A DNA stretch of 64,000 nucleotides, taken from contig NZ_JALPKO010000010.1 of assembly GCF_023195885.1 (NCBI RefSeq), forward strand, positions 36,665 through 100,664. Direction: 5' to 3'. Shown here in pieces: positions 1 through 64,000 of the stretch. The first letter of the stretch is position 1; each line of letters starts with the position of its first letter. Origin of the DNA: Methylonatrum kenyense (GTDB lineage Bacteria > Pseudomonadota > Gammaproteobacteria > Nitrococcales > Aquisalimonadaceae). Position numbers and translations under genes: made by a program. The notes under the pieces are model-generated. The model did not search any database and was not told the origin of the DNA. It saw only the letters and a list, made by a program, of their open reading frames with translations.

Positions 1-70
1 TCGTTAACGGTGGGTTTGATCGTTGGGGAAAATTCGGACTCCGAAAACTGATAGGATATGCAATAAATCT

Positions 71-1870
71 ATGAGCCTGTTTTCCGAGGCAAAGGGGTTT
101 TTGGCTTGGCTCGTTTCCGTGTTGTGGGTGCTATCCTACGCTCGTCCGACATCGACTTGGGGAGTTGTGGTGATGGTGGGTGCGGGGCGTGTTACTAATG
201 TCCTTGCATTTTTTCTTCCTTTGAAAGTTATTCTGCTTGCCGGCTCCGAAGGTGTGCCTCGCTATTTTCAGGGCTTTATCGACCCTGAACAGAAGACAGC
301 TTGGATTATTTGGCTTACGGTCGCTGCTTTCGTTTCATTCATTGTCACGTTGGTCCTCGAGCGTTCTGCTTCCCGAGCGGCCAGTATTGCCGGCGCTGAG
401 GTGGCCGCGGGAGCCAGCGAAATCTCCGTTGTAAAAAATCAGGATGCCCAGGCGCAAGCTTATTTTGGACGCATCTGCGGAGTTGCGGCCTATCTTCTTT
501 TCATGGTTGTTGGCTTTCTTGTGGGCATGATGCTGAATCCGCCGGTATTTCTGGCAGTTGCAGGGCTGTTGGGGCTCCAGTTTTTGTTTTCTTGGTGGGT
601 TCTCCGTCCCGCCAGCACGACTGGTTGGGTTGACCGCATACGCGAATTTGCGGATGAAAACCCGCGGGACTACACAAAAATTCTCTCCTCGACTGGATTC
701 CTGGTCGGTTTTCTGGTGATTCTTCACCCGTTCGTGCTAGGTGATGGCGAGAACATCCTCATCGGCGTCCTGAGTGTCGTGTTGTTGCGGCAGACGCTGA
801 ATGTCCTGCCATCCATCGTTGGCGACGCAGTATCGCTTGTTCGCAGCCGGCACAAGGTGGACGCGCTGGTGTTTCCGCAGGTGCATTTTCAGGCGCCTGA
901 GCGCAAGGATCGGCGTGCTGTCCGCGACGCCTTTCGCAAGCGTGATCGGGAAGCCGATGTGAGAGAGCTGTTATCGGGCAGCGGCGTGGACGTGCAGAGG
1001 CTTGCGGTAACCTGGGCGGATTGCGCGATTCGCGGTTTGATTACATTTACTGCGAGTACCGAGCTTGCCGAGTCGGCGGGTTCTCGCTATTTCCAGCTCC
1101 AGGTTTTTGCACCGCAGGTGATGAGCCGACTGGAAGACGAACAGTTTCTGTTCGGGCATCTGCCGCGTAAGGCGCTAAACGCGCCGGAAGTGGTGGGTAG
1201 TTTCGCGAAGTCGAGCTTCGCCTGCCAACTCATGGAGTTTGGTGATGGCCGGGGCATTACGGCAGCCGATTGGCCGGCGGCTCAGGAGATGCTGCTTCTG
1301 AACCATTGGTCGTGTCTGCCGCCGGATGGCTTACTGCAGGCATTCGCCTCATCACGCGGGTTTCTAGCGAAGCGCCTTAATGGCGACGTGGTTGCGCGCA
1401 TGGAAGTTGCGGCCGATAGCGCGGCGGATGTTGATGCCTTGGCGACGTTTGAGAGCCGGTTGCCCGAGATTCAGGGGCTGTTGAACCAGATGCCGGTATA
1501 CGTACAGAACAGTTACCTGAACCGCGGAAACCTTGCGCGGCAGTCCCATGGCGAGTTGCTTGTAATGAGCTGGAGTGCCTGGACGCTGGAGCCCATTGGG
1601 GCAGTATTGCCACGCCGTGCGCCGCCCGCGAAGCTGAGACAATGGGTGGCCTACCTTCGGGAGCATCGGGACGACATCTCGACGGATTATTCGGCGGACC
1701 ATCTGCGGTTGGCATCGTTCTGCTATGAGCTTGAACGCGCCATTACGCGGGAGAAATTCAACCAAGGATTGAGATTGGTGCACCGTATCCTGAAAAACCC
1801 GGTGGTCATTGCTGAGTTCGATCGTGAGGCTGGTGGCGAGCTGGGTAGCGGCGAGGAAAAAGCATCGTGA
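71..1870 (+). CDS. Membrane protein with ABC-exporter-like membrane half and soluble kinase-like half
   Basis: I start it at ATG 71, with AGGA at 53-56. An in-frame TTG at 23 has no ribosome site, and a stop at 17-19 closes the frame upstream. The product has about 600 residues. Residues ~1-270 contain several hydrophobic segments arranged like an ABC-exporter membrane domain, but no Walker A, LSGGQ or Walker B follows. The last ~300 residues are soluble. Around residues 480-500 the order NSYLNRGN then MSW resembles the HGDxxxGN and DW boxes of aminoglycoside-phosphotransferase folds with both catalytic Asp replaced. That likeness is by eye only. Its stop overlaps the next gene by 4 bases, so it is probably cotranscribed with two LicD-like genes. 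A role in surface-glycan assembly is inferred from context; the true function is unknown. Confidence 0.7.
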   Translation: MSLFSEAKGFLAWLVSVLWVLSYARPTSTWGVVVMVGAGRVTNVLAFFLPLKVILLAGSEGVPRYFQGFIDPEQKTAWIIWLTVAAFVSFIVTLVLERSASRAASIAGAEVAAGASEISVVKNQDAQAQAYFGRICGVAAYLLFMVVGFLVGMMLNPPVFLAVAGLLGLQFLFSWWVLRPASTTGWVDRIREFADENPRDYTKILSSTGFLVGFLVILHPFVLGDGENILIGVLSVVLLRQTLNVLPSIVGDAVSLVRSRHKVDALVFPQVHFQAPERKDRRAVRDAFRKRDREADVRELLSGSGVDVQRLAVTWADCAIRGLITFTASTELAESAGSRYFQLQVFAPQVMSRLEDEQFLFGHLPRKALNAPEVVGSFAKSSFACQLMEFGDGRGITAADWPAAQEMLLLNHWSCLPPDGLLQAFASSRGFLAKRLNGDVVARMEVAADSAADVDALATFESRLPEIQGLLNQMPVYVQNSYLNRGNLARQSHGELLVMSWSAWTLEPIGAVLPRRAPPAKLRQWVAYLREHRDDISTDYSADHLRLASFCYELERAITREKFNQGLRLVHRILKNPVVIAEFDREAGGELGSGEEKAS

Positions 1871-2784
1871 GGGGAGCTTCACCAAAGCGGTTTCCTTCGG
1901 AGCCCAAGGTTGGCGAATTTGAGCGACCTATGCGGGCACGGGAGGGAGACAAAGGTCATGGTGAGTTCAGCCCCGGTCACGTTGCGCCGGCTGACGGTTT
2001 GCTGGAAATGCAACGCTTGCTGAAGGAGTGGGGTTTTTCCTACTGGCTGGATAGCGGTTCCTTACTCGGATTGATTCGGGATGGTGGCGAGATTGCCTGG
2101 GACTCCGACATCGACCTGGGCATTTGGGAGCAGGACGTGCCTCGAGTCCTGTCCGCGCTGCCGGAACTGCACTCCCGGGGCTACAAGGTTTCATCCAGAA
2201 AATATCTGGGACGGATCTACGGCTTTACGATCAAGGATAAGGCCGAGCAGCGTTTTCGTCCGATCCATATTCACGTCTACTTTCGCGAGGGCGATATCGC
2301 GTGGTCGCCGCAGACGGTGACATTCAAGCCCGTGAACCGAGCGCACAGCCATCGGGGGTTCGCATCCTGGCCTTCGGTTCGCCGAATGCTGATTGGCGTG
2401 CAGCAAGGGGCGTCGACACATCGTGAGGGTAGTGGCATCCAGAAGGTCTGGAGAAAGGGGGTGTGCCTGCCAGTCTGGGCGATGGTGGTGATGACTCGCC
2501 GGCGACTCGACAGGACATGGTGGGATCGGCTCTGGCCGCTGTCTTCCATGCACACCGTTTACACATGGATTGTTCCGGCCCGTTTCTTTGATCGTCTGGA
2601 GGCGCGGCCGCACGGTGCCGGCGTAATCCCGATTCCCGCCGAAACCGAAGCCTATCTGGCTGCCCGCTACGGAGACTGGAGAACGCCGGTCGAGGACTGG
2701 TGTTACTGGACCGATGATGGGTGCCTGGTGCAAGAACGGCCAGAAGAAGCCTTGCGGTGTTGCGGGGCAGCCGATGGCCGCTGA
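1867..2784 (+). CDS. LicD/fukutin-family nucleotidyltransferase-fold protein (first of a tandem pair)
   Basis: The family transfers phosphorylated groups such as phosphocholine onto surface glycans. The protein shows the usual N-terminal block WLDSGSLLGLIRDG followed by DSDIDL, whose acidic residues bind metal. Near the C-terminus it has YLAARYGDWRTPVEDW, a form of the YLxxRYGDW block typical of LicD proteins. GTG 1867 overlaps the upstream stop (GTGA). An ATG at 1930 (residue 22) lies before all conserved blocks and is the alternative start. The length (~305) suits the family. The gene overlaps the next, a paralogue, by 11 bases. The donor and acceptor are unknown, and no choline uptake or activation genes (licA-C) are in view. 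Confidence 0.75.
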   Translation: MRGASPKRFPSEPKVGEFERPMRAREGDKGHGEFSPGHVAPADGLLEMQRLLKEWGFSYWLDSGSLLGLIRDGGEIAWDSDIDLGIWEQDVPRVLSALPELHSRGYKVSSRKYLGRIYGFTIKDKAEQRFRPIHIHVYFREGDIAWSPQTVTFKPVNRAHSHRGFASWPSVRRMLIGVQQGASTHREGSGIQKVWRKGVCLPVWAMVVMTRRRLDRTWWDRLWPLSSMHTVYTWIVPARFFDRLEARPHGAGVIPIPAETEAYLAARYGDWRTPVEDWCYWTDDGCLVQERPEEALRCCGAADGR

Positions 2785-3652
2785 ACCGGCGAAGGTCAGC
2801 GAGCGCCTAGTTGATGTCGCCGATGACCGACGTGCCGATGAATCGGGTTTGCAGCGCTTGTGCTCTGCTTTGGAATCGGCCGGAGTGGCGTACTGGATCG
2901 ACAGCGGAGTGCTGCTCGGACTGGTGCGAAGTGGGCGGTTGAATCCCTGGGAAAAGGATATCGACCTTGCCTGTCTCGGGGATGATGCGGACAGATTGCT
3001 CGCCAGCAGTGCGGTGTTCCGGCGATTCGGCTACCGCATGACCGTAAATCGCTACCGTGGTGTGCTTTACAGTGTGAGCCTCAAACCACTGGAAAGTTGG
3101 GGCGGTGGCTTGCGGGCGTCAGTACACGTTTACTATCGAATCGACGAGACGCTATGGTCCCCCCAGACCCAGCTCTACATGCCGCCACCGGCGCCAGACG
3201 TCCTTGATCGTCCGCCGAGCCTGGCTGGTAAGCTCCTACGGGCCGTCGTCAGGGCGAGCCTGTATCGGCGCCCGTCCGGGGACAACACCGAACAGGGCGA
3301 GGAAAGCCGTGTGTCGCGCGAGCCCGATAAGCCATCCCTGGCCCGTCGTTTGATTGCCTGGCTCTACCATCGATTTGACCGCGGTCTGATTGCGGAATCA
3401 TGGCCAAGCCGCGATGTGTACGTGCCCCTAACCTGGGTCATCCCGGCAGGATTCGTTCTGCCATTAAGCTCACTTGAAGTAGACGGGCAGCGTTACCCGG
3501 TACCCGGAGACGTTGAAGCCTACCTTAGCTACCGCTACGGCGACTGGCGCAGGCCGGTCCGCAATTGGTGTTACTGGCGGGATGACGGTGCAATCCGCCG
3601 CGAGCGGCCGCTGGATGTGCGTGAGAGGCTGCGCGCCGGTGAGCCGGTTTAG
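2774..3652 (+). CDS. LicD/fukutin-family protein (second of a tandem pair)
   Basis: Paralogue of the preceding gene. It has WIDSGVLLGLVRSG, then EKDIDL, and a C-terminal YLSYRYGDWRRPVRNW block. I place the start at ATG 2774, inside the end of the previous gene. The frame is open back to 2714, but those residues show no family likeness. The middle (about residues 130-220) is poorly conserved between the two copies, while metal-binding and C-terminal blocks agree closely. This suggests two related transfer steps with different donors or acceptors. It is the last gene of the operon; a 427-base gap without a convincing gene follows. Confidence 0.75.
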   Translation: MAAEPAKVSERLVDVADDRRADESGLQRLCSALESAGVAYWIDSGVLLGLVRSGRLNPWEKDIDLACLGDDADRLLASSAVFRRFGYRMTVNRYRGVLYSVSLKPLESWGGGLRASVHVYYRIDETLWSPQTQLYMPPPAPDVLDRPPSLAGKLLRAVVRASLYRRPSGDNTEQGEESRVSREPDKPSLARRLIAWLYHRFDRGLIAESWPSRDVYVPLTWVIPAGFVLPLSSLEVDGQRYPVPGDVEAYLSYRYGDWRRPVRNWCYWRDDGAIRRERPLDVRERLRAGEPV

Positions 3653-4079
3653 GGACGAGGTTGGCGTATGCCTCTATAATTTGCGGGTAGGATGCAGTTG
3701 AGAAGTTCGTGAGGAGCCACGGGTGTTCCCGATCTTTTTCTTGATAGTCGCGGGGCCGCGCCACTGCGTGTGCAAGCGCACGTCCTGTTCACCGATACTG
3801 ACTCGTATACATGACCGCACCGGCCGTCTGGCAGAAGGGAATGTTCGTGTACCGGAGTTGAAAGCCGAGGAAGGACGGCTGACCGAGGAAGCGGAAGCTT
3901 TGGGTGGAAATCAGATCAAGTGAGCAATTGCCTGACCTTCAGTTGCCTGAGAACCAGGCAGGTTGTTGTGGTGACGGTTTACGGTTGCTATACTTCAACT
4001 AGATTATATAAACGTAAGTCGTTGTTTTTAAAAGAAATAGCTCGCAGGGAATACTCTTTTTCTACCGAGGAAAGAGGTG
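3653..4079 (+). other. Intergenic stretch without a supported gene
   Basis: Short frames at 3723-3923 and 3920-4156 show no recognisable protein and overlap the better start of the next gene. A perfect TATAAT lies at 3675-3680 but has no good -35 box 16-18 bases upstream. The composition turns AT-rich from about 3960, matching the three genes that follow. The probable ribosome site GAGGAAA (4067-4073) serves ATG 4080. Confidence 0.5.
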
Positions 4080-4823
4080 ATGACGCATCCGGAAAAGCTA
4101 AAGGAAGACGCAATCGTCGAGGCTCTTTGCGATATCCGGTTTACGGCGTCACCTGATGTGCCAGAGGAAGTGGTTATTGGGTGGCTGATTGACTGTGGTC
4201 GGTGGCGCGGCTGGAAGATGCGTCGGCTTCCCAGTTCTGACATTCCTGCGTCTATTCGGCGATCTGAGGAGCAACTCAGATTTCAGCCTTCAGTAGAATT
4301 ACGGGATGTCGATAGGCCGCGTCTCATAAAGATAGGTAGTAATGTAATTTCTCTTCATTTTATGCAGCCGTATCCAGGGTGGCAGAACCTCCAGCCCCAG
4401 TTGCGAGAGATGGTAGACGCGCTTTTCTCCCGAATTGAAGACGTTGAGGTCTCTAGAATAGGGTTGCGATACATTAACGCATTTCAGCATGACCGACATC
4501 GCATCAGCGGAGTATACGATCTTGATCTGTCTGTTTGTGTTGATGGTAAAAAGCTTCAGGCACCCCTAAATATAAATTTTATGGATAGGCCGAAACCTAC
4601 TCATACTGTTATGACCCGTGTGGCGTCAGTGGAGTTTGTTAGAGGTAGTCTTTCACCGTCAGCGTCAGCGATTGCTGACATCGACGTGTTTACGCCTGAA
4701 AGTTTCTCGGCACAATCTGCGTCGGAGGTTCTGGGCTGGGTGGAGGTTGCGCATAATCTAGAAAAAGATGCTTTTTTTGCGCTTCTTCCTGGCGAAATTG
4801 TGCAGGACCTAAAGGAGAAATAG
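4080..4823 (+). CDS. TIGR04255-family protein, first gene of an AT-rich cassette
   Basis: The opening (KLKEDAIVEALCDIRF), the central SRIGLRYINAF block near residue 125 and the length of 247 residues match the sporadically distributed TIGR04255 family, whose function is unknown. GTG 4077 is also in frame, but ATG 4080 sits better behind GAGGAAA. There is no signal peptide or membrane segment, so the protein is probably cytoplasmic. Base composition is clearly richer in A and T than neighbouring genes and many codons end in A or T, which suggests recent acquisition. The next gene starts directly after its stop (TAGATG), so the two are probably translated together. I recognise the family by pattern, not by a search. 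Confidence 0.7.
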   Translation: MTHPEKLKEDAIVEALCDIRFTASPDVPEEVVIGWLIDCGRWRGWKMRRLPSSDIPASIRRSEEQLRFQPSVELRDVDRPRLIKIGSNVISLHFMQPYPGWQNLQPQLREMVDALFSRIEDVEVSRIGLRYINAFQHDRHRISGVYDLDLSVCVDGKKLQAPLNINFMDRPKPTHTVMTRVASVEFVRGSLSPSASAIADIDVFTPESFSAQSASEVLGWVEVAHNLEKDAFFALLPGEIVQDLKEK

Positions 4824-5123
4824 ATGATTACAATGGCGACTTTCGGTACCTGTGCAGCGACTCTTCTCATTGATCCATTCGTTGGAAGCAGAGAAGAGCA
4901 TCCCGCTGTCTACTCTGAAGAGGTGCAAGCTGTCTGGAGTGGCTTAGATTCGGCTATTGATGCAGATGCCGAGTTTAGGCTTTCTGAGCCGGCGGGAATT
5001 GTGATGGATCAAGGTGATGAGATGCAGGCATCTTGGTATCCCGACGAAAACGAGCGGAAGGTGTTGCGACGAGCTTTGTTAAGGTCTGCGCGAATTGTAG
5101 GTGATGGTCACAGGTTGGGATAA
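4824..5123 (+). CDS. Small hypothetical protein, second gene of the cassette
   Basis: 99 residues, start codon directly abutting the previous stop. I do not recognise the family. There is no signal peptide; a weakly hydrophobic stretch (ATFGTCAATLLI) near the N-terminus is too short for a sure membrane helix. The middle is acidic and the C-terminal third, beginning WYPDENERKVLRRALLRSA, looks like a basic amphipathic helix. Composition is AT-rich like its neighbours. Its position between two coding genes with tight spacing supports that it is translated. Function is open; a partner of the TIGR04255 protein is inferred. Confidence 0.6.
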   Translation: MITMATFGTCAATLLIDPFVGSREEHPAVYSEEVQAVWSGLDSAIDADAEFRLSEPAGIVMDQGDEMQASWYPDENERKVLRRALLRSARIVGDGHRLG

Positions 5124-5149
5124 CGCATATCTTCTGCTGATTTCGCAGA

Positions 5150-5713
5150 ATGGATATTGATCGCGCCTACAAGCATCTTGTGGATCGGCTTTCTATCGAT
5201 CGTGGCCGCTTTTATGGTGGCAAAGGTGACACATTGCCGATAGGTGCCGGGTTGGTTTATGACAGGATTAGATTTCCTGTCTTCCAAGAAGAAGAAAGGC
5301 TCTTTGCGACCGCCGAAGGTCTAGTATATTTGCTTACGCACGAGTGTGATGTGTCACAAGAAAATCAGAGATTGTTTAATAATTCCCTGCTTGTGTGTCC
5401 GATCATATCGCTTGAGCACTTTGTTGAAGAGTACTCGGAAGAATATACTGACGATGCTCTGTTGTCGTTTTTAGACGCTTTGGCTCGAAGAAAAGTTTAT
5501 CGAATTATATATATTCCGACTATATGCCCGCAGTTGCCGTATGGCGGGCTGTTGAACCTAAATGAGATCGGGCACACGTCCATTCTCGAATTTCAGCAGG
5601 AAGAGGTTGAGCGTTTATGCTCTGTATCAAGCTATGGGGCGGACGTGATCGATAAGGCAATGGAGAATCACCTCTTGCGGCCAAAGTCCGTGCCCCTTCC
5701 CCTTAACTACTGA
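5150..5713 (+). CDS. Hypothetical protein, third gene of the cassette
   Basis: 187 residues, 26 bases after the previous gene, AT-rich. I do not recognise a named family. Visible features are a conserved-looking core VYLLTHECDVSQENQ (residues ~60-75), followed by an alternating hydrophobic stretch SLLVCPII, and a later segment YRIIYIPTICPQLPYGG. The HECD arrangement of His, Glu, Cys and Asp could be catalytic or metal-binding, but this is speculation. There is no signal peptide or membrane helix. It closes the cassette; a degenerate REP and the start of a glycan cluster follow. Confidence 0.6.
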   Translation: MDIDRAYKHLVDRLSIDRGRFYGGKGDTLPIGAGLVYDRIRFPVFQEEERLFATAEGLVYLLTHECDVSQENQRLFNNSLLVCPIISLEHFVEEYSEEYTDDALLSFLDALARRKVYRIIYIPTICPQLPYGGLLNLNEIGHTSILEFQQEEVERLCSVSSYGADVIDKAMENHLLRPKSVPLPLNY

Positions 5714-5755
5714 GTCTGCCCTGAACAGCTCGCAGCACATTGATCGATAAAATCT

Positions 5756-5791
5756 ACACTGCTTGCATTTGCTGCGCTTAATGCACCCTAC
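5756..5791 (+). repeat. Degenerate single REP-A unit
   Basis: ACACTGCTTGCATTTGCTGC followed by GCTTAATGCACCCTAC, a diverged copy of the family-A half unit found in pairs elsewhere in the window. It has no inverted partner here. Confidence 0.75.
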
Positions 5792-5806
5792 ACGATCCGC
5801 CTCTGG

Positions 5807-5832
5807 CTGCAGGAGCCGATCTTCCCGACGAT
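5807..5832 (+). repeat. Degenerate REP-B unit
   Basis: CTGCAGGAGCCGATCTTCCC then GACGAT aligns with the family-B unit (GTAGGAGCCGAGCCCTCTCGGCGAT) with several changes. It lies 44 bases upstream of the next gene. Confidence 0.5.
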
Positions 5833-5875
5833 AGCCTACTGGACCGGGTCCTGCTTTTTCGGAATCATCAGCCCG

Positions 5876-7033
5876 ATGACCAACCCTTCGGCCAGCCGCC
5901 TTCTTATCGTCGTCAACGATCCCGCCTTTTTTCTCTCTCACCGCCTGCCGGTGGCCGTGGCCGCGCGGGAGGCCGGTTGGCAGGTGCATATTGCCACTGC
6001 CGCCGGCGATGCTGTCGGCACCATCGCCGAGGCAGGTTTTCCGCACCATCCGATTCCGTTGAGCCGGTCCGGTGTGCACCCTTTGGCCGAACTGCGCAGC
6101 CTGTTCGCGCTCTGGCGATTGTTCCGTCGCATCCGGCCCGGCCTGGTGCATCTGGTCACCGCGAAACCGGTGCTTTACGGCGGGATTGCTGCGCGTCTTG
6201 CCGGCGTTCCCGCCGCAGTATTCGCGGTGTCAGGGCTTGGTTTCCTGGTCGCTGATGGCCCGGGGGGCCGCTCTGCGCTGACACGAGGCTTTGGCCGCTT
6301 TCTCTATCGGCTTGCGTTCCGGCACCGGCGCGGCGTCGCGATCATACAGCACGAAACCGACCGTCAGCGGCTCGATGGCATCAATGCACGTGCCACCCGG
6401 GGCACGCGCTGCATCCCGGGTTCGGGTGTAGACCTGGACGCATTCGATCCATCAGCGCCGCAGGATACGACGCCGTTGGTGGTGCTGCCGGCGCGCATGC
6501 TGCGCACCAAGGGCGTCGAGGTCTTTGCCGAAGCAGGCCGGATTCTGCGGGCTCGGGGGATGAACGTCCGTTGCGCGCTCGTGGGCCAGGTGGATACAGG
6601 CAATCCGGATGGCCTGGACGAGGCGGCCCTTCGCGCGCTGGAGGACCAGGGCGGCGTGGAATGGTGGGGCTTTTCCGATGACATGCCCGCGGTTCTGGGG
6701 CGTGCCGCGATTGTTTGTCTGCCGTCCTTCTACGGCGAGGGTATTCCGAAGACGCTGATCGATGCGGCGGCAGCCGGTCGCGCGGTGGTAACCACCGACT
6801 GGCCGGGATGCCGCGATGCAGTTGTCCCGAACGAATCGGCCTTGCTGGTCCCGCCCCGCGATGCAACGGCCCTGGCGGATGCGCTGGAGTTGTTGATCGC
6901 CGATCCGGACCGGCGGCAGGCCATGGGGCGGCGGGGCCGCCAACTGGCCGAGGAACGGTACGGAATCGAATCGGTCGTTGCGGCGCATCTGGCCGTCTAT
7001 CGTGAGTTGTGCAGCGTGGGCGACCGGTCGTGA
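5876..7033 (+). CDS. Glycosyltransferase family 4 (PglA/WbpX-like)
   Basis: 385 residues with a two-domain GT-B layout. The N-terminal half has VHLVTAKPVLYGGIAA and AGVPAAVFAVSGLGF, typical of the CapM/PglA branch. The C-terminal half has VALVGQVD-like strands and the sugar-nucleotide acidic motif EGIPKTLIDAAAAGRAVV. These retaining enzymes add a sugar to an undecaprenyl-linked glycan at the cytoplasmic face of the inner membrane. ATG 5876 is the first good start; the region just upstream is REP sequence. The neighbouring epimerase and phosphoglycosyl transferase are common companions in O-antigen or capsule loci. Acceptor and donor sugars cannot be read from sequence. Confidence 0.85.
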   Translation: MTNPSASRLLIVVNDPAFFLSHRLPVAVAAREAGWQVHIATAAGDAVGTIAEAGFPHHPIPLSRSGVHPLAELRSLFALWRLFRRIRPGLVHLVTAKPVLYGGIAARLAGVPAAVFAVSGLGFLVADGPGGRSALTRGFGRFLYRLAFRHRRGVAIIQHETDRQRLDGINARATRGTRCIPGSGVDLDAFDPSAPQDTTPLVVLPARMLRTKGVEVFAEAGRILRARGMNVRCALVGQVDTGNPDGLDEAALRALEDQGGVEWWGFSDDMPAVLGRAAIVCLPSFYGEGIPKTLIDAAAAGRAVVTTDWPGCRDAVVPNESALLVPPRDATALADALELLIADPDRRQAMGRRGRQLAEERYGIESVVAAHLAVYRELCSVGDRS

Positions 7034-7042
7034 TTCCGTGGA

Positions 7043-7171
7043 TATCGCCCAGAGGGCTGGGCTCCTACAGGTACGGGGCCGGTGGTGGTCATCCCTGTAG
7101 GAGCCGAGCCCTCTCGGCGATGAGGTTGCCCCGGCGCCGGCTATCGCCCAGGGGGCTGGCCTCCTACGGGG
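7043..7171 (+). repeat. REP-B cluster (three units, alternating orientation)
   Basis: Units at 7043-7070, 7094-7121 and 7143-7170. The middle one reads CCTGTAGGAGCCGAGCCCTC then TCGGCGAT, and the outer two are its inverted form (ATCGCCCAGAGGGCTGGGCT then CCTAC). Each can fold as a hairpin. The cluster fills the gap between the glycosyltransferase and epimerase genes and resembles the GTAGGAGC-type REPs of Pseudomonas. Confidence 0.85.
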
Positions 7172-7184
7172 GAAGTCCAACATC

Positions 7185-8126
7185 ATGAAACGCGTCCTCA
7201 TCACTGGTGCGAACGGGTTTATTGGCAAGGTGCTGGTCGGGCGGTTTGCAGTCGATGGTGACTGGGCCGTCCGTGCCGGTGTGCGCCACCCGACGCGTAT
7301 GCCCGATGGCGTTGATTGCGTCCCCTATGGCGATATCCGCCATGTCGATTCCTGGGCACCGTACCTTGAGGGCGTGGATGCGGTCGTCCACCTTGCCAAT
7401 CAGGCCCATGTCATGGGGCGCAATGTCGGGCTTGCCGATTATCGGGCAGCCAACGTTGACCCCTTGCAGCGTCTGGTTCGCGATGCGGCGGAAGCGGGTG
7501 TGCGCAGACTGGTCTATCTCAGTTCGATCAAGGCGCTGGGCGAACGCACGCCGCCGGGCCGGCCTTTGCGTGCGGATAGCCCCTCGGCGCCAGAGGATGA
7601 CTACGGACGCAGTAAGCAGGAAGCGGAGCAGGTGCTTGCCGCGGCTGCAAGGGGTACTGCCCTGCAGACCGTCGTGATCCGCCCGCCGCTGGTTTACGGA
7701 CCCGATGCGCCGGGGAATTTCAGCCGCCTTGTGCGGTGGGTGGCGATAGGCTTTCCGCTGCCGCTGGGGGCCGTGAACGGGAATCGACGCTCTTTGATCG
7801 GGGTCGACAATCTGGTGGATCTGATCGTCACCTGTCTTGAGCACCCGACGGCCGTAAACCGGACATTCCTCGCGTCGGATGGTGAAGACGTGTCCACGGC
7901 GGAATTGTTGCGACGTATCGCATCAGTGATGGGGCGTCCGGCGAGGCTGGTACCCGTTCCGGTCGGGATGCTTCGGGTGGGGGCGCGGCTTGCCGGGCGT
8001 GGCGAGGTGGCGGGACGGTTGCTCGATTCGCTGCAGGTGGACGATTCGGACGCGCGCGATGTCCTCGATTGGAAGCCGCCGTTGAGCCTGGACGAGGGCT
8101 TGCGTAGAGCGGTTGGGAACGGGTAG
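7185..8126 (+). CDS. NAD-dependent nucleotide-sugar epimerase/dehydratase
   Basis: Extended short-chain dehydrogenase of 313 residues. The NAD site is GANGFIG at residues 8-14, the catalytic serines are in YLSSIK (~112-117), and the catalytic pair is Tyr140 and Lys144 (YGRSK). The C-terminal half is the substrate-binding region. It is closest by eye to UDP-hexose 4-epimerases of O-antigen loci (WbpV/Gne-like), but the exact sugar is uncertain. ATG 7185 follows GGGGGAAG at 7169-7175 or so. It stands between a GT4 gene and an oppositely oriented phosphoglycosyl transferase gene, so it probably makes the sugar nucleotide they use. Confidence 0.85.
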   Translation: MKRVLITGANGFIGKVLVGRFAVDGDWAVRAGVRHPTRMPDGVDCVPYGDIRHVDSWAPYLEGVDAVVHLANQAHVMGRNVGLADYRAANVDPLQRLVRDAAEAGVRRLVYLSSIKALGERTPPGRPLRADSPSAPEDDYGRSKQEAEQVLAAAARGTALQTVVIRPPLVYGPDAPGNFSRLVRWVAIGFPLPLGAVNGNRRSLIGVDNLVDLIVTCLEHPTAVNRTFLASDGEDVSTAELLRRIASVMGRPARLVPVPVGMLRVGARLAGRGEVAGRLLDSLQVDDSDARDVLDWKPPLSLDEGLRRAVGNG

Positions 8127-8183
8127 CGACGGTCGCTGTGGATGGTCCGTTTTCTGGTGGGGTGTGCTGTTTTCGGGGCGGAT

Positions 8184-8280
8184 GACACCGCGTGGATCCG
8201 CTTCGCTTGATCCACCCTACGAAAACCTGGTTCGGGGTCGCGTAGGGCGGATCAAGCGCAGCGGATCCGCGCGGTGTGAT
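8184..8280 (+). repeat. REP-A inverted pair
   Basis: Left unit ACACCGCGTGGATCCGCTTC...TGATCCACCCTACG and right unit CGTAGGGCGGATCAAGCGCA...GCGCGGTGTGAT, inverted around a short GC-rich linker. It sits between the convergent epimerase and phosphoglycosyl transferase genes, where a hairpin could stop or protect both transcripts. Confidence 0.85.
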
Positions 8281-8339
8281 CCTTTGGCGGAATGCCGCCG
8301 CGCCATCGCCGAAACGCGGTGTGAGGCCGGGACATCAGG

Positions 8340-8891
8340 CTATTGCCGCACCCGGTCACCTTTGCCGCGGCCGAGAATGGTCAGGGCGATATAGCGAAGG
8401 TACTGCCGTACGTTCAGGTCCTGCAGCATGGCGGCATCGGTTTCCGCCAGCTTGGCGGGTGTCGACATGTCGATGCCCTGCACCTGGGCCAGGCCGGTGA
8501 TTCCGGGTCTGGCTGAAAACACCTTCCTGCTTTCCCGCTCCTGGATCAGCTCCGCCTGGCTGAACAGGCAGGGGCGCGGCCCAACAAGACTCATCTCTCC
8601 TTTCAGCACATTCCAGAGCTGAGGCAATTCATCCAGCTTGGTACGCCGCAGGAAGCGGCCGAAGCCGGTGATAGCCGTCGCGTCAGCCAGGTGGGTGGCG
8701 ACCGATTTGGTGTCGGGGCGCATGGTTCGCAGTTTGACCAGCGTGAACGGCTCCTGGTGGCGGCCAACCCGGGTTTGCCGGAACAAGGGCGTACCGGTAT
8801 CGAACCAGCCCACGATCAGTAAGAGCAGTAGCACCGGCGCTGCGACCAGCAGACCGAACCCGGAAAGGATGATGTCGAGGCAACGAAGCAT
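8340..8891 (-). CDS. Initiating phosphoglycosyl transferase (WbaP/PglC family catalytic domain)
   Basis: Small monotopic sugar-phosphate transferase of 183 residues if started at ATG 8891; 8933 gives 197. One N-terminal membrane segment (IILSGFGLLVAAPVLLLLLI region) is followed by the basic LFRQTRVG and LVKLRTM blocks. The catalytic block is RRTKLDELPQLWNVLKGEMS with the Asp-Glu pair, then VGPRP and ARPGITGLAQV. It moves a sugar phosphate from UDP-sugar to undecaprenyl phosphate, the first step of a lipid-linked glycan. It lies convergent to the GT4-epimerase pair. I prefer 8891 because it begins just before the membrane segment. Confidence 0.9.
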   Translation of the reverse strand: MLRCLDIILSGFGLLVAAPVLLLLLIVGWFDTGTPLFRQTRVGRHQEPFTLVKLRTMRPDTKSVATHLADATAITGFGRFLRRTKLDELPQLWNVLKGEMSLVGPRPCLFSQAELIQERESRKVFSARPGITGLAQVQGIDMSTPAKLAETDAAMLQDLNVRQYLRYIALTILGRGKGDRVRQ

Positions 8892-8962
8892 GCGCGAAGT
8901 TTGCAACAAGCCCGCGGTTTGGGACAGTGGCACGGCCGCAATCCAGGTCCCTTCCGGATGCC

Positions 8963-8990
8963 TGACACCGCGTGCATTCGCTGCGCCTGC
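8963..8990 (+). repeat. Single REP-A half unit
   Basis: TGACACCGCGTGCATTCGCT then GCGCC, truncated before the AATGCACCC arm. A full inverted pair follows at 9027. Confidence 0.7.
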
Positions 8991-9026
8991 GGCCTCCTGC
9001 GGGGCTCGGGCGTTTCCCGGTCGGAT

Positions 9027-9136
9027 GACACCGCGTGCATTCGCTTCGCTTAATACACCCTACAAAAACAAGGAAACCGGCGGTGGCGCGGGGTTGCGTA
9101 GGGCGGATCAAGCGCAGCGGATCCGCGCGGTGTGAT
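9027..9136 (+). repeat. REP-A inverted pair
   Basis: GACACCGCGTGCATTCGCTT...AATACACCCTAC, then a GGAAACCGGCGG linker, then CGTAGGGCGGATCAAGCGCA...GCGGTGTGAT. The right unit is also the left end of a truncated composite repeat. Confidence 0.85.
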
Positions 9137-9248
9137 CTGTTGGCGGGACAAGAAAGGTCTTCGGACAAGGACAGTGTTCGGACCAGGCAAGGCCGGGGCC
9201 GGCGCTGGTTGCGGTGGGAATCGAGGGCCTGTTGCCGCGATCGGGGCG
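9097..9248 (+). repeat. Truncated copy of the 193-base composite repeat
   Basis: 152 bases that align without gaps and with about three substitutions to 10975-11126. It contains a REP-A unit, the two TTCGGACA repeats (9156-9184) and a GC-rich tail ending TCGGGGCGG. The inverted REP that ends the full copy is missing. Together with 10975-11126 it forms direct repeats around the decayed nucleotidyltransferase/HEPN pair and vapBC. Confidence 0.85.
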
Positions 9249-9326
9249 GTTCACTGCGGAACTCACGCAATGGCCGGAGCCGGGGCGTTGTTTGCCGCCC
9301 GACACCGCTGATTTACACTGCCGTGA

Positions 9327-9536
9327 CTCCGGTTCGGAGCGATTAACATCGGCGATATCGATCTGCACATCGAGGCGGCCGGTTCCGCGGATGAATTGCT
9401 GGATCGGGAGTTTGCGCTGCATGGCCGATTGCAGCGCCGCCTCGGTGAACGGCGCGTTGATGTCGTTGTACTCTCCGATGGCTCGCCCAGGCGAAGCATC
9501 GATATCGAAGCCATCCAGACCGGCGTTCCGCTGTGA
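9327..9536 (+). pseudogene. Remnant of an MNT-type nucleotidyltransferase (antitoxin-like)
   Basis: The frame after a TGA at 9324-9326 reads FGAINIGDIDLHIEA, then RLQRRLGERRVDVVV and SIDIEAIQTGVPL before its stop at 9534. GDIDL with LGERRVDVVV is the metal-binding core of minimal nucleotidyltransferases paired with HEPN proteins. The N-terminal strand carrying FGSR is lost, apart from FG, and the upstream DNA is dispersed repeat. A GTG at 9323 would give a seven-residue product only. Its stop overlaps the next start (GTGA at 9533-9536), the usual coupling in these pairs. I call it a decayed gene rather than a functional one. Confidence 0.6.
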
Positions 9537-10011
9537 GCGCGCCGCATCAGCGACTTCAAAAGCTGCTCTAGCTTGTCGCCCGTGAGGACGAGCACCTGCT
9601 TGCGGTGCGCGAGCGGCTTCTGGACGGCGACTGCGCGTGGACGCGTCGAGGGTTCATTCCATCATTTCCAGCGACCTGGGGATTGATCGGCTGGAATCCT
9701 TTGGCGCCAAGTTTGCTCGCATGCAGGACACGATGATCGACAAGCTCGCCCCGTGTCTGCTGGAAGTGCTGGGCGAGCCGGTGTTTGCCGCGATCGACAA
9801 TCTGGATCGGCTGGAACGGTTGAATTGTGTCGGTTCTGCCGAGGAGTGGATCGCGATGCGCCGGCTGCGCAACAGATTGGTCCATGAGTACCTCGAGCGG
9901 CCAGCAGACCCTGCGCCAGCCCTGGCCCGTGCCTGCCGGTTCACCGATACGATGCACCGCGACTTTCAGGCCATGCGCGACCTCGCACTCGCGCGCATCC
10001 AGCCCGTATAG
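9533..10011 (+). pseudogene. HEPN-domain toxin-like gene, interrupted
   Basis: Starting at GTG 9533 the frame gives MSAPHQRLQKLL, a TAG at 9569-9571, then VAREDEHLLAVRERLLDGD, after which the reading frame must change. From about 9640 another frame continues with HSIISSDLGIDRLESFG and ends at 10011. The second part has RNRLVHEY, the R-x4-H motif of HEPN ribonucleases. One in-frame stop plus one frameshift indicate inactivation, although the 124-residue C-terminal part (from GTG 9637) could still be made. It was probably the toxin partner of the remnant just upstream. A sequencing error could mimic one of the two lesions but hardly both. Confidence 0.6.
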
Positions 10012-10115
10012 CCCCAGTCTTCACCGACGCGCGGTGTGATTCGTTGCCGGCCCGCCCCGCGCCGGAGTTCGGTCTCCGTCCGTATCCCACCTTGTGCACC
10101 CGACAAACCTGGCAT

Positions 10116-10520
10116 TCATCCTTCGTTGAACCAATCAACGACCTGCAATGCCGGCACACGCTCGAATTCACGGGTGTTGTGCGTCACCAGAGTGGCCTGA
10201 TTCGCCAGCGCCGTTGCCGCGATCAGCGTGTCCATTGGGCCGATCGGTGTGCCGCATCCCTCCAGATGAACGCGGATCTCTGCCGCGCGACTGGCGGCCC
10301 CGCGGTCGAACGGCAGGACGTCGACCGTATTGAGCAACTCGTGTAACTGGCGATGTCTTCTGGCCGGCGCCGACGACTTCGCAATGCCGGTTTCCAGTTC
10401 GTAGACCACGATGGCCGGGATGCGGACCTCTCCTGGTGGGGTTGCCAGCATCCGATCCGCGACATTCCCCAGGCCTTTGAAAAAATAAATCAAGGTGTTC
10501 GTGTCGAGTGCGAAACTCAT
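10116..10520 (-). CDS. vapC: VapC-type PIN-domain ribonuclease toxin
   Basis: 134 residues, the normal size. Acidic residues of the PIN metal site are visible in FALDTNTLIYFF (Asp6), VVYELETG, PMDTLIAA and a C-terminal THNTREFERV segment. VapC toxins cleave tRNA or rRNA when not held by VapB. The start overlaps the stop of the upstream antitoxin gene by four bases (ATGA), so the two are translated together. The pair is well preserved, in contrast to the neighbouring nucleotidyltransferase/HEPN remnant. Confidence 0.9.
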   Translation of the reverse strand: MSFALDTNTLIYFFKGLGNVADRMLATPPGEVRIPAIVVYELETGIAKSSAPARRHRQLHELLNTVDVLPFDRGAASRAAEIRVHLEGCGTPIGPMDTLIAATALANQATLVTHNTREFERVPALQVVDWFNEG

Positions 10521-10747
10521 AGCGGTTCGCGCTCGCTATCCTCGACCAGCGATCCCCGCAGTTCCTCGATTGATGGAAAATCCCGCCATTCCCCGGCCAT
10601 CTCGCGGACGGACTCCGGCCATTCCTGTCGCGTTTTCTCCTCGACCAGATTTGCAAGCCACCGGCTGACGGGCACGCCTGCATCGGCTGCTGCGCGTCTG
10701 AGGCGCCGCTCGTTTTCATCATCAAGATAAATGGTGACCTGCCCCAT
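10517..10747 (-). CDS. vapB: Ribbon-helix-helix antitoxin of the VapBC pair
   Basis: 76 residues from ATG 10747. Upstream in-frame starts at 10750 and 10762 exist, but MGQVTIYLDDENERRL is the natural beginning. The N-terminal strand and helices match the MetJ/Arc/CopG DNA-binding fold, including an AAADAGVPVSRWLANLV helix-turn-helix region. The acidic C-terminal tail (EELRGSLVEDSEREPL) would bind and block VapC. A perfect palindrome overlapping a -10 box lies 30 bases upstream, the expected place for autorepression. Confidence 0.85.
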   Translation of the reverse strand: MGQVTIYLDDENERRLRRAAADAGVPVSRWLANLVEEKTRQEWPESVREMAGEWRDFPSIEELRGSLVEDSEREPL

Positions 10748-10776
10748 CATTCGGTGCCTCATTCACGTATATGTTT

Positions 10777-10805
10777 AATTATAATTATTTTGGGTGGTGC
10801 AGCAA
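10777..10805 (-). promoter_or_regulatory. Predicted vapBC promoter with overlapping palindrome
   Basis: Read on the minus strand, TTGCTG (10805-10800) and TATAAT (10783-10778) are 16 bases apart. The -10 lies inside the perfect palindrome AATTATAATT (10777-10786), a likely operator for the ribbon-helix-helix antitoxin. It is an AT-rich island in GC-rich surroundings. Confidence 0.55.
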
Positions 10806-10911
10806 ACAATCGATGTGATCCGTTGCCCGTCTGCTCCCGCGCCGGATTCTGGTCGCCGTCCGCATCCCACCGACTCCGCCCTGCCGTGATGCCGTGCTCC
10901 CTGCGCATGGC

Positions 10912-11014
10912 TGACACCGCGTGCATTCGCTGCGCTTAATGCACGCTACAACACCCGATCATGGCCGCGTGCCGCGTAGGGCGGATCAAGCGCAGCGGAT
11001 CCGCGCGGTGTGAT
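10912..11014 (+). repeat. REP-A inverted pair
   Basis: TGACACCGCGTGCATTCGCT...TAATGCACGCTAC and CGTAGGGCGGATCAAGCGCA...GCGGTGTGAT around a short linker. The right unit also begins the composite repeat at 10975. Confidence 0.85.
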
Positions 11015-11167
11015 CTGTTCGCGGGACAAGAAAGGTTTTCGGACAAGGACGGTGTTCGGACCAGGCAAGGCCGGGGCCGGCGCTGGTTGCGGTGGGAATC
11101 GAGGGCCTGTTGCCGCGATCGGGGCGGATCACACTGCGTGCATTCGCTTTGCTTAATGCATCCTACG
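10975..11167 (+). repeat. Composite repeat, full copy (193 bases)
   Basis: Order: REP-A unit (CGTAGGGCGG...GTGTGAT), two 17-base-spaced TTCGGAC repeats at 11035-11062, a GC-rich linker, and an inverted REP-A unit (GATCACACTGCGTGCATTCG...ATCCTACG). The same order and length occur at 49629-49821, and 9097-9248 is a truncated copy. Confidence 0.85.
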
Positions 11168-11206
11168 ACACGCTACGTACGGCACGGGCTACTGTCGTTG
11201 ATCGTC

Positions 11207-11248
11207 TTGACTAATGACCTATTTTGTATATTTTGTACATATTAGTCA
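11207..11248 (+). promoter_or_regulatory. Promoter/operator region of the Phd-PIN pair
   Basis: TGACTAAT (11208-11215) and ATTAGTCA (11241-11248) are perfect inverted repeats flanking an AT-rich core with TATATT (11227-11232) and a TTGACT (11207-11212). Spacing of the putative -35 and -10 (14 bases) is not ideal, so the exact promoter is uncertain. The symmetry upstream of an antitoxin gene suggests autorepression. Confidence 0.5.
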
Positions 11249-11264
11249 TTACGCGGGTGACGAA

Positions 11265-11513
11265 ATGAAAACGGTGTCTGCGAGTGAAGCGAAACAAGGG
11301 CTGGCCGCGGTGATTGAGGCGGCGGGCAAGGAGCCGGTGGTGATCCAGCGTCAGAAGCGTGATGTGGCGGTGGTGCTGTCGATGGAGGAGTACGAGCGTC
11401 TTACGCGGCTGAATGTCGCCGAGTTTCAGCGATTCTGTGATCGGGTCGGCGCATCGGCAGAAGATTCTGGCTTGTCGGAGGCAAAGCTCAACGAACTGTT
11501 GAGCGATGACTGA
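11265..11513 (+). CDS. Phd/YefM-family antitoxin
   Basis: 82 residues from ATG 11265. The frame is open to 11214, but that part lies within the operator region. MKTVSASEAKQGLAAVIEAA and PVVIQRQKRDVAVVLSMEEY are the conserved DNA-binding half of Phd/YefM antitoxins. The C-terminal half (SEAKLNELLSDD) is acidic and would bind the toxin. It overlaps the downstream toxin gene by eight bases, showing translational coupling. Confidence 0.9.
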   Translation: MKTVSASEAKQGLAAVIEAAGKEPVVIQRQKRDVAVVLSMEEYERLTRLNVAEFQRFCDRVGASAEDSGLSEAKLNELLSDD

Positions 11514-11919
11514 TCGGCTGCGGTGGGTCCTGGACACCAATGTCCTGATCAGTCGCCTGTTGGCACCTGGGGGAGCGGCGGCGGAAGCCGCGGATCGCGC
11601 GCTGTCCAGCGGGATCCTGCTGGTCTCCGAGGCGACGTTGAATGAGTTGATCACGGTCCTCGACCGGCCGAAGTTCTCTCCCTACATCTCTGTCGCTGAT
11701 CGGCGAGAGTTCATCCGTCTTCTCGGCGGTGTGTCCCGTTTCGTGGAGGTCCTCCGTCCGGTACGGGCCTGTCGGGATCCAGACGACGACAAGTTTCTGG
11801 ATGTCGCCCTGGCCGGCGAGGCGCAGGCGATCATTACTGGGGATAAGGATCTGCTTGCCCTGGATCCGTTCCATGGGATCCGGATCGTCACGCCAATCGC
11901 GTTCCTGGATTGGGGTTAG
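11506..11919 (+). CDS. PIN-domain toxin (TIGR00305-like)
   Basis: 137 residues. VLDTNVLISRLL carries the first metal-binding Asp, EATLNELITVL the Glu, and CRDPDDDKFLDVALAG plus ITGDKDLLAL the remaining acidic residues of the 'putative toxin, PIN family' group. It would cut RNA when free of its Phd-like partner encoded just upstream and overlapping. All expected acidic positions are present, so it looks intact. A REP-B array begins 18 bases after the stop. Confidence 0.88.
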   Translation: MTDRLRWVLDTNVLISRLLAPGGAAAEAADRALSSGILLVSEATLNELITVLDRPKFSPYISVADRREFIRLLGGVSRFVEVLRPVRACRDPDDDKFLDVALAGEAQAIITGDKDLLALDPFHGIRIVTPIAFLDWG

Positions 11920-11936
11920 CGTTGTCGCTGAATGCC

Positions 11937-12116
11937 CCTGTAGGAGCCGAGCCCTCTCGGCGATGGGGTTGCCCCGGCGCTGGTTATCGCCCAGTGGGCT
12001 GGGCTCCTACGGGGCAGGGCGGGCCGCGTGCGGTTCCGCTGTAGGAGCCGAGCCCTCTCGGCGATGGGGTTGCCCGGGCACTGGCTATCGCCCAGTGGGC
12101 TGGGCTCCTACGGGGC
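11937..12116 (+). repeat. REP-B array (four units, two tandem inverted pairs)
   Basis: Units near 11938-11964, 11986-12012, 12039-12066 and 12086-12113. Each pair is CTGTAGGAGCCGAGCCCTCT then CGGCGATGGGGTTGCCC and its inverted partner ATCGCCCAGTGGGCTGGGCT then CCTACGGGG. The two pairs are nearly identical direct repeats about 100 bases apart. They fill the gap between the PIN toxin gene and glnE. Confidence 0.88.
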
Positions 12117-12198
12117 GGGGTGGCTTGTTTCCTGCGGGTGCCATGACGGGGCGCGGTAAAAAACGGTACCTTGTGGCGTCTTTCGATTAATCCGGAAT

Positions 12199-15132
12199 GT
12201 GCCTGTGTCCCGCGATCTGATTGACCGTGCCATGTCCCGGCTGCCCACCGACCTGCGCGAGCAGGTTTCGGAATGGCTGTCGGACTATCTCGAAGTCGGC
12301 GAACTGCCGGATTCCGAACTGCTGCGCCAGTCGTTGCCGGCGGTCTGGGCCTGCAGCCCTTTCGTGGCGCGATCCTGCCTGCGGGACCACACCCTGCTGG
12401 AAGGCCTGGTCGCCAGCGGCGATCTGGAGACCGCCTACGAACCGGACACCCTGCACGACGCCCTGCTGACGCAGACCCGCGATATCGAGGACGAGCAGGC
12501 GCTGGACCGCGAGCTGCGCCGCATCCGCAACCGCGAGATGGTGCGCATCGCCTGGCGGGACCTGGCCGGCTGGGTCAGCCTGGACGAGACGCTGCATGAT
12601 CTGTCGCGCCTGGCCGAGGCTTGCATCGATGCCGCCGTGGCCTGGCATGAGAAGCCGTTGCAGCAGCGCTTCGGTGTGCCGCGCGGGCCGAATGGCGAGG
12701 AATCGCGGTTCTATGTGGTCGGCATGGGTAAGCTCGGCGGCGAGGAACTGAATTATTCCTCGGATATCGACCTGATCTTCGGCTACAGCCAACCCGGCCA
12801 TACGGACGGCGAGAAAAGCCGTGACAACACCCAGTACTTCATGAAGCTGGGGCAGAAGGTCATCAACAGCCTGAACGCGCAGACGGTGGACGGCTTCGTG
12901 TTCCGCGTCGACATGCGGCTGCGGCCCTACGGCGATTCCGGGCCGTTGGTGATGACCACCGACCAGATCGAAGCCTATTACGAGAGCCAGGGCCGCGAGT
13001 GGGAACGCTACGCCATGGTGAAGGCCCGCGTCGTCGGCGGTGATCGTGCCGCTGGCGAGGAGCTGATGGACGCGCTGGTGCCGTTTGTCTTCCGCCGCTA
13101 CCTGGATTTCGGCGCCCTGGAATCGCTGCGCGAGATGAAGGCGATGATTGCCAAGGAGGTCGAGCGCAAGGGGCTTGAGTCCAATATCAAACTCGGCGCC
13201 GGCGGCATCCGCGAGGTGGAGTTCATCGCCCAGGCCTTCCAGATCATCCGCGGCGGTCGCGAGAAGGAACTGCAGCAACGCCGCCTGATGCCGGTGCTCG
13301 AGTCGCTGGCGGAGTCCGGCGGCCTTCCAGGTTTCGTGATCCGCGGCCTGATGGAAGGCTACGAGTTTCTGCGTCGCAGCGAGAACCGCCTGCAGGCGAT
13401 CAAGGACGAGCAGACCCATGAACTGCCGGACAAGCCCATCCACCGCATGCGGCTCGCCTTCGGCATGGGCTACGAGAACTGGGAAGACTATACCGCCGAC
13501 CTGGATGTACACCGACGCCACGTGCGTGAGCATTTTGACCAGGTGTTCGCCTCGCCCCAGGTGGAGGACGAACCGGTGCCGCATGAAATCCTGGAGGTCG
13601 GCGATATCTGGGCGCGCGATCTGGACCAGGACAAGGCCTGCGAGCTGCTGACAGACAATGGCTTCGAGAACGCCACCGACGCCTTCAAGCGGGTAAATAC
13701 CTTTCGCGAAGGCAGCCACTGCCGCTCGCTGACCGATACCGGCCACCAGCGGCTGGACCGGCTGATGCCGTTGCTGCTGGGTGCGGTGGCGCATACCAAG
13801 AACCCGGACGCGACCCTGGCCCGGCTGATTGATCTGCTGGAGGCTATCGTCCGCCGCACCGTGTACGTGTCGCTGCTGGCTGAACGGCCGATGGCGCTGT
13901 CGCAACTGGTGAAGCTCTGTTCGGCGAGCCCCTGGATTGCGCGCCTGATCACCCGCCTGCCGGTCCTGCTGGGCGAACTGCTGGACCCGCGCAAGCTGTA
14001 CGCGCCGCTGGAACGCAAGGCGCTGGAACAGCAGTTGCGTGAGCGTCTGGACGAGGAGGACCCGGATGACCTGGAACAGCAGATGGAGGTGCTGCGCCAG
14101 TTCAAGCAGGTGAACACGCTGCGGCTGGCGGCGGCGGACGTCTCCGGCGTGACCCGGCTGATGGTGGTCTCCGACCTGCTGACGGACATTGCCGAGGTGG
14201 TGCTGCGCGAGGTGGTGGATATCGCCTGGCATCACCTGGAGAAACGCCACGGCCGACCGAGCTGCAAGGTCGATGGCGAGACGGTTCGGCCCGGTTTCGC
14301 GGTGATCGCCTACGGCAAGCTCGGCGGGCTGGAACTGGGCTACGGCTCGGACCTGGACCTGGTGTTTCTGCACGACAGCCGCGGCGAGCAGCAGATGACC
14401 GATGGCGACCGTGCGGTGGACAACAATGTGTTCTTCGTCCGCCTGGCGCAGCGGATCATCCATATCCTGGGTGCAACCACCGCCGGCGGCGTGCTCTACG
14501 AGGTGGATACCCGGCTGCGCCCCAGCGGCCGCGCCGGCCTGCTGGCCACCAGCCTGTCTGCCTACGAGGAATACCAGCAGGACAAGGCCTGGACCTGGGA
14601 ACACCAGGCCCTGGTTCGGGCCCGTTTCGTGGCCGGCGACGCGGCCTTGCAGGAGGCCTTCGACCGGATCCGGCGCGAGATTCTCTGCCGCGAACGGGAC
14701 CTGGAGACGCTGCGCGGCGATGTGCACGACATGCGTGAGCGGATGCGTGGCGAAAAGGGCAACCGCGATGCCGATCTGTTTGACCTGAAGCAGGATCGTG
14801 GCGGTGTCGCTGATATCGAATTTATGGTGCAATACGGCGTTCTTTCGAAGGCCAGCGCCAACCCGACGCTGCTGCGCTACACGGACAACGTGCGGCTGAT
14901 CGGCGAACTGGCCGCAGCCGGCTTTTTCAGTCGCAGCGAGGCCTCTACGCTGGCGGATGCCTATCGCGCCTATCGCGCCCGCATCCACCGCGCCACCCTG
15001 CAGGAAGGCCAGGCGCGCATCCCGGCCACGGAACTGGCCGAACTGCGGGACGGCGTGTCTGCCGTGTGGCAGCGCCTGATGACCGACGACGAGACCGCCG
15101 CCGACACGGCAGGCGAGGAGACCAGATCATGA
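12199..15132 (+). CDS. glnE: Bifunctional glutamine synthetase adenylyltransferase/deadenylylase
   Basis: 977 residues, near the 946 of E. coli GlnE. It adds or removes AMP on glutamine synthetase in response to PII. Two nucleotidyltransferase domains are visible: MGKLGGEELNYSSDIDLIF near residue 175 (deadenylylating half) and YGKLGGLELGYGSDLDLVF near residue 704 (adenylylating half). Both keep GS...DxD. The start is GTG 12199; ATG 12232 is an alternative. The stop overlaps ilvE by four bases (ATGA). The glnE-ilvE order is that of Pseudomonas. Confidence 0.97.
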   Translation: MPVSRDLIDRAMSRLPTDLREQVSEWLSDYLEVGELPDSELLRQSLPAVWACSPFVARSCLRDHTLLEGLVASGDLETAYEPDTLHDALLTQTRDIEDEQALDRELRRIRNREMVRIAWRDLAGWVSLDETLHDLSRLAEACIDAAVAWHEKPLQQRFGVPRGPNGEESRFYVVGMGKLGGEELNYSSDIDLIFGYSQPGHTDGEKSRDNTQYFMKLGQKVINSLNAQTVDGFVFRVDMRLRPYGDSGPLVMTTDQIEAYYESQGREWERYAMVKARVVGGDRAAGEELMDALVPFVFRRYLDFGALESLREMKAMIAKEVERKGLESNIKLGAGGIREVEFIAQAFQIIRGGREKELQQRRLMPVLESLAESGGLPGFVIRGLMEGYEFLRRSENRLQAIKDEQTHELPDKPIHRMRLAFGMGYENWEDYTADLDVHRRHVREHFDQVFASPQVEDEPVPHEILEVGDIWARDLDQDKACELLTDNGFENATDAFKRVNTFREGSHCRSLTDTGHQRLDRLMPLLLGAVAHTKNPDATLARLIDLLEAIVRRTVYVSLLAERPMALSQLVKLCSASPWIARLITRLPVLLGELLDPRKLYAPLERKALEQQLRERLDEEDPDDLEQQMEVLRQFKQVNTLRLAAADVSGVTRLMVVSDLLTDIAEVVLREVVDIAWHHLEKRHGRPSCKVDGETVRPGFAVIAYGKLGGLELGYGSDLDLVFLHDSRGEQQMTDGDRAVDNNVFFVRLAQRIIHILGATTAGGVLYEVDTRLRPSGRAGLLATSLSAYEEYQQDKAWTWEHQALVRARFVAGDAALQEAFDRIRREILCRERDLETLRGDVHDMRERMRGEKGNRDADLFDLKQDRGGVADIEFMVQYGVLSKASANPTLLRYTDNVRLIGELAAAGFFSRSEASTLADAYRAYRARIHRATLQEGQARIPATELAELRDGVSAVWQRLMTDDETAADTAGEETRS

Positions 15133-16067
15133 CCATGGATGACCGCGACGGCGTCATCTGGATGGACGGCGAGATGCTGCCCTGGCGCGATGCCCGGGTG
15201 CATGTGCTGACCCACACCCTGCATTACGGCATGGGCGTGTTCGAGGGCATTCGCGCCTATCGCACCGAGCGCGGCACTGCGGTGTTCCGGCTTGCCGAAC
15301 ACACGCGGCGGCTGTTCAACTCCGCCAAGATCCTGGGTATGGGGGTGCCGTACGAGCCCGACGAAATCAATGCCGCAATTCTTGAGGCGCTGCGCGTCAA
15401 CGACCTGGAAAGCGCCTACATCCGGCCGATGGTGTTCTACGGCTCCGAGGGCATGGGCCTGCATGCGCACAACCTGCAGGCGCATGTGATCGTCGCCGCC
15501 TGGGAATGGGGCTCCTACCTGGGTGCCGAAAACATGGAGCGCGGCATTCGGGTGAAGACCTCCTCGTTCAGTCGGCATCACGTCAATGTCACCATGTGCC
15601 GGGCCAAGGCCAACGGCAACTACATGAATTCGATGATGGCGCTGAAGGAGGCCGAGGATTGCGGCTATGACGAGGCGCTGCTGCTGGACGTGGACGGCTT
15701 TGTCTGCGAGGGCTCGGGCGAGAACTTCTTCATGGTCCGTGACGGCGTGCTGTACACCCCGGAGCTGACCTCGGCGCTGGAGGGGATTACCCGCGACACG
15801 GTGATTCGCCTGGCCGGCGAGATCAAGCTGCCGGTGCGCGAGAAGCGCATTACCCGCGACGAGGTGTATACCGCCGATGAGGCATTCTTCACCGGCACCG
15901 CCGCCGAGGTCACCCCGATCCGCGAACTGGATGGCCGGGTGATCGGCAACGGCAAGCGCGGCCCGCTGACCGAACGGCTGCAGGGCATGTATTTCGACCA
16001 GGTCGAGGGTCGCCGCGAGGTGCATCCGGAGTGGTTGAGTTTTGTGGAGGAAACCGTCGATGCCTGA
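15129..16067 (+). CDS. ilvE: Branched-chain amino acid aminotransferase
   Basis: 312 residues from ATG 15129, a fold-type IV PLP enzyme. It catalyses the last step of leucine, isoleucine and valine synthesis. The substrate loop HYGMGVFEGIRAY, the PLP lysine region CRAKANGNYMNSM and the phosphate-binding DGFVCEGSGENFF and GTAAEVTPI blocks are all present. The frame is open further upstream (15066), but that part lies inside glnE. It overlaps glnE by ATGA and the next gene by eight bases, a tight operon. Confidence 0.97.
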   Translation: MTMDDRDGVIWMDGEMLPWRDARVHVLTHTLHYGMGVFEGIRAYRTERGTAVFRLAEHTRRLFNSAKILGMGVPYEPDEINAAILEALRVNDLESAYIRPMVFYGSEGMGLHAHNLQAHVIVAAWEWGSYLGAENMERGIRVKTSSFSRHHVNVTMCRAKANGNYMNSMMALKEAEDCGYDEALLLDVDGFVCEGSGENFFMVRDGVLYTPELTSALEGITRDTVIRLAGEIKLPVREKRITRDEVYTADEAFFTGTAAEVTPIRELDGRVIGNGKRGPLTERLQGMYFDQVEGRREVHPEWLSFVEETVDA

Positions 16068-16317
16068 TCCGCAGACCCATGAGCGCGAGGACCTGATCGA
16101 ACCCAACGCGGCCAACCGCTACGACGTGACCCGGGCGGATCTGCCGCTGTCATGCCCGATGCCGGGCATGTATCTGTGGAATTCGCATCCACGGATCTAC
16201 CTGCCGATCCACAAGACCGGTGAGGCCACCTGCATGTACTGCGGCGCCAAGTACCGCCTCACCGATTTCGACCCCGACGACCCGGAAATCGCCCGCCTCA
16301 ACCGCCGAGAACCGTAA
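16060..16317 (+). CDS. Zinc-finger (zf-CHCC) domain protein
   Basis: 85 residues from ATG 16060, with GGAGG just upstream. It shows the pattern of a Cys (LPLSC), a His region (HPRIYLPIH) and a CMYCG pair that defines the zf-CHCC family, related to the NDUFS6 subunit of mitochondrial complex I. The bacterial role is unknown. Its start lies inside the end of ilvE, so it is translated with it. Such a gene is a frequent neighbour of ilvE in gammaproteobacteria. Confidence 0.9.
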   Translation: MPDPQTHEREDLIEPNAANRYDVTRADLPLSCPMPGMYLWNSHPRIYLPIHKTGEATCMYCGAKYRLTDFDPDDPEIARLNRREP

Positions 16318-16373
16318 TCCCGTACCCCGACCCACGGCGGCATCGGCCCACCTTATGCCGCTCTCCCGATGCC

Positions 16374-16476
16374 TGACACCGCGTGCATTCGCTGCGCTTA
16401 ATGCACCCTACGAAAGCCAGCGCCGGCCCGGTGCCGCGTAGGGTGGATCAAGCGCAGCGGATCCACGCGGTGTGAT
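16374..16476 (+). repeat. REP-A inverted pair
   Basis: TGACACCGCGTGCATTCGCT...TAATGCACCCTACG, a GC-rich linker, then CGTAGGGTGGATCAAGCGCA...GCGGTGTGATCC. It lies between the convergent zinc-finger and dehydrogenase genes. Confidence 0.88.
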
Positions 16477-16513
16477 CCGGGTCGATTTTTGTAAATCGCC
16501 CCGCGCAGACTCC

Positions 16514-17809
16514 CTAAAGTCGCAAATCGCAACTGCCGACGGGAAACACCGATTTCACGTCGAAGACCACCGCGTGGTCGTTGCCGAACCGGCGCAGGGC
16601 TTCAGCGCCGAGCTCGCGGAATTGCCGGTGGGGAACGGCGAGGATCACCGCGTCGTAGGCTCCTTGCTCGGGTTCACCGCGCAGCATCTCCAGACCGTAT
16701 TCCTCCCATGCATCATCGGCGTTGATCCACGGGTCCCAGACATCCACCTGGGCGTTGTAACTGCGCAGATCGGCGATGATGTCCACCACCCGGGTGTTGC
16801 GCAGGTCCGGGCAATTCTCCTTGAAGGAAAGGCCCATCAGCAGGATGCGTGAGCCAACCACGGGAAACCCCTTGCGGATCATCGCCTTTACCGTGCGGTC
16901 GGCGATATGGCTGCCCATGCCGTCGTTGGTGCGGCGGCCGGCGAGGATCATCTCCGGGTGATGGCCCACTGCCTGCGCCTTGTGGGTCAGGTAATACGGG
17001 TCGACGCCGATGCAGTGGCCGCCCACCAGGCCGGGGCGAAACGGCAGGAAATTCCACTTGGTGCCGGCTGCCTGGAGTACGGCCTCGGTGTCCAGGTCGA
17101 GCTTTTCGAACAGCTTCGCCAGCTCGTTGACCAGGGCGATGTTGACGTCCCGCTGGGTATTCTCGATGACCTTGGCCGCCTCGGCCACGCGAATGCTGGG
17201 AGCCGGATGGGTGCCCACGCGGATAATCCGGCCATAGAGTTCATCGACGAAGCGGGCGGTTTTCGGCGTTGAGCCTGATGTGACCTTGACGATGTCCGGA
17301 ATCCGGTGCGCGCGATCGCCGGGGTTCACCCGTTCCGGGCTGTAGCCGAGAAAGAAGCCTTCGTTGACCCGCAGCCCGGATTGCGCCGCCAGCACCGGGG
17401 CGCAGTCCTCTTCGGTGGCGCCGGGATAGACGGTGGACTCGAAGATCACCAGGTCACCGGGGCCGAGCGCCTGCCCGACGGTGTGACTGGCGGCGAGCAG
17501 CGGTCGCATGTCCGGCCGGCGGTGAATGTCGATCGGAGTCGGTACGGTGACGATGAAGACGTTGCAGTCCGCGAGCCGTGACGGATCGGCAGTGAGCTCC
17601 AGTTGGCCTGCCGCCGCGAATTCCTCCGCCGTGACCTCCAGCGTGCGATCGTGGCCGCGCTGGAGTTCGTTGATCCGGGTGGGATTGATGTCGAAACCCA
17701 CCGTGGGAAGGACCTGGCCGAATTCTGCGGCCAGCGGCAGTCCCACGTAGCCCAGGCCGATAATCCCCAACCGCGGCGCCTCCGGCGCGTTGAACGTGTC
17801 CTGAGTCAT
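16514..17809 (-). CDS. tviB: Nucleotide-sugar 6-dehydrogenase, TviB/WbpO type
   Basis: 431 residues. The NAD site is GLGYVG at 18-23 and the catalytic cysteine is Cys266 in GGHCIGVDPYYL. The central FRPGLVGG block and the C-terminal GLSFKENCPDLRNT block match the UDP-N-acetylhexosamine dehydrogenase branch (TviB, WbpO) rather than UDP-glucose dehydrogenase. It oxidises C6 of UDP-GlcNAc or UDP-GalNAc to the uronic acid. Downstream of the epimerase on the same strand but separated by 466 bases of repeats, it may have its own promoter. Confidence 0.9.
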   Translation of the reverse strand: MTQDTFNAPEAPRLGIIGLGYVGLPLAAEFGQVLPTVGFDINPTRINELQRGHDRTLEVTAEEFAAAGQLELTADPSRLADCNVFIVTVPTPIDIHRRPDMRPLLAASHTVGQALGPGDLVIFESTVYPGATEEDCAPVLAAQSGLRVNEGFFLGYSPERVNPGDRAHRIPDIVKVTSGSTPKTARFVDELYGRIIRVGTHPAPSIRVAEAAKVIENTQRDVNIALVNELAKLFEKLDLDTEAVLQAAGTKWNFLPFRPGLVGGHCIGVDPYYLTHKAQAVGHHPEMILAGRRTNDGMGSHIADRTVKAMIRKGFPVVGSRILLMGLSFKENCPDLRNTRVVDIIADLRSYNAQVDVWDPWINADDAWEEYGLEMLRGEPEQGAYDAVILAVPHRQFRELGAEALRRFGNDHAVVFDVKSVFPVGSCDLRL

Positions 17810-17930
17810 GTGCTCCTCGCCCCCGAATCCCTGGCCCGTAACCCATTATTCGTTGTCGACCAACCCGGTTCCGGCGTCTCGCGGCTCACACCGCATGCCA
17901 CGAAAAGCGCCGGTGCGTATCCGGCCTGCC

Positions 17931-18034
17931 TGACACGGCGTGCATTCGCTTCGCTTAATGCACCCTACGAACCCCACGGCGGCCCGAGGTCGCGTAGGGC
18001 GGATCAAGCGCAGCGGATCCGCGCGGTGTGATCC
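17931..18034 (+). repeat. REP-A inverted pair, first of a tandem duplication
   Basis: TGACACGGCGTGCATTCGCT...CACCCTACG, linker AACCCCACGGCGGCCCGAGG, then CGTAGGGCGGATCAAGCGCA...GTGTGATCC. The linker is almost identical in the copy 190 bases downstream. Confidence 0.9.
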
Positions 18035-18120
18035 GTTGGCAGGATGCCCCCGCGCCGTCGTCGTCCCCCGTGCCGCCCGTTCTTCGCCCTGTCCGGTTTG
18101 TCGTCCTTCTCCGGTCTGCC

Positions 18121-18224
18121 TGACACGGCGTGCATTCGCTTTGCTTAATGCACCCTACGAACCCCACGGCGGCCCGAGGCCGCGTAGGGCGGATCAAGCG
18201 CAGCGGATCCGCGCGGTGTGATCC
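18121..18224 (+). repeat. REP-A inverted pair, second of a tandem duplication
   Basis: Same order and nearly the same bases as 17931-18034, including the linker, offset by exactly 190 bases. A local duplication of the whole pair is the simplest reading. Confidence 0.9.
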
Positions 18225-18275
18225 GTTGCCGGTATGCCCCCACCCAAGCCCGCCTTCCCCCAATACAACCGGGAA

Positions 18276-19304
18276 TCAGCGCGTTATTCCATAGTAGTCG
18301 CGATACCAGTCCACGAAGCGCGAGACGCCGTCGTCGATGCTGGTCCGCGGCTGATAACCCGTGGCCTGGTGCAATTCGGAAACGTCGGCATAGGTGGCCG
18401 GCACGTCGCCCGGCTGCAATGGCTGGAAATCGATTTCCGCCTTCCGCCCCAACGCCTTTTCCAGCGCCTCGATGTAATGCATCAGCGGCACCTGCGTATT
18501 GTTGCCGATGTTGAACAGGCGCCATGGCGCGCTGCTGCTTGCCGGGTCGGGTGCGTCGCTGGACCAGGCGGGGTTCGGCTCGGCAATGTCGAATGCGGTG
18601 CGGATGACGCCCTCGACGATGTCATCGACGAAGGTGAAATCCCGCGTGTGATTGCCGTGGTTGAACACCGGGATGGGCTCGCCGGCGAGGATGTTGCGGG
18701 TAAAGATGAACAAGGCCATGTCGGGCCGGCCCCAGGGGCCGTAGACGGTGAAGAAGCGCAGCCCGGTGGTTGGCAGGCGGAACAGGTGACTGTAACTGTG
18801 CGCCATCAGTTCATTGGCGCGCTTGGTCGCAGCGTAGAACTGCAATGGGTGGACCGTGGCCTGGTGTTCACTGAACGGCATGTCGGTATTGGCGCCGTAG
18901 ACACTGCTGGTGCTGGCATAGGTCAGATGGGGTGTCTCAGCGTGGCGGCAGCATTCCAGGATGTTGACGAAGGCATCGATATTGCTGCGGGTGTAGGCCC
19001 GCGGGTTCTCCAGCGAGTAGCGCACACCGGCCTGGGCGGCCAGGTGAATCACGCGATCGAATTCGTGCTGCCTGAAGCAGGCCTCGACCGCGGCCTGATC
19101 CGCCAGATCCTGCCGGATCGAGGTGTAATCAGCGCCGATGGCCGCGGCTTCGTCCGCGAGCACTTGTAGCCGGGCTTCCTTGATGGCCGGATCGTAATAG
19201 TCGTTGACCACATCGAAGCCAACCACGGCATGGCCGTCCCGTAGCAGGCGCCGGGCGGTATGGAAGCCGATAAAGCCGGCGTGTCCGGTAACCAGAATCT
19301 TCAA
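18276..19304 (-). CDS. NAD-dependent epimerase, UDP-glucuronate 4-epimerase type
   Basis: 342 residues. The NAD motif is GHAGFIG at 7-13, followed by the family-typical [13 protein letters not shown]. The catalytic Tyr157 and Lys161 are in [11 protein letters not shown], and [18 protein letters not shown] follows. This signature matches the LspL/CapI/WbnF UDP-GlcA 4-epimerase group. Paired with the TviB-type dehydrogenase just downstream, it suggests production of a galacturonic-type sugar nucleotide. The upstream GT9 gene is 326 bases away across repeats. Confidence 0.9.
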
Positions 19305-19387
19305 GTGTTACTCCAGGCAGTTACTGCAGGCACTTGGCCAAAGCGCATCGCCACCTGCTCTGCATAGCCTCTTTCCCACGCTGCCGT

Positions 19388-19427
19388 CAATGCGGACGTC
19401 AACGCCGGCGTGCGAATAAATCAGAGC
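19388..19427 (+). repeat. Remnant of the right end of the terminal-inverted-repeat element
   Basis: AATGCGGACGTCAACGCCGG then CGTGCGAATAAATCAGAGCT matches AATGCGGACTCCAACGCAGG then CGCGGGAATAGATCAGCATT at the right end of the copy at 41435-41629, with several substitutions. No left end is visible nearby. Confidence 0.6.
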
Positions 19428-19445
19428 TTTTTACAGACCGCCGAC

Positions 19446-19554
19446 GGATCACACCGCGTGAATTCGCTTCGCTTAATGCACCCTGCGAAAAACGATGGTG
19501 GCCCCGAGGTCGCGTAGGGCCGATCGAGCGAAGCGGATCCGCGCGGTGTGATCC
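19446..19554 (+). repeat. REP-A inverted pair (diverged)
   Basis: GATCACACCGCGTGAATTCG...TGCACCCTGCG and CGTAGGGCCGATCGAGCGAA...GCGGTGTGATCC. Changes in both arms weaken the hairpins. It lies between the epimerase and GT9 genes. Confidence 0.8.
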
Positions 19555-19630
19555 GTCGAGAAAATACGCCCTACCTCGCAGCACAATGTCGCATTGCGAC
19601 GGAGTGCCCGCTGAAATAATACCCCCGAGC

Positions 19631-20722
19631 TCATCGCCCGGTGTGCGTCGCGCCACTCTCCATCAGGGCATCCAGACGTTCGATGACATCGGCGGCGGAG
19701 ATCAGGTCCATGACGCCGGGACGTTCGATCTTGGTGCCCCAGCGCAACTCGCTGGCAGGTTTACCATGAACCATGCGTGCCGCTTCGTCGTACTTGTCCA
19801 CGCACCATTGACCGCTGTAATACGGCCGGGCCCGGCCGGGGTTGGTGCAGGCGTACAGTCCGATGACCGGCCTGCCCATGGCGTTGGCCATGTGGGCCGG
19901 GCCGGAATCGGGGCTGATGACCACTGTCGCGCGGCCGAGCAGGGCCAGGGTTTCCTTGATGGAGGTTTGACCGGCCAGATTGGTGACCGGGACCGCCGCC
20001 TGCTCCGCGATAGCGGCACAAAGCGCCTGCTCGTGTCCAGCGGGGCTGCCCGTGACCAGAACCTGCAGATCGTGTTGACGAACCGCATGCTCCGCAACGG
20101 TGGCGGCCTGTTCTGCCGACCAGCTACGGATGTGATGGCTGGAGCACGGGCTGATTACCAAGGAAGGGCTGCCGTTAGGGATCCATTGCCGTGCCTTGGC
20201 GTCGGCCTCGGGCGGAACCGGGATATCCCAAACCATGTGGCGCCGGCTGACGCCCAGGGTTTCGATGAAGCTGAAATAGATGTCGATGACGTGCTGGCCC
20301 GGATGCGGCGGAATGCGCGCATTGACGAACAACCCATGGAAGTCCCTGGAGCGCGCCTTGTCATAGCCGAGCCGCAGCCCGGCGCGGATGCCAAGGCTGG
20401 CAATGTTCGCCCGCAGTGCGAACTGGTTGTGCAGCAGCACGTCGAAGCGCTTGCCGCGCAGTTGCCGCCACAAATCCCGATACCCTCGCAGCCCCGCGGT
20501 CTTGTCAAAGACGCGGAAATCGACGCCGGCGATGTCGCCGACCAGGGCATGCTCGGCCTTGCCGACAATCCAGGTGATCGCCGTCTCCGGCCACTCCCGC
20601 TGCAGCGTGCGCACCACCGGCGTCATGTGGGTCACGTCCCCAAGCGCCGAAAAGCGGAGGATGCAGATGGAGCGGGGTGATTCTCGCAGCGGTAGCCTTG
20701 ATTGGGAGTTCGTCTGGGTCAT
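19631..20722 (-). CDS. Glycosyltransferase family 9 (heptosyltransferase-like)
   Basis: 363 residues, GT-B fold. The N-terminal ICILRFSALGDVTHMTPVV and the C-terminal ISPDSGPAHMANAMGRPVI blocks are diagnostic of GT9, and VISPCSSHHIRSW holds the nucleotide-binding loop. WaaC and WaaF belong to this family and add heptose to the LPS inner core. This copy is distinct from waaF at 36.7 kb and could be WaaC-like, but the donor is unproven. The start is 12 bases after the sulfotransferase stop, so it is probably in the msbA operon. Confidence 0.88.
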   Translation of the reverse strand: MTQTNSQSRLPLRESPRSICILRFSALGDVTHMTPVVRTLQREWPETAITWIVGKAEHALVGDIAGVDFRVFDKTAGLRGYRDLWRQLRGKRFDVLLHNQFALRANIASLGIRAGLRLGYDKARSRDFHGLFVNARIPPHPGQHVIDIYFSFIETLGVSRRHMVWDIPVPPEADAKARQWIPNGSPSLVISPCSSHHIRSWSAEQAATVAEHAVRQHDLQVLVTGSPAGHEQALCAAIAEQAAVPVTNLAGQTSIKETLALLGRATVVISPDSGPAHMANAMGRPVIGLYACTNPGRARPYYSGQWCVDKYDEAARMVHGKPASELRWGTKIERPGVMDLISAADVIERLDALMESGATHTGR

Positions 20723-20734
20723 TTCGAGGACTGT

Positions 20735-21484
20735 CTACCGAACATCCTTCAGCCAATCGGGTTCGGGGTCGTAGCCGAAAGCGTCGAAGTCCGCTTTATA
20801 GATCGTTCGGATGCGCTCGGCGAGGGCCTTTGTGTAGACGGTATGCATACGTTCACTGGCGCCAGTCTTGTGGGGTGAATGGGATTGAAGTGTCTTGCGG
20901 CGAACACCGGTTGCCCGATGAAGAATTTCCGGCAGGTCTTGGGCAAGTGATTCGACCCGCCCGATTGCATGCAAGTACGCTGGTCCGCATGGAATCAAGT
21001 CGATTTGTCGGCACCAATGGGCGTCGGAGTCCAGTCCGCCTCGCTCCAGGAAATCGCAGAATTCGTCGAAGCCGATTGCCGCATCGTCGTCCGTTAGGTC
21101 CAGGCCGGAAAGTACCTTGGAGCGGCGATTACTTCGCTGGACCTTGTCCAGATAGGCGGACAATATGCGGCTGTAAGGGTCGCGGACCACGGTGAACAGG
21201 AAAAATCGCTCTCGGAGCCGGCTTACCTCCCACCACCAGAGTGCGCTTGGCCTAAGGAAGGCTTCCTTTTCCTTGGGCATGTCGATATCTGCACCTTCCT
21301 CTGCGTAACGCAGATTTCGAATCACCGTGGAATTGGCGGCCTTCGGAACTCGGAAATAGATGTAGGAAGGCTTACGCGAGACCGCGATGCGGCGATTGAC
21401 GCGCTCTGCCATATCCGGCGTTTTCGCCGGAAACCGTCGAAAGAACGGGGACCATGTGACGCGAAGCCGTGTCGTGAGGCCCAT
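20735..21484 (-). CDS. Carbohydrate sulfotransferase (Sulfotransfer_2-like)
   Basis: 249 residues. The 5'-phosphosulfate-binding loop is YFRVPKAANSTVIRNL near residue 45 and the 3'-phosphate-binding block is FTVVRDPYSRILSAYLDK near residue 120. Both are hallmarks of PAPS-dependent Golgi-type carbohydrate sulfotransferases and their bacterial relatives. There is no clear membrane segment, so it probably acts in the cytoplasm on a lipid-linked glycan or nucleotide sugar. The gene lies two bases after msbA on the same strand and 12 bases before a GT9 gene, tying it to LPS synthesis. The acceptor is unknown. Confidence 0.85.
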   Translation of the reverse strand: MGLTTRLRVTWSPFFRRFPAKTPDMAERVNRRIAVSRKPSYIYFRVPKAANSTVIRNLRYAEEGADIDMPKEKEAFLRPSALWWWEVSRLRERFFLFTVVRDPYSRILSAYLDKVQRSNRRSKVLSGLDLTDDDAAIGFDEFCDFLERGGLDSDAHWCRQIDLIPCGPAYLHAIGRVESLAQDLPEILHRATGVRRKTLQSHSPHKTGASERMHTVYTKALAERIRTIYKADFDAFGYDPEPDWLKDVR

Positions 21485-21486
21485 GC

Positions 21487-23280
21487 TTATTCCGCAAACT
21501 GGCTGCGATGCAGCGTTGCATAGGTCCCGCCGCGCGCCAGCAATTCGGAATGGGTCCCTGTCTCAAGGATCGCGCCCTGATCCAACACCACGATCCGGTC
21601 GGCGTCCTCAATTGTTGACAGCCGATGGGCGATGACCAGCGTTGTGCGGCCTTCCATCAGATGCTCCAGTGCATCCTGAATCAGTTGTTCGGATTCGGAA
21701 TCCAGCGCAGAGGTGGCCTCGTCCAGAACCAGGATCGGTGCATCCTTGAGCAGGGCACGGGCAATGGCCACACGCTGGCGCTGACCGCCAGAGAGCATCA
21801 CGCCGTTTTCGCCGATTGTTGTCTCGAATCCCTGCGGCAGTCGTTCGATAAAGTCGCGCGCATTGGCCGCTTCGCTTGCCTCCAGCAGCTGTTCACGGGT
21901 TGGTGGATGAGGCAGACCATACGCGATGTTATTCGCGACCGTGTCGTTGAACAGAACGACCTGTTGACCGACCAGGGCGATTTGCCGACGTAGGTCATTC
22001 AGGCGGTAATCCGTGACCGGCAGGCCGTCCAGTCGGATCTCGCCGGAAGTCGGTTCGTAGAAACGCGGTAGCAGGCTCGCGAGCGTGGTCTTGCCGCTTC
22101 CCGAGCGGCCGACAAGGGCTACCGTCTGGCCGGGTTCTATTCGAAGGTTGATGTCCCTGAGTACCGGACCGTCTTCAGGCTTGTAGGCGAAGCTCAGGCC
22201 ACGATATTCGATCTCGCCCTTTGCCCGCTCAAGAGCCGTGGTGCCGAAATCCGGTTCCGGTGGTTCGTCGAGCACCTCAAATACGCTTTCACCGGCCGCC
22301 AGCGCCTTCTGGATCTCGGCATTGACATTGACGATGCGCTTCAGCGGCGGCATCAGGAGCAGCATGGCAGTGATGAATGACATGAGCCCGCCCGGTGTAA
22401 CGGTCTCCATGACGCGGTCGCTGGTAGCCAGGAACAGGATGATCGCTAGTGAGACTACCGCTGCCATCTGCATCAACGGTTGGCTCATCGCCTTGATCAT
22501 CGTGTGCCGCATTTGCTGCTTTCTGTGTTTCTCGTTGATGTGTTCGAACCGATCGGCTTCATATCGATCGGCGCCAAAAATCTTCACTTCTGCTTGCCCG
22601 CGAATGCTGTCTTCCGCGATTTGTGCGAAGTTGCCGACAGATGTCTGCAGTTTGCGCGCGACTTTCCGGAATCTGTGGTTGGCCCAGTTGACGATGCTGG
22701 CCAGGACCGGCCCCAGGCCAAAGAACACAAGCGCCAGCCAGCCGCTGAGCCAGAACATGTAGCCGACCAGAAAGATGATGGTGAAGGTGTCGCGAATCAG
22801 AACAACAATTGCATTGGACGCTGCGCTCTGAATCTGGGTGACGTTGTAGGTCAGTTTGGCCAGAAGCATGCCGGGAGAGCTGCGGTCGAAAAAGGCGACA
22901 GGCAGCCTAAGATATTTTTCGAAAACGGCCTGTCGGATGTCCTTGACCACGTTGCGCCCGACCCAGGCAACCGTGTACTCAGAGCCGAACGAGGTCAGGC
23001 CGTGGAAGAAGAAGATCACAACGAGTCCGAAGGGTACCCAGATCCTCGCCGCAGGATCCTGCTCGATAAAGGTGCCGTCCACCAGTGGCTGTACGATCCA
23101 GGCGAAAGCCGCCTGCATGGCGGCGGCTAGAATCATAGCGGCGACGGCGAGTAATCCGAGTCGCCAGTAGGGCGCAAGAAAGGTCAGGATCCGCTTGTAG
23201 ATGATGAAGGACTGGCCCGCCGTGACCTGTCCCTGCTCGATCTTGTTTTTCAGCGTTGCCTTGTCGGTTGCCTTGCCCAT
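21487..23280 (-). CDS. msbA: Lipid A export ATP-binding/permease protein MsbA
   Basis: 597 residues, close to the 582 of E. coli MsbA. Six transmembrane segments lie in residues ~35-310. The nucleotide-binding domain has Walker A GRSGSGKTT (391-399), LSGGQ (496-500) and Walker B ILVLDE (516-521). It flips lipid A-core across the inner membrane. The ATG at 23280 gives a ~20-residue N-terminal extension before the first helix. It heads a minus-strand operon with a sulfotransferase and a GT9 glycosyltransferase. Another ABC exporter for glycolipids is the only alternative. Confidence 0.93.
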   Translation of the reverse strand: MGKATDKATLKNKIEQGQVTAGQSFIIYKRILTFLAPYWRLGLLAVAAMILAAAMQAAFAWIVQPLVDGTFIEQDPAARIWVPFGLVVIFFFHGLTSFGSEYTVAWVGRNVVKDIRQAVFEKYLRLPVAFFDRSSPGMLLAKLTYNVTQIQSAASNAIVVLIRDTFTIIFLVGYMFWLSGWLALVFFGLGPVLASIVNWANHRFRKVARKLQTSVGNFAQIAEDSIRGQAEVKIFGADRYEADRFEHINEKHRKQQMRHTMIKAMSQPLMQMAAVVSLAIILFLATSDRVMETVTPGGLMSFITAMLLLMPPLKRIVNVNAEIQKALAAGESVFEVLDEPPEPDFGTTALERAKGEIEYRGLSFAYKPEDGPVLRDINLRIEPGQTVALVGRSGSGKTTLASLLPRFYEPTSGEIRLDGLPVTDYRLNDLRRQIALVGQQVVLFNDTVANNIAYGLPHPPTREQLLEASEAANARDFIERLPQGFETTIGENGVMLSGGQRQRVAIARALLKDAPILVLDEATSALDSESEQLIQDALEHLMEGRTTLVIAHRLSTIEDADRIVVLDQGAILETGTHSELLARGGTYATLHRSQFAE

Positions 23281-23412
23281 GAATCCTCGTTCGCGTTAGT
23301 AAAAAATGCGGAGCTGGGGCGCCAATCCGCGATTCGGGCCGGCACAGGATAAACCATGCGATGGGGGTGATGTGCTTCGCGGGAAAACTTGCCGATATCT
23401 GCGGCACCGCGT

Positions 23413-24039
23413 TCAGGCACTCAGGCTCTGCTCCAGCGCGTCGCCAAGAGCTACCGTATGGGCTGGCATGGAGCGAAGCATCCAGGCCGGATGCACGGCA
23501 ATAACCCGAAATCTGACGCGTTCCACTCCCAACAACTGGGCGACTGCCAGTCGGTGGTGGCCGTGCTTGAGCTTGATCAGGCGGCCATCGTGGCCGACGC
23601 CGAGGCCGATTCCGTTTTCCTCGTCCATTAGATAGCCATGTTGCTGGATACTGGTAATGAGGCTAACGACGTCTTCGTAATGCCTCCGTACCGCTGGCTC
23701 GCTGGAAAACGCCCTATTGCGGCGCATTTGAGGCAGCTGCGCGTGGCCTTTCTCGCGGAGCTGCGTCAGAGCCGCGCGAAAGCTGGGCAGGCGTTCATAG
23801 TCCAGATCGGCGGCCAGCAGCGTTTCAACTTCACGAAACGTCGGATGGTCCGCGAATGGCAGGACGAACCGATCCCAAAACCCCCGGCGAATTGGCCAGG
23901 GCAGCCCGTAATGCTCGTAGCGCGGCATCCACTTGAGGAAATCCGGGGGGCGTCGCCCAATGAGACCGACCCGCTTCGGGTCAAGCTCGATGACCGGGCA
24001 TCGGTCCTGGTTGCCCGCGATTGAGATGTCTCTCGCCAT
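23413..24039 (-). CDS. Hypothetical protein with ParB-like C-terminal motif
   Basis: 208 residues, no membrane segment or signal peptide. The C-terminal third has GHDGRLIKLKHGHHRLAVAQ followed by LLGVERVRFRVIAVHP. This resembles the ParB/sulfiredoxin core (G-x-HR-x3-A-x3-G), as in nuclease- or ATP-binding ParB-like proteins. The N-terminal part, rich in Arg and Trp, is not recognised. It is on the same strand as msbA, 132 bases upstream of it, and divergent from a GT2 gene. Proteins of this look recur in glycan loci, but the function is unknown and the fold call is by eye. Confidence 0.65.
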   Translation of the reverse strand: MARDISIAGNQDRCPVIELDPKRVGLIGRRPPDFLKWMPRYEHYGLPWPIRRGFWDRFVLPFADHPTFREVETLLAADLDYERLPSFRAALTQLREKGHAQLPQMRRNRAFSSEPAVRRHYEDVVSLITSIQQHGYLMDEENGIGLGVGHDGRLIKLKHGHHRLAVAQLLGVERVRFRVIAVHPAWMLRSMPAHTVALGDALEQSLSA

Positions 24040-24115
24040 GCGATGGTGGAGTCCGTGCTTGGGAATGTCATCATATTGTCACATCTACACGTGCGAGACT
24101 TGTTCAGTCGGCTCT

Positions 24116-24195
24116 AGGGAAACACTGATTTATTCCCGCGTCTGCGCCCGAGACTGGTTTTGGTCATCTGGCAAGGCGCGGTGCCGGTTCGGTAG
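24116..24195 (+). mobile_element. Left-end fragment of the terminal-inverted-repeat element
   Basis: AGGGAAACACTGATTTATTC then CCGCGTCTGCGCCCGAGACT, GGTTTTGGTCATCTGGCAAG and GCGCGGTGCCGGTTCGGTAG match the left end of the copies at 41435 and 49546. The match stops near 24195 and no right end follows. CTAG stands at its border (24114-24117), as in the 41433 copy. The next bases GGTAGCCGTCGCTACC form a small perfect hairpin (24190-24206 region). Confidence 0.8.
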
Positions 24196-24291
24196 CCGTC
24201 GCTACCGGTCTGGATATGGTCGCGTGTCGTGGTGTGGGTAGCGGTGCTATGCTTGCGCGCCACCAAGGTGCAATGTTCTGAAGGGGTTGCC

Positions 24292-25128
24292 GTGACTGCC
24301 GAAATGGTTCCAGGCCGCATCAGCATTTCCATTCCGCATTGGCAGGTGTTGCCGCTGCTCCAGCCCTGTCTGCGTTCGATTCGGAAGAACACGCGAGGCA
24401 GGGATGTGGAAGTAATCGTGATTGACAACGGCTCCAAGGATGAAAGCCTCGATTACCTCCGCTCCCTCAAATGGATCCGGCTGATCGAACGACCCGAGGA
24501 AGGACTGCATAACTTTCCGCACAATGTCTGGACCTCGCATGACATAGCGGTAAAAGAGGCGACAGGCGAGTTTCTGATGACCATGCATACGGACCTGTTC
24601 GTCAAGAGCAGCGACTGGCTGGATCCTTACTTCAGGGAATTCGCGAAGGGTGAAAACATCGCTGGTGTCGGAACCTGGAAGCTGGAAGAGGTCAACCGCT
24701 TCTACGAGCTGCAGAAGCGGGTGTTCCACGTCATTCGAAGCAACATAAAATATGCTCTGGGCTTGAAGAAAAAGACTTACGTCTGGAAACAGAACCATTA
24801 TCCGAAAGACTTCTGCGCCATGTATCGGCGTAAGGCGATCATTGATAGCGGCTTGACGTTTCGCAGCGTCGAGGGCAAGAACGGCTTTTATGATCAGAGT
24901 GGTGGCTACTCGATTTCCGCACAGCTCTGGGATGCCGGTTATGAGACACGGGTGATTCCGGTGCACGAGATGATGCCGAAGATTGTTCATCTGTCTCACG
25001 GTACGGCAGCAGTTTCGCCGCACAAGACCCATCGCAGGAACCAGGAAAAGCTCGAAGACAAGCGGGATTCCCTATTCGATGAGGACTGGGTGAAGGAGCT
25101 ACAGACTGATACGTCGCTCGACAATTAG
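24292..25128 (+). CDS. Glycosyltransferase family 2
   Basis: 278 residues from GTG 24292, which has AAGGGG five bases upstream. The frame is open to 24229, but that part is element-derived sequence without an obvious ribosome site. ISISIPHWQVLPLLQPCLRS and EVIVIDNGSKDES form the nucleotide-binding half of a GT-A fold. FLMTMHTDLFVKSSDWL holds an HTD in place of the usual DxD metal motif. The C-terminal half has KDFCAMYRRKAI and GGYSISAQLWDAGYE. It probably acts on a lipid-linked sugar in the cytoplasm and is followed 17 bases later by the O-antigen ligase-like gene. Confidence 0.85.
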   Translation: MTAEMVPGRISISIPHWQVLPLLQPCLRSIRKNTRGRDVEVIVIDNGSKDESLDYLRSLKWIRLIERPEEGLHNFPHNVWTSHDIAVKEATGEFLMTMHTDLFVKSSDWLDPYFREFAKGENIAGVGTWKLEEVNRFYELQKRVFHVIRSNIKYALGLKKKTYVWKQNHYPKDFCAMYRRKAIIDSGLTFRSVEGKNGFYDQSGGYSISAQLWDAGYETRVIPVHEMMPKIVHLSHGTAAVSPHKTHRRNQEKLEDKRDSLFDEDWVKELQTDTSLDN

Positions 25129-25145
25129 AGCAAGAGGGTCTTGAC

Positions 25146-26348
25146 GTGCTGACGCAGGTTGTCAGGGAGGGTTTTTCAAACGTCAGGCGCTTCTACTGGG
25201 ACCGCAACCTGCTGACTTGGCTCGTTGCGATTTTCGCTTCCGGATTCATTGTCTTTTCTAGTTCCCGCCTGCATCGCGACGTGCTCTATTTCGCAGTCTT
25301 TCTGCCCTTTCTTGTCTTCTCGACGAGAGAACAATGGCGACTAATCCTTCAGAATACCGGTATCCGCCTGCTAGCCGCTCTCTTCCTGTTCCTGCTCTTG
25401 AGTCTTGCCTGGGGGCCAGGGGAAGATCAAATAGATCCCTTTGATCGTTTTCGCTGGGCCGTACTCTCACTAATTTATTTTTCCGTGGTTCTGGTCGCTG
25501 CCAGCGAAGATTCCCGGGTGCTGGTGAAACTCGGACTGGTGCTGTCGATCGCTGCTTGCGCTGCGGTCCTGTGGTCGTCGTTCCAATTCTATGGGACTGC
25601 GAACGGGCTTCAGGGCAGGGTATACAATCACCTTTTCTACTCCGATAACCCGATCAGGGGTTCAGTCGGGCTCGCGTTCGCCGGTGCGCTGGCCGGGTTG
25701 CTGCTTTTTACTGAGAAATCGCTCAGTCCATGGATGAAGGCCCTGTTCGGCGCAACCTTCGTCTTCGTGGTGCTATTCCTTTTCCTCGGCCAGAGTCGAG
25801 GGCTGCTTCTCGCGCTGGGTGCCGCCATGGGAGTTGCATTCATCGTCCACGGCCGCCTGAAGTGGATTGCTCTTGGCGCAATTGCCGTCGGGATTGCCCT
25901 AATCGCAAGTGAGCTACTCTTTGGTCCGGGACGCAGCTTTATCGAAAGAGGTGCTACCTATCGTCTGGATATCTGGCAAGCTGCTCTGCTCCCGGGACTC
26001 GAGGCGCCGTTTTTCGGTCATGGGTTAAGCGTGGAGCGGGAGATCTTCGTCGAATCCGTCGGCAAGACGTTCTACAGTCCGCACAACCTGTTTCTCGTTG
26101 CTTTTCTTCTGGGCGGACTTGTTGCACTCGCTCTCCTTGTGTTGTTGGTTGTCTTTGCCGTTTCTCGTGCCTATCGACATCGGCGAGATTGGGAGTACAG
26201 GGTTGTTCTTGGGCTGATAGCGTTCGGCGTGATTAATGTATCACTTACCGGTCACGAGATAATTTACCGAGTCGAGCCTCATGTATGGGTTTCCTTCTTT
26301 TTGCCCCTCGCACTGGCCTACAGCGGACAAACTTCGCTAAGAAGATAG
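25146..26348 (+). CDS. O-antigen ligase/polymerase-family membrane protein
   Basis: 400 residues from GTG 25146 with roughly ten to twelve hydrophobic segments. The periplasmic loop near the C-terminus carries the Wzy_C features: YRLDIWQAALLPG, FGHGLSVERE and FYSPHNLFLVAFLLGG, where the Arg and His are the residues needed in WaaL. WaaL joins undecaprenyl-linked O-antigen to lipid A-core at the periplasmic face. Wzy polymerases share the fold, so ligase versus polymerase is not settled. It follows the GT2 gene closely and faces the FkbM gene across a 109-base gap. Confidence 0.85.
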   Translation: MLTQVVREGFSNVRRFYWDRNLLTWLVAIFASGFIVFSSSRLHRDVLYFAVFLPFLVFSTREQWRLILQNTGIRLLAALFLFLLLSLAWGPGEDQIDPFDRFRWAVLSLIYFSVVLVAASEDSRVLVKLGLVLSIAACAAVLWSSFQFYGTANGLQGRVYNHLFYSDNPIRGSVGLAFAGALAGLLLFTEKSLSPWMKALFGATFVFVVLFLFLGQSRGLLLALGAAMGVAFIVHGRLKWIALGAIAVGIALIASELLFGPGRSFIERGATYRLDIWQAALLPGLEAPFFGHGLSVEREIFVESVGKTFYSPHNLFLVAFLLGGLVALALLVLLVVFAVSRAYRHRRDWEYRVVLGLIAFGVINVSLTGHEIIYRVEPHVWVSFFLPLALAYSGQTSLRR

Positions 26349-26457
26349 AGAAAAAACTGCTGACCGACACGTGCCCAGTTGGGCGCGATAGTATAAAATA
26401 GGCGGATAAAAACTTAACCATCAATTGGAATAACATTGACTGAGTGGAGAGCACTGA
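26349..26457 (+). other. Convergent gap, AT-rich
   Basis: 109 bases between two convergent genes. GCCCAGTTGGGC is a small hairpin (about 26375-26386), and GATAGTATAAAATAGG follows. A weak bidirectional stop is possible but not clear. Confidence 0.3.
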
Positions 26458-27270
26458 TCAGGTGCTTCTGTTCTTGAAAAGACAAACTAAGCGTTTTTGG
26501 GATATGTCAACCAAATCAAACCCGTTTTTGCATAAGTAATTAATTACCTCCGGCGCTGTTTTTTCCTGTGACGCACCTCGTTCTGGACCCAAATCGGCAG
26601 CTATGTATTCAATTAGCGGAAGCGTTCTTCCGGCCCCCTGAAGTATCTCTGGTTCTGCGCCCTCCGCCTCTAACTTTAGAAGCTTTATTTTTTCTTCTCC
26701 GGAATTTTTAACCAATTCGTCCAGCGTTCTTGTAATGATCCGTTTCCTGGAGGCAAAGTTTTCTGTCTGGAATAAGCTGCTATCGCCCGTATCGTTTTTC
26801 TCGAACAAGTCCATTTCGCCACTCGTTTTCCATAACGCGGCATGGTCTATTGTATGTTTCAGTCCCCTAAGGTTTTTGTGTAGACACCGGACCTCCCGCT
26901 CTTCAGGCTCGATGCTTAAAACTCGGCATCCAAATCGATTTGCGAGATAGAGGCCGACCTCCCCGATGTTGGCCCCGCAGTCTATTACAGTATCATCTTC
27001 GGAGATCGGGACATGATGAAGAAGATAGCTACTATATATCTTCTCCAGCCGTTCTCTGATGCCCTTCTTATACCGCGAAATGCGAGCAGTTCTGGCGACA
27101 TGAATTCTAAAGTCCTTGTCAGAAACGATGTAGTGGTGTTCCTCCTGGCTCCAATCGAGCGAAATTGGCCATCCTAGATATGCTTTGTTCGCGAGAGCGA
27201 ATCGTCTGCAGAAAAGGTCGCCTTGTTGCGCCCATAGAACCTTGTTCAGAATGATTTTTGAAAGACTCAT
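26458..27270 (-). CDS. FkbM-family methyltransferase
   Basis: 270 residues. DDTVIDCGANIGEVGLYLAN (residues ~94-113) is the SAM-binding motif I and VLSIEPEEREVRCLHKNL motif II. IITRTLDELVKNSGEEKIKL then LKLEAEGAEPEILQG is the FkbM block in which the usual D-x-EG is E-x-EG. FkbM enzymes usually O-methylate sugars. The gene is distinctly AT-rich compared with the glycosyltransferases around it, suggesting separate acquisition. It is downstream of two GT4 genes on the same strand with a 242-base gap. Confidence 0.88.
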   Translation of the reverse strand: MSLSKIILNKVLWAQQGDLFCRRFALANKAYLGWPISLDWSQEEHHYIVSDKDFRIHVARTARISRYKKGIRERLEKIYSSYLLHHVPISEDDTVIDCGANIGEVGLYLANRFGCRVLSIEPEEREVRCLHKNLRGLKHTIDHAALWKTSGEMDLFEKNDTGDSSLFQTENFASRKRIITRTLDELVKNSGEEKIKLLKLEAEGAEPEILQGAGRTLPLIEYIAADLGPERGASQEKTAPEVINYLCKNGFDLVDISQKRLVCLFKNRST

Positions 27271-27512
27271 TTCTTGTTTCCGCTAGTTAGGATTTCCATT
27301 GATTTTTGGAAAAATGAGCAAAATTTCCAATCCGCGGTACGGCTTATGGCACAAATTAACGGGAGTGGAACCTGTGTGCTACCCGCGGAGCTGGACCAGT
27401 TCCGCGGCTGCCCGCAGTGCGGAATATGTAATTGATGCTCGAGGCAGTGGGGACAAGTACACGGGTGCATTTTCCGTTTATGAGAAGCGCAAAATCGCTG
27501 TAAGCATCTGAT
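27271..27512 (-). other. Gap between GT4 and FkbM genes
   Basis: A 67-codon minus-strand frame (27267-27470) ends with its TGA overlapping the FkbM ATG. Its start MHPCTCPHCLEHQLHIPHC is rich in Cys and His, but the rest is unlike a folded protein and no ribosome site is clear. A plus-strand frame covers the same bases. I do not call a gene here. Confidence 0.4.
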
Positions 27513-28766
27513 CTATTTTAAAAACTGTGCGGCTCGTAGGTACCGTTCAGCGGCCCTTTCGACGGAGAATGATGCGGCCCGCGCGCTGAGTGAATCCCGG
27601 TTCGGACGCTTCGATAGAGCGCTAAGTATCCCTCCTGCAATAGCGTCTGGATCCTTCACTGGAACGAGGAAGCCGTGGCGGCCGTCTTCGAGAATCTCAC
27701 GGCTGCTTCCTGGGCAATCGGTAGCGACGATATTGACACCGAAATACAGTGCCTCGATTAAAACTGCCGGTAAACCCTCGTATATAGATGTCAGGGCGAA
27801 CACGTCGGAGTGGGCAATGTAGCTTCTCGCGTTTTCTTTATATCCGACGAAATCAACGATGTCGGCAATCCCAAGATCAGCAGCGCGCTGTTCGAGTTTC
27901 TCTTTTTGTGGGCCGTCACCGACGACAATCAATCGCATGGGTGTTGTTCTGGAACTTGTCGCGACTGCTTTAAGCAGGGAGAAGTAATCTTTCTGCTGGC
28001 GCAGGCGCCCGACGCTAACTATAACCGGATATTCTTTCGACTGGAGCCACGGGTGGTCGGGAACTCGGGCCGCATTCAACGAGTCCTCGTTTCGGTCGAT
28101 TACCGGGTTGTAGATCACGCAAAGCGGAAGATCCGAGGACGGGATGTTATTCGCGATATCGACCTTTAGCGTTTCTGATATGGCGATAACGGCATCGGCG
28201 GTTGGGTAGAGTTTCGCCATCAATGGAGGAAGATGGCGCCACCGCGCTTTCTTCGCGTGTTTTGGTTTGGTCAGCTTTTCGCTGAGAGGATTCCGTTCGC
28301 TGACGAGGACTCTTGTCTTCGAGTTTACCGCTTTTTTTGCCAAGAGGCTGGTGACGTTCTCGTAGGTGCCAGCGGATATCAGAAGATCCGGAGCGTGTGT
28401 CTCAAGGTAGTCGGCGAGCGCCGGGAGGTGGAGCACTCTCGCGCTTGGCTTGAGAGGAAGGAGGATTGGTCTCGCGACGAGGGGCCGCAGGCCTTTAAGC
28501 CGGGTGAAGATAAAAAACTTGGTTCGCGAGGCGCTACTTCTCGGAATGAATTGAAGGTTGATATTCGCCGGGATCATTGACGGCTCGATGCCATCCTTGT
28601 CAAAGACAACCATATCGACGAGATATCCGCGGCGGGCGTATTCATTGGCCAGACGCCATTGGCATCTGTCGACGCCGCCACCCTGCCCGATGAGGCCGCG
28701 GAGGTGGTCCGAGAGTACGGCGATACGCATTGGCTTGCCTGACGGCGTGATCCGGGGTTCGCTCAT
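27513..28766 (-). CDS. Glycosyltransferase family 4
   Basis: 417 residues, GT-B fold. MRIAVLSDHLRGLIGQGGGV is the N-terminal glycine loop. YPVIVSVGRLRQQKDYFSLL and RLIVVGDGPQKEKLEQRA are the C-domain nucleotide strands. EGLPAVLIEALYFGVNIVAT holds the acidic EX7E motif (Glu...Glu). ATG 28766 overlaps the upstream GT4 stop by four bases, but ATG 28730 (residue 13, MRIAV) is a possible start. It would add a sugar to a lipid-linked glycan or LPS core at the inner membrane. Confidence 0.88.
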   Translation of the reverse strand: MSEPRITPSGKPMRIAVLSDHLRGLIGQGGGVDRCQWRLANEYARRGYLVDMVVFDKDGIEPSMIPANINLQFIPRSSASRTKFFIFTRLKGLRPLVARPILLPLKPSARVLHLPALADYLETHAPDLLISAGTYENVTSLLAKKAVNSKTRVLVSERNPLSEKLTKPKHAKKARWRHLPPLMAKLYPTADAVIAISETLKVDIANNIPSSDLPLCVIYNPVIDRNEDSLNAARVPDHPWLQSKEYPVIVSVGRLRQQKDYFSLLKAVATSSRTTPMRLIVVGDGPQKEKLEQRAADLGIADIVDFVGYKENARSYIAHSDVFALTSIYEGLPAVLIEALYFGVNIVATDCPGSSREILEDGRHGFLVPVKDPDAIAGGILSALSKRPNRDSLSARAASFSVERAAERYLRAAQFLK

Positions 28767-29908
28767 GCTGGTCCTGCCCGAAATACGGCGAGTAGCTGGT
28801 CTTTGAGCTTTTCCTCCGTGAATCTGGCACTGGCCGAGCGTGACAGATTCTTTCCGCAGGTCTGCCGTTCGAAGGCGTCGGTTCGACGCGCGCGCGCCAG
28901 CAGGGCCGCAAGAGCGGGTGGGTCACGAGGCGGTGCCAGAAAATCGGACACATCTATCACCTCCGGCGTGCCACCACCTTCTACCCCGATCACCGGCAAT
29001 TCCGCTGCCATCGCCTCCAGGAACACGCGCGCGAAATTGTCACCCTCAGAGGGTAGGACAAAAACGTCGAACGCCCGCATCAGGCGGTTCGCCTTTGGCA
29101 GAAAACCGGTGAAAAGAGTGTGATGATCGATACCGAGCGCAATTGCCTCTTCGCGGAGTGCGAAGCCTTCCCGGCCATCACCGATAATGACCAGTCGGGC
29201 ATCAGGACTCTCCGGCAGGAGTATGGCAAAGGCCTGCAGCAGGTCTGTAATGCGCTTGTAGGGATCGAACCGGGCAATACAGCCGAAGACGAAGGCATCT
29301 GCCGTAAGGTTTAGCTGCTCACGCGCCGTTTGACGGTCCAGCATGCTGGCTTTTAGTGCGTCTGTGTCGATGTAGTTGTGAACGACATGGATCCGGTCGG
29401 GAAAATACCAGGGCATGTTCGCGCCGAAGCGATCCTTTTGTGCCTGGGTCAACGCGATTATTCCGGTCAGACGATTGCGGAACAGGCGGTACAGGCGCCG
29501 CCGGCTTGCGGAATCGGTCGCGTAATATCCACGCAGCAGTGCGTAGATCGGACCGTGGAAGCGGACAATCGCACTCGCCAGAAGCGCGCTGGCGACGCAC
29601 TTGTACTGGTCGGCGATGATTCGGTCCGGTTGGCGCTGGCGAAGGACGGCGGCGAGCCGCCAGGCGGTCCTGATGCGATTACGCTTGCTCTCGCGTTCGG
29701 TGAGGCCGAGGCCTATCACTGTGTCGTCTGGGTCGTCCGGAGCATATTCGGAGCCGTCACCGGTCAGAAAGCAAAGCGTGAGTCTGGCGCCCGCTTCCCG
29801 ATAGACCTTGAAATGCTCTCGGATATTGGCGCCCACATGGCCTTTTTTCTCCAGTACGATGAGCAGGTGCTGGCCTGCAAGCGGCGAGGCTTGAGTCGTT
29901 TCAGCCAT
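28763..29908 (-). CDS. Glycosyltransferase family 4
   Basis: 381 residues. The N-terminal half starts LLIVLEKKGHVGANIREHF. The C-terminal half has FVFGCIARFDPYKRITDLLQ, RLVIIGDGREGFALREEA and SEGDNFARVFLEAMAAELPV, whose EX7E-like acids bind the donor. It is the first gene of the GT4-GT4-(FkbM) group on this strand and divergent from a kinase-like gene, with 89 bases between starts. The donor sugar cannot be assigned. Confidence 0.88.
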   Translation of the reverse strand: MAETTQASPLAGQHLLIVLEKKGHVGANIREHFKVYREAGARLTLCFLTGDGSEYAPDDPDDTVIGLGLTERESKRNRIRTAWRLAAVLRQRQPDRIIADQYKCVASALLASAIVRFHGPIYALLRGYYATDSASRRRLYRLFRNRLTGIIALTQAQKDRFGANMPWYFPDRIHVVHNYIDTDALKASMLDRQTAREQLNLTADAFVFGCIARFDPYKRITDLLQAFAILLPESPDARLVIIGDGREGFALREEAIALGIDHHTLFTGFLPKANRLMRAFDVFVLPSEGDNFARVFLEAMAAELPVIGVEGGGTPEVIDVSDFLAPPRDPPALAALLARARRTDAFERQTCGKNLSRSASARFTEEKLKDQLLAVFRAGPA

Positions 29909-29997
29909 CAGTAAGCGGTCGCGCGTGTGCTGTCATCGATTTGTCATCCTGCCGTATCATTCAGGCACTCCACCATTTGTGCCCGGGAGGGCCACGC

Positions 29998-30840
29998 ATG
30001 ACATCCGGGCCGCCCACTCAGGCGCAGAGTCTACCAGTTAGCGTTCAGAATGAGCTTCTCAGGCGTTTGCAGCTGAGCGAGCTTCCCGTCGAGCATCTCG
30101 TGCGGGACGTGTTCGTGTTGCGCACGGAAGACCACGCGATGGTTGTGAAGCGGGCGGAGAGGCCGGAACAGGAAAGTCTCGTGAGCCGGGTTCTATTCGC
30201 CATTGGCTCGCCGGCTCTCGCGGTGGAGGATCTGGGGCAAGGGTGGATTTGCATGCCCTTCTGTGAAGCTCCGCCTGTCCGACTATTGGTCGAGTCTCGG
30301 GGAGAATCCCTGGACCAGACGGAGTTTTTTCATGCCCTGGGTAGGTCCTTGCCTCCGGCATTTCTACTGGGAATGCGGGACCGCAATTTGGATAACCTGT
30401 TATTCGACGAGTCGCATGGCCTGGCGCTGCACCTGGATTATGCGTCAGCTTTCCATGAGCCCTTGTGGCGGCGCCTCTGGGCGGGGCATCGCTTGCTGGG
30501 CTATCTGTACCGCAGGCTTTTCCTGGACCCACTGGTCAAGCTGGATGCGATAACTGATACGGCACCGACCGCTGTTCAGCAAGCGTTCCTTCAGGGGGTT
30601 ATGGACGAGCACATGCGAATTCGGACGCTGCCCCGGGCCGTCATTCGCGAGGTCGCCCCGGTGTTACGACGACCTTACCTTTCCACCGGGGTGGTGCAGG
30701 TGGGGAGGCTTCCGCGGGTTTGGCCTCGTGCCGCGAGGCTGGTGGAGCGGAAATACCTCTCCGGAATCAAGCGCTCACTGCGCGAACCACTGGCGCAGAA
30801 CCTCCGGCAGGGTAATCATTCGCTGCGTCCAGTCGCATAG
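29998..30840 (+). CDS. Compact PI3/PI4-kinase-like protein
   Basis: 280 residues from ATG 29998, preceded by CGGGAGGG. The frame is open to 29941 without a ribosome site. Lys51 (MVVKRAE) fits the ATP lysine. The segment AFLLGMRDRNLDNLLFDE (121-138) has the order of the PI3/PI4-kinase catalytic loop (LG-x-GDR-x2-DN), with Asp128 and Asn133. HLDYASAF (145-152) stands where these kinases have HIDFGxxF, Asp147 being the metal ligand. It lies inside the LPS cluster among three other kinases, so a phosphotransfer to a glycan or lipid is likely. Its last 25 bases overlap the end of a convergent sulfotransferase gene. This likeness is by motif reading, not by a search. Confidence 0.65.
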   Translation: MTSGPPTQAQSLPVSVQNELLRRLQLSELPVEHLVRDVFVLRTEDHAMVVKRAERPEQESLVSRVLFAIGSPALAVEDLGQGWICMPFCEAPPVRLLVESRGESLDQTEFFHALGRSLPPAFLLGMRDRNLDNLLFDESHGLALHLDYASAFHEPLWRRLWAGHRLLGYLYRRLFLDPLVKLDAITDTAPTAVQQAFLQGVMDEHMRIRTLPRAVIREVAPVLRRPYLSTGVVQVGRLPRVWPRAARLVERKYLSGIKRSLREPLAQNLRQGNHSLRPVA

Positions 30841-31649
30841 TCGAATCGGTGGTCGAGATTTTCCATGGCCTGCTCGATTCTGGCGACCTGTGGGCTGGTC
30901 AGGTAGTCAAGATAACCGCCAACGCGGCCCTTGCGGGCCTTGAATGACTCCGGGTCGTCAGCGTTGCCGGGTCTGAGGGCGCTCGGCGAGTTGCCGGAAA
31001 GCTGTTTTTCCCTGGCCTGCATGTTGTCGAAACGGCTATATCCCAACGCGTCGTCCAGGGCGTGCTGATCGATTTCGCCGTTCCCAAGGAACTCGATCAC
31101 GCGGCTGAACGTGCTGGTGGCTTGCTGGTGCATGGCCTCGTAACGGCACAGCAGGAGCCGGTTTTCCTGGTCTCCCCATTCCTCGAGCCAGCCATTCATT
31201 ACCTTGATGACGCGATCAACGCCGTATCGTTTGTCGTTGAGCATGTCGTCGATGCTGCCGTGAAACGTCTGGCTGCCCTTAACCCGGCGGGTATTCTGGA
31301 AATACAGGGATACCATAAGGTCCCGCGGGTCCCGGGCCAGCAGGAGAATCCTGGCGTTGCGACGGCGTTCCGGCGGTATCAGGTAACGGCCAATCAAGCG
31401 TTGCCACGGGTTGGCGATCGTCAGGTGGGAGTAGCGGTCGTGGGTGAACTGATAGGCCGGTCGCCCGTCAGCGTAGACGTCGCGCGAGTTCGGGGGCTCC
31501 ATGGACCCCAGAAGGCGACTGTAGTAGGCATGCAGGAAGACTCTAAGCCAGGTTCGGCCGGATTTCGGTATGGAGACAATGAAATGGCTCTTGCGCGTGA
31601 ACAGGCGTTGTTTCTCGCTCATGTTGCGCCAGTCGCGAAGTGGATTCAT
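30816..31649 (-). CDS. Sulfotransferase (Sulfotransfer_1-like)
   Basis: 277 residues. The PAPS 5'-phosphosulfate loop is FIVSIPKSGRTWLRVF near residue 25 and the 3'-phosphate site is LLARDPRDLMVSLYF near residue 110. RVGGYLDYLTSPQVARIEQA near the C-terminus corresponds to the RxGxxxD-type PAPS contact. It is unrelated in detail to the sulfotransferase at 20.7 kb. The start overlaps the stop of the upstream GT9 gene (ATGA). Sulfation of an LPS core or O-antigen sugar is inferred from the neighbours. Confidence 0.87.
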   Translation of the reverse strand: MNPLRDWRNMSEKQRLFTRKSHFIVSIPKSGRTWLRVFLHAYYSRLLGSMEPPNSRDVYADGRPAYQFTHDRYSHLTIANPWQRLIGRYLIPPERRRNARILLLARDPRDLMVSLYFQNTRRVKGSQTFHGSIDDMLNDKRYGVDRVIKVMNGWLEEWGDQENRLLLCRYEAMHQQATSTFSRVIEFLGNGEIDQHALDDALGYSRFDNMQAREKQLSGNSPSALRPGNADDPESFKARKGRVGGYLDYLTSPQVARIEQAMENLDHRFDYATGRSE

Positions 31650-32707
31650 GTCTGTGTGCCGGGAGAGTGGTCGAATGGCAGCCGTGTTCGAAAACGTTCT
31701 CCCGCTTCATCGATTGCCTGCAAAACGGCGTCCACCGGGATGCTGTCCATCCGGCGGCCGTCGGGGAAAGTTTTCTTGCCTTCGCTGGGAGGAATGGGTT
31801 CTGTCCCGCGGACGACAACCACTTGGTCAGTGAGAGGGCCCCAGCGCTCCGGATCTGTCGGACCGAAGAGCGCTACGATTGGCGTCCCGCTGGCTGCAGC
31901 CATGTGCATGGGGCCGCTATCGTTGCCAATGAAAAGCGCCGTGTTCCGGAACAGCCCGATCAGCGTGCCGATGTCGATTTTTTCCACCAGATCGATGGGC
32001 TTCGTCTGAGCCAGCGCACTAACCTGATCGGCAGCCCCTCGGTCCGGGCCCGCGCCGATTAGCAGCGGCTGCATGCCTCGGGCGTACAGCGCGTCGATCA
32101 GCTGCGCATAGCGGTCCAGTGGCCAATGCTTGTAGCTTTTACCCCCCGCCACATGCAGGCAGACCCACGGCCGGTCAACAGGTATCTGCTGTGTCTTCGC
32201 CACCTTTTGCAGGCGGGTGGCATCCTCGGGCAGTGCCGCCAACTCGGGTCGAGCCCAGCTCAAGTCAGGCTCGACAGCGCGACCAATGGCACCGTAGATG
32301 TCGATACGGTGCACGGTGTTCTCCGGCTTTCGAACATGTTCATTGAAACGGCGTGCGTAAGGGGCGCTATCCCTGCAGATGCGTCGTGGAGCGCCGCTGA
32401 ATGCCCCGACGGTGCCGCCGCTGCCGCTGCCGCCGAAATCCACCGCAATGGCTGGTTTCTGCGCTCTGACCCGCTGTAACAGCTTTGCGAAATTCCAGAA
32501 CTCCCGCAGGCGTCCGCCACCCCTTCCAAGTGTGAGCACCGGGCATTTCAATGCGGGCATGCGCTGGATCAGGGCAAGATGCGGCCCATGAACCACCAGC
32601 TGGCTTTGGCGGCGCGCCGCCAGCGCCGCCAGCACCGGGCTGGCGACAAGAAAGTTCCCCAGGTGCCTGTCCAGCATCAGCAATGTAATCGTTTCTCGTG
32701 GGCTCAC
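31646..32707 (-). CDS. Glycosyltransferase family 9
   Basis: 353 residues. LLMLDRHLGNFLVASPVLAA opens the protein, a variant of the GT9 start with HLGN in place of the usual SxGD. VCLHVAGGKSYKHWPLDRYA and LFIGNDSGPMHMAAASGTPI are the GT9 donor-binding blocks. It is probably a heptosyl- or hexosyltransferase of the LPS core. Starts 9 bases after the kinase gene stop, and overlaps the sulfotransferase gene, so kinases, GT9 and sulfotransferase form one operon. The missing acidic residue at the N-terminus (Asp in WaaC) is worth noting. Confidence 0.87.
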   Translation of the reverse strand: MSPRETITLLMLDRHLGNFLVASPVLAALAARRQSQLVVHGPHLALIQRMPALKCPVLTLGRGGGRLREFWNFAKLLQRVRAQKPAIAVDFGGSGSGGTVGAFSGAPRRICRDSAPYARRFNEHVRKPENTVHRIDIYGAIGRAVEPDLSWARPELAALPEDATRLQKVAKTQQIPVDRPWVCLHVAGGKSYKHWPLDRYAQLIDALYARGMQPLLIGAGPDRGAADQVSALAQTKPIDLVEKIDIGTLIGLFRNTALFIGNDSGPMHMAAASGTPIVALFGPTDPERWGPLTDQVVVVRGTEPIPPSEGKKTFPDGRRMDSIPVDAVLQAIDEAGERFRTRLPFDHSPGTQT

Positions 32708-32716
32708 TTCGTCTTC

Positions 32717-33508
32717 TCAGTTCAGGCTGACGGCTGCTCGACCATACCGTTTGCGATGGCGGCGGCTGATGGTGTCGATGGTTTCCGCGACGGCCGGCAA
32801 CAAGGACGCTTCGTCAAGCCCGCGGAGGGCGCAGTAGCGGCTGATGAAGTCCAGCGCCCAGTGCCGCTTCAGGCCCGCCTCCAGGCCGTTGGTCAGGAAG
32901 CGAGCGAGATCGCGTGCAACGGCGGGGCGTTCCGGTTTGCTGCAACGGCGTGCCCCGTCCAGGTCTGCGATAACGACGTCGCCGCAATCGGACCACAGTA
33001 TATTGCCCCACTTGAAGTCACGGTGGACGACATCGGCATCGTGCAATGCAGCCAGCGCGCGGGTGACTTTTTCTGTAATTGCCTCGGCTTCCGGCAAGGT
33101 GTTCGCCGCGAGATGGTCGTTGAAGCTCCTGCAGTGCTCCAGTGCCTCACAGAAAAACCAGCTCTCCCGTCTGCCGTCGAGATAGCCAACTGGGCGCGCA
33201 ATCGGTACACCGCGAGCGTGCAAATGCCGGGAAATATGCCAGACATGCCGCGCCCGGGAGGTGATTCCGAAGAATCCCAACATGCGGCGCCAGCCCTGGC
33301 GCGGATAGCGTTTGTAGAACAGTGAATATGGTGCATCCGGTGGCCGAATGAATCCGCTTTCCACGTCGGCGTCGTGTTTCAGCACGGTTCGCGGCCAATT
33401 TTGGAAACGTGGCGAGTCGCCCGCGAGGGCCCGCTGCAGGTCATGATCATTGATCACTTCGCCGCGGAATCCCGATGCACGCAGGGTAACGGTTTGCTTT
33501 GACATCAT
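32717..33508 (-). CDS. LPS core kinase (Kdo kinase/WaaP superfamily)
   Basis: 263 residues from ATG 33508 or 33505. Protein-kinase-like fold with SLFYKRYPRQGWRRM (ATP lysine region), the catalytic loop VVHRDFKWGNILW and the metal motif VVIADLDGARRC. The HRDFKxxNIL loop is that of the lipopolysaccharide kinase family, which phosphorylates Kdo or heptose in the inner core. It overlaps the upstream kinase gene by four bases, so two kinases are made from one transcript. The exact acceptor is unknown. Confidence 0.87.
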   Translation of the reverse strand: MMSKQTVTLRASGFRGEVINDHDLQRALAGDSPRFQNWPRTVLKHDADVESGFIRPPDAPYSLFYKRYPRQGWRRMLGFFGITSRARHVWHISRHLHARGVPIARPVGYLDGRRESWFFCEALEHCRSFNDHLAANTLPEAEAITEKVTRALAALHDADVVHRDFKWGNILWSDCGDVVIADLDGARRCSKPERPAVARDLARFLTNGLEAGLKRHWALDFISRYCALRGLDEASLLPAVAETIDTISRRHRKRYGRAAVSLN

Positions 33509-34323
33509 GACGCGCCGGCAGTGAAACGCGCCTTCGGACCGCCCCGTTGGTTCCGCTCTGCGCGGCGGACCTCGGTGGCCTGCATGAGATATTTGGCCAA
33601 CTCCGAAACCTCCGACCGACTCATTTCGCTGGTCTGCGCATACTTCAGCAGGAAGCGCAGCCGGCTGCTGCGCGAGAGGAATCGGGGACGCATCATGTTC
33701 AATTGCACAAGGTTCTTCCGCAGCCTTGCGTCGTTGTCGACTTTGCGGCTGGATTCGTTGTCGAGAAAGACGAAATTTCCACCGGGTCTTGGTGGTGACA
33801 GCAATACGTTACCCAGTCGCAGGTCCCCGTGCAGCCAACGCAGATGGTGCAGGCGTGCCACTTCCGCGGCGAATTCCCGTTGAACGGCCTGCCGATCCGT
33901 TACCGGCAGCAGCGGTGGTCCCAGGCGGCTCGAGATTAGCCGCGACAAGCTGTCGCCGGCCACCGCCCGCATCAGCAGGATCTCCCGCGTGCCATCCCAG
34001 CCGTGCGCCAACACCACTGGTGCATGGAAGCCGTCCGCTTCCAGTTCATGGCCACGCCGCACCGCGCGTACGCCACGGCTGCCGCGGAACAGGCTTTTCA
34101 ACAATTCCAGCGGGTCGCGTGGCAGGAACACCTTCAGCACCACATCCTCGCCCCGCCAGTGGCCGCGGGCGACACGGGCCTGGGCCGAACTGCTGAGTGC
34201 ATGCCAGCCGGACGGCGGTTCGCCGTTCAGCAATTGCCGGGCGACCATACGTAGGTCTCTGGGCAGGGGTTCGATACCCGGAATACTGGGACGAAAACCG
34301 AGCCAGGCGAGCAGGCGGGTCAT
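33505..34323 (-). CDS. Kinase of the LPS kinase superfamily
   Basis: 272 residues from ATG 34323. The frame stays open to 34620 through repeat sequence, which I exclude. WRGEDVVLKVFLPRDP holds the ATP lysine, LRWLHGDLRLGNVLLS the catalytic loop (Asp and Asn present) and NFVFLDNESSRKV the metal site, where the usual DFD or DLD reads LDNE. It is the first gene of the kinase-kinase-GT9-sulfotransferase operon and is separated from waaP by a 469-base palindromic repeat island. Confidence 0.82.
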   Translation of the reverse strand: MTRLLAWLGFRPSIPGIEPLPRDLRMVARQLLNGEPPSGWHALSSSAQARVARGHWRGEDVVLKVFLPRDPLELLKSLFRGSRGVRAVRRGHELEADGFHAPVVLAHGWDGTREILLMRAVAGDSLSRLISSRLGPPLLPVTDRQAVQREFAAEVARLHHLRWLHGDLRLGNVLLSPPRPGGNFVFLDNESSRKVDNDARLRKNLVQLNMMRPRFLSRSSRLRFLLKYAQTSEMSRSEVSELAKYLMQATEVRRAERNQRGGPKARFTAGAS

Positions 34324-34336
34324 CGGTGCCACCAGT

Positions 34337-34787
34337 GGGTGGGTTTTCGGACAGAAAAGGTTTTCGGTTTTCGGACCAAACCAGGAATAGCCCGTGCCAC
34401 CCGGATTGCCATGGCGTTTTCGTCTATGGCGTAGGGTGGAATAAGCGAAGCGATTCCACGCGGTGTGATCCCCCCCGAGCAGTCCACCCACGTCCACGCG
34501 ACACGACGCATGGCCGATTCGGCGTATGTGGTAACCGGCGATTTCGTGATTCGCATGTTGGTCAGATGGGCCGTGGGTTTTCGGACAACGAAGGTTTTCG
34601 GACAAGGAAGAGCGGCGCACCGTTTCCGAAAACCTTTTTTGTCGTCATTCCGCTCATCCGCGTGGATCCGCTGCGCTTGATCCACCCTACGAAAACCACG
34701 GAGACATCGCGCCGATTCCGATGCCCTGGATATCCCTTGACCTGGTCCGAAAACCGAAAACCTTCGTTGTCCGAAAACCCATCCCAC
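34337..34787 (+). repeat. Palindromic repeat island between waaP and the kinase operon
   Basis: The ends are near-perfect inverted repeats. 34341-34377 reads GGGTTTTCGGACA, AAAAGGTTTTCGG, TTTTCGGACC, and 34744-34780 carries the same order reversed and complemented. REP-A units at 34429-34470 and 34657-34691 lie about 88 bases inside each end, also inverted. A further TTTTCGGACAACGAAGG tandem pair is at 34576-34608. The island fills almost the whole gap and could fold into a long cruciform. No coding frame is convincing. Confidence 0.75.
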
Positions 34788-34792
34788 GCCCA

Positions 34793-35614
34793 TCACCCGT
34801 GCTCCTTGCGGTACTGCCAGCGGGCGCGCTCGGCGACGGCGCGCCAGAGGGCGGCGTCTTCCTCCAGGGTGTGGCGCAGGGGTTTGCCGGTGTAGAGCCG
34901 CATGAAGCGGAACAGGTCGCGGTCGCGCAGGCCGATGTCCATGGCCGAGAAATACAGGCCGCCGATGTCCTTGACCCGCGCCCGCATCGACAGTTTCTGG
35001 AAGCGTTGCACACGGTGCAGGTCCATCAGGTGCAGGCGCAGCGGCGAGTCCGGGTCCTTGCGCGGGTCGGCGCCGTTCAGGTCCAGCCGGAAATGGCAGA
35101 GGTAGAAATCCCGGTGGTGCAGGCCGTCCTGGTGCAGGATCCGGGCGATACGCGCGACCTCGCGGGTCAGGCGCAGCCGGAAATGCGCCGCCGGTGGCCG
35201 CTGGGGCCAGGCCAGGCATTCGTTCTCCAGGGTGATGGTCCGGCCCAGGTCGGCGGTGACGACAAAGGATTGCCGGCGGGCCGGGTTCCACTGGCTGCGA
35301 CGGCCGTAGGCCACCGGTGGCGTGGTCTGGATGCCGAGTGCGCGCAGGCGGTGGATGGCGGCCCATTCCCGTTCGGCGCCCAGCACCGGGATCCGGAACT
35401 GCAGCAGCTTGCGCAGGATGCGCGGCCAGGGCATGCCGTTATGGGTCTTGGCGAAATACCAGTGATCGCCAAGCTGGAAGCGGAAGGTGCGGCGTCCGTC
35501 CACCGCGCGGACCACATCGCCGTCCAGCCTCATGACCGCATCGAAGGGATCACCCGGCGGCAGCGCGGCGCGGAAGGCCGGCTCCATCTGCAATTCGTCG
35601 TGGCGCCGGATCAT
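34793..35614 (-). CDS. waaP: LPS core heptose(I) kinase
   Basis: 273 residues from ATG 35614, matching the 265 of E. coli WaaP. HWYFAKTHNGMPWPRILRKL holds the ATP lysine, HHRDFYLCHF the catalytic loop and LHLMDLHRVQRF the metal site. These are signature strings of WaaP, which phosphorylates heptose I and is needed for outer-membrane stability. It overlaps waaG by four bases (ATGA), giving waaF-waaG-waaP in one operon, as in Pseudomonas. No waaC lies beside it. Confidence 0.95.
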   Translation of the reverse strand: MIRRHDELQMEPAFRAALPPGDPFDAVMRLDGDVVRAVDGRRTFRFQLGDHWYFAKTHNGMPWPRILRKLLQFRIPVLGAEREWAAIHRLRALGIQTTPPVAYGRRSQWNPARRQSFVVTADLGRTITLENECLAWPQRPPAAHFRLRLTREVARIARILHQDGLHHRDFYLCHFRLDLNGADPRKDPDSPLRLHLMDLHRVQRFQKLSMRARVKDIGGLYFSAMDIGLRDRDLFRFMRLYTGKPLRHTLEEDAALWRAVAERARWQYRKEHG

Positions 35615-36747
35615 TCCGCCACCTCGCCATACTTCGGACCCTCGATCACCCGCACCGCGTGTTCGGCCCGGTTGCCGAGCTCGGTTTCGGCGGCGTAGGC
35701 AAGGGCGTTGGCACGCCATGCGTCGCGCTGCTTGCTGTCCAGCATTTCGCTCAGCGCCCGGTCCAGGGTCTCCTGCCGGAACGGCTCCGCGATCACCTGG
35801 CCGCATTCGGCTGCGCTGACATGCGCGGCATAACCGCAGTTTCCCGTGACCAGCGCGGGCAGTCCGGCGGCAATGGCCTCGACGATGGCGGTGCCGGTGT
35901 TCTCCTGGTAGGCCACATGCAGCAACAGGTCGGCGGCGAACAGGAAATCGGGCACGTCATCCCGGCCCTGCAGCAGATGTACCTGCTCGGCAAGGCCAAG
36001 CCGGCTTGCCAGACGACGGATCGGCCCGGGTTGGCCCTTGCCCAGCACATAAAGCTGGCTGCGTTGGCGCTTAGCATCGGGCAGGGCAGCCAGCGCGCGG
36101 ACCGCGCGGTCCACGCCCTTGCGCCGGTAGTCGGAGCCGACCATCAGCAGCAGCCGCTGATCGTCCGCAAGCCCGAGGTCTTGCCGCATCCGCCTGCGAC
36201 GTTCCGGATAATCGGCCGGCGCGAAGCGGTCCGGCGAGACATAGGGTGGCATCGGCCGGAAACGGTCGGGCCGCGTGTTGTACCAGTGCTGGAACAGCGG
36301 CTGCTCGGCCGGCGACAGCAGCAGGATGTGGTTGCGGGTGTTGGCCGCGAACACCGCCTGCTCGAAGGCGGCGAGCTGCTTGAAGCGCGCCGAGCGGCGA
36401 TACAGCCAGCCGCGGTGCATGGCCCGGTGCATCAGGCAGGGGTCGGCGTTGTAGTAGACGTCCAGCCCCGGCAGTTTGTTGAAGCCGACGATCCTGTCAT
36501 AGCCTCCCTGTCGCAGTCGCGGCTCCAGGGCCTCGGCGAAGCGGCGATAGCGTACGTGGTTGCGCCAGCCCCCCACCTCGACCCGTTCGATCCGCAGTGC
36601 CGGATGGCTCGGGTCCCAGCCCTCCCAGGCCAGCGTGAAGACGTCCACCTCATGACCGTGGGCCAGACACAGTTCGGTGATGCGCCGGAAATTGCGCTGC
36701 AGGCCGCCGTGGGGGAAATACTTGAACAGCAGTAGCGCCAGCCGCAT
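35611..36747 (-). CDS. waaG: LPS core glucosyltransferase I
   Basis: 378 residues from ATG 36747; E. coli WaaG has 374. MRLALLLFKYFPHGGLQRNF is the typical N-terminal loop, YYNADPCLMHRAMHRGW a WaaG hallmark, and YQENTGTAIVEAIAAGLPAL carries the EX7E donor motif. It adds glucose to heptose II of the inner core, using UDP-glucose at the cytoplasmic face of the inner membrane. Start and stop overlap waaF and waaP respectively. Confidence 0.95.
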   Translation of the reverse strand: MRLALLLFKYFPHGGLQRNFRRITELCLAHGHEVDVFTLAWEGWDPSHPALRIERVEVGGWRNHVRYRRFAEALEPRLRQGGYDRIVGFNKLPGLDVYYNADPCLMHRAMHRGWLYRRSARFKQLAAFEQAVFAANTRNHILLLSPAEQPLFQHWYNTRPDRFRPMPPYVSPDRFAPADYPERRRRMRQDLGLADDQRLLLMVGSDYRRKGVDRAVRALAALPDAKRQRSQLYVLGKGQPGPIRRLASRLGLAEQVHLLQGRDDVPDFLFAADLLLHVAYQENTGTAIVEAIAAGLPALVTGNCGYAAHVSAAECGQVIAEPFRQETLDRALSEMLDSKQRDAWRANALAYAAETELGNRAEHAVRVIEGPKYGEVAE

Positions 36748-37793
36748 CAGCCCGGCTCCTGCTGCAGCAGTTCCTCTGCAGCCAGATGCACGCGATCCGG
36801 GTCGAGTTGGCGCAGGCAGTTCAGGTGTCCCAGCGGGCATTCGCGCTGGAAGCAGGGGCTGCAGTCCAGGCCCAGGCTCAGGATCCGTGCCTGGGGGTTC
36901 ATCGGCGGCGTGTAGTCGGGATCGGAGGAGCCGTAGAGGGCCACCAGCCGGGTGCCGGTGGCAGCGGCGATGTGCATCAGGCCGGAATCGTTGCTGACCA
37001 CCAGATCCGCCACGGCCAGCAGGTCGATGGCCTGTGCCAGACTGGTGCGTCCGGCCAGCACGGCCGCACCCTGGGCGCGATCACGGATCGACTGGCAGAT
37101 GGCCCGGTCCTTGTCGGAGCCCAGCAGCCAGACCTGCCAGCCCTGCTGCAGGCGACGACGGGCGATATCCGCATAGTATTCGGCTGGCCAGCGCTTGGCC
37201 GGGCCGTATTCGGCTCCCGGGCACAGGGCCAGAACCGGACTGCCGTCCTCGGCCAGGTCCAGCGCCACACGCGCATCATGCGCGCCTTCGACGGAGGCGG
37301 CGAGGCGGGGTATCGGGATCGGATCGGGCAGCGGCTCGCCGGCAGCAAAGCCCAGCGACAGGAAGCGGTCCACGGTCCGGTAGGCGGCCTGCTTGCGATC
37401 CCGCAGATCGTTCAGCAGCGCGAAGCGGAGCTCGCCGCGGAAGCCGGTACGCAGCGGGATGCCGGCGGCGCGCAATGGCAGCGCCGCCTTGGCCGAGCGC
37501 GGCAGCACGATGCCCTGCCGGTACTGCCGGTCGCGCAGTCGGCGACCCAGCGCCCAGCGTCGGCGCAGCGCGCGTTCGCCATGCGCCACCGGCAGGCTGA
37601 TGGCCTCGCGCACTTCTGGCATGCGTGCCAGCAGCGGCATGCTCCAGGGCGGCGCAATCACATCGACGGCCGGTTGTCCGGGCCGTGCGCGCAGGGCCAT
37701 GAACAGGCTCTGTGCCAGCACCATGTCGCCCACCCAGGCAGGGCCCACTACCAGCACGGCGGCATTGCTGTTACTTGTCGGCAGGCGTGTCAT
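36747..37793 (-). CDS. waaF: ADP-heptose:LPS heptosyltransferase II
   Basis: 348 residues from ATG 37793, exactly the usual length. VLVVGPAWVGDMVLAQSLFM has the catalytic Asp in WVGDM, LCPGAEYGPAKRWPAEYYAD the family block, and VSNDSGLMHIAAATGTRLVA the ADP-heptose site. Cysteines in LDCSPCFQRECPLGHLNCLR are also typical of WaaF. It adds heptose II to the core. The first gene of the waaF-G-P operon, it lies 52 bases after the dxs stop on the same strand. Confidence 0.96.
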   Translation of the reverse strand: MTRLPTSNSNAAVLVVGPAWVGDMVLAQSLFMALRARPGQPAVDVIAPPWSMPLLARMPEVREAISLPVAHGERALRRRWALGRRLRDRQYRQGIVLPRSAKAALPLRAAGIPLRTGFRGELRFALLNDLRDRKQAAYRTVDRFLSLGFAAGEPLPDPIPIPRLAASVEGAHDARVALDLAEDGSPVLALCPGAEYGPAKRWPAEYYADIARRRLQQGWQVWLLGSDKDRAICQSIRDRAQGAAVLAGRTSLAQAIDLLAVADLVVSNDSGLMHIAAATGTRLVALYGSSDPDYTPPMNPQARILSLGLDCSPCFQRECPLGHLNCLRQLDPDRVHLAAEELLQQEPG

Positions 37794-37845
37794 GGCGGCG
37801 ATTGTAGCGCGAGCCGTGATTCCGGGGGCGGTCCGTCCGTGTTGC

Positions 37846-39732
37846 TCAGCTGCGTTCCAGGATGCCCGGTTGCTGTTCCGCGAAGCGACGGATGCGGCGC
37901 AGCAGGCCGTTGGCATCAAGGCCCGCCGCCTGCAGCAGGTCCTCGCGGCTGCCGTGGGGCAGGTAGTTGTCGGCCAGGCCGATGTGCCGGATCGGCACCT
38001 GCAGGCCGCGCTCGGCCAGCCATTCGGCGACGCCACTGCCCGCGCCGCCAGCCACGGCGTTTTCCTCCACCGTGACCAGCAGTTTGTGCCCGGCTGCCAT
38101 GCGTTCGATCATCGGTCCGTCCAGCGGTTTGACGAATCGCATGTTGACCAGGCTGGCATCCAGCTCCTCGGCCGCCGCCGCGGCGGCCGGCACCAGGCTG
38201 CCGAAGGCAAGGATGGCGATGCCCCGCCCCTGTCGCCGCAACTCGGCCTGCCCCAGGGGCAGTTCCTCCAGATCCTCGGGTACGGCCACGCCCGGGCCGC
38301 CGCCGCGCGGGTAGCGGATCGCCGAGGGCCCCTCCAGGCGATAGCCGGTGCTCAGCATGCGCCGGCACTCCGCCTCGTCGGCCGGCGCCATCACCGTCAT
38401 GTTGGGGATACAGCGCAGGTAGCTCAGGTCGAAGGATCCGGCATGGGTCGCGCCGTCCGGACCCACCAGTCCGGCACGGTCAATGGCGAAAACCACCGGC
38501 AGGTTCTGTAGCGCGACGTCGTGGATCAACTGGTCATAGCCGCGCTGCAGGAAGGTGGAGTAGATCGCGACCACCGGACGCAGTCCCTCGCAGGCCATGC
38601 CGGCCGCCAGGGTCACCGCATGTTGTTCGGCGATGCCGACATCGAAGTACTGCCCGGGGTGTTCCTTCGAGAAGCGGACCATGCCGGACCCTTCGCGCAT
38701 GGCCGGTGTGATTGCGGCAAGGCGCTGGTCCCGGGCTGCCATGTCACACAACCAGTCGCCGAATACCTGGCTGTAGCTGACCGCGCCCGGGCGGCCGGAG
38801 GGTTGCAGGCCGTGGGAGGGATCGAACGGGCTGACGCCGTGATAGCCCACCGGATCGTTTTCGGCCGGGTCATAACCCTTGCCCTTGCGGGTCACGACAT
38901 GCAGCAGCCGCGGCCCCTTCTGCCGGCGGAGATTGCGCAGCACGTCCACCAGGGCGTCCATGTCATGGCCGTCCACCGGGCCGTAGTAATCGATGTTCAA
39001 CGCCTCGAACAGGCTGCTGGGCGAGGCAGCCAGGCTTTTCACCTGCGCTTCGACGCGGCCGGCCAGTTCCCGGGCCGAGGGCAACTGATCGAGTACCCGT
39101 TTGCCGCCCTCGCGCAGACCGCGTGCGATACGCCCGGAGAGCAGCCGGGTCAGGTGGCCGGTCAGGGCGCCGACATTGGGCGAGATCGACATCTCGTTGT
39201 CGTTGAGAATGATCAGCAGGTCGGCCTCCGCATCGCCGGCATGGTCCATGGCCTCGAAGGCCATGCCGCCTGTCATCGCGCCGTCACCAATGATCGCCAC
39301 GGCGCGGCTGTCGCTGCCGTTGCTGCGGGCCGCCAGGGCCATGCCCAGGGCGGCGCTGATCGAGGTGCTGGAATGACCGGTACCGAAACAGTCGTAGGGG
39401 CTTTCCTCGCGCTTGGGGAACGGCGACAGGCCGCCGGTCTTGCGAATACTGGCCAGTTGTTGCCGGCGGCCGGTGAGGATCTTGTGCGGGTAGGTCTGAT
39501 GGCCCACGTCCCAGACCAGCCGGTCCTGCGGTGTCTGATAGATGTAGTGCAGCGCGATGGTCAGCTCCACGGTGCCGAGCCCGGCGCCGAGGTGGCCGCC
39601 GTTCTGCGCCACCGTCTCCAGCAGATAGCTGCGAAGCTCCTCGGCCAGCGGCGCCAGCCGGCTCGCTGGCAGGGCGCGCAGATCCTCCGGATGGTCGATT
39701 GTCTCCAGCAGAGGGTAGGTGTTCTGGCGCAT
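37846..39732 (-). CDS. dxs: 1-deoxy-D-xylulose-5-phosphate synthase
   Basis: 628 residues from ATG 39732; GTG 39738 adds two. It condenses pyruvate and glyceraldehyde 3-phosphate, using thiamine diphosphate, for isoprenoid, thiamine and PLP synthesis. [20 protein letters not shown], the ThDP site [18 protein letters not shown] followed by [30 protein letters not shown] with the catalytic Glu, and YPRGGGPG are all conserved. It is divergent from purE with 87 bases between starts. Its product feeds undecaprenol, the carrier used by the glycan enzymes here. Confidence 0.97.
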
Positions 39733-39776
39733 CAGCACCTCACTGGTCAGTCATGGATTCGCTTTGCCCCGGCAGA

Positions 39777-39785
39777 TGCTAAAAT
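39777..39785 (+). promoter_or_regulatory. Possible extended -10 promoter of purEK
   Basis: TGCTAAAAT (39777-39785) fits TGN plus a -10 hexamer 35 bases before the purE start. A matching -35 is poor. The short dxs-purE divergent gap makes a promoter here likely. Confidence 0.35.
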
Positions 39786-39819
39786 CCTCGCCTTTTTCCG
39801 GCCATCCGGAGATGGAAGC

Positions 39820-40308
39820 ATGAGCGAGCAGCCGCTGGTAGGCGTGATCATGGGCAGCACGTCCGATTGGGACACCATGTCACAGGCACACAAGGTGCTG
39901 GAAGAATTCGATGTGCCGCATGAGTGTCGTGTGGTGTCCGCGCACCGGACCCCGGACCTGATGCAACGCTACGCCGCCGAGGCGGAAGAACGCGGCCTCC
40001 GCGTCATCATAGCGGGTGCCGGTGGTGCCGCCCACCTGCCGGGGATGGTTGCGGCGCAGACCGTGCTGCCGGTGCTTGGCGTGCCGGTGGAGAGCCAGAG
40101 CCTGAAGGGTGTTGATTCACTCTATTCCATTGTGCAGATGCCGGGAGGCGTGCCGGTGGGCACCCTGGCAATCGGCAAGCCCGGCGCCCGCAATGCGGGC
40201 TTGCTGGCGGTCTCGATCCTGGCCAATGAGGATCCGGTACTGCGCGAGCGCCTGAAACAGTTCCGTGCGCTTCAGGCCCAGTCCGTGTTGGAGGCGGAGT
40301 TGCCATGA
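39820..40308 (+). CDS. purE: N5-carboxyaminoimidazole ribonucleotide mutase
   Basis: 162 residues from ATG 39820. [13 protein letters not shown] is the class I PurE signature, SAHRTPDLM holds the catalytic His, and [16 protein letters not shown] and [20 protein letters not shown] follow in order. It converts N5-CAIR to CAIR in purine synthesis. The longer frame upstream (from 38521) is only open sequence antisense to dxs. The stop overlaps the purK start by four bases. Confidence 0.97.
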
Positions 40309-41447
40309 GCAGTCGGCCAATCCTTCCCGGCGCCACCATCGGCGTGCTCGGCAGCGGCCAGCTCGGCCGCATGTTTGCGGTCGCCGCCCGTCGCATGGGT
40401 TATCGGGTGCATACCCTGTCGCCGGCAGAAGACTCGCCAACCGGGCATCTGGCCGACCGGGAGGTGACGGCCGCCTACGATGACCTGGATGCGGTGGCCG
40501 ATTTCGCCCGCCAGGTGGATGTCATTACCTTCGAGTTCGAGAACGTGCTTGCGGCCACCACCGACTGTGCCGCACGGCACGCACCGGTGCGCCCGGCCGG
40601 TGAGGTATTGCAGGTCTGCCAGCACCGGCTGCACGAAAAGACCTGGCTGCAGCGCCAGGGTTTTCCGGTGACCCCGTTCCGGCGCGTCGCCAGCCTGGAC
40701 GACCTGCGCGAGGCGGCCGAAGCGCTGGGCCTGCCCGCGGTGCTGAAGACCGCCGGTTTCGGCTATGACGGCAAGGGCCAGGTGGGGTTGACGGCACCGG
40801 AGCAACTGGACGCCGCCTGGCAGGAGATGGCCGGTGCCGAAGCGGTGCTCGAGGCATTCGTGCCGTTCGAACGCGAGGTTTCGGTGACCGCCGCCCGGGG
40901 GCTGGATGGCAGGTTCTGTCACTGGGGCGTGGTCGAGAACGAACATCGCAATCATGTGCTGGACGTGTCCACGCCGGAGGCCCCGGTGCCCGAGCCGGTG
41001 CGGCGTGAGGCCATTGAGGTGGCCCACGGCATTCTCGATGATCTCAACGTGGTCGGCGTGCTCTGCGTGGAGTTCTTTATCGGCCCCGGTGATCGGCTGC
41101 TGGTCAATGAGCTGGCGCCTCGGCCTCACAACTCGGGGCATTTCACCTTCGATGCCAGCGTCACCAGCCAGTTCGAGCAGCAGGTGCGGGCGGTTTGCGG
41201 ACTGCCGCTGGGCTCCACGGCCCTGCTGCGGCCCGCCAGCATGGTCAACCTGCTCGGCGACCTGTGGGCCGATGGCGAGCCGAACTGGGCCGCCGCGCTG
41301 ACTCAACCGGCGGTGAAACTGCATCTCTACGGCAAGGCGGAACCCAGACCGGGCCGCAAGATGGGCCACATGGTCGCCTTCGGCGCCGATCGCGACGACG
41401 CCCGCAACCGCGCCCGCCACGCCCGCAACGCCCTAGGGAAATGCTGA
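40305..41447 (+). CDS. purK: N5-carboxyaminoimidazole ribonucleotide synthase
   Basis: 380 residues, ATP-grasp enzyme that makes N5-CAIR from AIR, ATP and bicarbonate. [40 protein letters not shown] and [17 protein letters not shown] are conserved PurK blocks. The C-terminus [15 protein letters not shown] is complete. The last five codons (Ala-Leu-Gly-Lys-Cys) and TGA run into the left end of the terminal-inverted-repeat element at 41433. The element thus supplies the stop codon and has probably replaced the original end. Essential residues are upstream, so activity is likely kept. Confidence 0.96.
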
Positions 41448-41629
41448 TCTATTCTCACGCCTGCGCCCGAGACCGGTTTTGGTCATCTGGCAAGGCGCGG
41501 TGCCGATTCGGTAGAGGTGTAGGGTGGGTCCGCTGCGCTTAATGCACCCGACGTCTCGTGCGCAGCGCGCCTTGCCTCGGAAAAAATGCGGACTCCAACG
41601 CAGGCGCGGGAATAGATCAGCATTTCCCT
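41435..41629 (+). mobile_element. Terminal-inverted-repeat element without transposase (195 bases)
   Basis: The outer 22 bases at 41433-41454 and 41610-41631 are perfect inverted repeats (AGGGAAATGCTGATCTATTC core with CTAG at the border). Similarity continues inward through CGCCTGCG and GGCAAGGCGCG. The interior holds one chimeric REP-A unit (GTAGGGTGGGTCCGCTGCGC then TTAATGCACCC). No coding capacity. CTAG borders recall the YTAR targets of IS5-group transposases, but the parent element is not identified. Related copies are at 49546-49911 and 24116-24195. Confidence 0.85.
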
Positions 41630-41631
41630 AG

Positions 41632-41667
41632 CCCTAAAACGTAAAACATTAGACGTTAAACGCGCGC
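41632..41667 (+). repeat. AT-rich AAAACGT motif (copy 1)
   Basis: CCTAAAACGTAAAACATTAG then ACGTTAAACG lies between the element and rdgC. Similar sequences occur at 42636-42711 and 60273-60356, all intergenic. Confidence 0.6.
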
Positions 41668-41740
41668 TATCGCCCCATGCCTCGCGGCGCTCCGAGGCCC
41701 CCTGAACACCGAAACCTGAAAACGGAAACCTTTCTCCATC

Positions 41741-42637
41741 ATGTGGTTCAAGAATCTCTGTCTCTACCAGTTCGAATCCGCTTTCCCGCTGGACGCCGAG
41801 TCCCTGGCCGACAAACTCGCGGCGTTCGCCTTCCGCCCCTGCGGCAAGCTGGACCTGGAATCCGCCGGCTGGGCCTCGCCACTGGGCGATGCCTACGAGC
41901 CGCTGGTGCATGCGGCCAACGGCTATTTCATGATCTGCCTGAAGGAGGAGAGCAAGCTGCTGCCGGCCTCGGTGATCAAGGACGTGCTGGACGAACGGGT
42001 CGGTGAACTGCAGGACAAGGAGGCTCGCAAGGTCCGCAAGCGGGAGAAGGACCGGTTGAAGGACGAAATCGTGATCGACCTGCTACCGCGGGCCTTCAGC
42101 CGCAGCCGCCGGACCTATGCCTACATCGACACCCACGAGGGCTGGCTGGTGGTGGATGCCGGTACCTGGAACCGGGCCGAGGAACTCACCGAGCGGCTGC
42201 GCGACGCCCTGGGCAGCCTGCCGATTACGCCGCCGCAGTTTGATGCGGCGCCGCAGGCGGTAATGACCCGCTGGCTCGCCAGCGGCCAGATGCCGAGTGA
42301 TTTCAGCCTCGGCGAGGAATGCGTGCTGGTGGACCCGGAACTGGAAGGCGGCGAGGTGCGCTGCAAGCGCCAGGACCTGAGCGCGAACGAGATCCGCAAC
42401 CACATCAGCGCCGGCAAGCGCGTCGGCCGCCTGGCGCTGAACTGGCAGGACCGGATGAGCTTCCTGCTGGACGCGGACAGCAGCATCAAACGTCTGCGTT
42501 TCAACGATGTCATTGCAGAGGACTCGGGTGATCTGGAAGCCGAGTCCGAACTGGAACGCTTCGACAGCGACTTCTCGGTGATGACCCTGGAACTGGCACG
42601 CCTGATTCCGCGGTTAGTGGAGGTGATGAAGGAATAA
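41741..42637 (+). CDS. rdgC: Recombination-associated protein RdgC
   Basis: 298 residues, near the 303 of E. coli RdgC. MWFKNLCLYQF at the start, LLPASVIKDVLDERV, and FLLDADSSIKRLRFNDVI near the C-terminus are typical. RdgC forms a ring around double-stranded DNA and restrains RecA. It stands alone, flanked by AACGTTTTA motifs on both sides and by the terminal-inverted-repeat element upstream. Confidence 0.95.
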   Translation: MWFKNLCLYQFESAFPLDAESLADKLAAFAFRPCGKLDLESAGWASPLGDAYEPLVHAANGYFMICLKEESKLLPASVIKDVLDERVGELQDKEARKVRKREKDRLKDEIVIDLLPRAFSRSRRTYAYIDTHEGWLVVDAGTWNRAEELTERLRDALGSLPITPPQFDAAPQAVMTRWLASGQMPSDFSLGEECVLVDPELEGGEVRCKRQDLSANEIRNHISAGKRVGRLALNWQDRMSFLLDADSSIKRLRFNDVIAEDSGDLEAESELERFDSDFSVMTLELARLIPRLVEVMKE

Positions 42638-42711
42638 AAAACGTTTAACGTTTTAGGTTTTATGTTTTAAGTCAGTGGCTTAAAACGTAAAACGTTACAC
42701 TTAAAACGTTT
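42636..42711 (+). repeat. AT-rich AAAACGT motif (copy 2)
   Basis: Contains AACGTTTAACGTTTTAGGTT, TTAAAACGTAAAACGTTACA and CTTAAAACGTTT. It covers the whole gap between the convergent rdgC and tesA genes. Confidence 0.65.
42659..42691. terminator. Bidirectional stem-loop between rdgC and tesA
   Basis: TTTATGTTTTAAG (42659-42671), loop TCAGTGG, CTTAAAACGTAAA (42679-42691): 13 paired positions with one G-T pair. A/T-rich arms on both strands suit termination of either transcript, though the stem is not GC-rich. Confidence 0.5.
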
Positions 42712-43345
42712 CTCGGTTCTCCAGCATCGCTTCCAGCTTCCTCCATACATTATCGAGGATCAGCGGCTGTGCTTCTTCGGTCGGATGGATGCGGTCGTCC
42801 ATGAACAGTTCCGGTCGGTGGTCGAAGCCGTCGAGAATTCCGGGCAGCAAGGCGACGTCGGTGTTGTCGGCGACACTGGCGAAGACTTGCTCGAAGCGTT
42901 CCAGATAGGCAGCACCGTAGTTGGGCGGCATGCGGACACCGGCGAGCAACACCTCGGCGCCCGCCTCCCGGGCGGTTTCGACCATGGCCTGCAGGTTGCG
43001 CTCGATCTCGGCCGGCGGTAATCCCTGCAGGCCGTCGTTTCCGCCGAGGGCGATGATGACCAGGTCGGGCTCATGTTCATCCATGGCCCGGGGCAGGCGG
43101 CTCAGTCCGCCGCGGGTGATCTCGCCACTGATGCTGACGTTGAGGGCCTTCCAGTGGGGCGCTGTCTCACTCAGGCGTTCGTTCAGCAAATGTACCCAAC
43201 CGTTTTCGGTGGACATGTTGTAGGCCGCCGACAGGCTGTCGCCAAGAACCAGTATCTGGCGCTGCTCGGCGAACGCGGCCGGGCCCATGAGCGTCACAAG
43301 CAGCAGCGCGGCCAGCAATCGGCGCACGGCGACGAGGGGTGTCAT
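42701..43345 (-). CDS. tesA: Periplasmic GDSL lysophospholipase/thioesterase I
   Basis: 214 residues from ATG 43345; 43384 gives 227. LLAALLLVTLMGPAAFA is a signal peptide. ILVLGDSLSAAYNM holds the nucleophile Ser, IIALGGNDGLQG the oxyanion residues and DDRIHPTEEAQ the catalytic Asp and His. The enzyme hydrolyses acyl esters and thioesters in the periplasm. Placed divergently from ybbA-ybbP, as in E. coli. If both genes use the central ATGs, their start codons overlap on opposite strands. Confidence 0.94.
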   Translation of the reverse strand: MTPLVAVRRLLAALLLVTLMGPAAFAEQRQILVLGDSLSAAYNMSTENGWVHLLNERLSETAPHWKALNVSISGEITRGGLSRLPRAMDEHEPDLVIIALGGNDGLQGLPPAEIERNLQAMVETAREAGAEVLLAGVRMPPNYGAAYLERFEQVFASVADNTDVALLPGILDGFDHRPELFMDDRIHPTEEAQPLILDNVWRKLEAMLENRETF

Positions 43346-44021
43346 GACGGACAGGATGGTCTTGCGGGCGGATGATCTGGGCATGTGTTTTCATGGTCCT
43401 GAGGGCGAGATCCGTTTGTTCCGGAACCTCGCATTAAACATCACCGCCGGCGAGACGGTGGCCATTCTTGGTGCCTCGGGCTCGGGCAAGTCGACCTTGC
43501 TTGGCCTGCTGGCCGGACTGGACACGCCCAGCGAGGGCCGCATCCTCATCGGCGACACCGATATCACGGCGCTGGACGAGGACCAGCGTGCGATTCTGCG
43601 CGGCCGCGAGCTGGGCTTCGTGTTCCAGGCCTTTCATCTGCTCTCCGGTCTGACCGCGCTGGAGAACGTAATGCTCCCGCTGGAGCTGGCCGGCACGTCA
43701 GGTGCCAGCGAAACCGCGACCCGGGCGCTTGCCGACGTGGGCCTGGCCGAGCGCCGGGGTCATTATCCGCGACAGCTCTCCGGCGGTGAACAGCAGCGGG
43801 TGGCGATTGCCCGTGCCTTCGTCACCGGACCGCGGCTGCTGTTGGCCGACGAGCCCACCGGCAATCTGGACCAGACCACCGGCGGGCGGGTTTCCGACCT
43901 GCTGTTCAGTCGCAACCGCGAAGCCGGCACCACGCTGGTGCTGGTGACGCACGATCCGCTGCTGGCCCGCCGCTGTGACCGTGTCCTGCAGCTCAGCGAT
44001 GGCCGGCTGGAGGCCGCGTGA
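43344..44021 (+). CDS. ybbA: ABC transporter ATP-binding protein (YbbA)
   Basis: 225 residues from ATG 43344; ATG 43356 is possible. Walker [10 protein letters not shown], signature [12 protein letters not shown] and Walker [13 protein letters not shown] place it in the MacB/LolD-like group. It partners the YbbP permease encoded next, overlapping by four bases (GTGA). Such pairs work as mechanotransmission or lipoprotein-release ATPases rather than classical transporters. The frame is open to 43287, but that region is the start of tesA on the other strand. Confidence 0.93.
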
Positions 44022-46504
44022 AGGAGCTGCGCTACGCCGCACGCCTGTTGCGACGTGACTGGAAGGCCGGCGAACTGCGGCTGTTGGCGGTCTCGCTGAT
44101 TCTGGCGGTCACCGCTATCACCGCCGTCGCCTGGCTGGCGGACCGGGTGGCCGGTGGCACCGAGGGCCGGGCGGCCGAGCTGCTGGGCGGCGACCGGGCG
44201 GTCATCGGCAGCGAACCGCTGCCCGAGGAACTCATCGAGCAGGCCCGGCAACGCGATTTGACGCTGAGCCGCACGCTGGAGTTCCCGAGCGTTGTGCTGT
44301 TCGGCGAGCAGACCCAGCTGGCTTCGGTCAAGGCGGTCGAATCGGGTTATCCGCTGCGCGGCAGCCTGCTGGTGGGTGGCGACCCGGATGACAGTGCTCG
44401 ACAGACCCGGGAGGTGCCGCGCAGCGGCGAGGTCTGGGTCGAGCCCCGTCTGCTGCTGCAACTGGATGCGGCGCCCGGTGACACCATCGACCTAGGGGCC
44501 AGTCGGTTCACCATCGGCAAGATGCTGTTCCTGGAACCGGATCGCGGCGGCGGCTTCCAGACCCTGTCACCGCGGCTGATGATGAACCAGGCCGATGTGG
44601 CCGACACCGGGCTGGTCCAGGCGGCGAGCCGGGTGCGCTACGGTCTGCTGGTGGCCGGTGCCGAGGAGGCGGTGGCGGGCTGGAGCGCGGCGATCGAGCC
44701 CCTGCTTGGTGACGGCCTGCGGCTGCAGCGCCCGGGCCAGGGACAGGCTGGAGTGGGCCGCGCGATCGAGGCCGCGCAGCGTTTTCTGGGCCTCAGCGCG
44801 CTGTTGACCGTGGTCGTCGGTGGGGTGGGCATGCTGCTGACCATCCGCCGCTATGCGGCCCGGCATCTGGACCGGGTAGCCATCATGCGTTGCCTGGGCG
44901 CGACGGAGCGCCAGATCGGTTTGATACTCAGCTGGAAGCTGTTTCTGCTGGGCCTGCTCACGGCGGCCGTCGGCACGCTGCTCGGCTTCGGGCTGCACCT
45001 GGCAATGCTGGCGCTGGTGGCCGATCTGCTGCCTGAACTCCCGGCGGCGGGCTGGCGTCCCGCGGCCAGCGGCGTGATCGCCGCCCAGACCATCCTGCTG
45101 GGTTTTGCCTTGCCCACCGTGCTGCGCCTGCGTCGGGTTCCGCCGCTGCGTGTCCTGCGCCGCGAGCTGGGCGAGCAGGTCCTGCGCGGTGCCGGCATCT
45201 ATCCGCTGGCGTTGACGGCGGTGTTCCTGCTGATGTGGTGGCAGGCGGGTGATCTGCGGCTGGCCATCTGGGTATTCGCTGCGGTGCTGGGCACCTTGCT
45301 GGTGCTGGGGCTTGCGGCCTTCGCCCTGGTGCAGGGACTGCGGGCGCTGCGTCGGGGCCGCAGCGGCATCATCCTGCGTTTGTCCGGTCTGACCCGGCGG
45401 CCGCTCACCGCCAGTATCCAGATCATGGCACTGGGCCTCGGGCTGATGGCGCTGCTGCTCCTGACCGTGGTCCGTGGCGATCTGCTTGCCACCTGGCAGG
45501 ACAGCGTGCCGACGGACGCGGCCAACCATTTCCTGATCAATATCCAGCCGGACGAGGCGACGGCGGTGGAGCAGCGCCTGCGCGAGGCCGGCATCGAGGC
45601 CGAAGTCTACCCGATGGTGCGTGGTCGGCTGGTGCAGATCAACGACGAGACCGTGCGGCCGGATGACTATCCGGATCCGCAGACACGGCGGCTGATGGCC
45701 CGCGAGTTCAACCTGTCGCAGATGGCCACGTTGCCCGAGGACAACACCGTCGCCGCGGGCAGCTTCTGGGACGAGGACGCAGCGGATCCGGCCTTCTCGG
45801 TGGAGGTGGATATCGCCGAGCGCCTCGGTGTGTCGGTGGGTGACACGCTGACCTTCGAGGCCGGTGGCAGCCGCTACAGCGCCACCATCAGCAACCTGCG
45901 CGAGGTGCGCTGGGACAGCTTCAACGTCAACTTCTTCGTCGCCTCGTCGCCGGGGGTGCTGGACGACGCGCCGGCGACCTATATCACCAGTTTTCACCTG
46001 CCCGCCGACCAGCGACGGCTGATGATCGAGCTGGTACGCGCCTATCCCAGCGTCACGGTGATCGATATCGACGCGATCCTGGATACCGTGCGCGGCATCA
46101 TGGACCAGGGCACGCGGGTGGTGGAGCTGATGGCGTTGCTGACCCTGTTCGCCGGCATCGTCGTGCTGCTGGCGGCACTTCAGGTGACGCGTGAGGAGCG
46201 GCGCTTCGAGGGCGCACTGCTGCGCTCGGTGGGTGCAAGCCGGGAGCAAATCCGGCGCCTGGCTCTGGGCGAGTTCCTGCTGCTTGGTGGCACTGCCGGG
46301 CTGCTGGCCGGCCTGGGCGCCGCGATTGCCGGTCATCTCATGGCCAGCCGGCTGTTCGAGCTGGACTATGCCTTCAATCCCTGGCTGCCGCTGCTCGGTG
46401 CCGGCGCCGGCGCCCTGGTCGTCACCGTGGCCGGTCTGCTGGCGACCCGCGGTCTGTACCGCAGTTCGCCGATGCAATTGCTGAAAGGTGCCGAGGAGGG
46501 TTGA
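44018..46504 (+). CDS. ybbP: FtsX-like ABC permease (YbbP)
   Basis: 828 residues from GTG 44018. An N-terminal membrane helix ([20 protein letters not shown]) is followed by a large periplasmic domain. Two FtsX domains follow (residues ~255-375 and ~700-820) with helices such as [15 protein letters not shown]. The ten-helix layout matches E. coli YbbP (804 residues). With YbbA and next to tesA it forms a conserved gene set whose substrate is not known. Confidence 0.93.
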
Positions 46505-46634
46505 GTCTGCGTGGTTGCGTTGCCGCATCAGCATGTAGACTGCGGATCAGTTTTTGCGGGTCGTGCCTCGCTTGAGGGTCTATGTTGAGCGGTACGCGCG
46601 GGCCAGTGGGCGTTTCCTCAGTGGGAGTCAATGG

Positions 46635-47057
46635 ATGTACGGCGGCTACTATTTCGAAGATCTGGAAGTGGGGATGTCGGTGCAGTACGGGCGCACCGTG
46701 ACGGAGTCGGATATCGGCGCCTTTGCTGGCGTCAGCGGTGATTTCAATCCGGTGCATACGAACGAGGAGTTCGCCTCGGGCACGCGCTTCAAGGGGCGTA
46801 TCGCCCACGGCATGCTGATGGGCGCATTCATTTCCACGGCGGTGGGCACGCGACTGCCCGGGGAAGGTTCGATCTACGTCAGCCAGAACCTTCACTTTCG
46901 CGGACCGGTGCGCAGCGGCGACACCGTAACGGTGCAAGTGGCGGTGACCGATCTCAATCCCGAGCGGCGGTTCGTGACCCTGGAAACCCGTGCCCTGGTC
47001 GGTGGCCGTGCCGTGGTGCAAGGGGAAGCCGTGATGTTGGTGCCGGCCCGCCCATGA
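46635..47057 (+). CDS. MaoC-like (R)-specific enoyl hydratase
   Basis: 140 residues from ATG 46635 with GGGAG at 46623-46627. The frame is open to 46554 without a ribosome site. DIGAFAGVSGDFNPVHTNEE holds the catalytic Asp and His (SGDFNPVH) of the hot-dog hydratase family, and RIAHGMLMGAFIS follows. It hydrates trans-2-enoyl thioesters (PhaJ-like) or acts on related acyl substrates. It overlaps the DUF432 gene by four bases. Confidence 0.9.
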   Translation: MYGGYYFEDLEVGMSVQYGRTVTESDIGAFAGVSGDFNPVHTNEEFASGTRFKGRIAHGMLMGAFISTAVGTRLPGEGSIYVSQNLHFRGPVRSGDTVTVQVAVTDLNPERRFVTLETRALVGGRAVVQGEAVMLVPARP

Positions 47058-47881
47058 GTGGGTCGCCGGGCGTCGGACAGCAGCAAGCCCCGGAAAAAGA
47101 GCGCTGGTTCGGCGAATTCGAGGTGCCCATTGGTACATCCTTGCATTGGCGGCTTGGCCCGCTGAGCTTCAGCGTGCAACGGACCGAGGGCGAATGGCGG
47201 CTTCAGAAGGATGCCTCCGGCGATGTCTACGATTCGACGCTGAACCTGGAACGGCATGCGCAGGCCGAGGAGGAGCCGCTGGACAGTTCGGTGCAGCGCT
47301 TTCTGGTGGCCAATGACAGCAGTCGCCTGCGGGTCGGTATCCTGTTGCCGGACCGCTCCATCGTTTCGCGTCCGTCGACACCGGTCAGCATTCCGCCCGG
47401 CGAGACCGTGCGCTTCTATCTGAGCTATCCGGTCTGGATCAGCCTGGCGGTGGGCGAGCAGGCACGCCTGCTGACCGAGTTTCCCAGTCATCAGCTGTCC
47501 GATACCTGGTTCGGGCCCAATACACGGCTGGGTTCGGTGTGCTATGCCACGCGCACCCGCTGCCGGCTTGATCTGCACCAGTATCCCCACATCCCGAATC
47601 GCGCCAACACGCCGCTGGTGGTGAGGAATCTGGCGGCCGACACGCTGCATATCGAAAAATTGCAGTTGCCGGTGGCCACGCTCAGCGTCTACCGGGCCGA
47701 GGCGGACGGCTGGCTCTGGACCGAGACCGTGACCGTGACCCGACGCGAGGATGGGGATATGGCGGAGTTGCTGACCGGCAGCGGCGCGCCCGCGCAGGCA
47801 GGCACCGCCGAACTGGTCTCCGGGCCGCGGCAGAAGGTGCAGCGCCATGCGGTCTTTCGCGCTTTCAGCGCATTGTTCTGA
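47054..47881 (+). CDS. DUF432 domain protein
   Basis: 275 residues, mostly beta strands by pattern, no signal peptide or clear membrane helix. WFGEFEVPIGTSLHWRLGPL at the start, RPSTPVSIPPGETVRFYLSY and FPSHQLSDTWFGPNTRLGSV in the middle match DUF432. Its genes are often next to mechanosensitive channel genes, as here (9 bases before an mscS-like gene). A role in modulating the channel is inferred from that pairing. Confidence 0.85.
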   Translation: MSGSPGVGQQQAPEKERWFGEFEVPIGTSLHWRLGPLSFSVQRTEGEWRLQKDASGDVYDSTLNLERHAQAEEEPLDSSVQRFLVANDSSRLRVGILLPDRSIVSRPSTPVSIPPGETVRFYLSYPVWISLAVGEQARLLTEFPSHQLSDTWFGPNTRLGSVCYATRTRCRLDLHQYPHIPNRANTPLVVRNLAADTLHIEKLQLPVATLSVYRAEADGWLWTETVTVTRREDGDMAELLTGSGAPAQAGTAELVSGPRQKVQRHAVFRAFSALF

Positions 47882-47890
47882 CGAGGTGGC

Positions 47891-48772
47891 GTGATGCTGT
47901 CTGATCTCGGATCCGGACTCTGGGCCCAGTTCGTTGCCCTGAACTGGGCGGCCATCGCCCAGGCGGCGACGCTGTTGATCGTGGGACTGTTCGCAGCACG
48001 GTTGGCGGCACGCGGCGTCGAACGGTTGATTGGCGGCCGCTTCGACGTGCACCAGGCAACGATTATCCGCCGGCTGGTGTTCTACGTGCTGGTCGGTCTG
48101 GTGGTGGCGACCGCGCTGCACCAGCTGGGGTTTCGGCTTGGGGTGCTGCTCGGTGCCGCGGGTATCCTGACCGTGGCCATCGGCTTCGCCTCGCAGACCT
48201 CGGCCTCGAATCTGATCAGCGGTCTGTTCGTGCTGGCCGAGCGGCCGTTCCAGATCGGCGACACGGTCAAGGTGGCGGATGTTACCGGCGAAGTGCTGGC
48301 CATCGATCTGCTGTCGGTGAAGCTGCGGACCTTCGACAACCTGTTCGTCCGGATCCCGAACGAAACCATGATGAAGAGCTTCGTCACCAATTTCTCGCGC
48401 TTTCCGATCCGGCGTTATGACCTGCAGCTCGGGGTCGCCTACGGTGAGGACATGGCGCGCGTGCAGAAACTGATCGAGACGGTGGCGGATCGAAACCCGT
48501 TGTGCCTGGTGGAGCCCAAGCCGCAGGTGATCTTCCAGGGATTCGGCAGTTCCTCGGTGGACGTGCAGGTATCCGTCTGGGCCCGGCGCGAAAACTTCCT
48601 GGCCTTGCGTAATTCCCTGCCGCTGGAGATCAAGCGCGCTTTCGACGAGGAAGGCGTGGAAATCCCGTTTCCGCATCTGAGCCTGTATGCCGGCAAGCAC
48701 AGTGCGCCGTTGCCGGTGCGGCAGGATGCGGGCATCGAACTGCCCGAGCAGCAACGAGGAGAATCCGAATGA
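47891..48772 (+). CDS. mscS: Small-conductance mechanosensitive channel (MscS family)
   Basis: 293 residues. Membrane helices lie at ~15-45 and ~60-110, the pore helix block is GAAGILTVAIGFASQTSASN, and the beta domain starts LAERPFQIGDTVKV. KLRTFDNLFVRIPNETMMK and the C-terminal alpha/beta part follow. It opens under membrane tension to release solutes on osmotic downshock. It overlaps fabI by four bases, so MaoC-DUF432-MscS-FabI look like one operon. Confidence 0.94.
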   Translation: MMLSDLGSGLWAQFVALNWAAIAQAATLLIVGLFAARLAARGVERLIGGRFDVHQATIIRRLVFYVLVGLVVATALHQLGFRLGVLLGAAGILTVAIGFASQTSASNLISGLFVLAERPFQIGDTVKVADVTGEVLAIDLLSVKLRTFDNLFVRIPNETMMKSFVTNFSRFPIRRYDLQLGVAYGEDMARVQKLIETVADRNPLCLVEPKPQVIFQGFGSSSVDVQVSVWARRENFLALRNSLPLEIKRAFDEEGVEIPFPHLSLYAGKHSAPLPVRQDAGIELPEQQRGESE

Positions 48773-49542
48773 CTGAATTCCTGTCTCTCGCCGGCAAGAA
48801 AGGCTTGGTGGTCGGCGTTGCCAACGAGAACAGCATTGCCTGGTCCTGTGCGCGACATTTTCATCAGCTCGGTGCGGATCTGGCGATGACCTATGTCAAC
48901 GACAAGGCGCTGAAATGGGTGGAACCGCTCGCCAAGCGGGTCGATGCCGACCCGTTCCTGCCCTGCGACGTGCGCGAACCCGGTCAGCTCGAGGCGGTGT
49001 TCGCGGAACTGGAACAACGCTGGGGCAAAGTCGATTTCCTGCTGCATTCGATTGCCTTCGCGCCGCTGGAGGACCTGCATGGGCGGGTTGTGGACAGCAG
49101 CCAGGGTGGTTTCATGCAGGCGATGGATGTCTCCTGTCATTCCTTCATCCGCATGGCGCGGCTGGCTGAACCGTTGATGGCCGATGGCGGTGCCTTGCTG
49201 ACCGTGAGCTTCTACGGTTCCGAGAAGGTGGTGGACGATTACAACCTGATGGGGCCGGTGAAGGCTGCGCTGGAGAGCAGCGTCCGTTACATGGCCGCCG
49301 AGCTCGGGCCGCAGCATATCCGGGTGCATGCGCTGTCGCCGGGCCCGCTGCAAACCCGCGCGGCCTCGGGTATTGCCCGCTTTGACGAGATGATGGAACG
49401 AACCCGGAAACGGGCACCGCAGGCCCAGCTCGCCGACATCGATGACGTCGGTGCCATGGCGGCGTTCCTGGTGAGCGACCGGGCGAAAACCCTGACCGGC
49501 AATATCACCTATATCGATGCCGGTTACCACGTGATTGGTTGA
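48769..49542 (+). CDS. fabI: Enoyl-[acyl-carrier-protein] reductase (NADH)
   Basis: 257 residues. GVANENSIAWSCARHFHQLG is the cofactor loop typical of FabI, LLHSIAFAP follows, and the active-site Tyr158 and Lys165 are in YNLMGPVKAALES, with Tyr149 (SFYGSEK) also matching. It reduces enoyl-ACP in the last step of each fatty-acid elongation cycle. The terminal-inverted-repeat element begins four bases after its stop. Confidence 0.95.
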   Translation: MTEFLSLAGKKGLVVGVANENSIAWSCARHFHQLGADLAMTYVNDKALKWVEPLAKRVDADPFLPCDVREPGQLEAVFAELEQRWGKVDFLLHSIAFAPLEDLHGRVVDSSQGGFMQAMDVSCHSFIRMARLAEPLMADGGALLTVSFYGSEKVVDDYNLMGPVKAALESSVRYMAAELGPQHIRVHALSPGPLQTRAASGIARFDEMMERTRKRAPQAQLADIDDVGAMAAFLVSDRAKTLTGNITYIDAGYHVIG

Positions 49543-49545
49543 GCG

Positions 49546-49911
49546 AGGGAAACACTGATCTATTCTCGCGTCTGCGCCCGAGACCGGTTTTGGTCATCTG
49601 GCAAGGCGCGGTGCCGGTTCGGTAGAGGCGTAGGGTGGGTCAAGCGAAGCGGACCCACGCAGTGTGATCTGTTGGCGGGACAACAACGGTGTTCGGACAA
49701 GGAAGGTGTTCGGACAAACCAGAGCCGGGGTGCGCATTGGCGGCGGCGGTGATCGAGCGCGCGTTGGCACCATGGTAACGGATCACACCGCGTGGGTCCG
49801 CTGCGCTTAATGCACCCTACGCTTCGTGCGCAACTCGCCTTGCCGCGGAAAAAAATGAGGACTCCAACGCAGGCGCGCGAATACATCAGTGTTTCACTTC
49901 AGAGTTTCCCT
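49546..49911 (+). mobile_element. Terminal-inverted-repeat element with nested composite repeat (366 bases)
   Basis: Left end AGGGAAACACTGATCTATTC and right end GAATACATCAGTGTTTC...GTTTCCCT. A short duplicated piece (ACTTCAGAGTTTC) is inserted in the right end. The interior contains the full 193-base composite repeat at 49629-49821. Outer parts match the 195-base copy at 41435 base for base over long runs. It occupies the whole space between fabI (stop 49542) and the next gene (ATG 49914). No transposase. Confidence 0.85.
49629..49821 (+). repeat. Composite repeat, full copy (193 bases) inside the element
   Basis: CGTAGGGTGGGTCAAGCGAA...GTGTGAT, then GTGTTCGGACAAGGAAG and GTGTTCGGACAAACC (49689-49718), a GC-rich linker, then GATCACACCGCGTGGGTCCG...CACCCTACG. 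Same order and identical length to 10975-11167. Confidence 0.85.
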
Positions 49912-49913
49912 AA

Positions 49914-51272
49914 ATGAACGATTCGATTCAAAGTCTTGCCTACTCCGACCTGCAGCCCGGGGATTCCGCCTGCATGACGCGGCGGCTGACCTTGCAGGAG
50001 TTGCGTCAGTACGCCGGCGACGAGGAGCAGGGTGATGGCAGCCTGTTCCGTCGCCTCATGACCGGCGGCATGTGGGCCACCGCACTGGTCACCGTCGCGG
50101 TGGCCACCCGGTTGCCGGGGCTGGGCAGCCGCGTGTTGCAACAGGATGTGCGCTACACCGGCGCAATCCGGCTCGGGGAAAGCGTCGAGATCACCTTGAC
50201 CGTACGCGAGAAGCAGGAGGCCCAGCGGGTGCTGCTGGATTGTGTCTGCCGCGCCCGAGACGGCGGCACTGTGCTTGAGGGCAGTGTGCTGGTCGAGGCC
50301 CCGGAGTCTTCCCGGCCCCTGCACGGCACCGACATTGGCTCGTTGGACGATGGCCTGTCGCGGCGCCAGCTACAGCGGCTGCTGGGCCTGGCCCGCGGCC
50401 TACCGGCATTGCGCATGGCGGTGGTGCATCCGGTGGACGTGGAATCGCTCGGTGGAGCCATGGAGGCCGCGCGTCGCGGCCTGATTGAACCGGTGCTTGT
50501 GGGGCCGCAGCGTCGCGTTCGTGAGGCTGCAGAGAAGGCCGGAATCGATCTGGGCGATACCCGCCTTGTGGATACCGAGCACAGCCATGCGGCTGCCGAG
50601 AAGGCGGTGGCACTGGTCCGTGACGGCGAGGCCGGCGGATTGATGAAGGGTGCCTTGCACACCGACGAGTTCATGGGCGCCATTGTCGGTTCCGGCTCGG
50701 GAATGCGCACCGAGCGGCGCATGAGTCATGCCTGGGTGATGGACGTGCCAACCTATCCCCGGCCACTGATCATCACCGATTCGGCGCTGAATATCCGGCC
50801 GGATCTGGTGGCCAAGGCCGATATCGCGCGTAATGCCATCGAGCTGGCCCACGCCATGGGTGTCGAGACACCGCGGCTAGCGGTGCTGTCGGCCACAGAG
50901 GAGATCAATCCGCAGATCCAGTCGACGCTGGATGCCGCGGCGCTGTGCAAGATGGCGGACCGGGGTCAGATCACCGGTGGTGAGCTGGATGGCCCGCTGG
51001 CTTTCGATAACGCGATCTCCGAGGTTGCGGCCCGGACCAAGGGCATTCAATCGTCGGTGGCGGGCCGGCCGGATATCCTGCTGGCGCCGGATCTGGAATC
51101 CGCCAACATGCTTGGCAAGCAGTTGCATTACCTGGCAGATGCCGAGGCCGCCGGGATCGTCTGCGGTGCCCGTGCGCCGGTGGTGCTGACCAGCCGGGCG
51201 GATGACCGTTTTTCGCGGGTGGCGTCCTGCGCGATTGCGCTGCTGATGGCGCGGGATCAGGCCGATGGCTGA
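49914..51272 (+). CDS. Bifunctional MaoC-domain/phosphate acetyl- or butyryltransferase
   Basis: 452 residues. Residues ~1-140 form a hot-dog (MaoC-like) domain with PGDSACMTRRLTLQEL. Residues ~155-450 are a phosphotransacetylase domain with GGLMKGALHTDEFMGAIVG, SHAWVMDVPTYPRPLIITDS and GPLAFDNAIS. The fused form is the 'bifunctional enoyl-CoA hydratase/phosphate acetyltransferase' type. It makes acyl phosphate from acyl-CoA for the overlapping acetate kinase gene. ATG 49914 lies three bases after the element, and no good ribosome site is visible, so expression is probably weak or directed by the element. Confidence 0.92.
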   Translation: MNDSIQSLAYSDLQPGDSACMTRRLTLQELRQYAGDEEQGDGSLFRRLMTGGMWATALVTVAVATRLPGLGSRVLQQDVRYTGAIRLGESVEITLTVREKQEAQRVLLDCVCRARDGGTVLEGSVLVEAPESSRPLHGTDIGSLDDGLSRRQLQRLLGLARGLPALRMAVVHPVDVESLGGAMEAARRGLIEPVLVGPQRRVREAAEKAGIDLGDTRLVDTEHSHAAAEKAVALVRDGEAGGLMKGALHTDEFMGAIVGSGSGMRTERRMSHAWVMDVPTYPRPLIITDSALNIRPDLVAKADIARNAIELAHAMGVETPRLAVLSATEEINPQIQSTLDAAALCKMADRGQITGGELDGPLAFDNAISEVAARTKGIQSSVAGRPDILLAPDLESANMLGKQLHYLADAEAAGIVCGARAPVVLTSRADDRFSRVASCAIALLMARDQADG

Positions 51273-52443
51273 CCTGGTGCTGGTGGTCAACGCCGGTTCC
51301 TCCAGCATCAAGCTGGCACTGTACCGTGTGACAAGCCGTGGCCTGTCCCTGGAGGCGCGAGGTCTGGCCGAGGGCCTCGGCGGCCGTGGCCCGAGTCGCA
51401 TCCGGGTGCTCGATGGCCAGCAAACCACCCTGCTGGACGAGGCGCTGACCTCGGCCGAGCACGCGCCGGCGATCGACCGCTTGTTACGCTGGCTGGATTC
51501 CCGGGACGGCAACGATCGGCTCGTGACGGTGGGGCATCGGGTGGTCCATGGCGGGCCGGATCGCAGCGAGCCGGTGGTGCTGAATCCGGCGGTTCTGAAT
51601 GAACTCGCCTTGTTGGAACCGTTGGCGCCACTGCACCAGATGCACAATCTGGCGCCGCCGGCGCGGCTTGCCGAGACCCGTCCGGAACTGCTGCAGGTGG
51701 CCTGTTTCGATACCGCGTTCCATCGCACGCAGCCGCCGGTGGCGCAGCAGTTTGCACTGCCGCGTCGCTACACCGCGCAGGGCGTGCTGCGTTACGGGTT
51801 TCACGGTCTGTCCTACCAGTCCATCGCCGCCTGGTTGCAGCGTAACCGACCGGAACTGCATACGGGGCATATCGTGGTTGCACATCTGGGTAACGGTGCC
51901 AGCCTCTGCGGCATGCGGGCCGGTCGCAGTCTGGCCACCAGCATGGGGTTCACGGCCTTGGACGGCCTGCCGATGGGAACCCGCTGTGGCAGCCTGGATC
52001 CGGGCGTGGTGCTGTACCTGATGGACAATGAAGGACTTGGCGCCCGTGAGCTGGAGGATCTGTTGTACCGGCGCTCGGGGCTGCTCGGGGTGTCCGGCAT
52101 CAGCCAGGACATGCGCGAACTGCTGCAAAGCGGGGAAAAGGCAGCCAGTGAGGCGGTCGAGCTCTACTGCTATCGCGCGGCCCGGGAGATCGCCTCGGTG
52201 GCGACCGGCATCGGCGGGCTTGACGGTCTGGTGTTCACCGCCGGCATCGGCGAAAACGCAGCGGCGGTGCGCGAGCAGATCTGCCGTCACCTGGCCTGGT
52301 TGGGCGTGGACATGGACCGGTCCGCGAACGCCGGCAATGCGCAGACCATCAGCAGTGACGACAGCCGTGTGCCGGTGCTGGTAGTCGCCACCGATGAGGA
52401 GGCGGAGATCGCCCGCCAGGCCCTAGCGCTCGCCGCCGATTAG
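51265..52443 (+). CDS. ackA: Acetate kinase
   Basis: 392 residues. LVVNAGSSSIKLALYRV, VGHRVVHGG, FHGLSYQSI, HLGNGASLCGMRAGRS and FTALDGLPMGTRCGSLDPG are the AckA motifs in order, and FTAGIGENAAAVREQIC closes the ATP site. It converts acetyl phosphate and ADP to acetate and ATP. Overlaps the phosphotransacetylase gene by eight bases. It faces the DUF2007 gene with only eight bases between the stops. Confidence 0.95.
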   Translation: MADLVLVVNAGSSSIKLALYRVTSRGLSLEARGLAEGLGGRGPSRIRVLDGQQTTLLDEALTSAEHAPAIDRLLRWLDSRDGNDRLVTVGHRVVHGGPDRSEPVVLNPAVLNELALLEPLAPLHQMHNLAPPARLAETRPELLQVACFDTAFHRTQPPVAQQFALPRRYTAQGVLRYGFHGLSYQSIAAWLQRNRPELHTGHIVVAHLGNGASLCGMRAGRSLATSMGFTALDGLPMGTRCGSLDPGVVLYLMDNEGLGARELEDLLYRRSGLLGVSGISQDMRELLQSGEKAASEAVELYCYRAAREIASVATGIGGLDGLVFTAGIGENAAAVREQICRHLAWLGVDMDRSANAGNAQTISSDDSRVPVLVVATDEEAEIARQALALAAD

Positions 52444-52451
52444 GGTTGCGG

Positions 52452-52766
52452 TCACCTCCTTGGGCGCTCGTGGCCGCAGTTCCAGCAGGTGTCGAACTGG
52501 TGTTCCAGGCGTTCCTGGCAAGCCGGACAGGTCCAGCCGCGGCCCGGCTCGGGTTCGGCCATTGCTTCCTCGACCAGCTTCTCTGCCCGGGCGTGGTCGA
52601 TTTCACGTTCCACCCAGAGCTCCGGCCAGACCAGTGTCGGTGGCAGTTCGCCGGCACCGCCGATCAGCCCCTCATTGCGGATGAAGCAGCGCACCCCGGC
52701 GTTCTGCAGGATATTGCGCATATGGCCGACGAGGAGTGGACTGGGGGCGCTGTAAACTCGCTTCAT
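52452..52766 (-). CDS. DUF2007 protein with C-terminal zinc ribbon
   Basis: 104 residues from ATG 52766. MKRVYSAPSPLLVGHMRNIL and CFIRNEGLIGGAGELPP are typical of DUF2007, a small PII-like/ACT-like domain. The C-terminus adds CPACQERLEHQFDTCWNCG, two CxxC pairs that would bind zinc. Function is unknown; a regulatory or protein-binding role is possible. It overlaps cysQ by one base of start and stop (ATGA) and is the last gene of nudE-cysQ-DUF2007. Confidence 0.88.
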   Translation of the reverse strand: MKRVYSAPSPLLVGHMRNILQNAGVRCFIRNEGLIGGAGELPPTLVWPELWVEREIDHARAEKLVEEAMAEPEPGRGWTCPACQERLEHQFDTCWNCGHERPRR

Positions 52767-53584
52767 CACGCCACCGGTTCGGATTGCAGGCACTGCCACC
52801 AGCGGGCGTCCGGGTCGCCAACCGCAACCACATCGCGCAGTGTCAGGGAGGAGCGCTGGTTGTAGCGCAGCGGAGCCAGTTGACCCAGGTCGAGAACGCC
52901 GCCGCCGGCAGCCTCGAGAATGGCCTGCGGTGCCGCCAGGTCCCATTCCGAAATCGGACCGAGACGCGGAAACAGATCGGCTTCGCCTTCGGCTATCAGA
53001 CAGATCTTGATCGATGATCCACAGTGCAGGATTTCGTGCTCCGGCAACCGCGCCAGCATGTCCCGGACATGGGGGCGTGGCCGGCTGCGACCGAGTACCA
53101 CCCGGTAGGGTGGCGAGGCGTGGCGACGGGTCTGGATGACGCTGCGGCTGCCGTTGCGGGTCTCGTGGAAGGCGCCGATCCCGGGGCCGCCGAACCAGCT
53201 GCGGCCGTCGGTGGGCGCATGCACGACACCGAGTACCGGCCGGCCATCCTCAATCAATGCGATGTTGACCGCGAACTGACCATTGCGGCGGATGAACTCG
53301 CGGGTGCCGTCCAGCGGATCCAGCAGCCAGTAAAACGACCAGGTTTGACGCCGCCGCCAGGTCGGCACGGGCTGTTCCTCGGAGATGACCGGCAGGCTCG
53401 GTGTCAGCCGCGACAGGGCACGGATGATGAGCTGGTTGGCCGCCTCGTCGGCGGCGGTCACCGGTGAGTCATCATCCTTGCGATCGACCGTGAAGCCGCT
53501 CTGGTAGACCTCGAGGATCGAATCCCCCGCCTTGCGGGCGACGGCCAGCACTGGTTCCAACAGGGCCGGTACCGAAATGGTCAT
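52766..53584 (-). CDS. cysQ: 3'(2'),5'-bisphosphate nucleotidase
   Basis: 272 residues. Metal-binding inositol-monophosphatase motifs are DPLDGTREFI (residues ~88-97) and EWDLAAPQAILEAAGG near residue 215. SPVTAADEAANQLI and ISEEQP supply the other acidic ligands. CysQ removes PAP, the by-product of PAPS use by sulfate reduction and sulfotransferases. That fits the two sulfotransferase genes elsewhere in this window. It overlaps nudE by four bases, a common gammaproteobacterial pair. Confidence 0.95.
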   Translation of the reverse strand: MTISVPALLEPVLAVARKAGDSILEVYQSGFTVDRKDDDSPVTAADEAANQLIIRALSRLTPSLPVISEEQPVPTWRRRQTWSFYWLLDPLDGTREFIRRNGQFAVNIALIEDGRPVLGVVHAPTDGRSWFGGPGIGAFHETRNGSRSVIQTRRHASPPYRVVLGRSRPRPHVRDMLARLPEHEILHCGSSIKICLIAEGEADLFPRLGPISEWDLAAPQAILEAAGGGVLDLGQLAPLRYNQRSSLTLRDVVAVGDPDARWWQCLQSEPVA

Positions 53585-54147
53585 TCGGCATCCTCCCGAC
53601 GTTGCGCCAGGTGACGCTGGGTCAGGCTGAGAGCGGCAATCGAGCGTCCTTCGGTGAACTCCGAGTCTGCCATCAGCAGCTCGTCCAGGCGGGCAAGCGG
53701 GTAGCGGACGACCTCGATGGACTCCGGTTCATCACCAGGGAGCCGTTTCTCGTAGAGATCCTCGGCCAGCATGATCTGGGTACGATGGCCCAGATAACCC
53801 GGCGCCAGGCTCACCGCTTTCAACGGCGTTATGCGGCGGGCACCGTAACCGACCTCTTCCATGAGTTCCCGGTTGCTGGCCTCCTCGAAGCTTTCGCCGG
53901 GCTCGACGCGCCCCTTGGGCAGGCCAAGCTCGTAGCGTTCCAGGCCCACGCCATACTCCCGAACCAGCAGCACGGTTTCCTCATCCAGCAGCGGCACGAT
54001 GATGACGGCGCCGACTGCGCCCGAGCCACGCAGGCGTTCGTATTCGACTTCTGTACCGTTGCTGAAGCGCAGCTTGACGGCTTCAATACGAAACAGGCGC
54101 GAGCGCGCGACGATGCGGCTGTCGAGAATCTCCGGTTTTTTCGGCAT
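53581..54147 (-). CDS. nudE: ADP-sugar/ADP-compound Nudix hydrolase NudE
   Basis: 188 residues. The Nudix box runs GRVEPGESFEEASNRELMEE then VGYGA, with all conserved Glu residues. LAPGYLGHRTQIMLAEDLY downstream and ERYELGLPKG upstream match NudE, which hydrolyses ADP-ribose, Ap3A and NADH. It is the first gene of nudE-cysQ-DUF2007. The start ATG 54147 follows AGTCCC without a strong ribosome site. Confidence 0.93.
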   Translation of the reverse strand: MPKKPEILDSRIVARSRLFRIEAVKLRFSNGTEVEYERLRGSGAVGAVIIVPLLDEETVLLVREYGVGLERYELGLPKGRVEPGESFEEASNRELMEEVGYGARRITPLKAVSLAPGYLGHRTQIMLAEDLYEKRLPGDEPESIEVVRYPLARLDELLMADSEFTEGRSIAALSLTQRHLAQRREDAE

Positions 54148-54244
54148 AGGGACTGACCTGCGGTGGAAGGACTGTCGCCAACTGGGGGTTAATGACTGCT
54201 GTCATCAGTGCCCCCCATTCTACACAGTCCGATGCCGCTGGCAG

Positions 54245-54550
54245 TCAGAGCGGGATGATTTCGTAATGACCGGTCGGTACCACGGATCTCGTGAGTTCCG
54301 AATTCTTCGGTGTCAATGGTCTGGTCCGCTGGCCATCTCCCGGGACGATGATCTGTCCACGGGCGTCCTGCCGCAGGGTAAGTACGGCACGGTCTGCGCG
54401 CCGTTGTTCCGCGGCGGCGATCGAGGGCCGTTCGGTTTCCGGCAAGCCGGGTTCGTCGGCCAGGGCCGGATGCTCGGCGGCGAAGAGTGCTGGCCCCTGG
54501 ACCAGGGCAATACCGAGAACTGCCGCAAAGCACTGCGTGGTAATGCGCAT
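54245..54550 (-). CDS. Small secreted hypothetical protein
   Basis: 101 residues from ATG 54550, behind AGAGGGAAGGG on the minus strand. The frame is open to 54640, but without a ribosome site. MRITTQCFAAVLGIALVQG then PALFAAEHP is a clear signal peptide, cut probably after an Ala near residue 24. The mature part is Pro- and charge-rich with SIAAAEQRRADRAVLTLRQD and no known domain. It lies downstream of gspN on the same strand; a 19-base palindrome lies just upstream. Confidence 0.7.
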   Translation of the reverse strand: MRITTQCFAAVLGIALVQGPALFAAEHPALADEPGLPETERPSIAAAEQRRADRAVLTLRQDARGQIIVPGDGQRTRPLTPKNSELTRSVVPTGHYEIIPL

Positions 54551-54589
54551 TGCCCTTCCCTCTGACGCCGGTGTTCGAGTGTAGTTAGG

Positions 54590-54608
54590 TTGTACAAGGT
54601 GTGTACAA
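54590..54608. promoter_or_regulatory. Perfect 7-5-7 palindrome upstream of the small secreted protein gene
   Basis: TTGTACA, five bases, TGTACAA. On the minus strand TTGTAC could also act as a -35 box. The symmetry and the place (40 bases before the start) suggest an operator; the regulator is unknown. Confidence 0.45.
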
Positions 54609-54679
54609 CAATAAGATAGCGGAATGAGGTTCGGCGTCAAGTGCCCTGGTACGGGCGACGCAGGTACCGCGCGGCGTGG

Positions 54680-55504
54680 CTACTGGATGTCGCCCCGGAA
54701 GCCGAAGGGGTCGGCCAGATTGCCCTGGAAGCGAACCTGGTTTTCTGCCGTCGGCTCCGGCAGCCCGGCGAAGCGCATGTTCTCGATCAGCGCCGGATCA
54801 GCGCCGTCCAGGGCCTGCATGATGATCTCGCCGCGGATATCGCCGCTGCCCGGCAGCAATGTGATCTCGCCCTCCAGTCTCAGAACCGCCTCGATATCCT
54901 GCAACTGCCCCTGCAGGCGGTCCTGGTCTCCCTCGATGCGCAGGGCATAACTGCCGAGTTCCACCGGATCAGCCAGCGTGAAACCGCCTTCAATCCAGTT
55001 CAACAGGCCGCGAATCTCGCGCAGGCTGCCATCGGCGTCGATGCGCACGTGCTCGAGGAAGGCATCGAAGCGACCATCCACGTCGACCGGGAGTCTGCCC
55101 TGGTCGGCGAGCCGCAGCACCTGCGCGACCGGCAGGTCCGCTCGCAGATCCTGCAGTTGCAGATCGCGTCGGGGTCCGCTGGAGGCCCGGCCCTGAATGC
55201 GCCCTTGCTCGGCACGCAGCGAAAAATCCACAGTGGCCCGGGCCGACAGCAACCGTGCGGGCAGGAAGCGCCAGCGGAGATCATGGAAAACCTCGTCCTG
55301 ATAGTGCAGGCGGGCGGCGCGGCCATTCCAGGCCGAGCCGCTCGGCCCTTCAAGCCGGACCGGCAGGTCCTGGCCGAACCATTGCCAGGCTTGAGCCGCC
55401 GGCAGCCGCACGATCAGCGCAATCAGGAAGCTCAGCAGGCCTAGCAGGACCAGACCTGCAACCAGCTGGCGTTGCCGGCGGCTGTCGGGGCGCTCCACTG
55501 TCAC
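54680..55504 (-). CDS. gspN: Type II secretion system protein N
   Basis: 274 residues. One N-terminal membrane helix (LVAGLVLLGLLSFLIALIV) is followed by a beta-rich periplasmic region with PVRLEGPSGSAWNGRAARL, the typical GspN start. The last gene of the gsp operon in this order, overlapping gspM by four bases. GspN is absent from some systems; its exact role in the inner-membrane platform is not settled. Confidence 0.92.
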   Translation of the reverse strand: MTVERPDSRRQRQLVAGLVLLGLLSFLIALIVRLPAAQAWQWFGQDLPVRLEGPSGSAWNGRAARLHYQDEVFHDLRWRFLPARLLSARATVDFSLRAEQGRIQGRASSGPRRDLQLQDLRADLPVAQVLRLADQGRLPVDVDGRFDAFLEHVRIDADGSLREIRGLLNWIEGGFTLADPVELGSYALRIEGDQDRLQGQLQDIEAVLRLEGEITLLPGSGDIRGEIIMQALDGADPALIENMRFAGLPEPTAENQVRFQGNLADPFGFRGDIQ

Positions 55505-55992
55505 GCGCCACCCGGTTCCAGCATCAGTTGCGCATCGACCCGGCCACCGAGATCCGACTGCTGCAGGCTTAGTTGTCCCACCCGGATGCCGTAACGGCTT
55601 TGCAGGGCGCCGATCCAGTCCACCAGCTCGTCGAAGGCGATCTGTTCAAAGACAATGCGGGCGCCGCCTTCGCCACTGGGTTCAACGCGTTGCAGCACGT
55701 CGCCCAGGCCGGCTTCGCGGGCGTGGCTGTCAGCCAGCGCGAACAGTGCCTGCTCCGGGTCCTCGCTGTCGATCATTTGTTCGACGCCACCCAGGGCGCG
55801 GATCTGGCTGACGGCGCCGTGGCTCCAGTCGAGCAGTGCCTGTCGCTCCTCGACGTCCCCGGCAAGCTGGGCGGTGTCCTCGCGCAACGGCTGCCAGAGC
55901 ACGAAATAGAACAGGATGACGCCCAGGCTGATGCCGCCAAGCAGCAGGGTGCGGCGTTCACGCGGTGCCAGTTCCTGCCACCATTGCCTCAC
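55501..55992 (-). CDS. gspM: Type II secretion system protein M
   Basis: 163 residues. LAPRERRTLLLGGISLGVIL then FYFVLWQPL is the short cytoplasmic start and the single membrane helix. The periplasmic part is a coiled stretch followed by a ferredoxin-like domain. GspM binds GspL in the inner-membrane platform. It overlaps both neighbours by four bases. Confidence 0.92.
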   Translation of the reverse strand: MRQWWQELAPRERRTLLLGGISLGVILFYFVLWQPLREDTAQLAGDVEERQALLDWSHGAVSQIRALGGVEQMIDSEDPEQALFALADSHAREAGLGDVLQRVEPSGEGGARIVFEQIAFDELVDWIGALQSRYGIRVGQLSLQQSDLGGRVDAQLMLEPGGA

Positions 55993-57212
55993 GAGGAGGA
56001 CCTCCGCACCAGCAGGCGACCCTGCACCGCCTCGTTGCCGCTGCTGGCGGAGCGGACCTCGGCACTGATGCCGTTGGCCGCATTCAGTTGGCGGCTCAGC
56101 CGATCGATCTGTTGCAGGCTATCGCCCTGCAATTCGATTTCCAGATTGCCGCCGCGCCAGCTCATGCCGCTAAGCGTGATGGCTTCGTCCTGGCGCAGGA
56201 TCGGGCCGATCAGCCGCAGCGTCTCGAGCAGGCCGTCGCCGTGATCCGGTCCATCACCGGCCTCCAGCTGACCAAGCCGGGTCTGCAGGCGGTCCCGGGC
56301 CTGGCGTACATCGGTGGCCTGAGGGAAGACTTCGCGCAGCGTCTCCAGCACGGCCGCATCCAGTGCCGCCAGCTCGGCCCGGAGTTGGCGCTGTTCCAGC
56401 ACCAGCGAGCCGCTCAGCAGGACCATCCAGGCGACAAACAGTGCCGCGACGGCGGCCCAGGGACGAAGCAGGCTGCGATCGATCCGGTTGTTCGCATAAT
56501 CCCCCTGCAGCAGGTTGATGGCATGCGGGTCGCGGCTGTGCGCCGCCAGCCAGTCGCGCGGCGCCTGCAGGGCTTCGGGCTGCAACGGCAGCGCGGTGTC
56601 GTCCAGGTCCTCCGGCAGCGCACCCGCATGCAGCAGGCGGATTTCCTGTGGCGCGTCCTCGCCGGCCTCCTCCAGTGCGGCGTCCAACAGCACGGCGAGG
56701 GTCTCATGGTCAGCGGCGAAGCCGGCTTGTTGCCCCGTTCGCACCACGGCCTGTCCGGCATGCAGCAGGGCGCACCAGTGGTCCGAGGCCAGTGGCAGAC
56801 AGAGGGTTTCGGGGATCAGGCGTTGCAGCGTTATCCCCAGCTCGGCGAGCCGCTGTTGCCAGCGGTCGAGCCAGTCGCGCTCGACCACCGCCACGCCCCA
56901 GGCGCCTTCGGTATCGCGCTGGCCAAGGGCGAAATGCAGCGTGTCGACATCATCGGCGAGCTGATCTTCCATGGCGTAGGGCAGCGCCTGCAACAGCTTC
57001 TGCCTGCTGCGGGTCGGCACGCGGGCCTTCGCCAGCAGTACCCGGGTGCCCGCGGCAAGACCGGTGGCCGGACTGGCGGTCAACTCCGCGGGCAGGGCCT
57101 CATCGCCCACCAGAACGCCACGCTCCAGCACGCGCTCCGCCTGGTCGAGTTGCAGCCAGTGCAGCGGACCATCCGGATCGTCACCGAGAAACAGAATCAG
57201 TCGTTCGGCCAT
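55989..57212 (-). CDS. gspL: Type II secretion system protein L
   Basis: 407 residues. The cytoplasmic actin-like domain (residues ~1-240) begins MAERLILFLGDD and has VLLAKARVPTRSRQKLLQAL. A membrane helix PWAAVAALFVAWMVLLSGSL lies near residue 250, and the periplasmic ferredoxin-like domain follows. GspL links the ATPase GspE to the membrane platform. 52 bases separate it from gspK, the largest gap in this part of the operon. Confidence 0.93.
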   Translation of the reverse strand: MAERLILFLGDDPDGPLHWLQLDQAERVLERGVLVGDEALPAELTASPATGLAAGTRVLLAKARVPTRSRQKLLQALPYAMEDQLADDVDTLHFALGQRDTEGAWGVAVVERDWLDRWQQRLAELGITLQRLIPETLCLPLASDHWCALLHAGQAVVRTGQQAGFAADHETLAVLLDAALEEAGEDAPQEIRLLHAGALPEDLDDTALPLQPEALQAPRDWLAAHSRDPHAINLLQGDYANNRIDRSLLRPWAAVAALFVAWMVLLSGSLVLEQRQLRAELAALDAAVLETLREVFPQATDVRQARDRLQTRLGQLEAGDGPDHGDGLLETLRLIGPILRQDEAITLSGMSWRGGNLEIELQGDSLQQIDRLSRQLNAANGISAEVRSASSGNEAVQGRLLVRRSSS

Positions 57213-57264
57213 GAATGTGATTGCTCGTTGTGCGTTCGCTACCTAACAGCTCAACTTTAGTTTC

Positions 57265-58215
57265 TCAGAGAAAGCCCTGTCGGCGTAGTACCGGTCGCGC
57301 CGTGCCGGTATCGCCACGGAACACCAGGGTTTCGCCCCGCAGCGCGGTGTTGCCCAGCCGGACCTCGACCCGCATCAGGAACCAGTTGCTGCCCACCGCC
57401 AACAGGTTCTCGGCGACTTCGCGGCCGGCCAGTACCTCGTGCTGCATGAAATCGGCGACGTCCGGATGGCCATCCGGCGGCCGGGCGTCGATCAGCGCCT
57501 GGGCGTCGTCCACGGACAGGCCGTCCGCGATCGTCTGTAGCACCTCCGGCGGCGCCGTGTTGACATTCACCGAGGTTGCCTCCGGCAAGGCGGCCAGGAA
57601 TGGTTCCAGCCGCTCATAGGCCTCGGCCTCCATGTCGCGCACCAGCCGGAGCTCGGTAATGCTGGCCATGGGCTGGTTGGCGGTGCGGTAGGGTGGATCC
57701 AGCCGGCTGTAGTAATCGTCCTCGGCGCCATCCGGGAAACGCACTTCCGTGTCCGGATCGATCCAGTCGGCCACAGCCGGCACGATCGAGGGGTCGACGT
57801 CCAGGCTGGTGAACAACCGGCTCAGGCGCAGCGCCTCCGGCTCCACCAGTTCGCCGGTGGCGCCAACCAGTCCGTTGACGTTCAGTCGCGACTGCATGTC
57901 CTCGATGCGGATGGTCAGGCTGACGTCCTCGAACGGCGGCGGCGTGATCGGCTGCGCCCAGAACTCGTTCAGGTGATCGACCGCATCGCCTTCGCGGCGG
58001 TCGTCCAGCAGCAGTTCCATGGTCCAGTCCTCTGCTGCGCGGATGAAGGTCTGCGCCTGTTCCCGCTCGACCAGGTTCTGGGTGCGCCGGATGTCGTAGA
58101 GCTGGCGGCCCATCAGTTGCACCGCCATGATCGTGGCGATGGCGACCACCAACAGCGCGGTAACCAGGGCCACGCCCCGTTGCCGCCGGTAGATTCCGGA
58201 TGGCGTTCGACTCAT
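57265..58215 (-). CDS. gspK: Type II secretion minor pseudopilin K
   Basis: 316 residues from ATG 58215. The prepilin signal is RRQRGVALVTALL, cut after Gly14; Glu at +5 is absent, as is usual for GspK, which caps the tip. The large alpha-helical insert has LNVNGLV and VNVNTAPPEVLQTIADGLS. It forms the tip complex with GspI and GspJ. The longer open frame upstream overlaps gspJ and gspI and is not used. Confidence 0.95.
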   Translation of the reverse strand: MSRTPSGIYRRQRGVALVTALLVVAIATIMAVQLMGRQLYDIRRTQNLVEREQAQTFIRAAEDWTMELLLDDRREGDAVDHLNEFWAQPITPPPFEDVSLTIRIEDMQSRLNVNGLVGATGELVEPEALRLSRLFTSLDVDPSIVPAVADWIDPDTEVRFPDGAEDDYYSRLDPPYRTANQPMASITELRLVRDMEAEAYERLEPFLAALPEATSVNVNTAPPEVLQTIADGLSVDDAQALIDARPPDGHPDVADFMQHEVLAGREVAENLLAVGSNWFLMRVEVRLGNTALRGETLVFRGDTGTARPVLRRQGFL

Positions 58216-58829
58216 GGCTGCATCGCCATGGGGTCGGGTGGCATCTGAACCAGACGCCGGATCTCGCCCAGGTCGTCCAGCAGCAGGGTGACTTCCACTG
58301 CCCGCGGCAGCGGCGCCATCTGCGGCGCGACGCCGGCGGGGGGCCAGACCTCGACCCATTCCTCGTCTTCGCCGAGAAAGCGCAGGCTGATCTCTTCGAC
58401 CAGATCCAGCACCGCTTCCTCGCGTACTGGCGGATCCTGGCTCTGGTCCAGCACCTGCCAGCTCATGCGGATCAGTTGCCCGTCCTCTACCCGATAGCCG
58501 AGCCGTTGCAACTCGCTGCGCACGGCACCCAGCGGGTTCGGTCGGCCCGCGCGGGTCCATTCCAGCGCCGCCAGGTCGTCGCTGAGCATCGTCGCCCTTT
58601 GGTCGCCGAAGGGATCGCGAATACTGCGCGGCGCCGCCTGTTGGAGGTCGCGGTCGAACATGCTGATCGCGCGCTGCACGGCATCCAGCCGGTCGGCGCT
58701 GCTCTCCACCAGTACGCGGTTGTCGATCAGCAGCCGCAGGCCGCCATAGGCAATCACCGACACCACGGCGAAGATTGCCAGCGAGACCATCAGTTCGATC
58801 AGGGTGAAGCCGCCACCACGCCGTCGCAT
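58212..58829 (-). CDS. gspJ: Type II secretion minor pseudopilin J
   Basis: 205 residues. The prepilin signal RRRGGGFTLIELMVSLAIFA is cut before Phe8 with Glu at +5. DRDLQQAAPRSIRD and the beta-rich C-terminal part follow. It joins GspI and GspK in the pseudopilus tip. It overlaps gspK by four bases and abuts gspI. Confidence 0.95.
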   Translation of the reverse strand: MRRRGGGFTLIELMVSLAIFAVVSVIAYGGLRLLIDNRVLVESSADRLDAVQRAISMFDRDLQQAAPRSIRDPFGDQRATMLSDDLAALEWTRAGRPNPLGAVRSELQRLGYRVEDGQLIRMSWQVLDQSQDPPVREEAVLDLVEEISLRFLGEDEEWVEVWPPAGVAPQMAPLPRAVEVTLLLDDLGEIRRLVQMPPDPMAMQP

Positions 58830-59245
58830 CAGAGGCCCTCGTCGTCCGGCGGTGCCGGCGGTATGTCCATTTCCTGGCGTTCCGGGTCTGCGAGCAGGGC
58901 GGTGAGGACGGTAATTGCGTCCGTATCGTCAGGATCACTGAAAATGCGGATGTCCACGCGCCGTAGCGCCGGGTTGGGTGTGCTCTGAATCTCTGCCTCC
59001 CAGTACCAGTCGCGCTCGGCCATGCGGGTCTCGCCGTCGCGGTCTTCGGTTTCCCAGACACGATCGATGCGCAGTTCGGTGAGGACATTGGAGGCGACCC
59101 AGCTCGCCAGCGTACGGTCCCGAAGCTGCACGGCATTGCCGGTCATCTCCGAGCTGGCCTTGATAATCGCGGCCATCGCGACACCCAGCACGGCGACTGC
59201 AACCAGCACTTCCAGCAGCGTGAAGCCTTGCTGCCGGCGGATCAC
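58829..59245 (-). CDS. gspI: Type II secretion minor pseudopilin I
   Basis: 138 residues from GTG 59245, which overlaps the gspH stop (GTGA). MIRRQQGFTLLEVLVAVAVL is the prepilin signal (cut after Gly7, Glu at +5), and LASWVASNVLTELRID is the usual GspI block. The open frame continues to 59539, but it lies within gspH. Confidence 0.95.
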   Translation of the reverse strand: MIRRQQGFTLLEVLVAVAVLGVAMAAIIKASSEMTGNAVQLRDRTLASWVASNVLTELRIDRVWETEDRDGETRMAERDWYWEAEIQSTPNPALRRVDIRIFSDPDDTDAITVLTALLADPERQEMDIPPAPPDDEGL

Positions 59246-59811
59246 GGCGGGCCGTCCCCGTTGGGGCCGAGCAGCCGCAGCCGGCCAAGGCTGTTCAACT
59301 GCACGCGCCAGGACCCCTCGCCGGCGCGCGAATCCTGCCAGTGCAGTTCGAGTTCCGCCGGCGAGGACTCGCCGGAGGAAAGCAGCAGCAAGGTCGGTGC
59401 GTTCGACTGTCGGCCGTTGTCCCCGCCGCGGCGTTCGCCCCGCGGCTGCCGCTCCTCGCGCTCCCAGTCCAGGCGGACATCGTCCGGCAGACGATGAGGC
59501 CGGAAGATCCGGTCGCCCTCGCCGCCATACGGCTGCCACTCGCCGGCCTCCAGACGGACGAAGGCGTAGCCGTCCTCTTCCAGCACCAGGCCGAATTCCC
59601 GACTCTGGATGATGGCGGTTTCCATCGCCATGTCGAGTACCGCGACCAGCCGCTGGGCCTCGCGTTCCAGCCGGGGATCACCGCCGAGCGACAAGCGGGT
59701 GACCGCCAGGCTGGTGATGATGGCGATCAGCACCAGCACCACCAGCAGCTCGATCAGGGTGAAGCCGCGGCAGCGTCGCTCAATCAAGGTCGAGGTTGCT
59801 GATCTCCGCAT
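59242..59811 (-). CDS. gspH: Type II secretion minor pseudopilin H
   Basis: 189 residues from ATG 59811, inside the end of gspG; a TTG at 59787, overlapping the gspG stop, would give a shorter leader MIERRCRGFTLIELL. The prepilin signal is CRGFTLIELLVVLVLIAIIT. DMAMETAIIQSREFGLVLEE and the beta domain follow. The C-terminal half is unusually rich in Arg and Gly (REERQPRGERRGG). It caps the main pseudopilus below the I-J-K tip. Confidence 0.93.
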   Translation of the reverse strand: MRRSATSTLIERRCRGFTLIELLVVLVLIAIITSLAVTRLSLGGDPRLEREAQRLVAVLDMAMETAIIQSREFGLVLEEDGYAFVRLEAGEWQPYGGEGDRIFRPHRLPDDVRLDWEREERQPRGERRGGDNGRQSNAPTLLLLSSGESSPAELELHWQDSRAGEGSWRVQLNSLGRLRLLGPNGDGPP

Positions 59812-60244
59812 TCTCACCCTCGCCGCCCGGACGGCCGTCGGCACCATAGGTGTAGACCCGGACGCGTTCGCCCTGGTTGTCCGGCGCGCGGTACTGGTAC
59901 TCGCCACCCCAGGGGTCGCTGGGCAGGCTGCGCATGTAGCCACCGGATTTCCAGTTGCGCGGTTCCGGCGGCGAGCTGGGCCGTTCGACCAGCGCCCGCA
60001 GGCCCTGGTCGGTGGTCGGATAGCGGAAATTGTCCATGCGATACATCTCGAGCGCGTTTTCGATGGCGCGGATGTCATGTTCCGCCTTGGTGATCCGCGC
60101 GCGCTCGGGGTTGTCCATGATGTTGGGCACGGCGAAGGCGACCAGGATCCCCAGGATCACCACCACCACCATGACCTCGATCAGCGTAAAACCGCGCTGC
60201 AACGCGGCACCTGATCGACGGGAAAAACGGGATAGGGGTTGCAT
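59780..60244 (-). CDS. gspG: Type II secretion major pseudopilin
   Basis: 154 residues. The leader ends at Gly18 (LQRGFTLIEVMVVVVILGIL), Glu23 is at +5. YRMDNFRYPTTDQGLRALVE and the calcium-site region YMRSLPSDPWGGEYQYRAPD are the GspG signature. It forms the pseudopilus shaft and must be made in far higher amounts than the ATPase and platform proteins. A 118-base gap with a strong inverted repeat separates it from gspF. Confidence 0.96.
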   Translation of the reverse strand: MQPLSRFSRRSGAALQRGFTLIEVMVVVVILGILVAFAVPNIMDNPERARITKAEHDIRAIENALEMYRMDNFRYPTTDQGLRALVERPSSPPEPRNWKSGGYMRSLPSDPWGGEYQYRAPDNQGERVRVYTYGADGRPGGEGENAEISNLDLD

Positions 60245-60272
60245 GGAAGGCCTCGTTTACTGAAATACATGG

Positions 60273-60356
60273 AAAAACGTTTTACGTTTAAGGTGTTACG
60301 TTTTAGGTGTATGCCGGCGAAATTCGTAAAACCTAAAACGTTAAACCTTAGACGTG
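60273..60356 (+). repeat. AT-rich AAAACGT motif (copy 3)
   Basis: AAAACGTTTTACGTTTAAGG, TGTTACGTTTTAGGTGTATG and CGTAAAACCTAAAACGTTAA. Same vocabulary as the sequences around rdgC. Confidence 0.65.
60298..60341. promoter_or_regulatory. Inverted repeat between gspF and gspG
   Basis: ACGTTTTAGGT (60298-60308) and ACCTAAAACGT (60331-60341) are perfect 11-base arms around a 22-base loop. Imperfect pairing extends about 14 bases outward. In the transcript it lies after the gspF stop and 53 bases before the gspG start, so it could stop transcription partly or protect processed gspG mRNA. Confidence 0.5.
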
Positions 60357-60362
60357 CCTGAA

Positions 60363-61589
60363 TTACGCTACCAACTGATTCAGTTCGAATATTGGCAGCA
60401 GGATTGCCAGTACGATGACCAGTACGATGCCGCCCATGATCAGGATCAGCAGCGGCTCGAACACGGCCAGGACTGTCGCAATAATACCCTGTACCTCGCG
60501 TTCCTGGTTGACCGCCGCGCGGTCGAGCATCTGTTCCAGCTTGCCGCTGTTCTCGCCACTGGCCACCAGATGCAGCAGCATGGGCGGGAACTGGCCGCTG
60601 TGCTCCAGCGCGCGGCTGATGCCGGAGCCTTCGCGGACGCGGGCGGCGGCGTCGCGTACCGCATGGCGCATCGGCAGGTTGCTCATCACCTCGGCGGAGA
60701 TCCGCATGGCATCGAGTACCGCCACCCCGCTGCTGGCCAGGATGCTGAACGTGTGGGCGAAGCGGGCCGCATTCATGCTGCGGGTCAGGCGCGCGATCAG
60801 CGGCAGCTGCAGCAGGACGCGATGGACCTGCAGGCGAAAGCCGTCCCGCCGCATGCCCTGCGCGAAGCCGAGGAGCAGCAGGGCCAGTCCGGCCAGCAGC
60901 CAGACACCCTGGGCGCGCAGGAAATCGCTCACCGCGATCAGGCCCTGGGTCAGCCGGGGCAGCTCCTGGCCCACGGTCAGGAACACCTCGGTGACCTGCG
61001 GCACCACGTATGTCAGCAGCAGCACCACCACAAGAACCGCGACGATCACCAGTCCGGCCGGATAAAACAGGGCCAGTTGGACCTTCTGCTGCATCTGCTG
61101 GCGGCTGTCGGTGTACTCGGCCAGCCGTTCCAGCACCTGGTCGAGGTGCCCGGTCTGCTCGCCGGCGGCCACGGTGGCCCGGTACAGCTCGGGGAAGGCG
61201 CCGGGGTACAGCGCCAGGCCATCGGCCATCGAATGACCCTCCATGACCCGCGCGCGCACCGCGGTCAGCATATTCCGGATGCGGGCTTTCTCGGTCTGTT
61301 GCGCGGTGGCGCGCAGCGCTTCCTCCAGCGGCAGCCCGGAGCCGATCAGGGTTGCCAGCTGGCGGGTCAGCAGGGCCAGTTCCCCGGCGGATGCCCGGCC
61401 CCGGGAAAACAGGGCCCCGGGGCGGCGTCCGGCGGCCCGCGCCTGGCGCGGCGCCAGTTCGTCCACCGTCAGCGGAATCCAGCCCTTGTCTCGCAGTTGC
61501 TGGCGAACCTGGCGGGCGGTATCGCCCTCCAGCGTGCCTTTCAGCTCCTTGCCGCCGGCGTCCAGTGCGGAATATTCGAAGGCGCTCAT
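60363..61589 (-). CDS. gspF: Type II secretion inner-membrane platform protein F
   Basis: 408 residues from ATG 61589. MSAFEYSALDAGGKELKGTL is the usual start. Two T2SSF domains (~70-195 and ~275-395), each with GLPLEEALRATAQQ-like or ILASSGVAVLDAMRISAEV segments, flank three membrane helices. The C-terminus has MIGG-like LLILIMGGIVLVIVLAILLP. It holds the pseudopilus base and contacts GspE. Confidence 0.95.
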   Translation of the reverse strand: MSAFEYSALDAGGKELKGTLEGDTARQVRQQLRDKGWIPLTVDELAPRQARAAGRRPGALFSRGRASAGELALLTRQLATLIGSGLPLEEALRATAQQTEKARIRNMLTAVRARVMEGHSMADGLALYPGAFPELYRATVAAGEQTGHLDQVLERLAEYTDSRQQMQQKVQLALFYPAGLVIVAVLVVVLLLTYVVPQVTEVFLTVGQELPRLTQGLIAVSDFLRAQGVWLLAGLALLLLGFAQGMRRDGFRLQVHRVLLQLPLIARLTRSMNAARFAHTFSILASSGVAVLDAMRISAEVMSNLPMRHAVRDAAARVREGSGISRALEHSGQFPPMLLHLVASGENSGKLEQMLDRAAVNQEREVQGIIATVLAVFEPLLILIMGGIVLVIVLAILLPIFELNQLVA

Positions 61590-61599
61590 CGCTGTTGCG

Positions 61600-63165
61600 T
61601 CATTCCAGGTCCAGCGGTGCGGTGTCCTCCACCGTGACGCGCAGGACTTCCTCCAGTGTGGTTTCGCCGGCAAGCACACGCCGGACGCCATCCTGGCGCA
61701 GGCTCGGCGTCTGCATCCGGGCGTGGCGTTCGATCTCCTGTTCGGCGACGCCGTCGTGGATCATCGTTCGCAGCCGATCATCCACCACCACAAGTTCAAA
61801 GATGCCACCGCGGCCGCGGTAGCCGCTGTGATTGCAGTGCGCACAACTGCCCGCATGAAACAGGGTTGGCGGTTGCGCGGGGTGAACGCCCAGGACCTCG
61901 CAATCCCGCTCATTGGCGGTGTAGGGCACGCGACAGTGGGTGCAGAGCATGCGCACCAGCCGCTGCGACATCATGCCCACCAGGCTGGAGGCCATCAGGA
62001 ATGGTTCGACCCCCATGTCGCGCAGGCGGCTGACCGCGCCGACGGCGGTGTTGGTGTGCAGAGTGGATAGCACCAGATGGCCGGTGAGCGAGGCCTGGAC
62101 CGCGATCTCGGCGGTCTCCAGGTCGCGAATCTCGCCGACCATGACCACGTCCGGGTCCTGGCGCAGGATCGCGCGCAGCCCCCGCGCGAACGTCATGTCG
62201 ACCTTGCTGTTGACCTGGGTCTGGCCGATGCCTTCGAGGTAGTACTCGATCGGGTCCTCGACCGTGAGGATGCTGCGGCTGGCGTCGTTTAGCCGGGTCA
62301 GCGCACCGTACAGCGTGGTGGTCTTGCCCGAGCCGGTGGGGCCGGTGACCAGCAGGATGCCATGCGGCTTGTGGATCAGCGCATTGATCTGTTCGCTGAG
62401 CTTCTCCGGCATGCCCAGATGCGACAGATCCAGGCGGCCGGCCTGCTTGTCCAGCAGGCGCATCACGACCCGCTCCCCATGTCCGGAAGGCAGGGTGGAG
62501 ACCCGCACGTCCACCGCGCGGCCGGCGATCCGCAGACCGATGCGGCCGTCCTGGGGCAGTCGTTTCTCGGCGATGTCCAGCCGCGCCATGACCTTGACCC
62601 GCGAGATCAGCAGCGGTGCCATGACCCGCGGTGGTTCGAGTACCTGACGCAACACGCCATCGACACGGAAGCGCACCAGCAGGCGGTTTTCGAACGGCTC
62701 GATATGGATATCGGAGGCGTTTTCCTTGATTGCCTCGGTGAGCATGGCATTGATCAGCCGGATGATGGGCGCATCATCCTCGCTTTCCAGCAGATCCTCC
62801 GGTTCCGGCAGGCTGTCGGCGATGCTCGACAGGTCCATGTCCTCGCCGATGTCCTCGACCATCTGCGCGGCCTCGCCTGTGCCGCGCTCGTAACTGCGCT
62901 GCAGCAGCCGCTCAAACTCGGCGTTATCGACCCGCTTCAGGCGCATCGGCCGGCCCAGCAGGCGGCGCAACTCGCTCAGGCTCTGGCGGCTCACGCCCGG
63001 CCGGAAACAGACTTCAATACTGCCTTCCTGCAGGCCGCAGACAATCAGGCCATGACGGCGGGCAAAGGCAAATGAAGGCCGTCGCACCGGCTGACTTTCG
63101 GTCTGGTCGACCTCAATGCGTGTGGCTGCATCGGACTCGGGCAGCATGGTGGGGTCGGTGGCCAT
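61600..63165 (-). CDS. gspE: Type II secretion ATPase E
   Basis: 521 residues. Walker [19 protein letters not shown], the Asp box [20 protein letters not shown], Walker [21 protein letters not shown] and the His box [13 protein letters not shown] are all present. A four-cysteine zinc site (CTHC...CAHC) lies near residue 440. It powers pseudopilus growth from the cytoplasm. It starts overlapping gspD by one base and ends 10 bases before gspF. Confidence 0.96.
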
Positions 63166-64000
63166 CAGTTTGCCCGACCCTCCAGTTCGGCGAAGGGCAC
63201 CGGCAACTCGGCCCGTTCCAGTGGCGGCAGCGATGGCGCACGCTCGCCCGGCAGTCCGCTGATGCCGCGCTGTTGTTGCTCCATCTGTCGGGCGCGCATG
63301 AAATTATACTTGCGGCTGGTGAGGTCGTCGGAAACGGCGCGATCGCGGACGATGGTCGGTTGCATGAACACCATCAGGTTGCGTTTGGTGAGACTGGAGG
63401 AGCGGTAGCGGAACAGCTCGCCGAGCAGCGGAATCGAGCCCAGCCCAGGCACCCGCTGCTCGCGTTCTTCCAGGTCGTCGTCCATCAGCCCACCGAGCGC
63501 GATGACCTGGCCGTCGTCGACCAGCACATTGGTGCGGATGGTCCGCCGGTTGGTGGTGATCAGTCCGGTCTCGCCGCCGTCGCCGGCCACGTTGGAGGCC
63601 TCCTGCTCGATCTCCAGCAGAATCGCGTCGCCCTCGTTGATTTGCGGTTTGATCTTGAGAATGATGCCGACGTCCTCGCGGTTGATGGTCTGGAACGGAT
63701 TGGCAACGTTGCGTCCCTCCTGGCTGAACTGGCCGGTGACGAAGGGCCTATTCTCGGCGACCCGGATTTCCGCCTCCTGGTTGTCCAGTGTGACCAGCGA
63801 GGGTGTCGACAGGATGTTGGTGTCCTGATCTTCGGCCAGGGCACGGATGAAGGCACCGAAGCGCACCCGGCTGTCCAGGTCACCGACCACGACGCTGGCG
63901 CCTTCGCCGATCTGGGGTTGGGCCGAATCCAGCGTCAGCAGCGAGCCGATGCTGGTGCCGACTCCGGCGAAATTCGTCACACCGGCAACGCCGCTGCCGT
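63165..64000 (-). CDS. gspD: Type II secretion secretin D (C-terminal part; 5' end outside the window)
   Basis: About 278 residues are visible and the frame is open to the window edge. [60 protein letters not shown] and [15 protein letters not shown] are the secretin domain that forms the outer-membrane channel. A C-terminal S-domain (after about 63400) would bind a pilotin lipoprotein. The start at 63980 is internal; residues SGVAG precede it in the same frame. gspC, if present, would lie beyond the window. Confidence 0.95.

Follow-up and report, generated by a model that had tools for sequence, protein, structure and literature searches.

A rare, compact kinase-like protein with a PI3K/PIKK-like catalytic loop in a lipopolysaccharide-core gene cluster

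Within a lipopolysaccharide (LPS)-core gene cluster of Methylonatrum kenyense, we found a gene for a 280-aa protein which is best read as a new, rare and minimal family of the protein-kinase-like (PKL) superfamily in a known setting. On balance, we favour reading it as an ATP-dependent phosphotransferase of the cytoplasm, minimal in its protein-kinase-like fold and fourth among the kinases of the cluster, which likely acts on a core sugar or on a glycan made by the GT9 and GT4 enzymes; judging from the position of the gene, the substrate is probably a core sugar. The gene lies in a 64,000-nucleotide stretch of contig NZ_JALPKO010000010.1, which we will refer to as the window and whose coordinates are used throughout.

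The open reading frame runs on the forward strand from an ATG at 29998 to a stop codon at 30838-30840. It is a genuine coding gene, since its G+C content by codon position (0.70/0.43/0.69) is like that of its neighbours and its divergence from the one ortholog (see below) amounts to dN 0.48 against dS 1.49 over 271 codons (dN/dS ~0.32); on the same sequence comparison, it is under purifying selection. The translated product contains AFLLGMRDRNLDNLL and HLDYASAF, and translation places K51, D128, N133 and D147 exactly where an earlier note, made from the letters of the window alone, had put them. The features of the gene are as follows:

29998..30840, + strand: gene for the compact, atypical kinase-like protein, 280 aa (open reading frame, translation, ortholog, purifying selection)
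30148..30150, + strand: codon of Lys51, putative ATP-binding lysine of strand beta3 (VVKRA), invariant in the ortholog and in a predicted strand (47-52)
30172..30174, + strand: codon of Glu59, candidate alphaC ion-pair acid at Lys51 +8, invariant in the ortholog and in a predicted helix (56-68)
30358..30399, + strand: catalytic-loop block A121-D128-R-N-L-D-N133-L (AFLLGMRDRNLDNL), covered by the PF00454 match (122-154) and the PDB profile matches (121-154)
30430..30453, + strand: metal-loop block HLDYASAF containing Asp147, which pairs with HIDYNVCF in the SMG1 alignment; H145, D147 and Y148 invariant in the ortholog
30481..30546, + strand: most conserved C-lobe block AGHRLLGYLYRRLFLDPLVKLD, residues 162-183, near-identical in the ortholog

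D128 and N133 are 5 residues apart and N133 and D147 are 14 apart, a spacing which aligns without gaps with SMG1, TEL1, mTOR and ATR and thus bears out the PI3/PI4-kinase loop spacing that the earlier note had recognised. Together with K51 and E59, these residues follow the order of the key residues of the PKL superfamily (a concept set out in PMC1821047), and all five are invariant in the ortholog. The PIKK domain P0002 has an Asp at +8 from its lysine, an offset matching that of E59. The protein is unusually compact, as K51 and D128 are 77 residues apart, compared with 112 in WaaP (K51-D163; PMC6147952) and 157 in P0002. No Gly-rich loop is recognisable in it. A DPLV motif close to the C-terminal end of P0002 lines up with block 162-183, which is suggestive only. 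The C-terminus of the 280-aa protein is basic (WPRAARLxxRKYLxGIxR) and may contact the membrane or the anionic lipid A-core.

We found the ortholog by scanning prokaryotic genomes (257 Gb) with a degenerate DNA pattern, DR[NH]xxN-hyd-hyd-x9-H-hyd-D-[YF]. Thirteen loci were returned, one of them a true ortholog (L028) in Thioalkalivibrio sp. ALJ21 (Ectothiorhodospiraceae; henceforth ALJ21). Ten of the 13 were inspected (those other than L019, L021 and L024), and among these ten the motif stood in a kinase frame only in L028 and L025. The latter (L025:1-7647) belongs to the ‘bacterium TMED88’ MAG; its 2548-aa product is a eukaryote-type PIKK, and the contig is most likely eukaryotic contamination of the bin. 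The ALJ21 ortholog is full-length, with 50% identity over 269 aa (E 5e-81), and shares K51, E59, D128, R129, N130, N133, H145, D147 and Y148; matches at the catalytic-loop and metal-loop residues arise by construction, as the pattern required them (with Asn or His at position 130), and K51, E59 and the full-length similarity were not demanded by it. Residues 110-180 are 73% identical against 48% overall, identity being 65-90% across residues 121-180 and 90% in residues 161-180.

Protein searches of genomes from the order (54), the class (369) and the phylum (398), as well as of phages, plasmids and viral contigs, returned zero further relatives, and no other family member was found in 46 relatives of ALJ21 or in the window's own order. 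One set of peptide patterns left out the catalytic loop and did not recover the ortholog in ALJ21, so nulls from that method are weak. With the GT4 neighbour as a cluster marker (E 1e-60), the window genome was the sole match. The known members are two only, and the gene is dispensable, given that relatives of both hosts are without it. Several candidates were set aside, namely weak class and phylum matches in low-scoring short segments, taken as chance (L002, L003 and L018), and PF00454 matches in class genomes belonging to HipA-like ‘GNxDRHxxN’ kinases (L004, L005, L007, L010 and L016) or to an ePK-like protein (L006), all unlinked to this family. The protein has no match in PADLOC, PHROG or NCBIfam, for which reason a defence or phage role was dropped, and no paper describing the family was found among open full texts.

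We compared the protein with the known kinase groups at the level of sequences and profiles. PF00454 is its top Pfam family (17.3 bits, E 0.0046), below the gathering cut-off (17.3 and 12.0 bits against 27.1) and with only 33 of 241 profile positions matched (142-174); the similarity to PI3K/PIKK proteins is confined to one block of 33-46 residues. The metal loop has the HxD[FY] form of this family (H145-L-D147-Y148, 14 residues past the Asn), and in both members the catalytic loop reads D128-R-N130, with Asn replacing the His of DxH. A profile of the two sequences searched against the PDB, which is free of motif-retrieval bias, gave 28 matches up to E 10, all 28 of them PIKKs (best SMG1, E 0.0047) and none a UbiB, WaaP or APH protein. 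In hhalign profile-profile comparisons, the score was 42.1 for the PIKK domain (maximum over 150 column shuffles 22.5), a value biased upward since P0002 came from the scan with the protein's own motif; 38.8 for a LanM-like protein, given without shuffles; 35.9 for a UbiB pair (shuffle maximum 27.4); 26.2 for a phage kinase-like pair (26.7); 18.8 for a HipA-like protein (21.2; hhalign probability 0.6, with 5 of 150 shuffles as good); and 16.3 for WaaP/Kdo (24.0; probability 0.3, with 26 of 150 as good). By these maxima, the PIKK and UbiB signals stand above noise and the HipA-like and WaaP signals do not.

Considering the top Pfam rank, the uniformly PIKK matches in the PDB and an hhalign score well above its shuffles, the motif resemblance is more than chance, and these comparisons support a loop closest to the PI3K-related group and away from WaaP and HipA-like proteins. 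The earlier note's view of a kinase from a different subfamily than its WaaP neighbours is supported, and WaaP, one of the best matches that it had named as telling against its proposal, scores below the PIKK domain. Its label of a compact PI3/PI4-kinase-like protein in an LPS cluster holds for kinase-like, compact and LPS cluster, and membership of PF00454 is not borne out, given the score, the short match and the DxN. We suggest that ‘PI3/PI4-kinase-like’ should here mean resemblance only, because the Pfam cut-off is missed, one block is involved, His is replaced by Asn, and UbiB and LanM (DUF4135) proteins match the block too. Spacing alone does not define PI3K, as UbiB has the same D-N-D spacing; R129 and H145 favour PI3K/PIKK, and N130 favours UbiB. 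As a separate observation, two viral contigs (L032:6218-6832 and L033:7049-7720) encode proteins of 204-223 aa with a Gly-rich start, a lysine and DRHNNNVLYNKMTGRPKHIDFG, which are sub-threshold to PF00454 and ABC1 and possibly form a small phage kinase-like family.

A single-sequence AlphaFold2 (AF2) model was unusable (pLDDT 36.7), and the model from the two-sequence alignment reached a mean pLDDT of 41.7, with about 40-80 in the N-lobe (about 55-80 in residues 11-60) and <50 in the C-lobe. It places a helix at 14-24, strands at 31-35, 38-42 and 47-52 (with K51), helix alphaC at 56-68 (with E59) and strands at 77-80 and 83-87, then helices, an order (beta-beta-beta-alphaC-beta-beta) that outlines, with low confidence, the N-lobe of a kinase. 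Among the matches listed by Foldseek for this model, the leading ones are kinase folds, with Vps34 first (E 5.5e-3), then APH(2''), RIO1 and protein kinases, and WbdD lower; TM-scores were near 0.2-0.3. No match reaches E 0.001. The model offers support for a kinase fold and not proof of it; taken with the motif residues, it makes the protein-kinase-like fold class likely.

The surroundings of the gene are those of LPS-core synthesis, with neighbours as follows:

28763..29908, - strand: GT4 glycosyltransferase, divergent neighbour (Pfam; 64% identity to its ALJ21 counterpart)
29909..29997, no strand: divergent intergenic region of 89 bp between the GT4 gene and the 280-aa gene; ALJ21 has a matching divergent layout
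30816..31649, - strand: sulfotransferase (PF00685, E 4.8e-22), convergent, with a 25-bp overlap with the 280-aa gene; absent at the equivalent ALJ21 place
31646..32707, - strand: GT9 heptosyltransferase-family protein (Pfam; 62% identity to ALJ21)
32717..33508, - strand: Kdo/WaaP-family kinase, third of the cluster (PF06293, E 1.8e-10; 55% identity to ALJ21)
33505..34413, - strand: second Kdo/WaaP-family kinase of the cluster, with an approximate start (PF06293, E 6.2e-6; 52% identity to ALJ21)
34793..35806, - strand: WaaP (RfaP) heptose(I) kinase (NF011703, 337 bits; 68% identity to ALJ21), whose true start is probably downstream of the ATG listed

The three WaaP/Kdo-family kinase genes (PF06293, NF011703) confirm the WaaP-type kinases which the earlier note had seen nearby. 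The window and ALJ21 share the order GT9, GT4, WaaP, Kdo-kinase 2, Kdo-kinase 3, GT9, the 280-aa gene reversed, GT4, GT4 and, farther on, WaaL (second GT4 39% and WaaL 33% identical). That this order is kept at the divergence between the two argues for a role of the gene in LPS-core synthesis. Opposite to the biosynthetic operon in both genomes, the gene may have separate regulation; no sigma-70 consensus match was found in 29909..29997. LPS-core loci of Pseudomonas aeruginosa likewise hold several kinases, i.e., waaP, wapP and wapQ (PMC6147952).

Three further observations concern the cluster itself. It contains two sulfotransferase genes of different Pfam families (20735-21484 and 30816-31649), and ALJ21 also has two, farther along and of a Pfam family other than the one beside the window's 280-aa gene, so sulfation of the surface glycan is possible. 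Direct and inverted repeats with a unit of 28-42 nt (GTGGGTTTTCGGACA...GGTTTTCGG) lie between waaP and the next kinase gene (34337-34784); one inverted pair of 28 nt is 100% complementary, and the whole looks like a repeat element. A 208-aa protein encoded at 23413-24039 has no Pfam match at E 0.001, and its C-terminus (KHGHHRLAVAQLLGVERV) resembles, by eye, a ParB-type domain.

We favour the phosphotransferase reading because the catalytic residues are invariant, the loop is PIKK-like and both genomes keep the gene at one place in the LPS cluster; the low mean pLDDT (41.7), the two members, the reversed gene, the lack of a Gly-rich loop and the DxN weaken it. In such an enzyme, K51, held by E59, would orient ATP, N133 and D147 would bind Mg, and D128 would activate the hydroxyl of the acceptor, which is likely either a nascent lipid A-core sugar or the glycan produced by the GT9 and GT4 enzymes encoded nearby. 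The reaction would take place on the cytoplasmic side of the inner membrane; that the protein is active, uses ATP, has such an acceptor and contacts the membrane are predictions. As a tentative possibility, which we rate as unlikely, the protein would be a minimal, free-standing branch of the PI3K/PIKK lineage in bacteria, phosphorylating a glycolipid (LPS core).

Other explanations take the same observations differently. The nearest sequence matches are PIKKs, i.e., protein kinases, the profile also finds UbiB proteins, and the gene is divergently oriented and accessory, all of which would suit a PIKK-, HipA- or UbiB-style protein kinase or regulator whose target is an LPS-synthesis protein and not a sugar. 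We judge this unlikely, as the gene is fixed in a biosynthetic cluster beside sugar kinases and glycosyltransferases, no regulator partner or antitoxin gene adjoins it, and the HipA-like comparison stays at shuffle level. A true lipid kinase of the PI3K/PI4K kind, acting on phospholipid or on lipid A, is highly improbable, even with PF00454 and Vps34 as top matches and a basic C-terminus that could touch the membrane: the Pfam match is sub-cut-off and short, the catalytic His has become Asn in both members, and the profile is nearer to protein PIKKs than to lipid kinases. Phosphoinositides are not known to be usual in gammaproteobacteria, and a lipid (inositol) kinase role is unlikely.

The loss of the PI3K His, the unclear Gly-rich loop and a most conserved stretch that takes in a non-catalytic C-lobe block (161-180) could also reflect a pseudokinase scaffold for the core glycosyltransferases. 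We consider this quite improbable: at 50% overall identity, the ortholog preserves all five residues (K, E, D, N, D) general to kinases, whose retention a pseudokinase would not require. Very doubtful, finally, is the idea that this is no kinase but an unrelated helical protein whose loops match by local chance; the similarity does lie in one block and the model is poor beyond the N-lobe, but the motif falls in the best conserved region, shuffled controls never attain the hhalign score, and the predicted N-lobe puts K51 in a strand and E59 in the next helix.

Phosphates on the LPS core hold the outer membrane together, and the core-phosphate kinases known from Pseudomonas-type loci belong to the WaaP/Kdo family. 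If the phosphotransferase reading is true, a further conserved enzyme of kinase-like type, from a subfamily other than WaaP/Kdo, would point to an unrecognised LPS-core modification, a claim limited by the rarity of the family and its predicted-only activity. As a bacterial branch of the PI3K/PIKK lineage, it would be a relative of a kinase group, PI3K, which a 2007 survey of the microbial kinome considered eukaryote-specific and, key motifs aside, unlike other families in sequence (PMC1821047). If the PIKK resemblance reflects descent, the family would provide a small bacterial model for a group nearly without a sequence link to other kinases (PMC1821047).

Varied kinase-like enzymes occur in LPS loci, as illustrated by WbdD and Lcin_0519-type O-antigen kinase-methyltransferases (PMC9758233); the 280-aa protein shares this setting but has no methyltransferase or coiled-coil domain, and the Lcin_0519 family is without alphaC (PMC9758233). 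With the WaaP/Kdo kinases (PF06293; structure in PMC6147952) it shares genomic context inside an LPS-core cluster, likely substrate class and, by prediction, the general kinase fold; unlike them, it has no PF06293 match up to E 10, no above-shuffle profile match, no HRD or DLH motif and a shorter K-to-D distance. The UbiB/ABC1 (ADCK) atypical kinases resemble it in D-x-N-x-x-N, the D-N-D spacing and a weak profile match, above shuffles and below PIKK, whereas it lacks a PF03109 match, the KxGQ motif (present in UbiB proteins L037 and L038) and a quinone context, has HxD and not LLD before the metal Asp, and is 280 aa long against 450.

The LanM kinase domain (DUF4135, PF13575), exemplified by the dehydration domain of CylM, is bacterial and has a lipid-kinase fold without notable sequence similarity (PMC4550811). 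It offers a similar block, ‘FFxxLGRxLxxAxLxGxxDRxxxNxxF’, and differs in that the 280-aa protein has no PF13575 match, fused LanC cyclase or peptide cluster; the DxH motif, whose catalytic role in PIKK and LanM has been described (PMC4550811), is kept in LanM and lost here, and the second-Asp spacing is two residues shorter in the LanM-like match. A gammaproteobacterium with a 1.9-Mb genome (L043:1-2415) encodes a large protein with a DUF4135 (LanM-type) kinase domain and a catalytic block similar to that of the 280-aa protein. Compared with the PIKKs (SMG1, TEL1, mTOR and ATR; PF00454), the protein has a shorter K-to-D distance (77 against 157 in P0002), DxN instead of DxH, no FAT, FATC or FRB regions, a sub-cut-off Pfam score and a bacterial LPS setting, but it shares with them Gxx-DR-x-x-x-N ... 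H-[IL]-D-[YF] at identical spacing, a lysine with an acid at +8 and the predicted start of a bilobal kinase.
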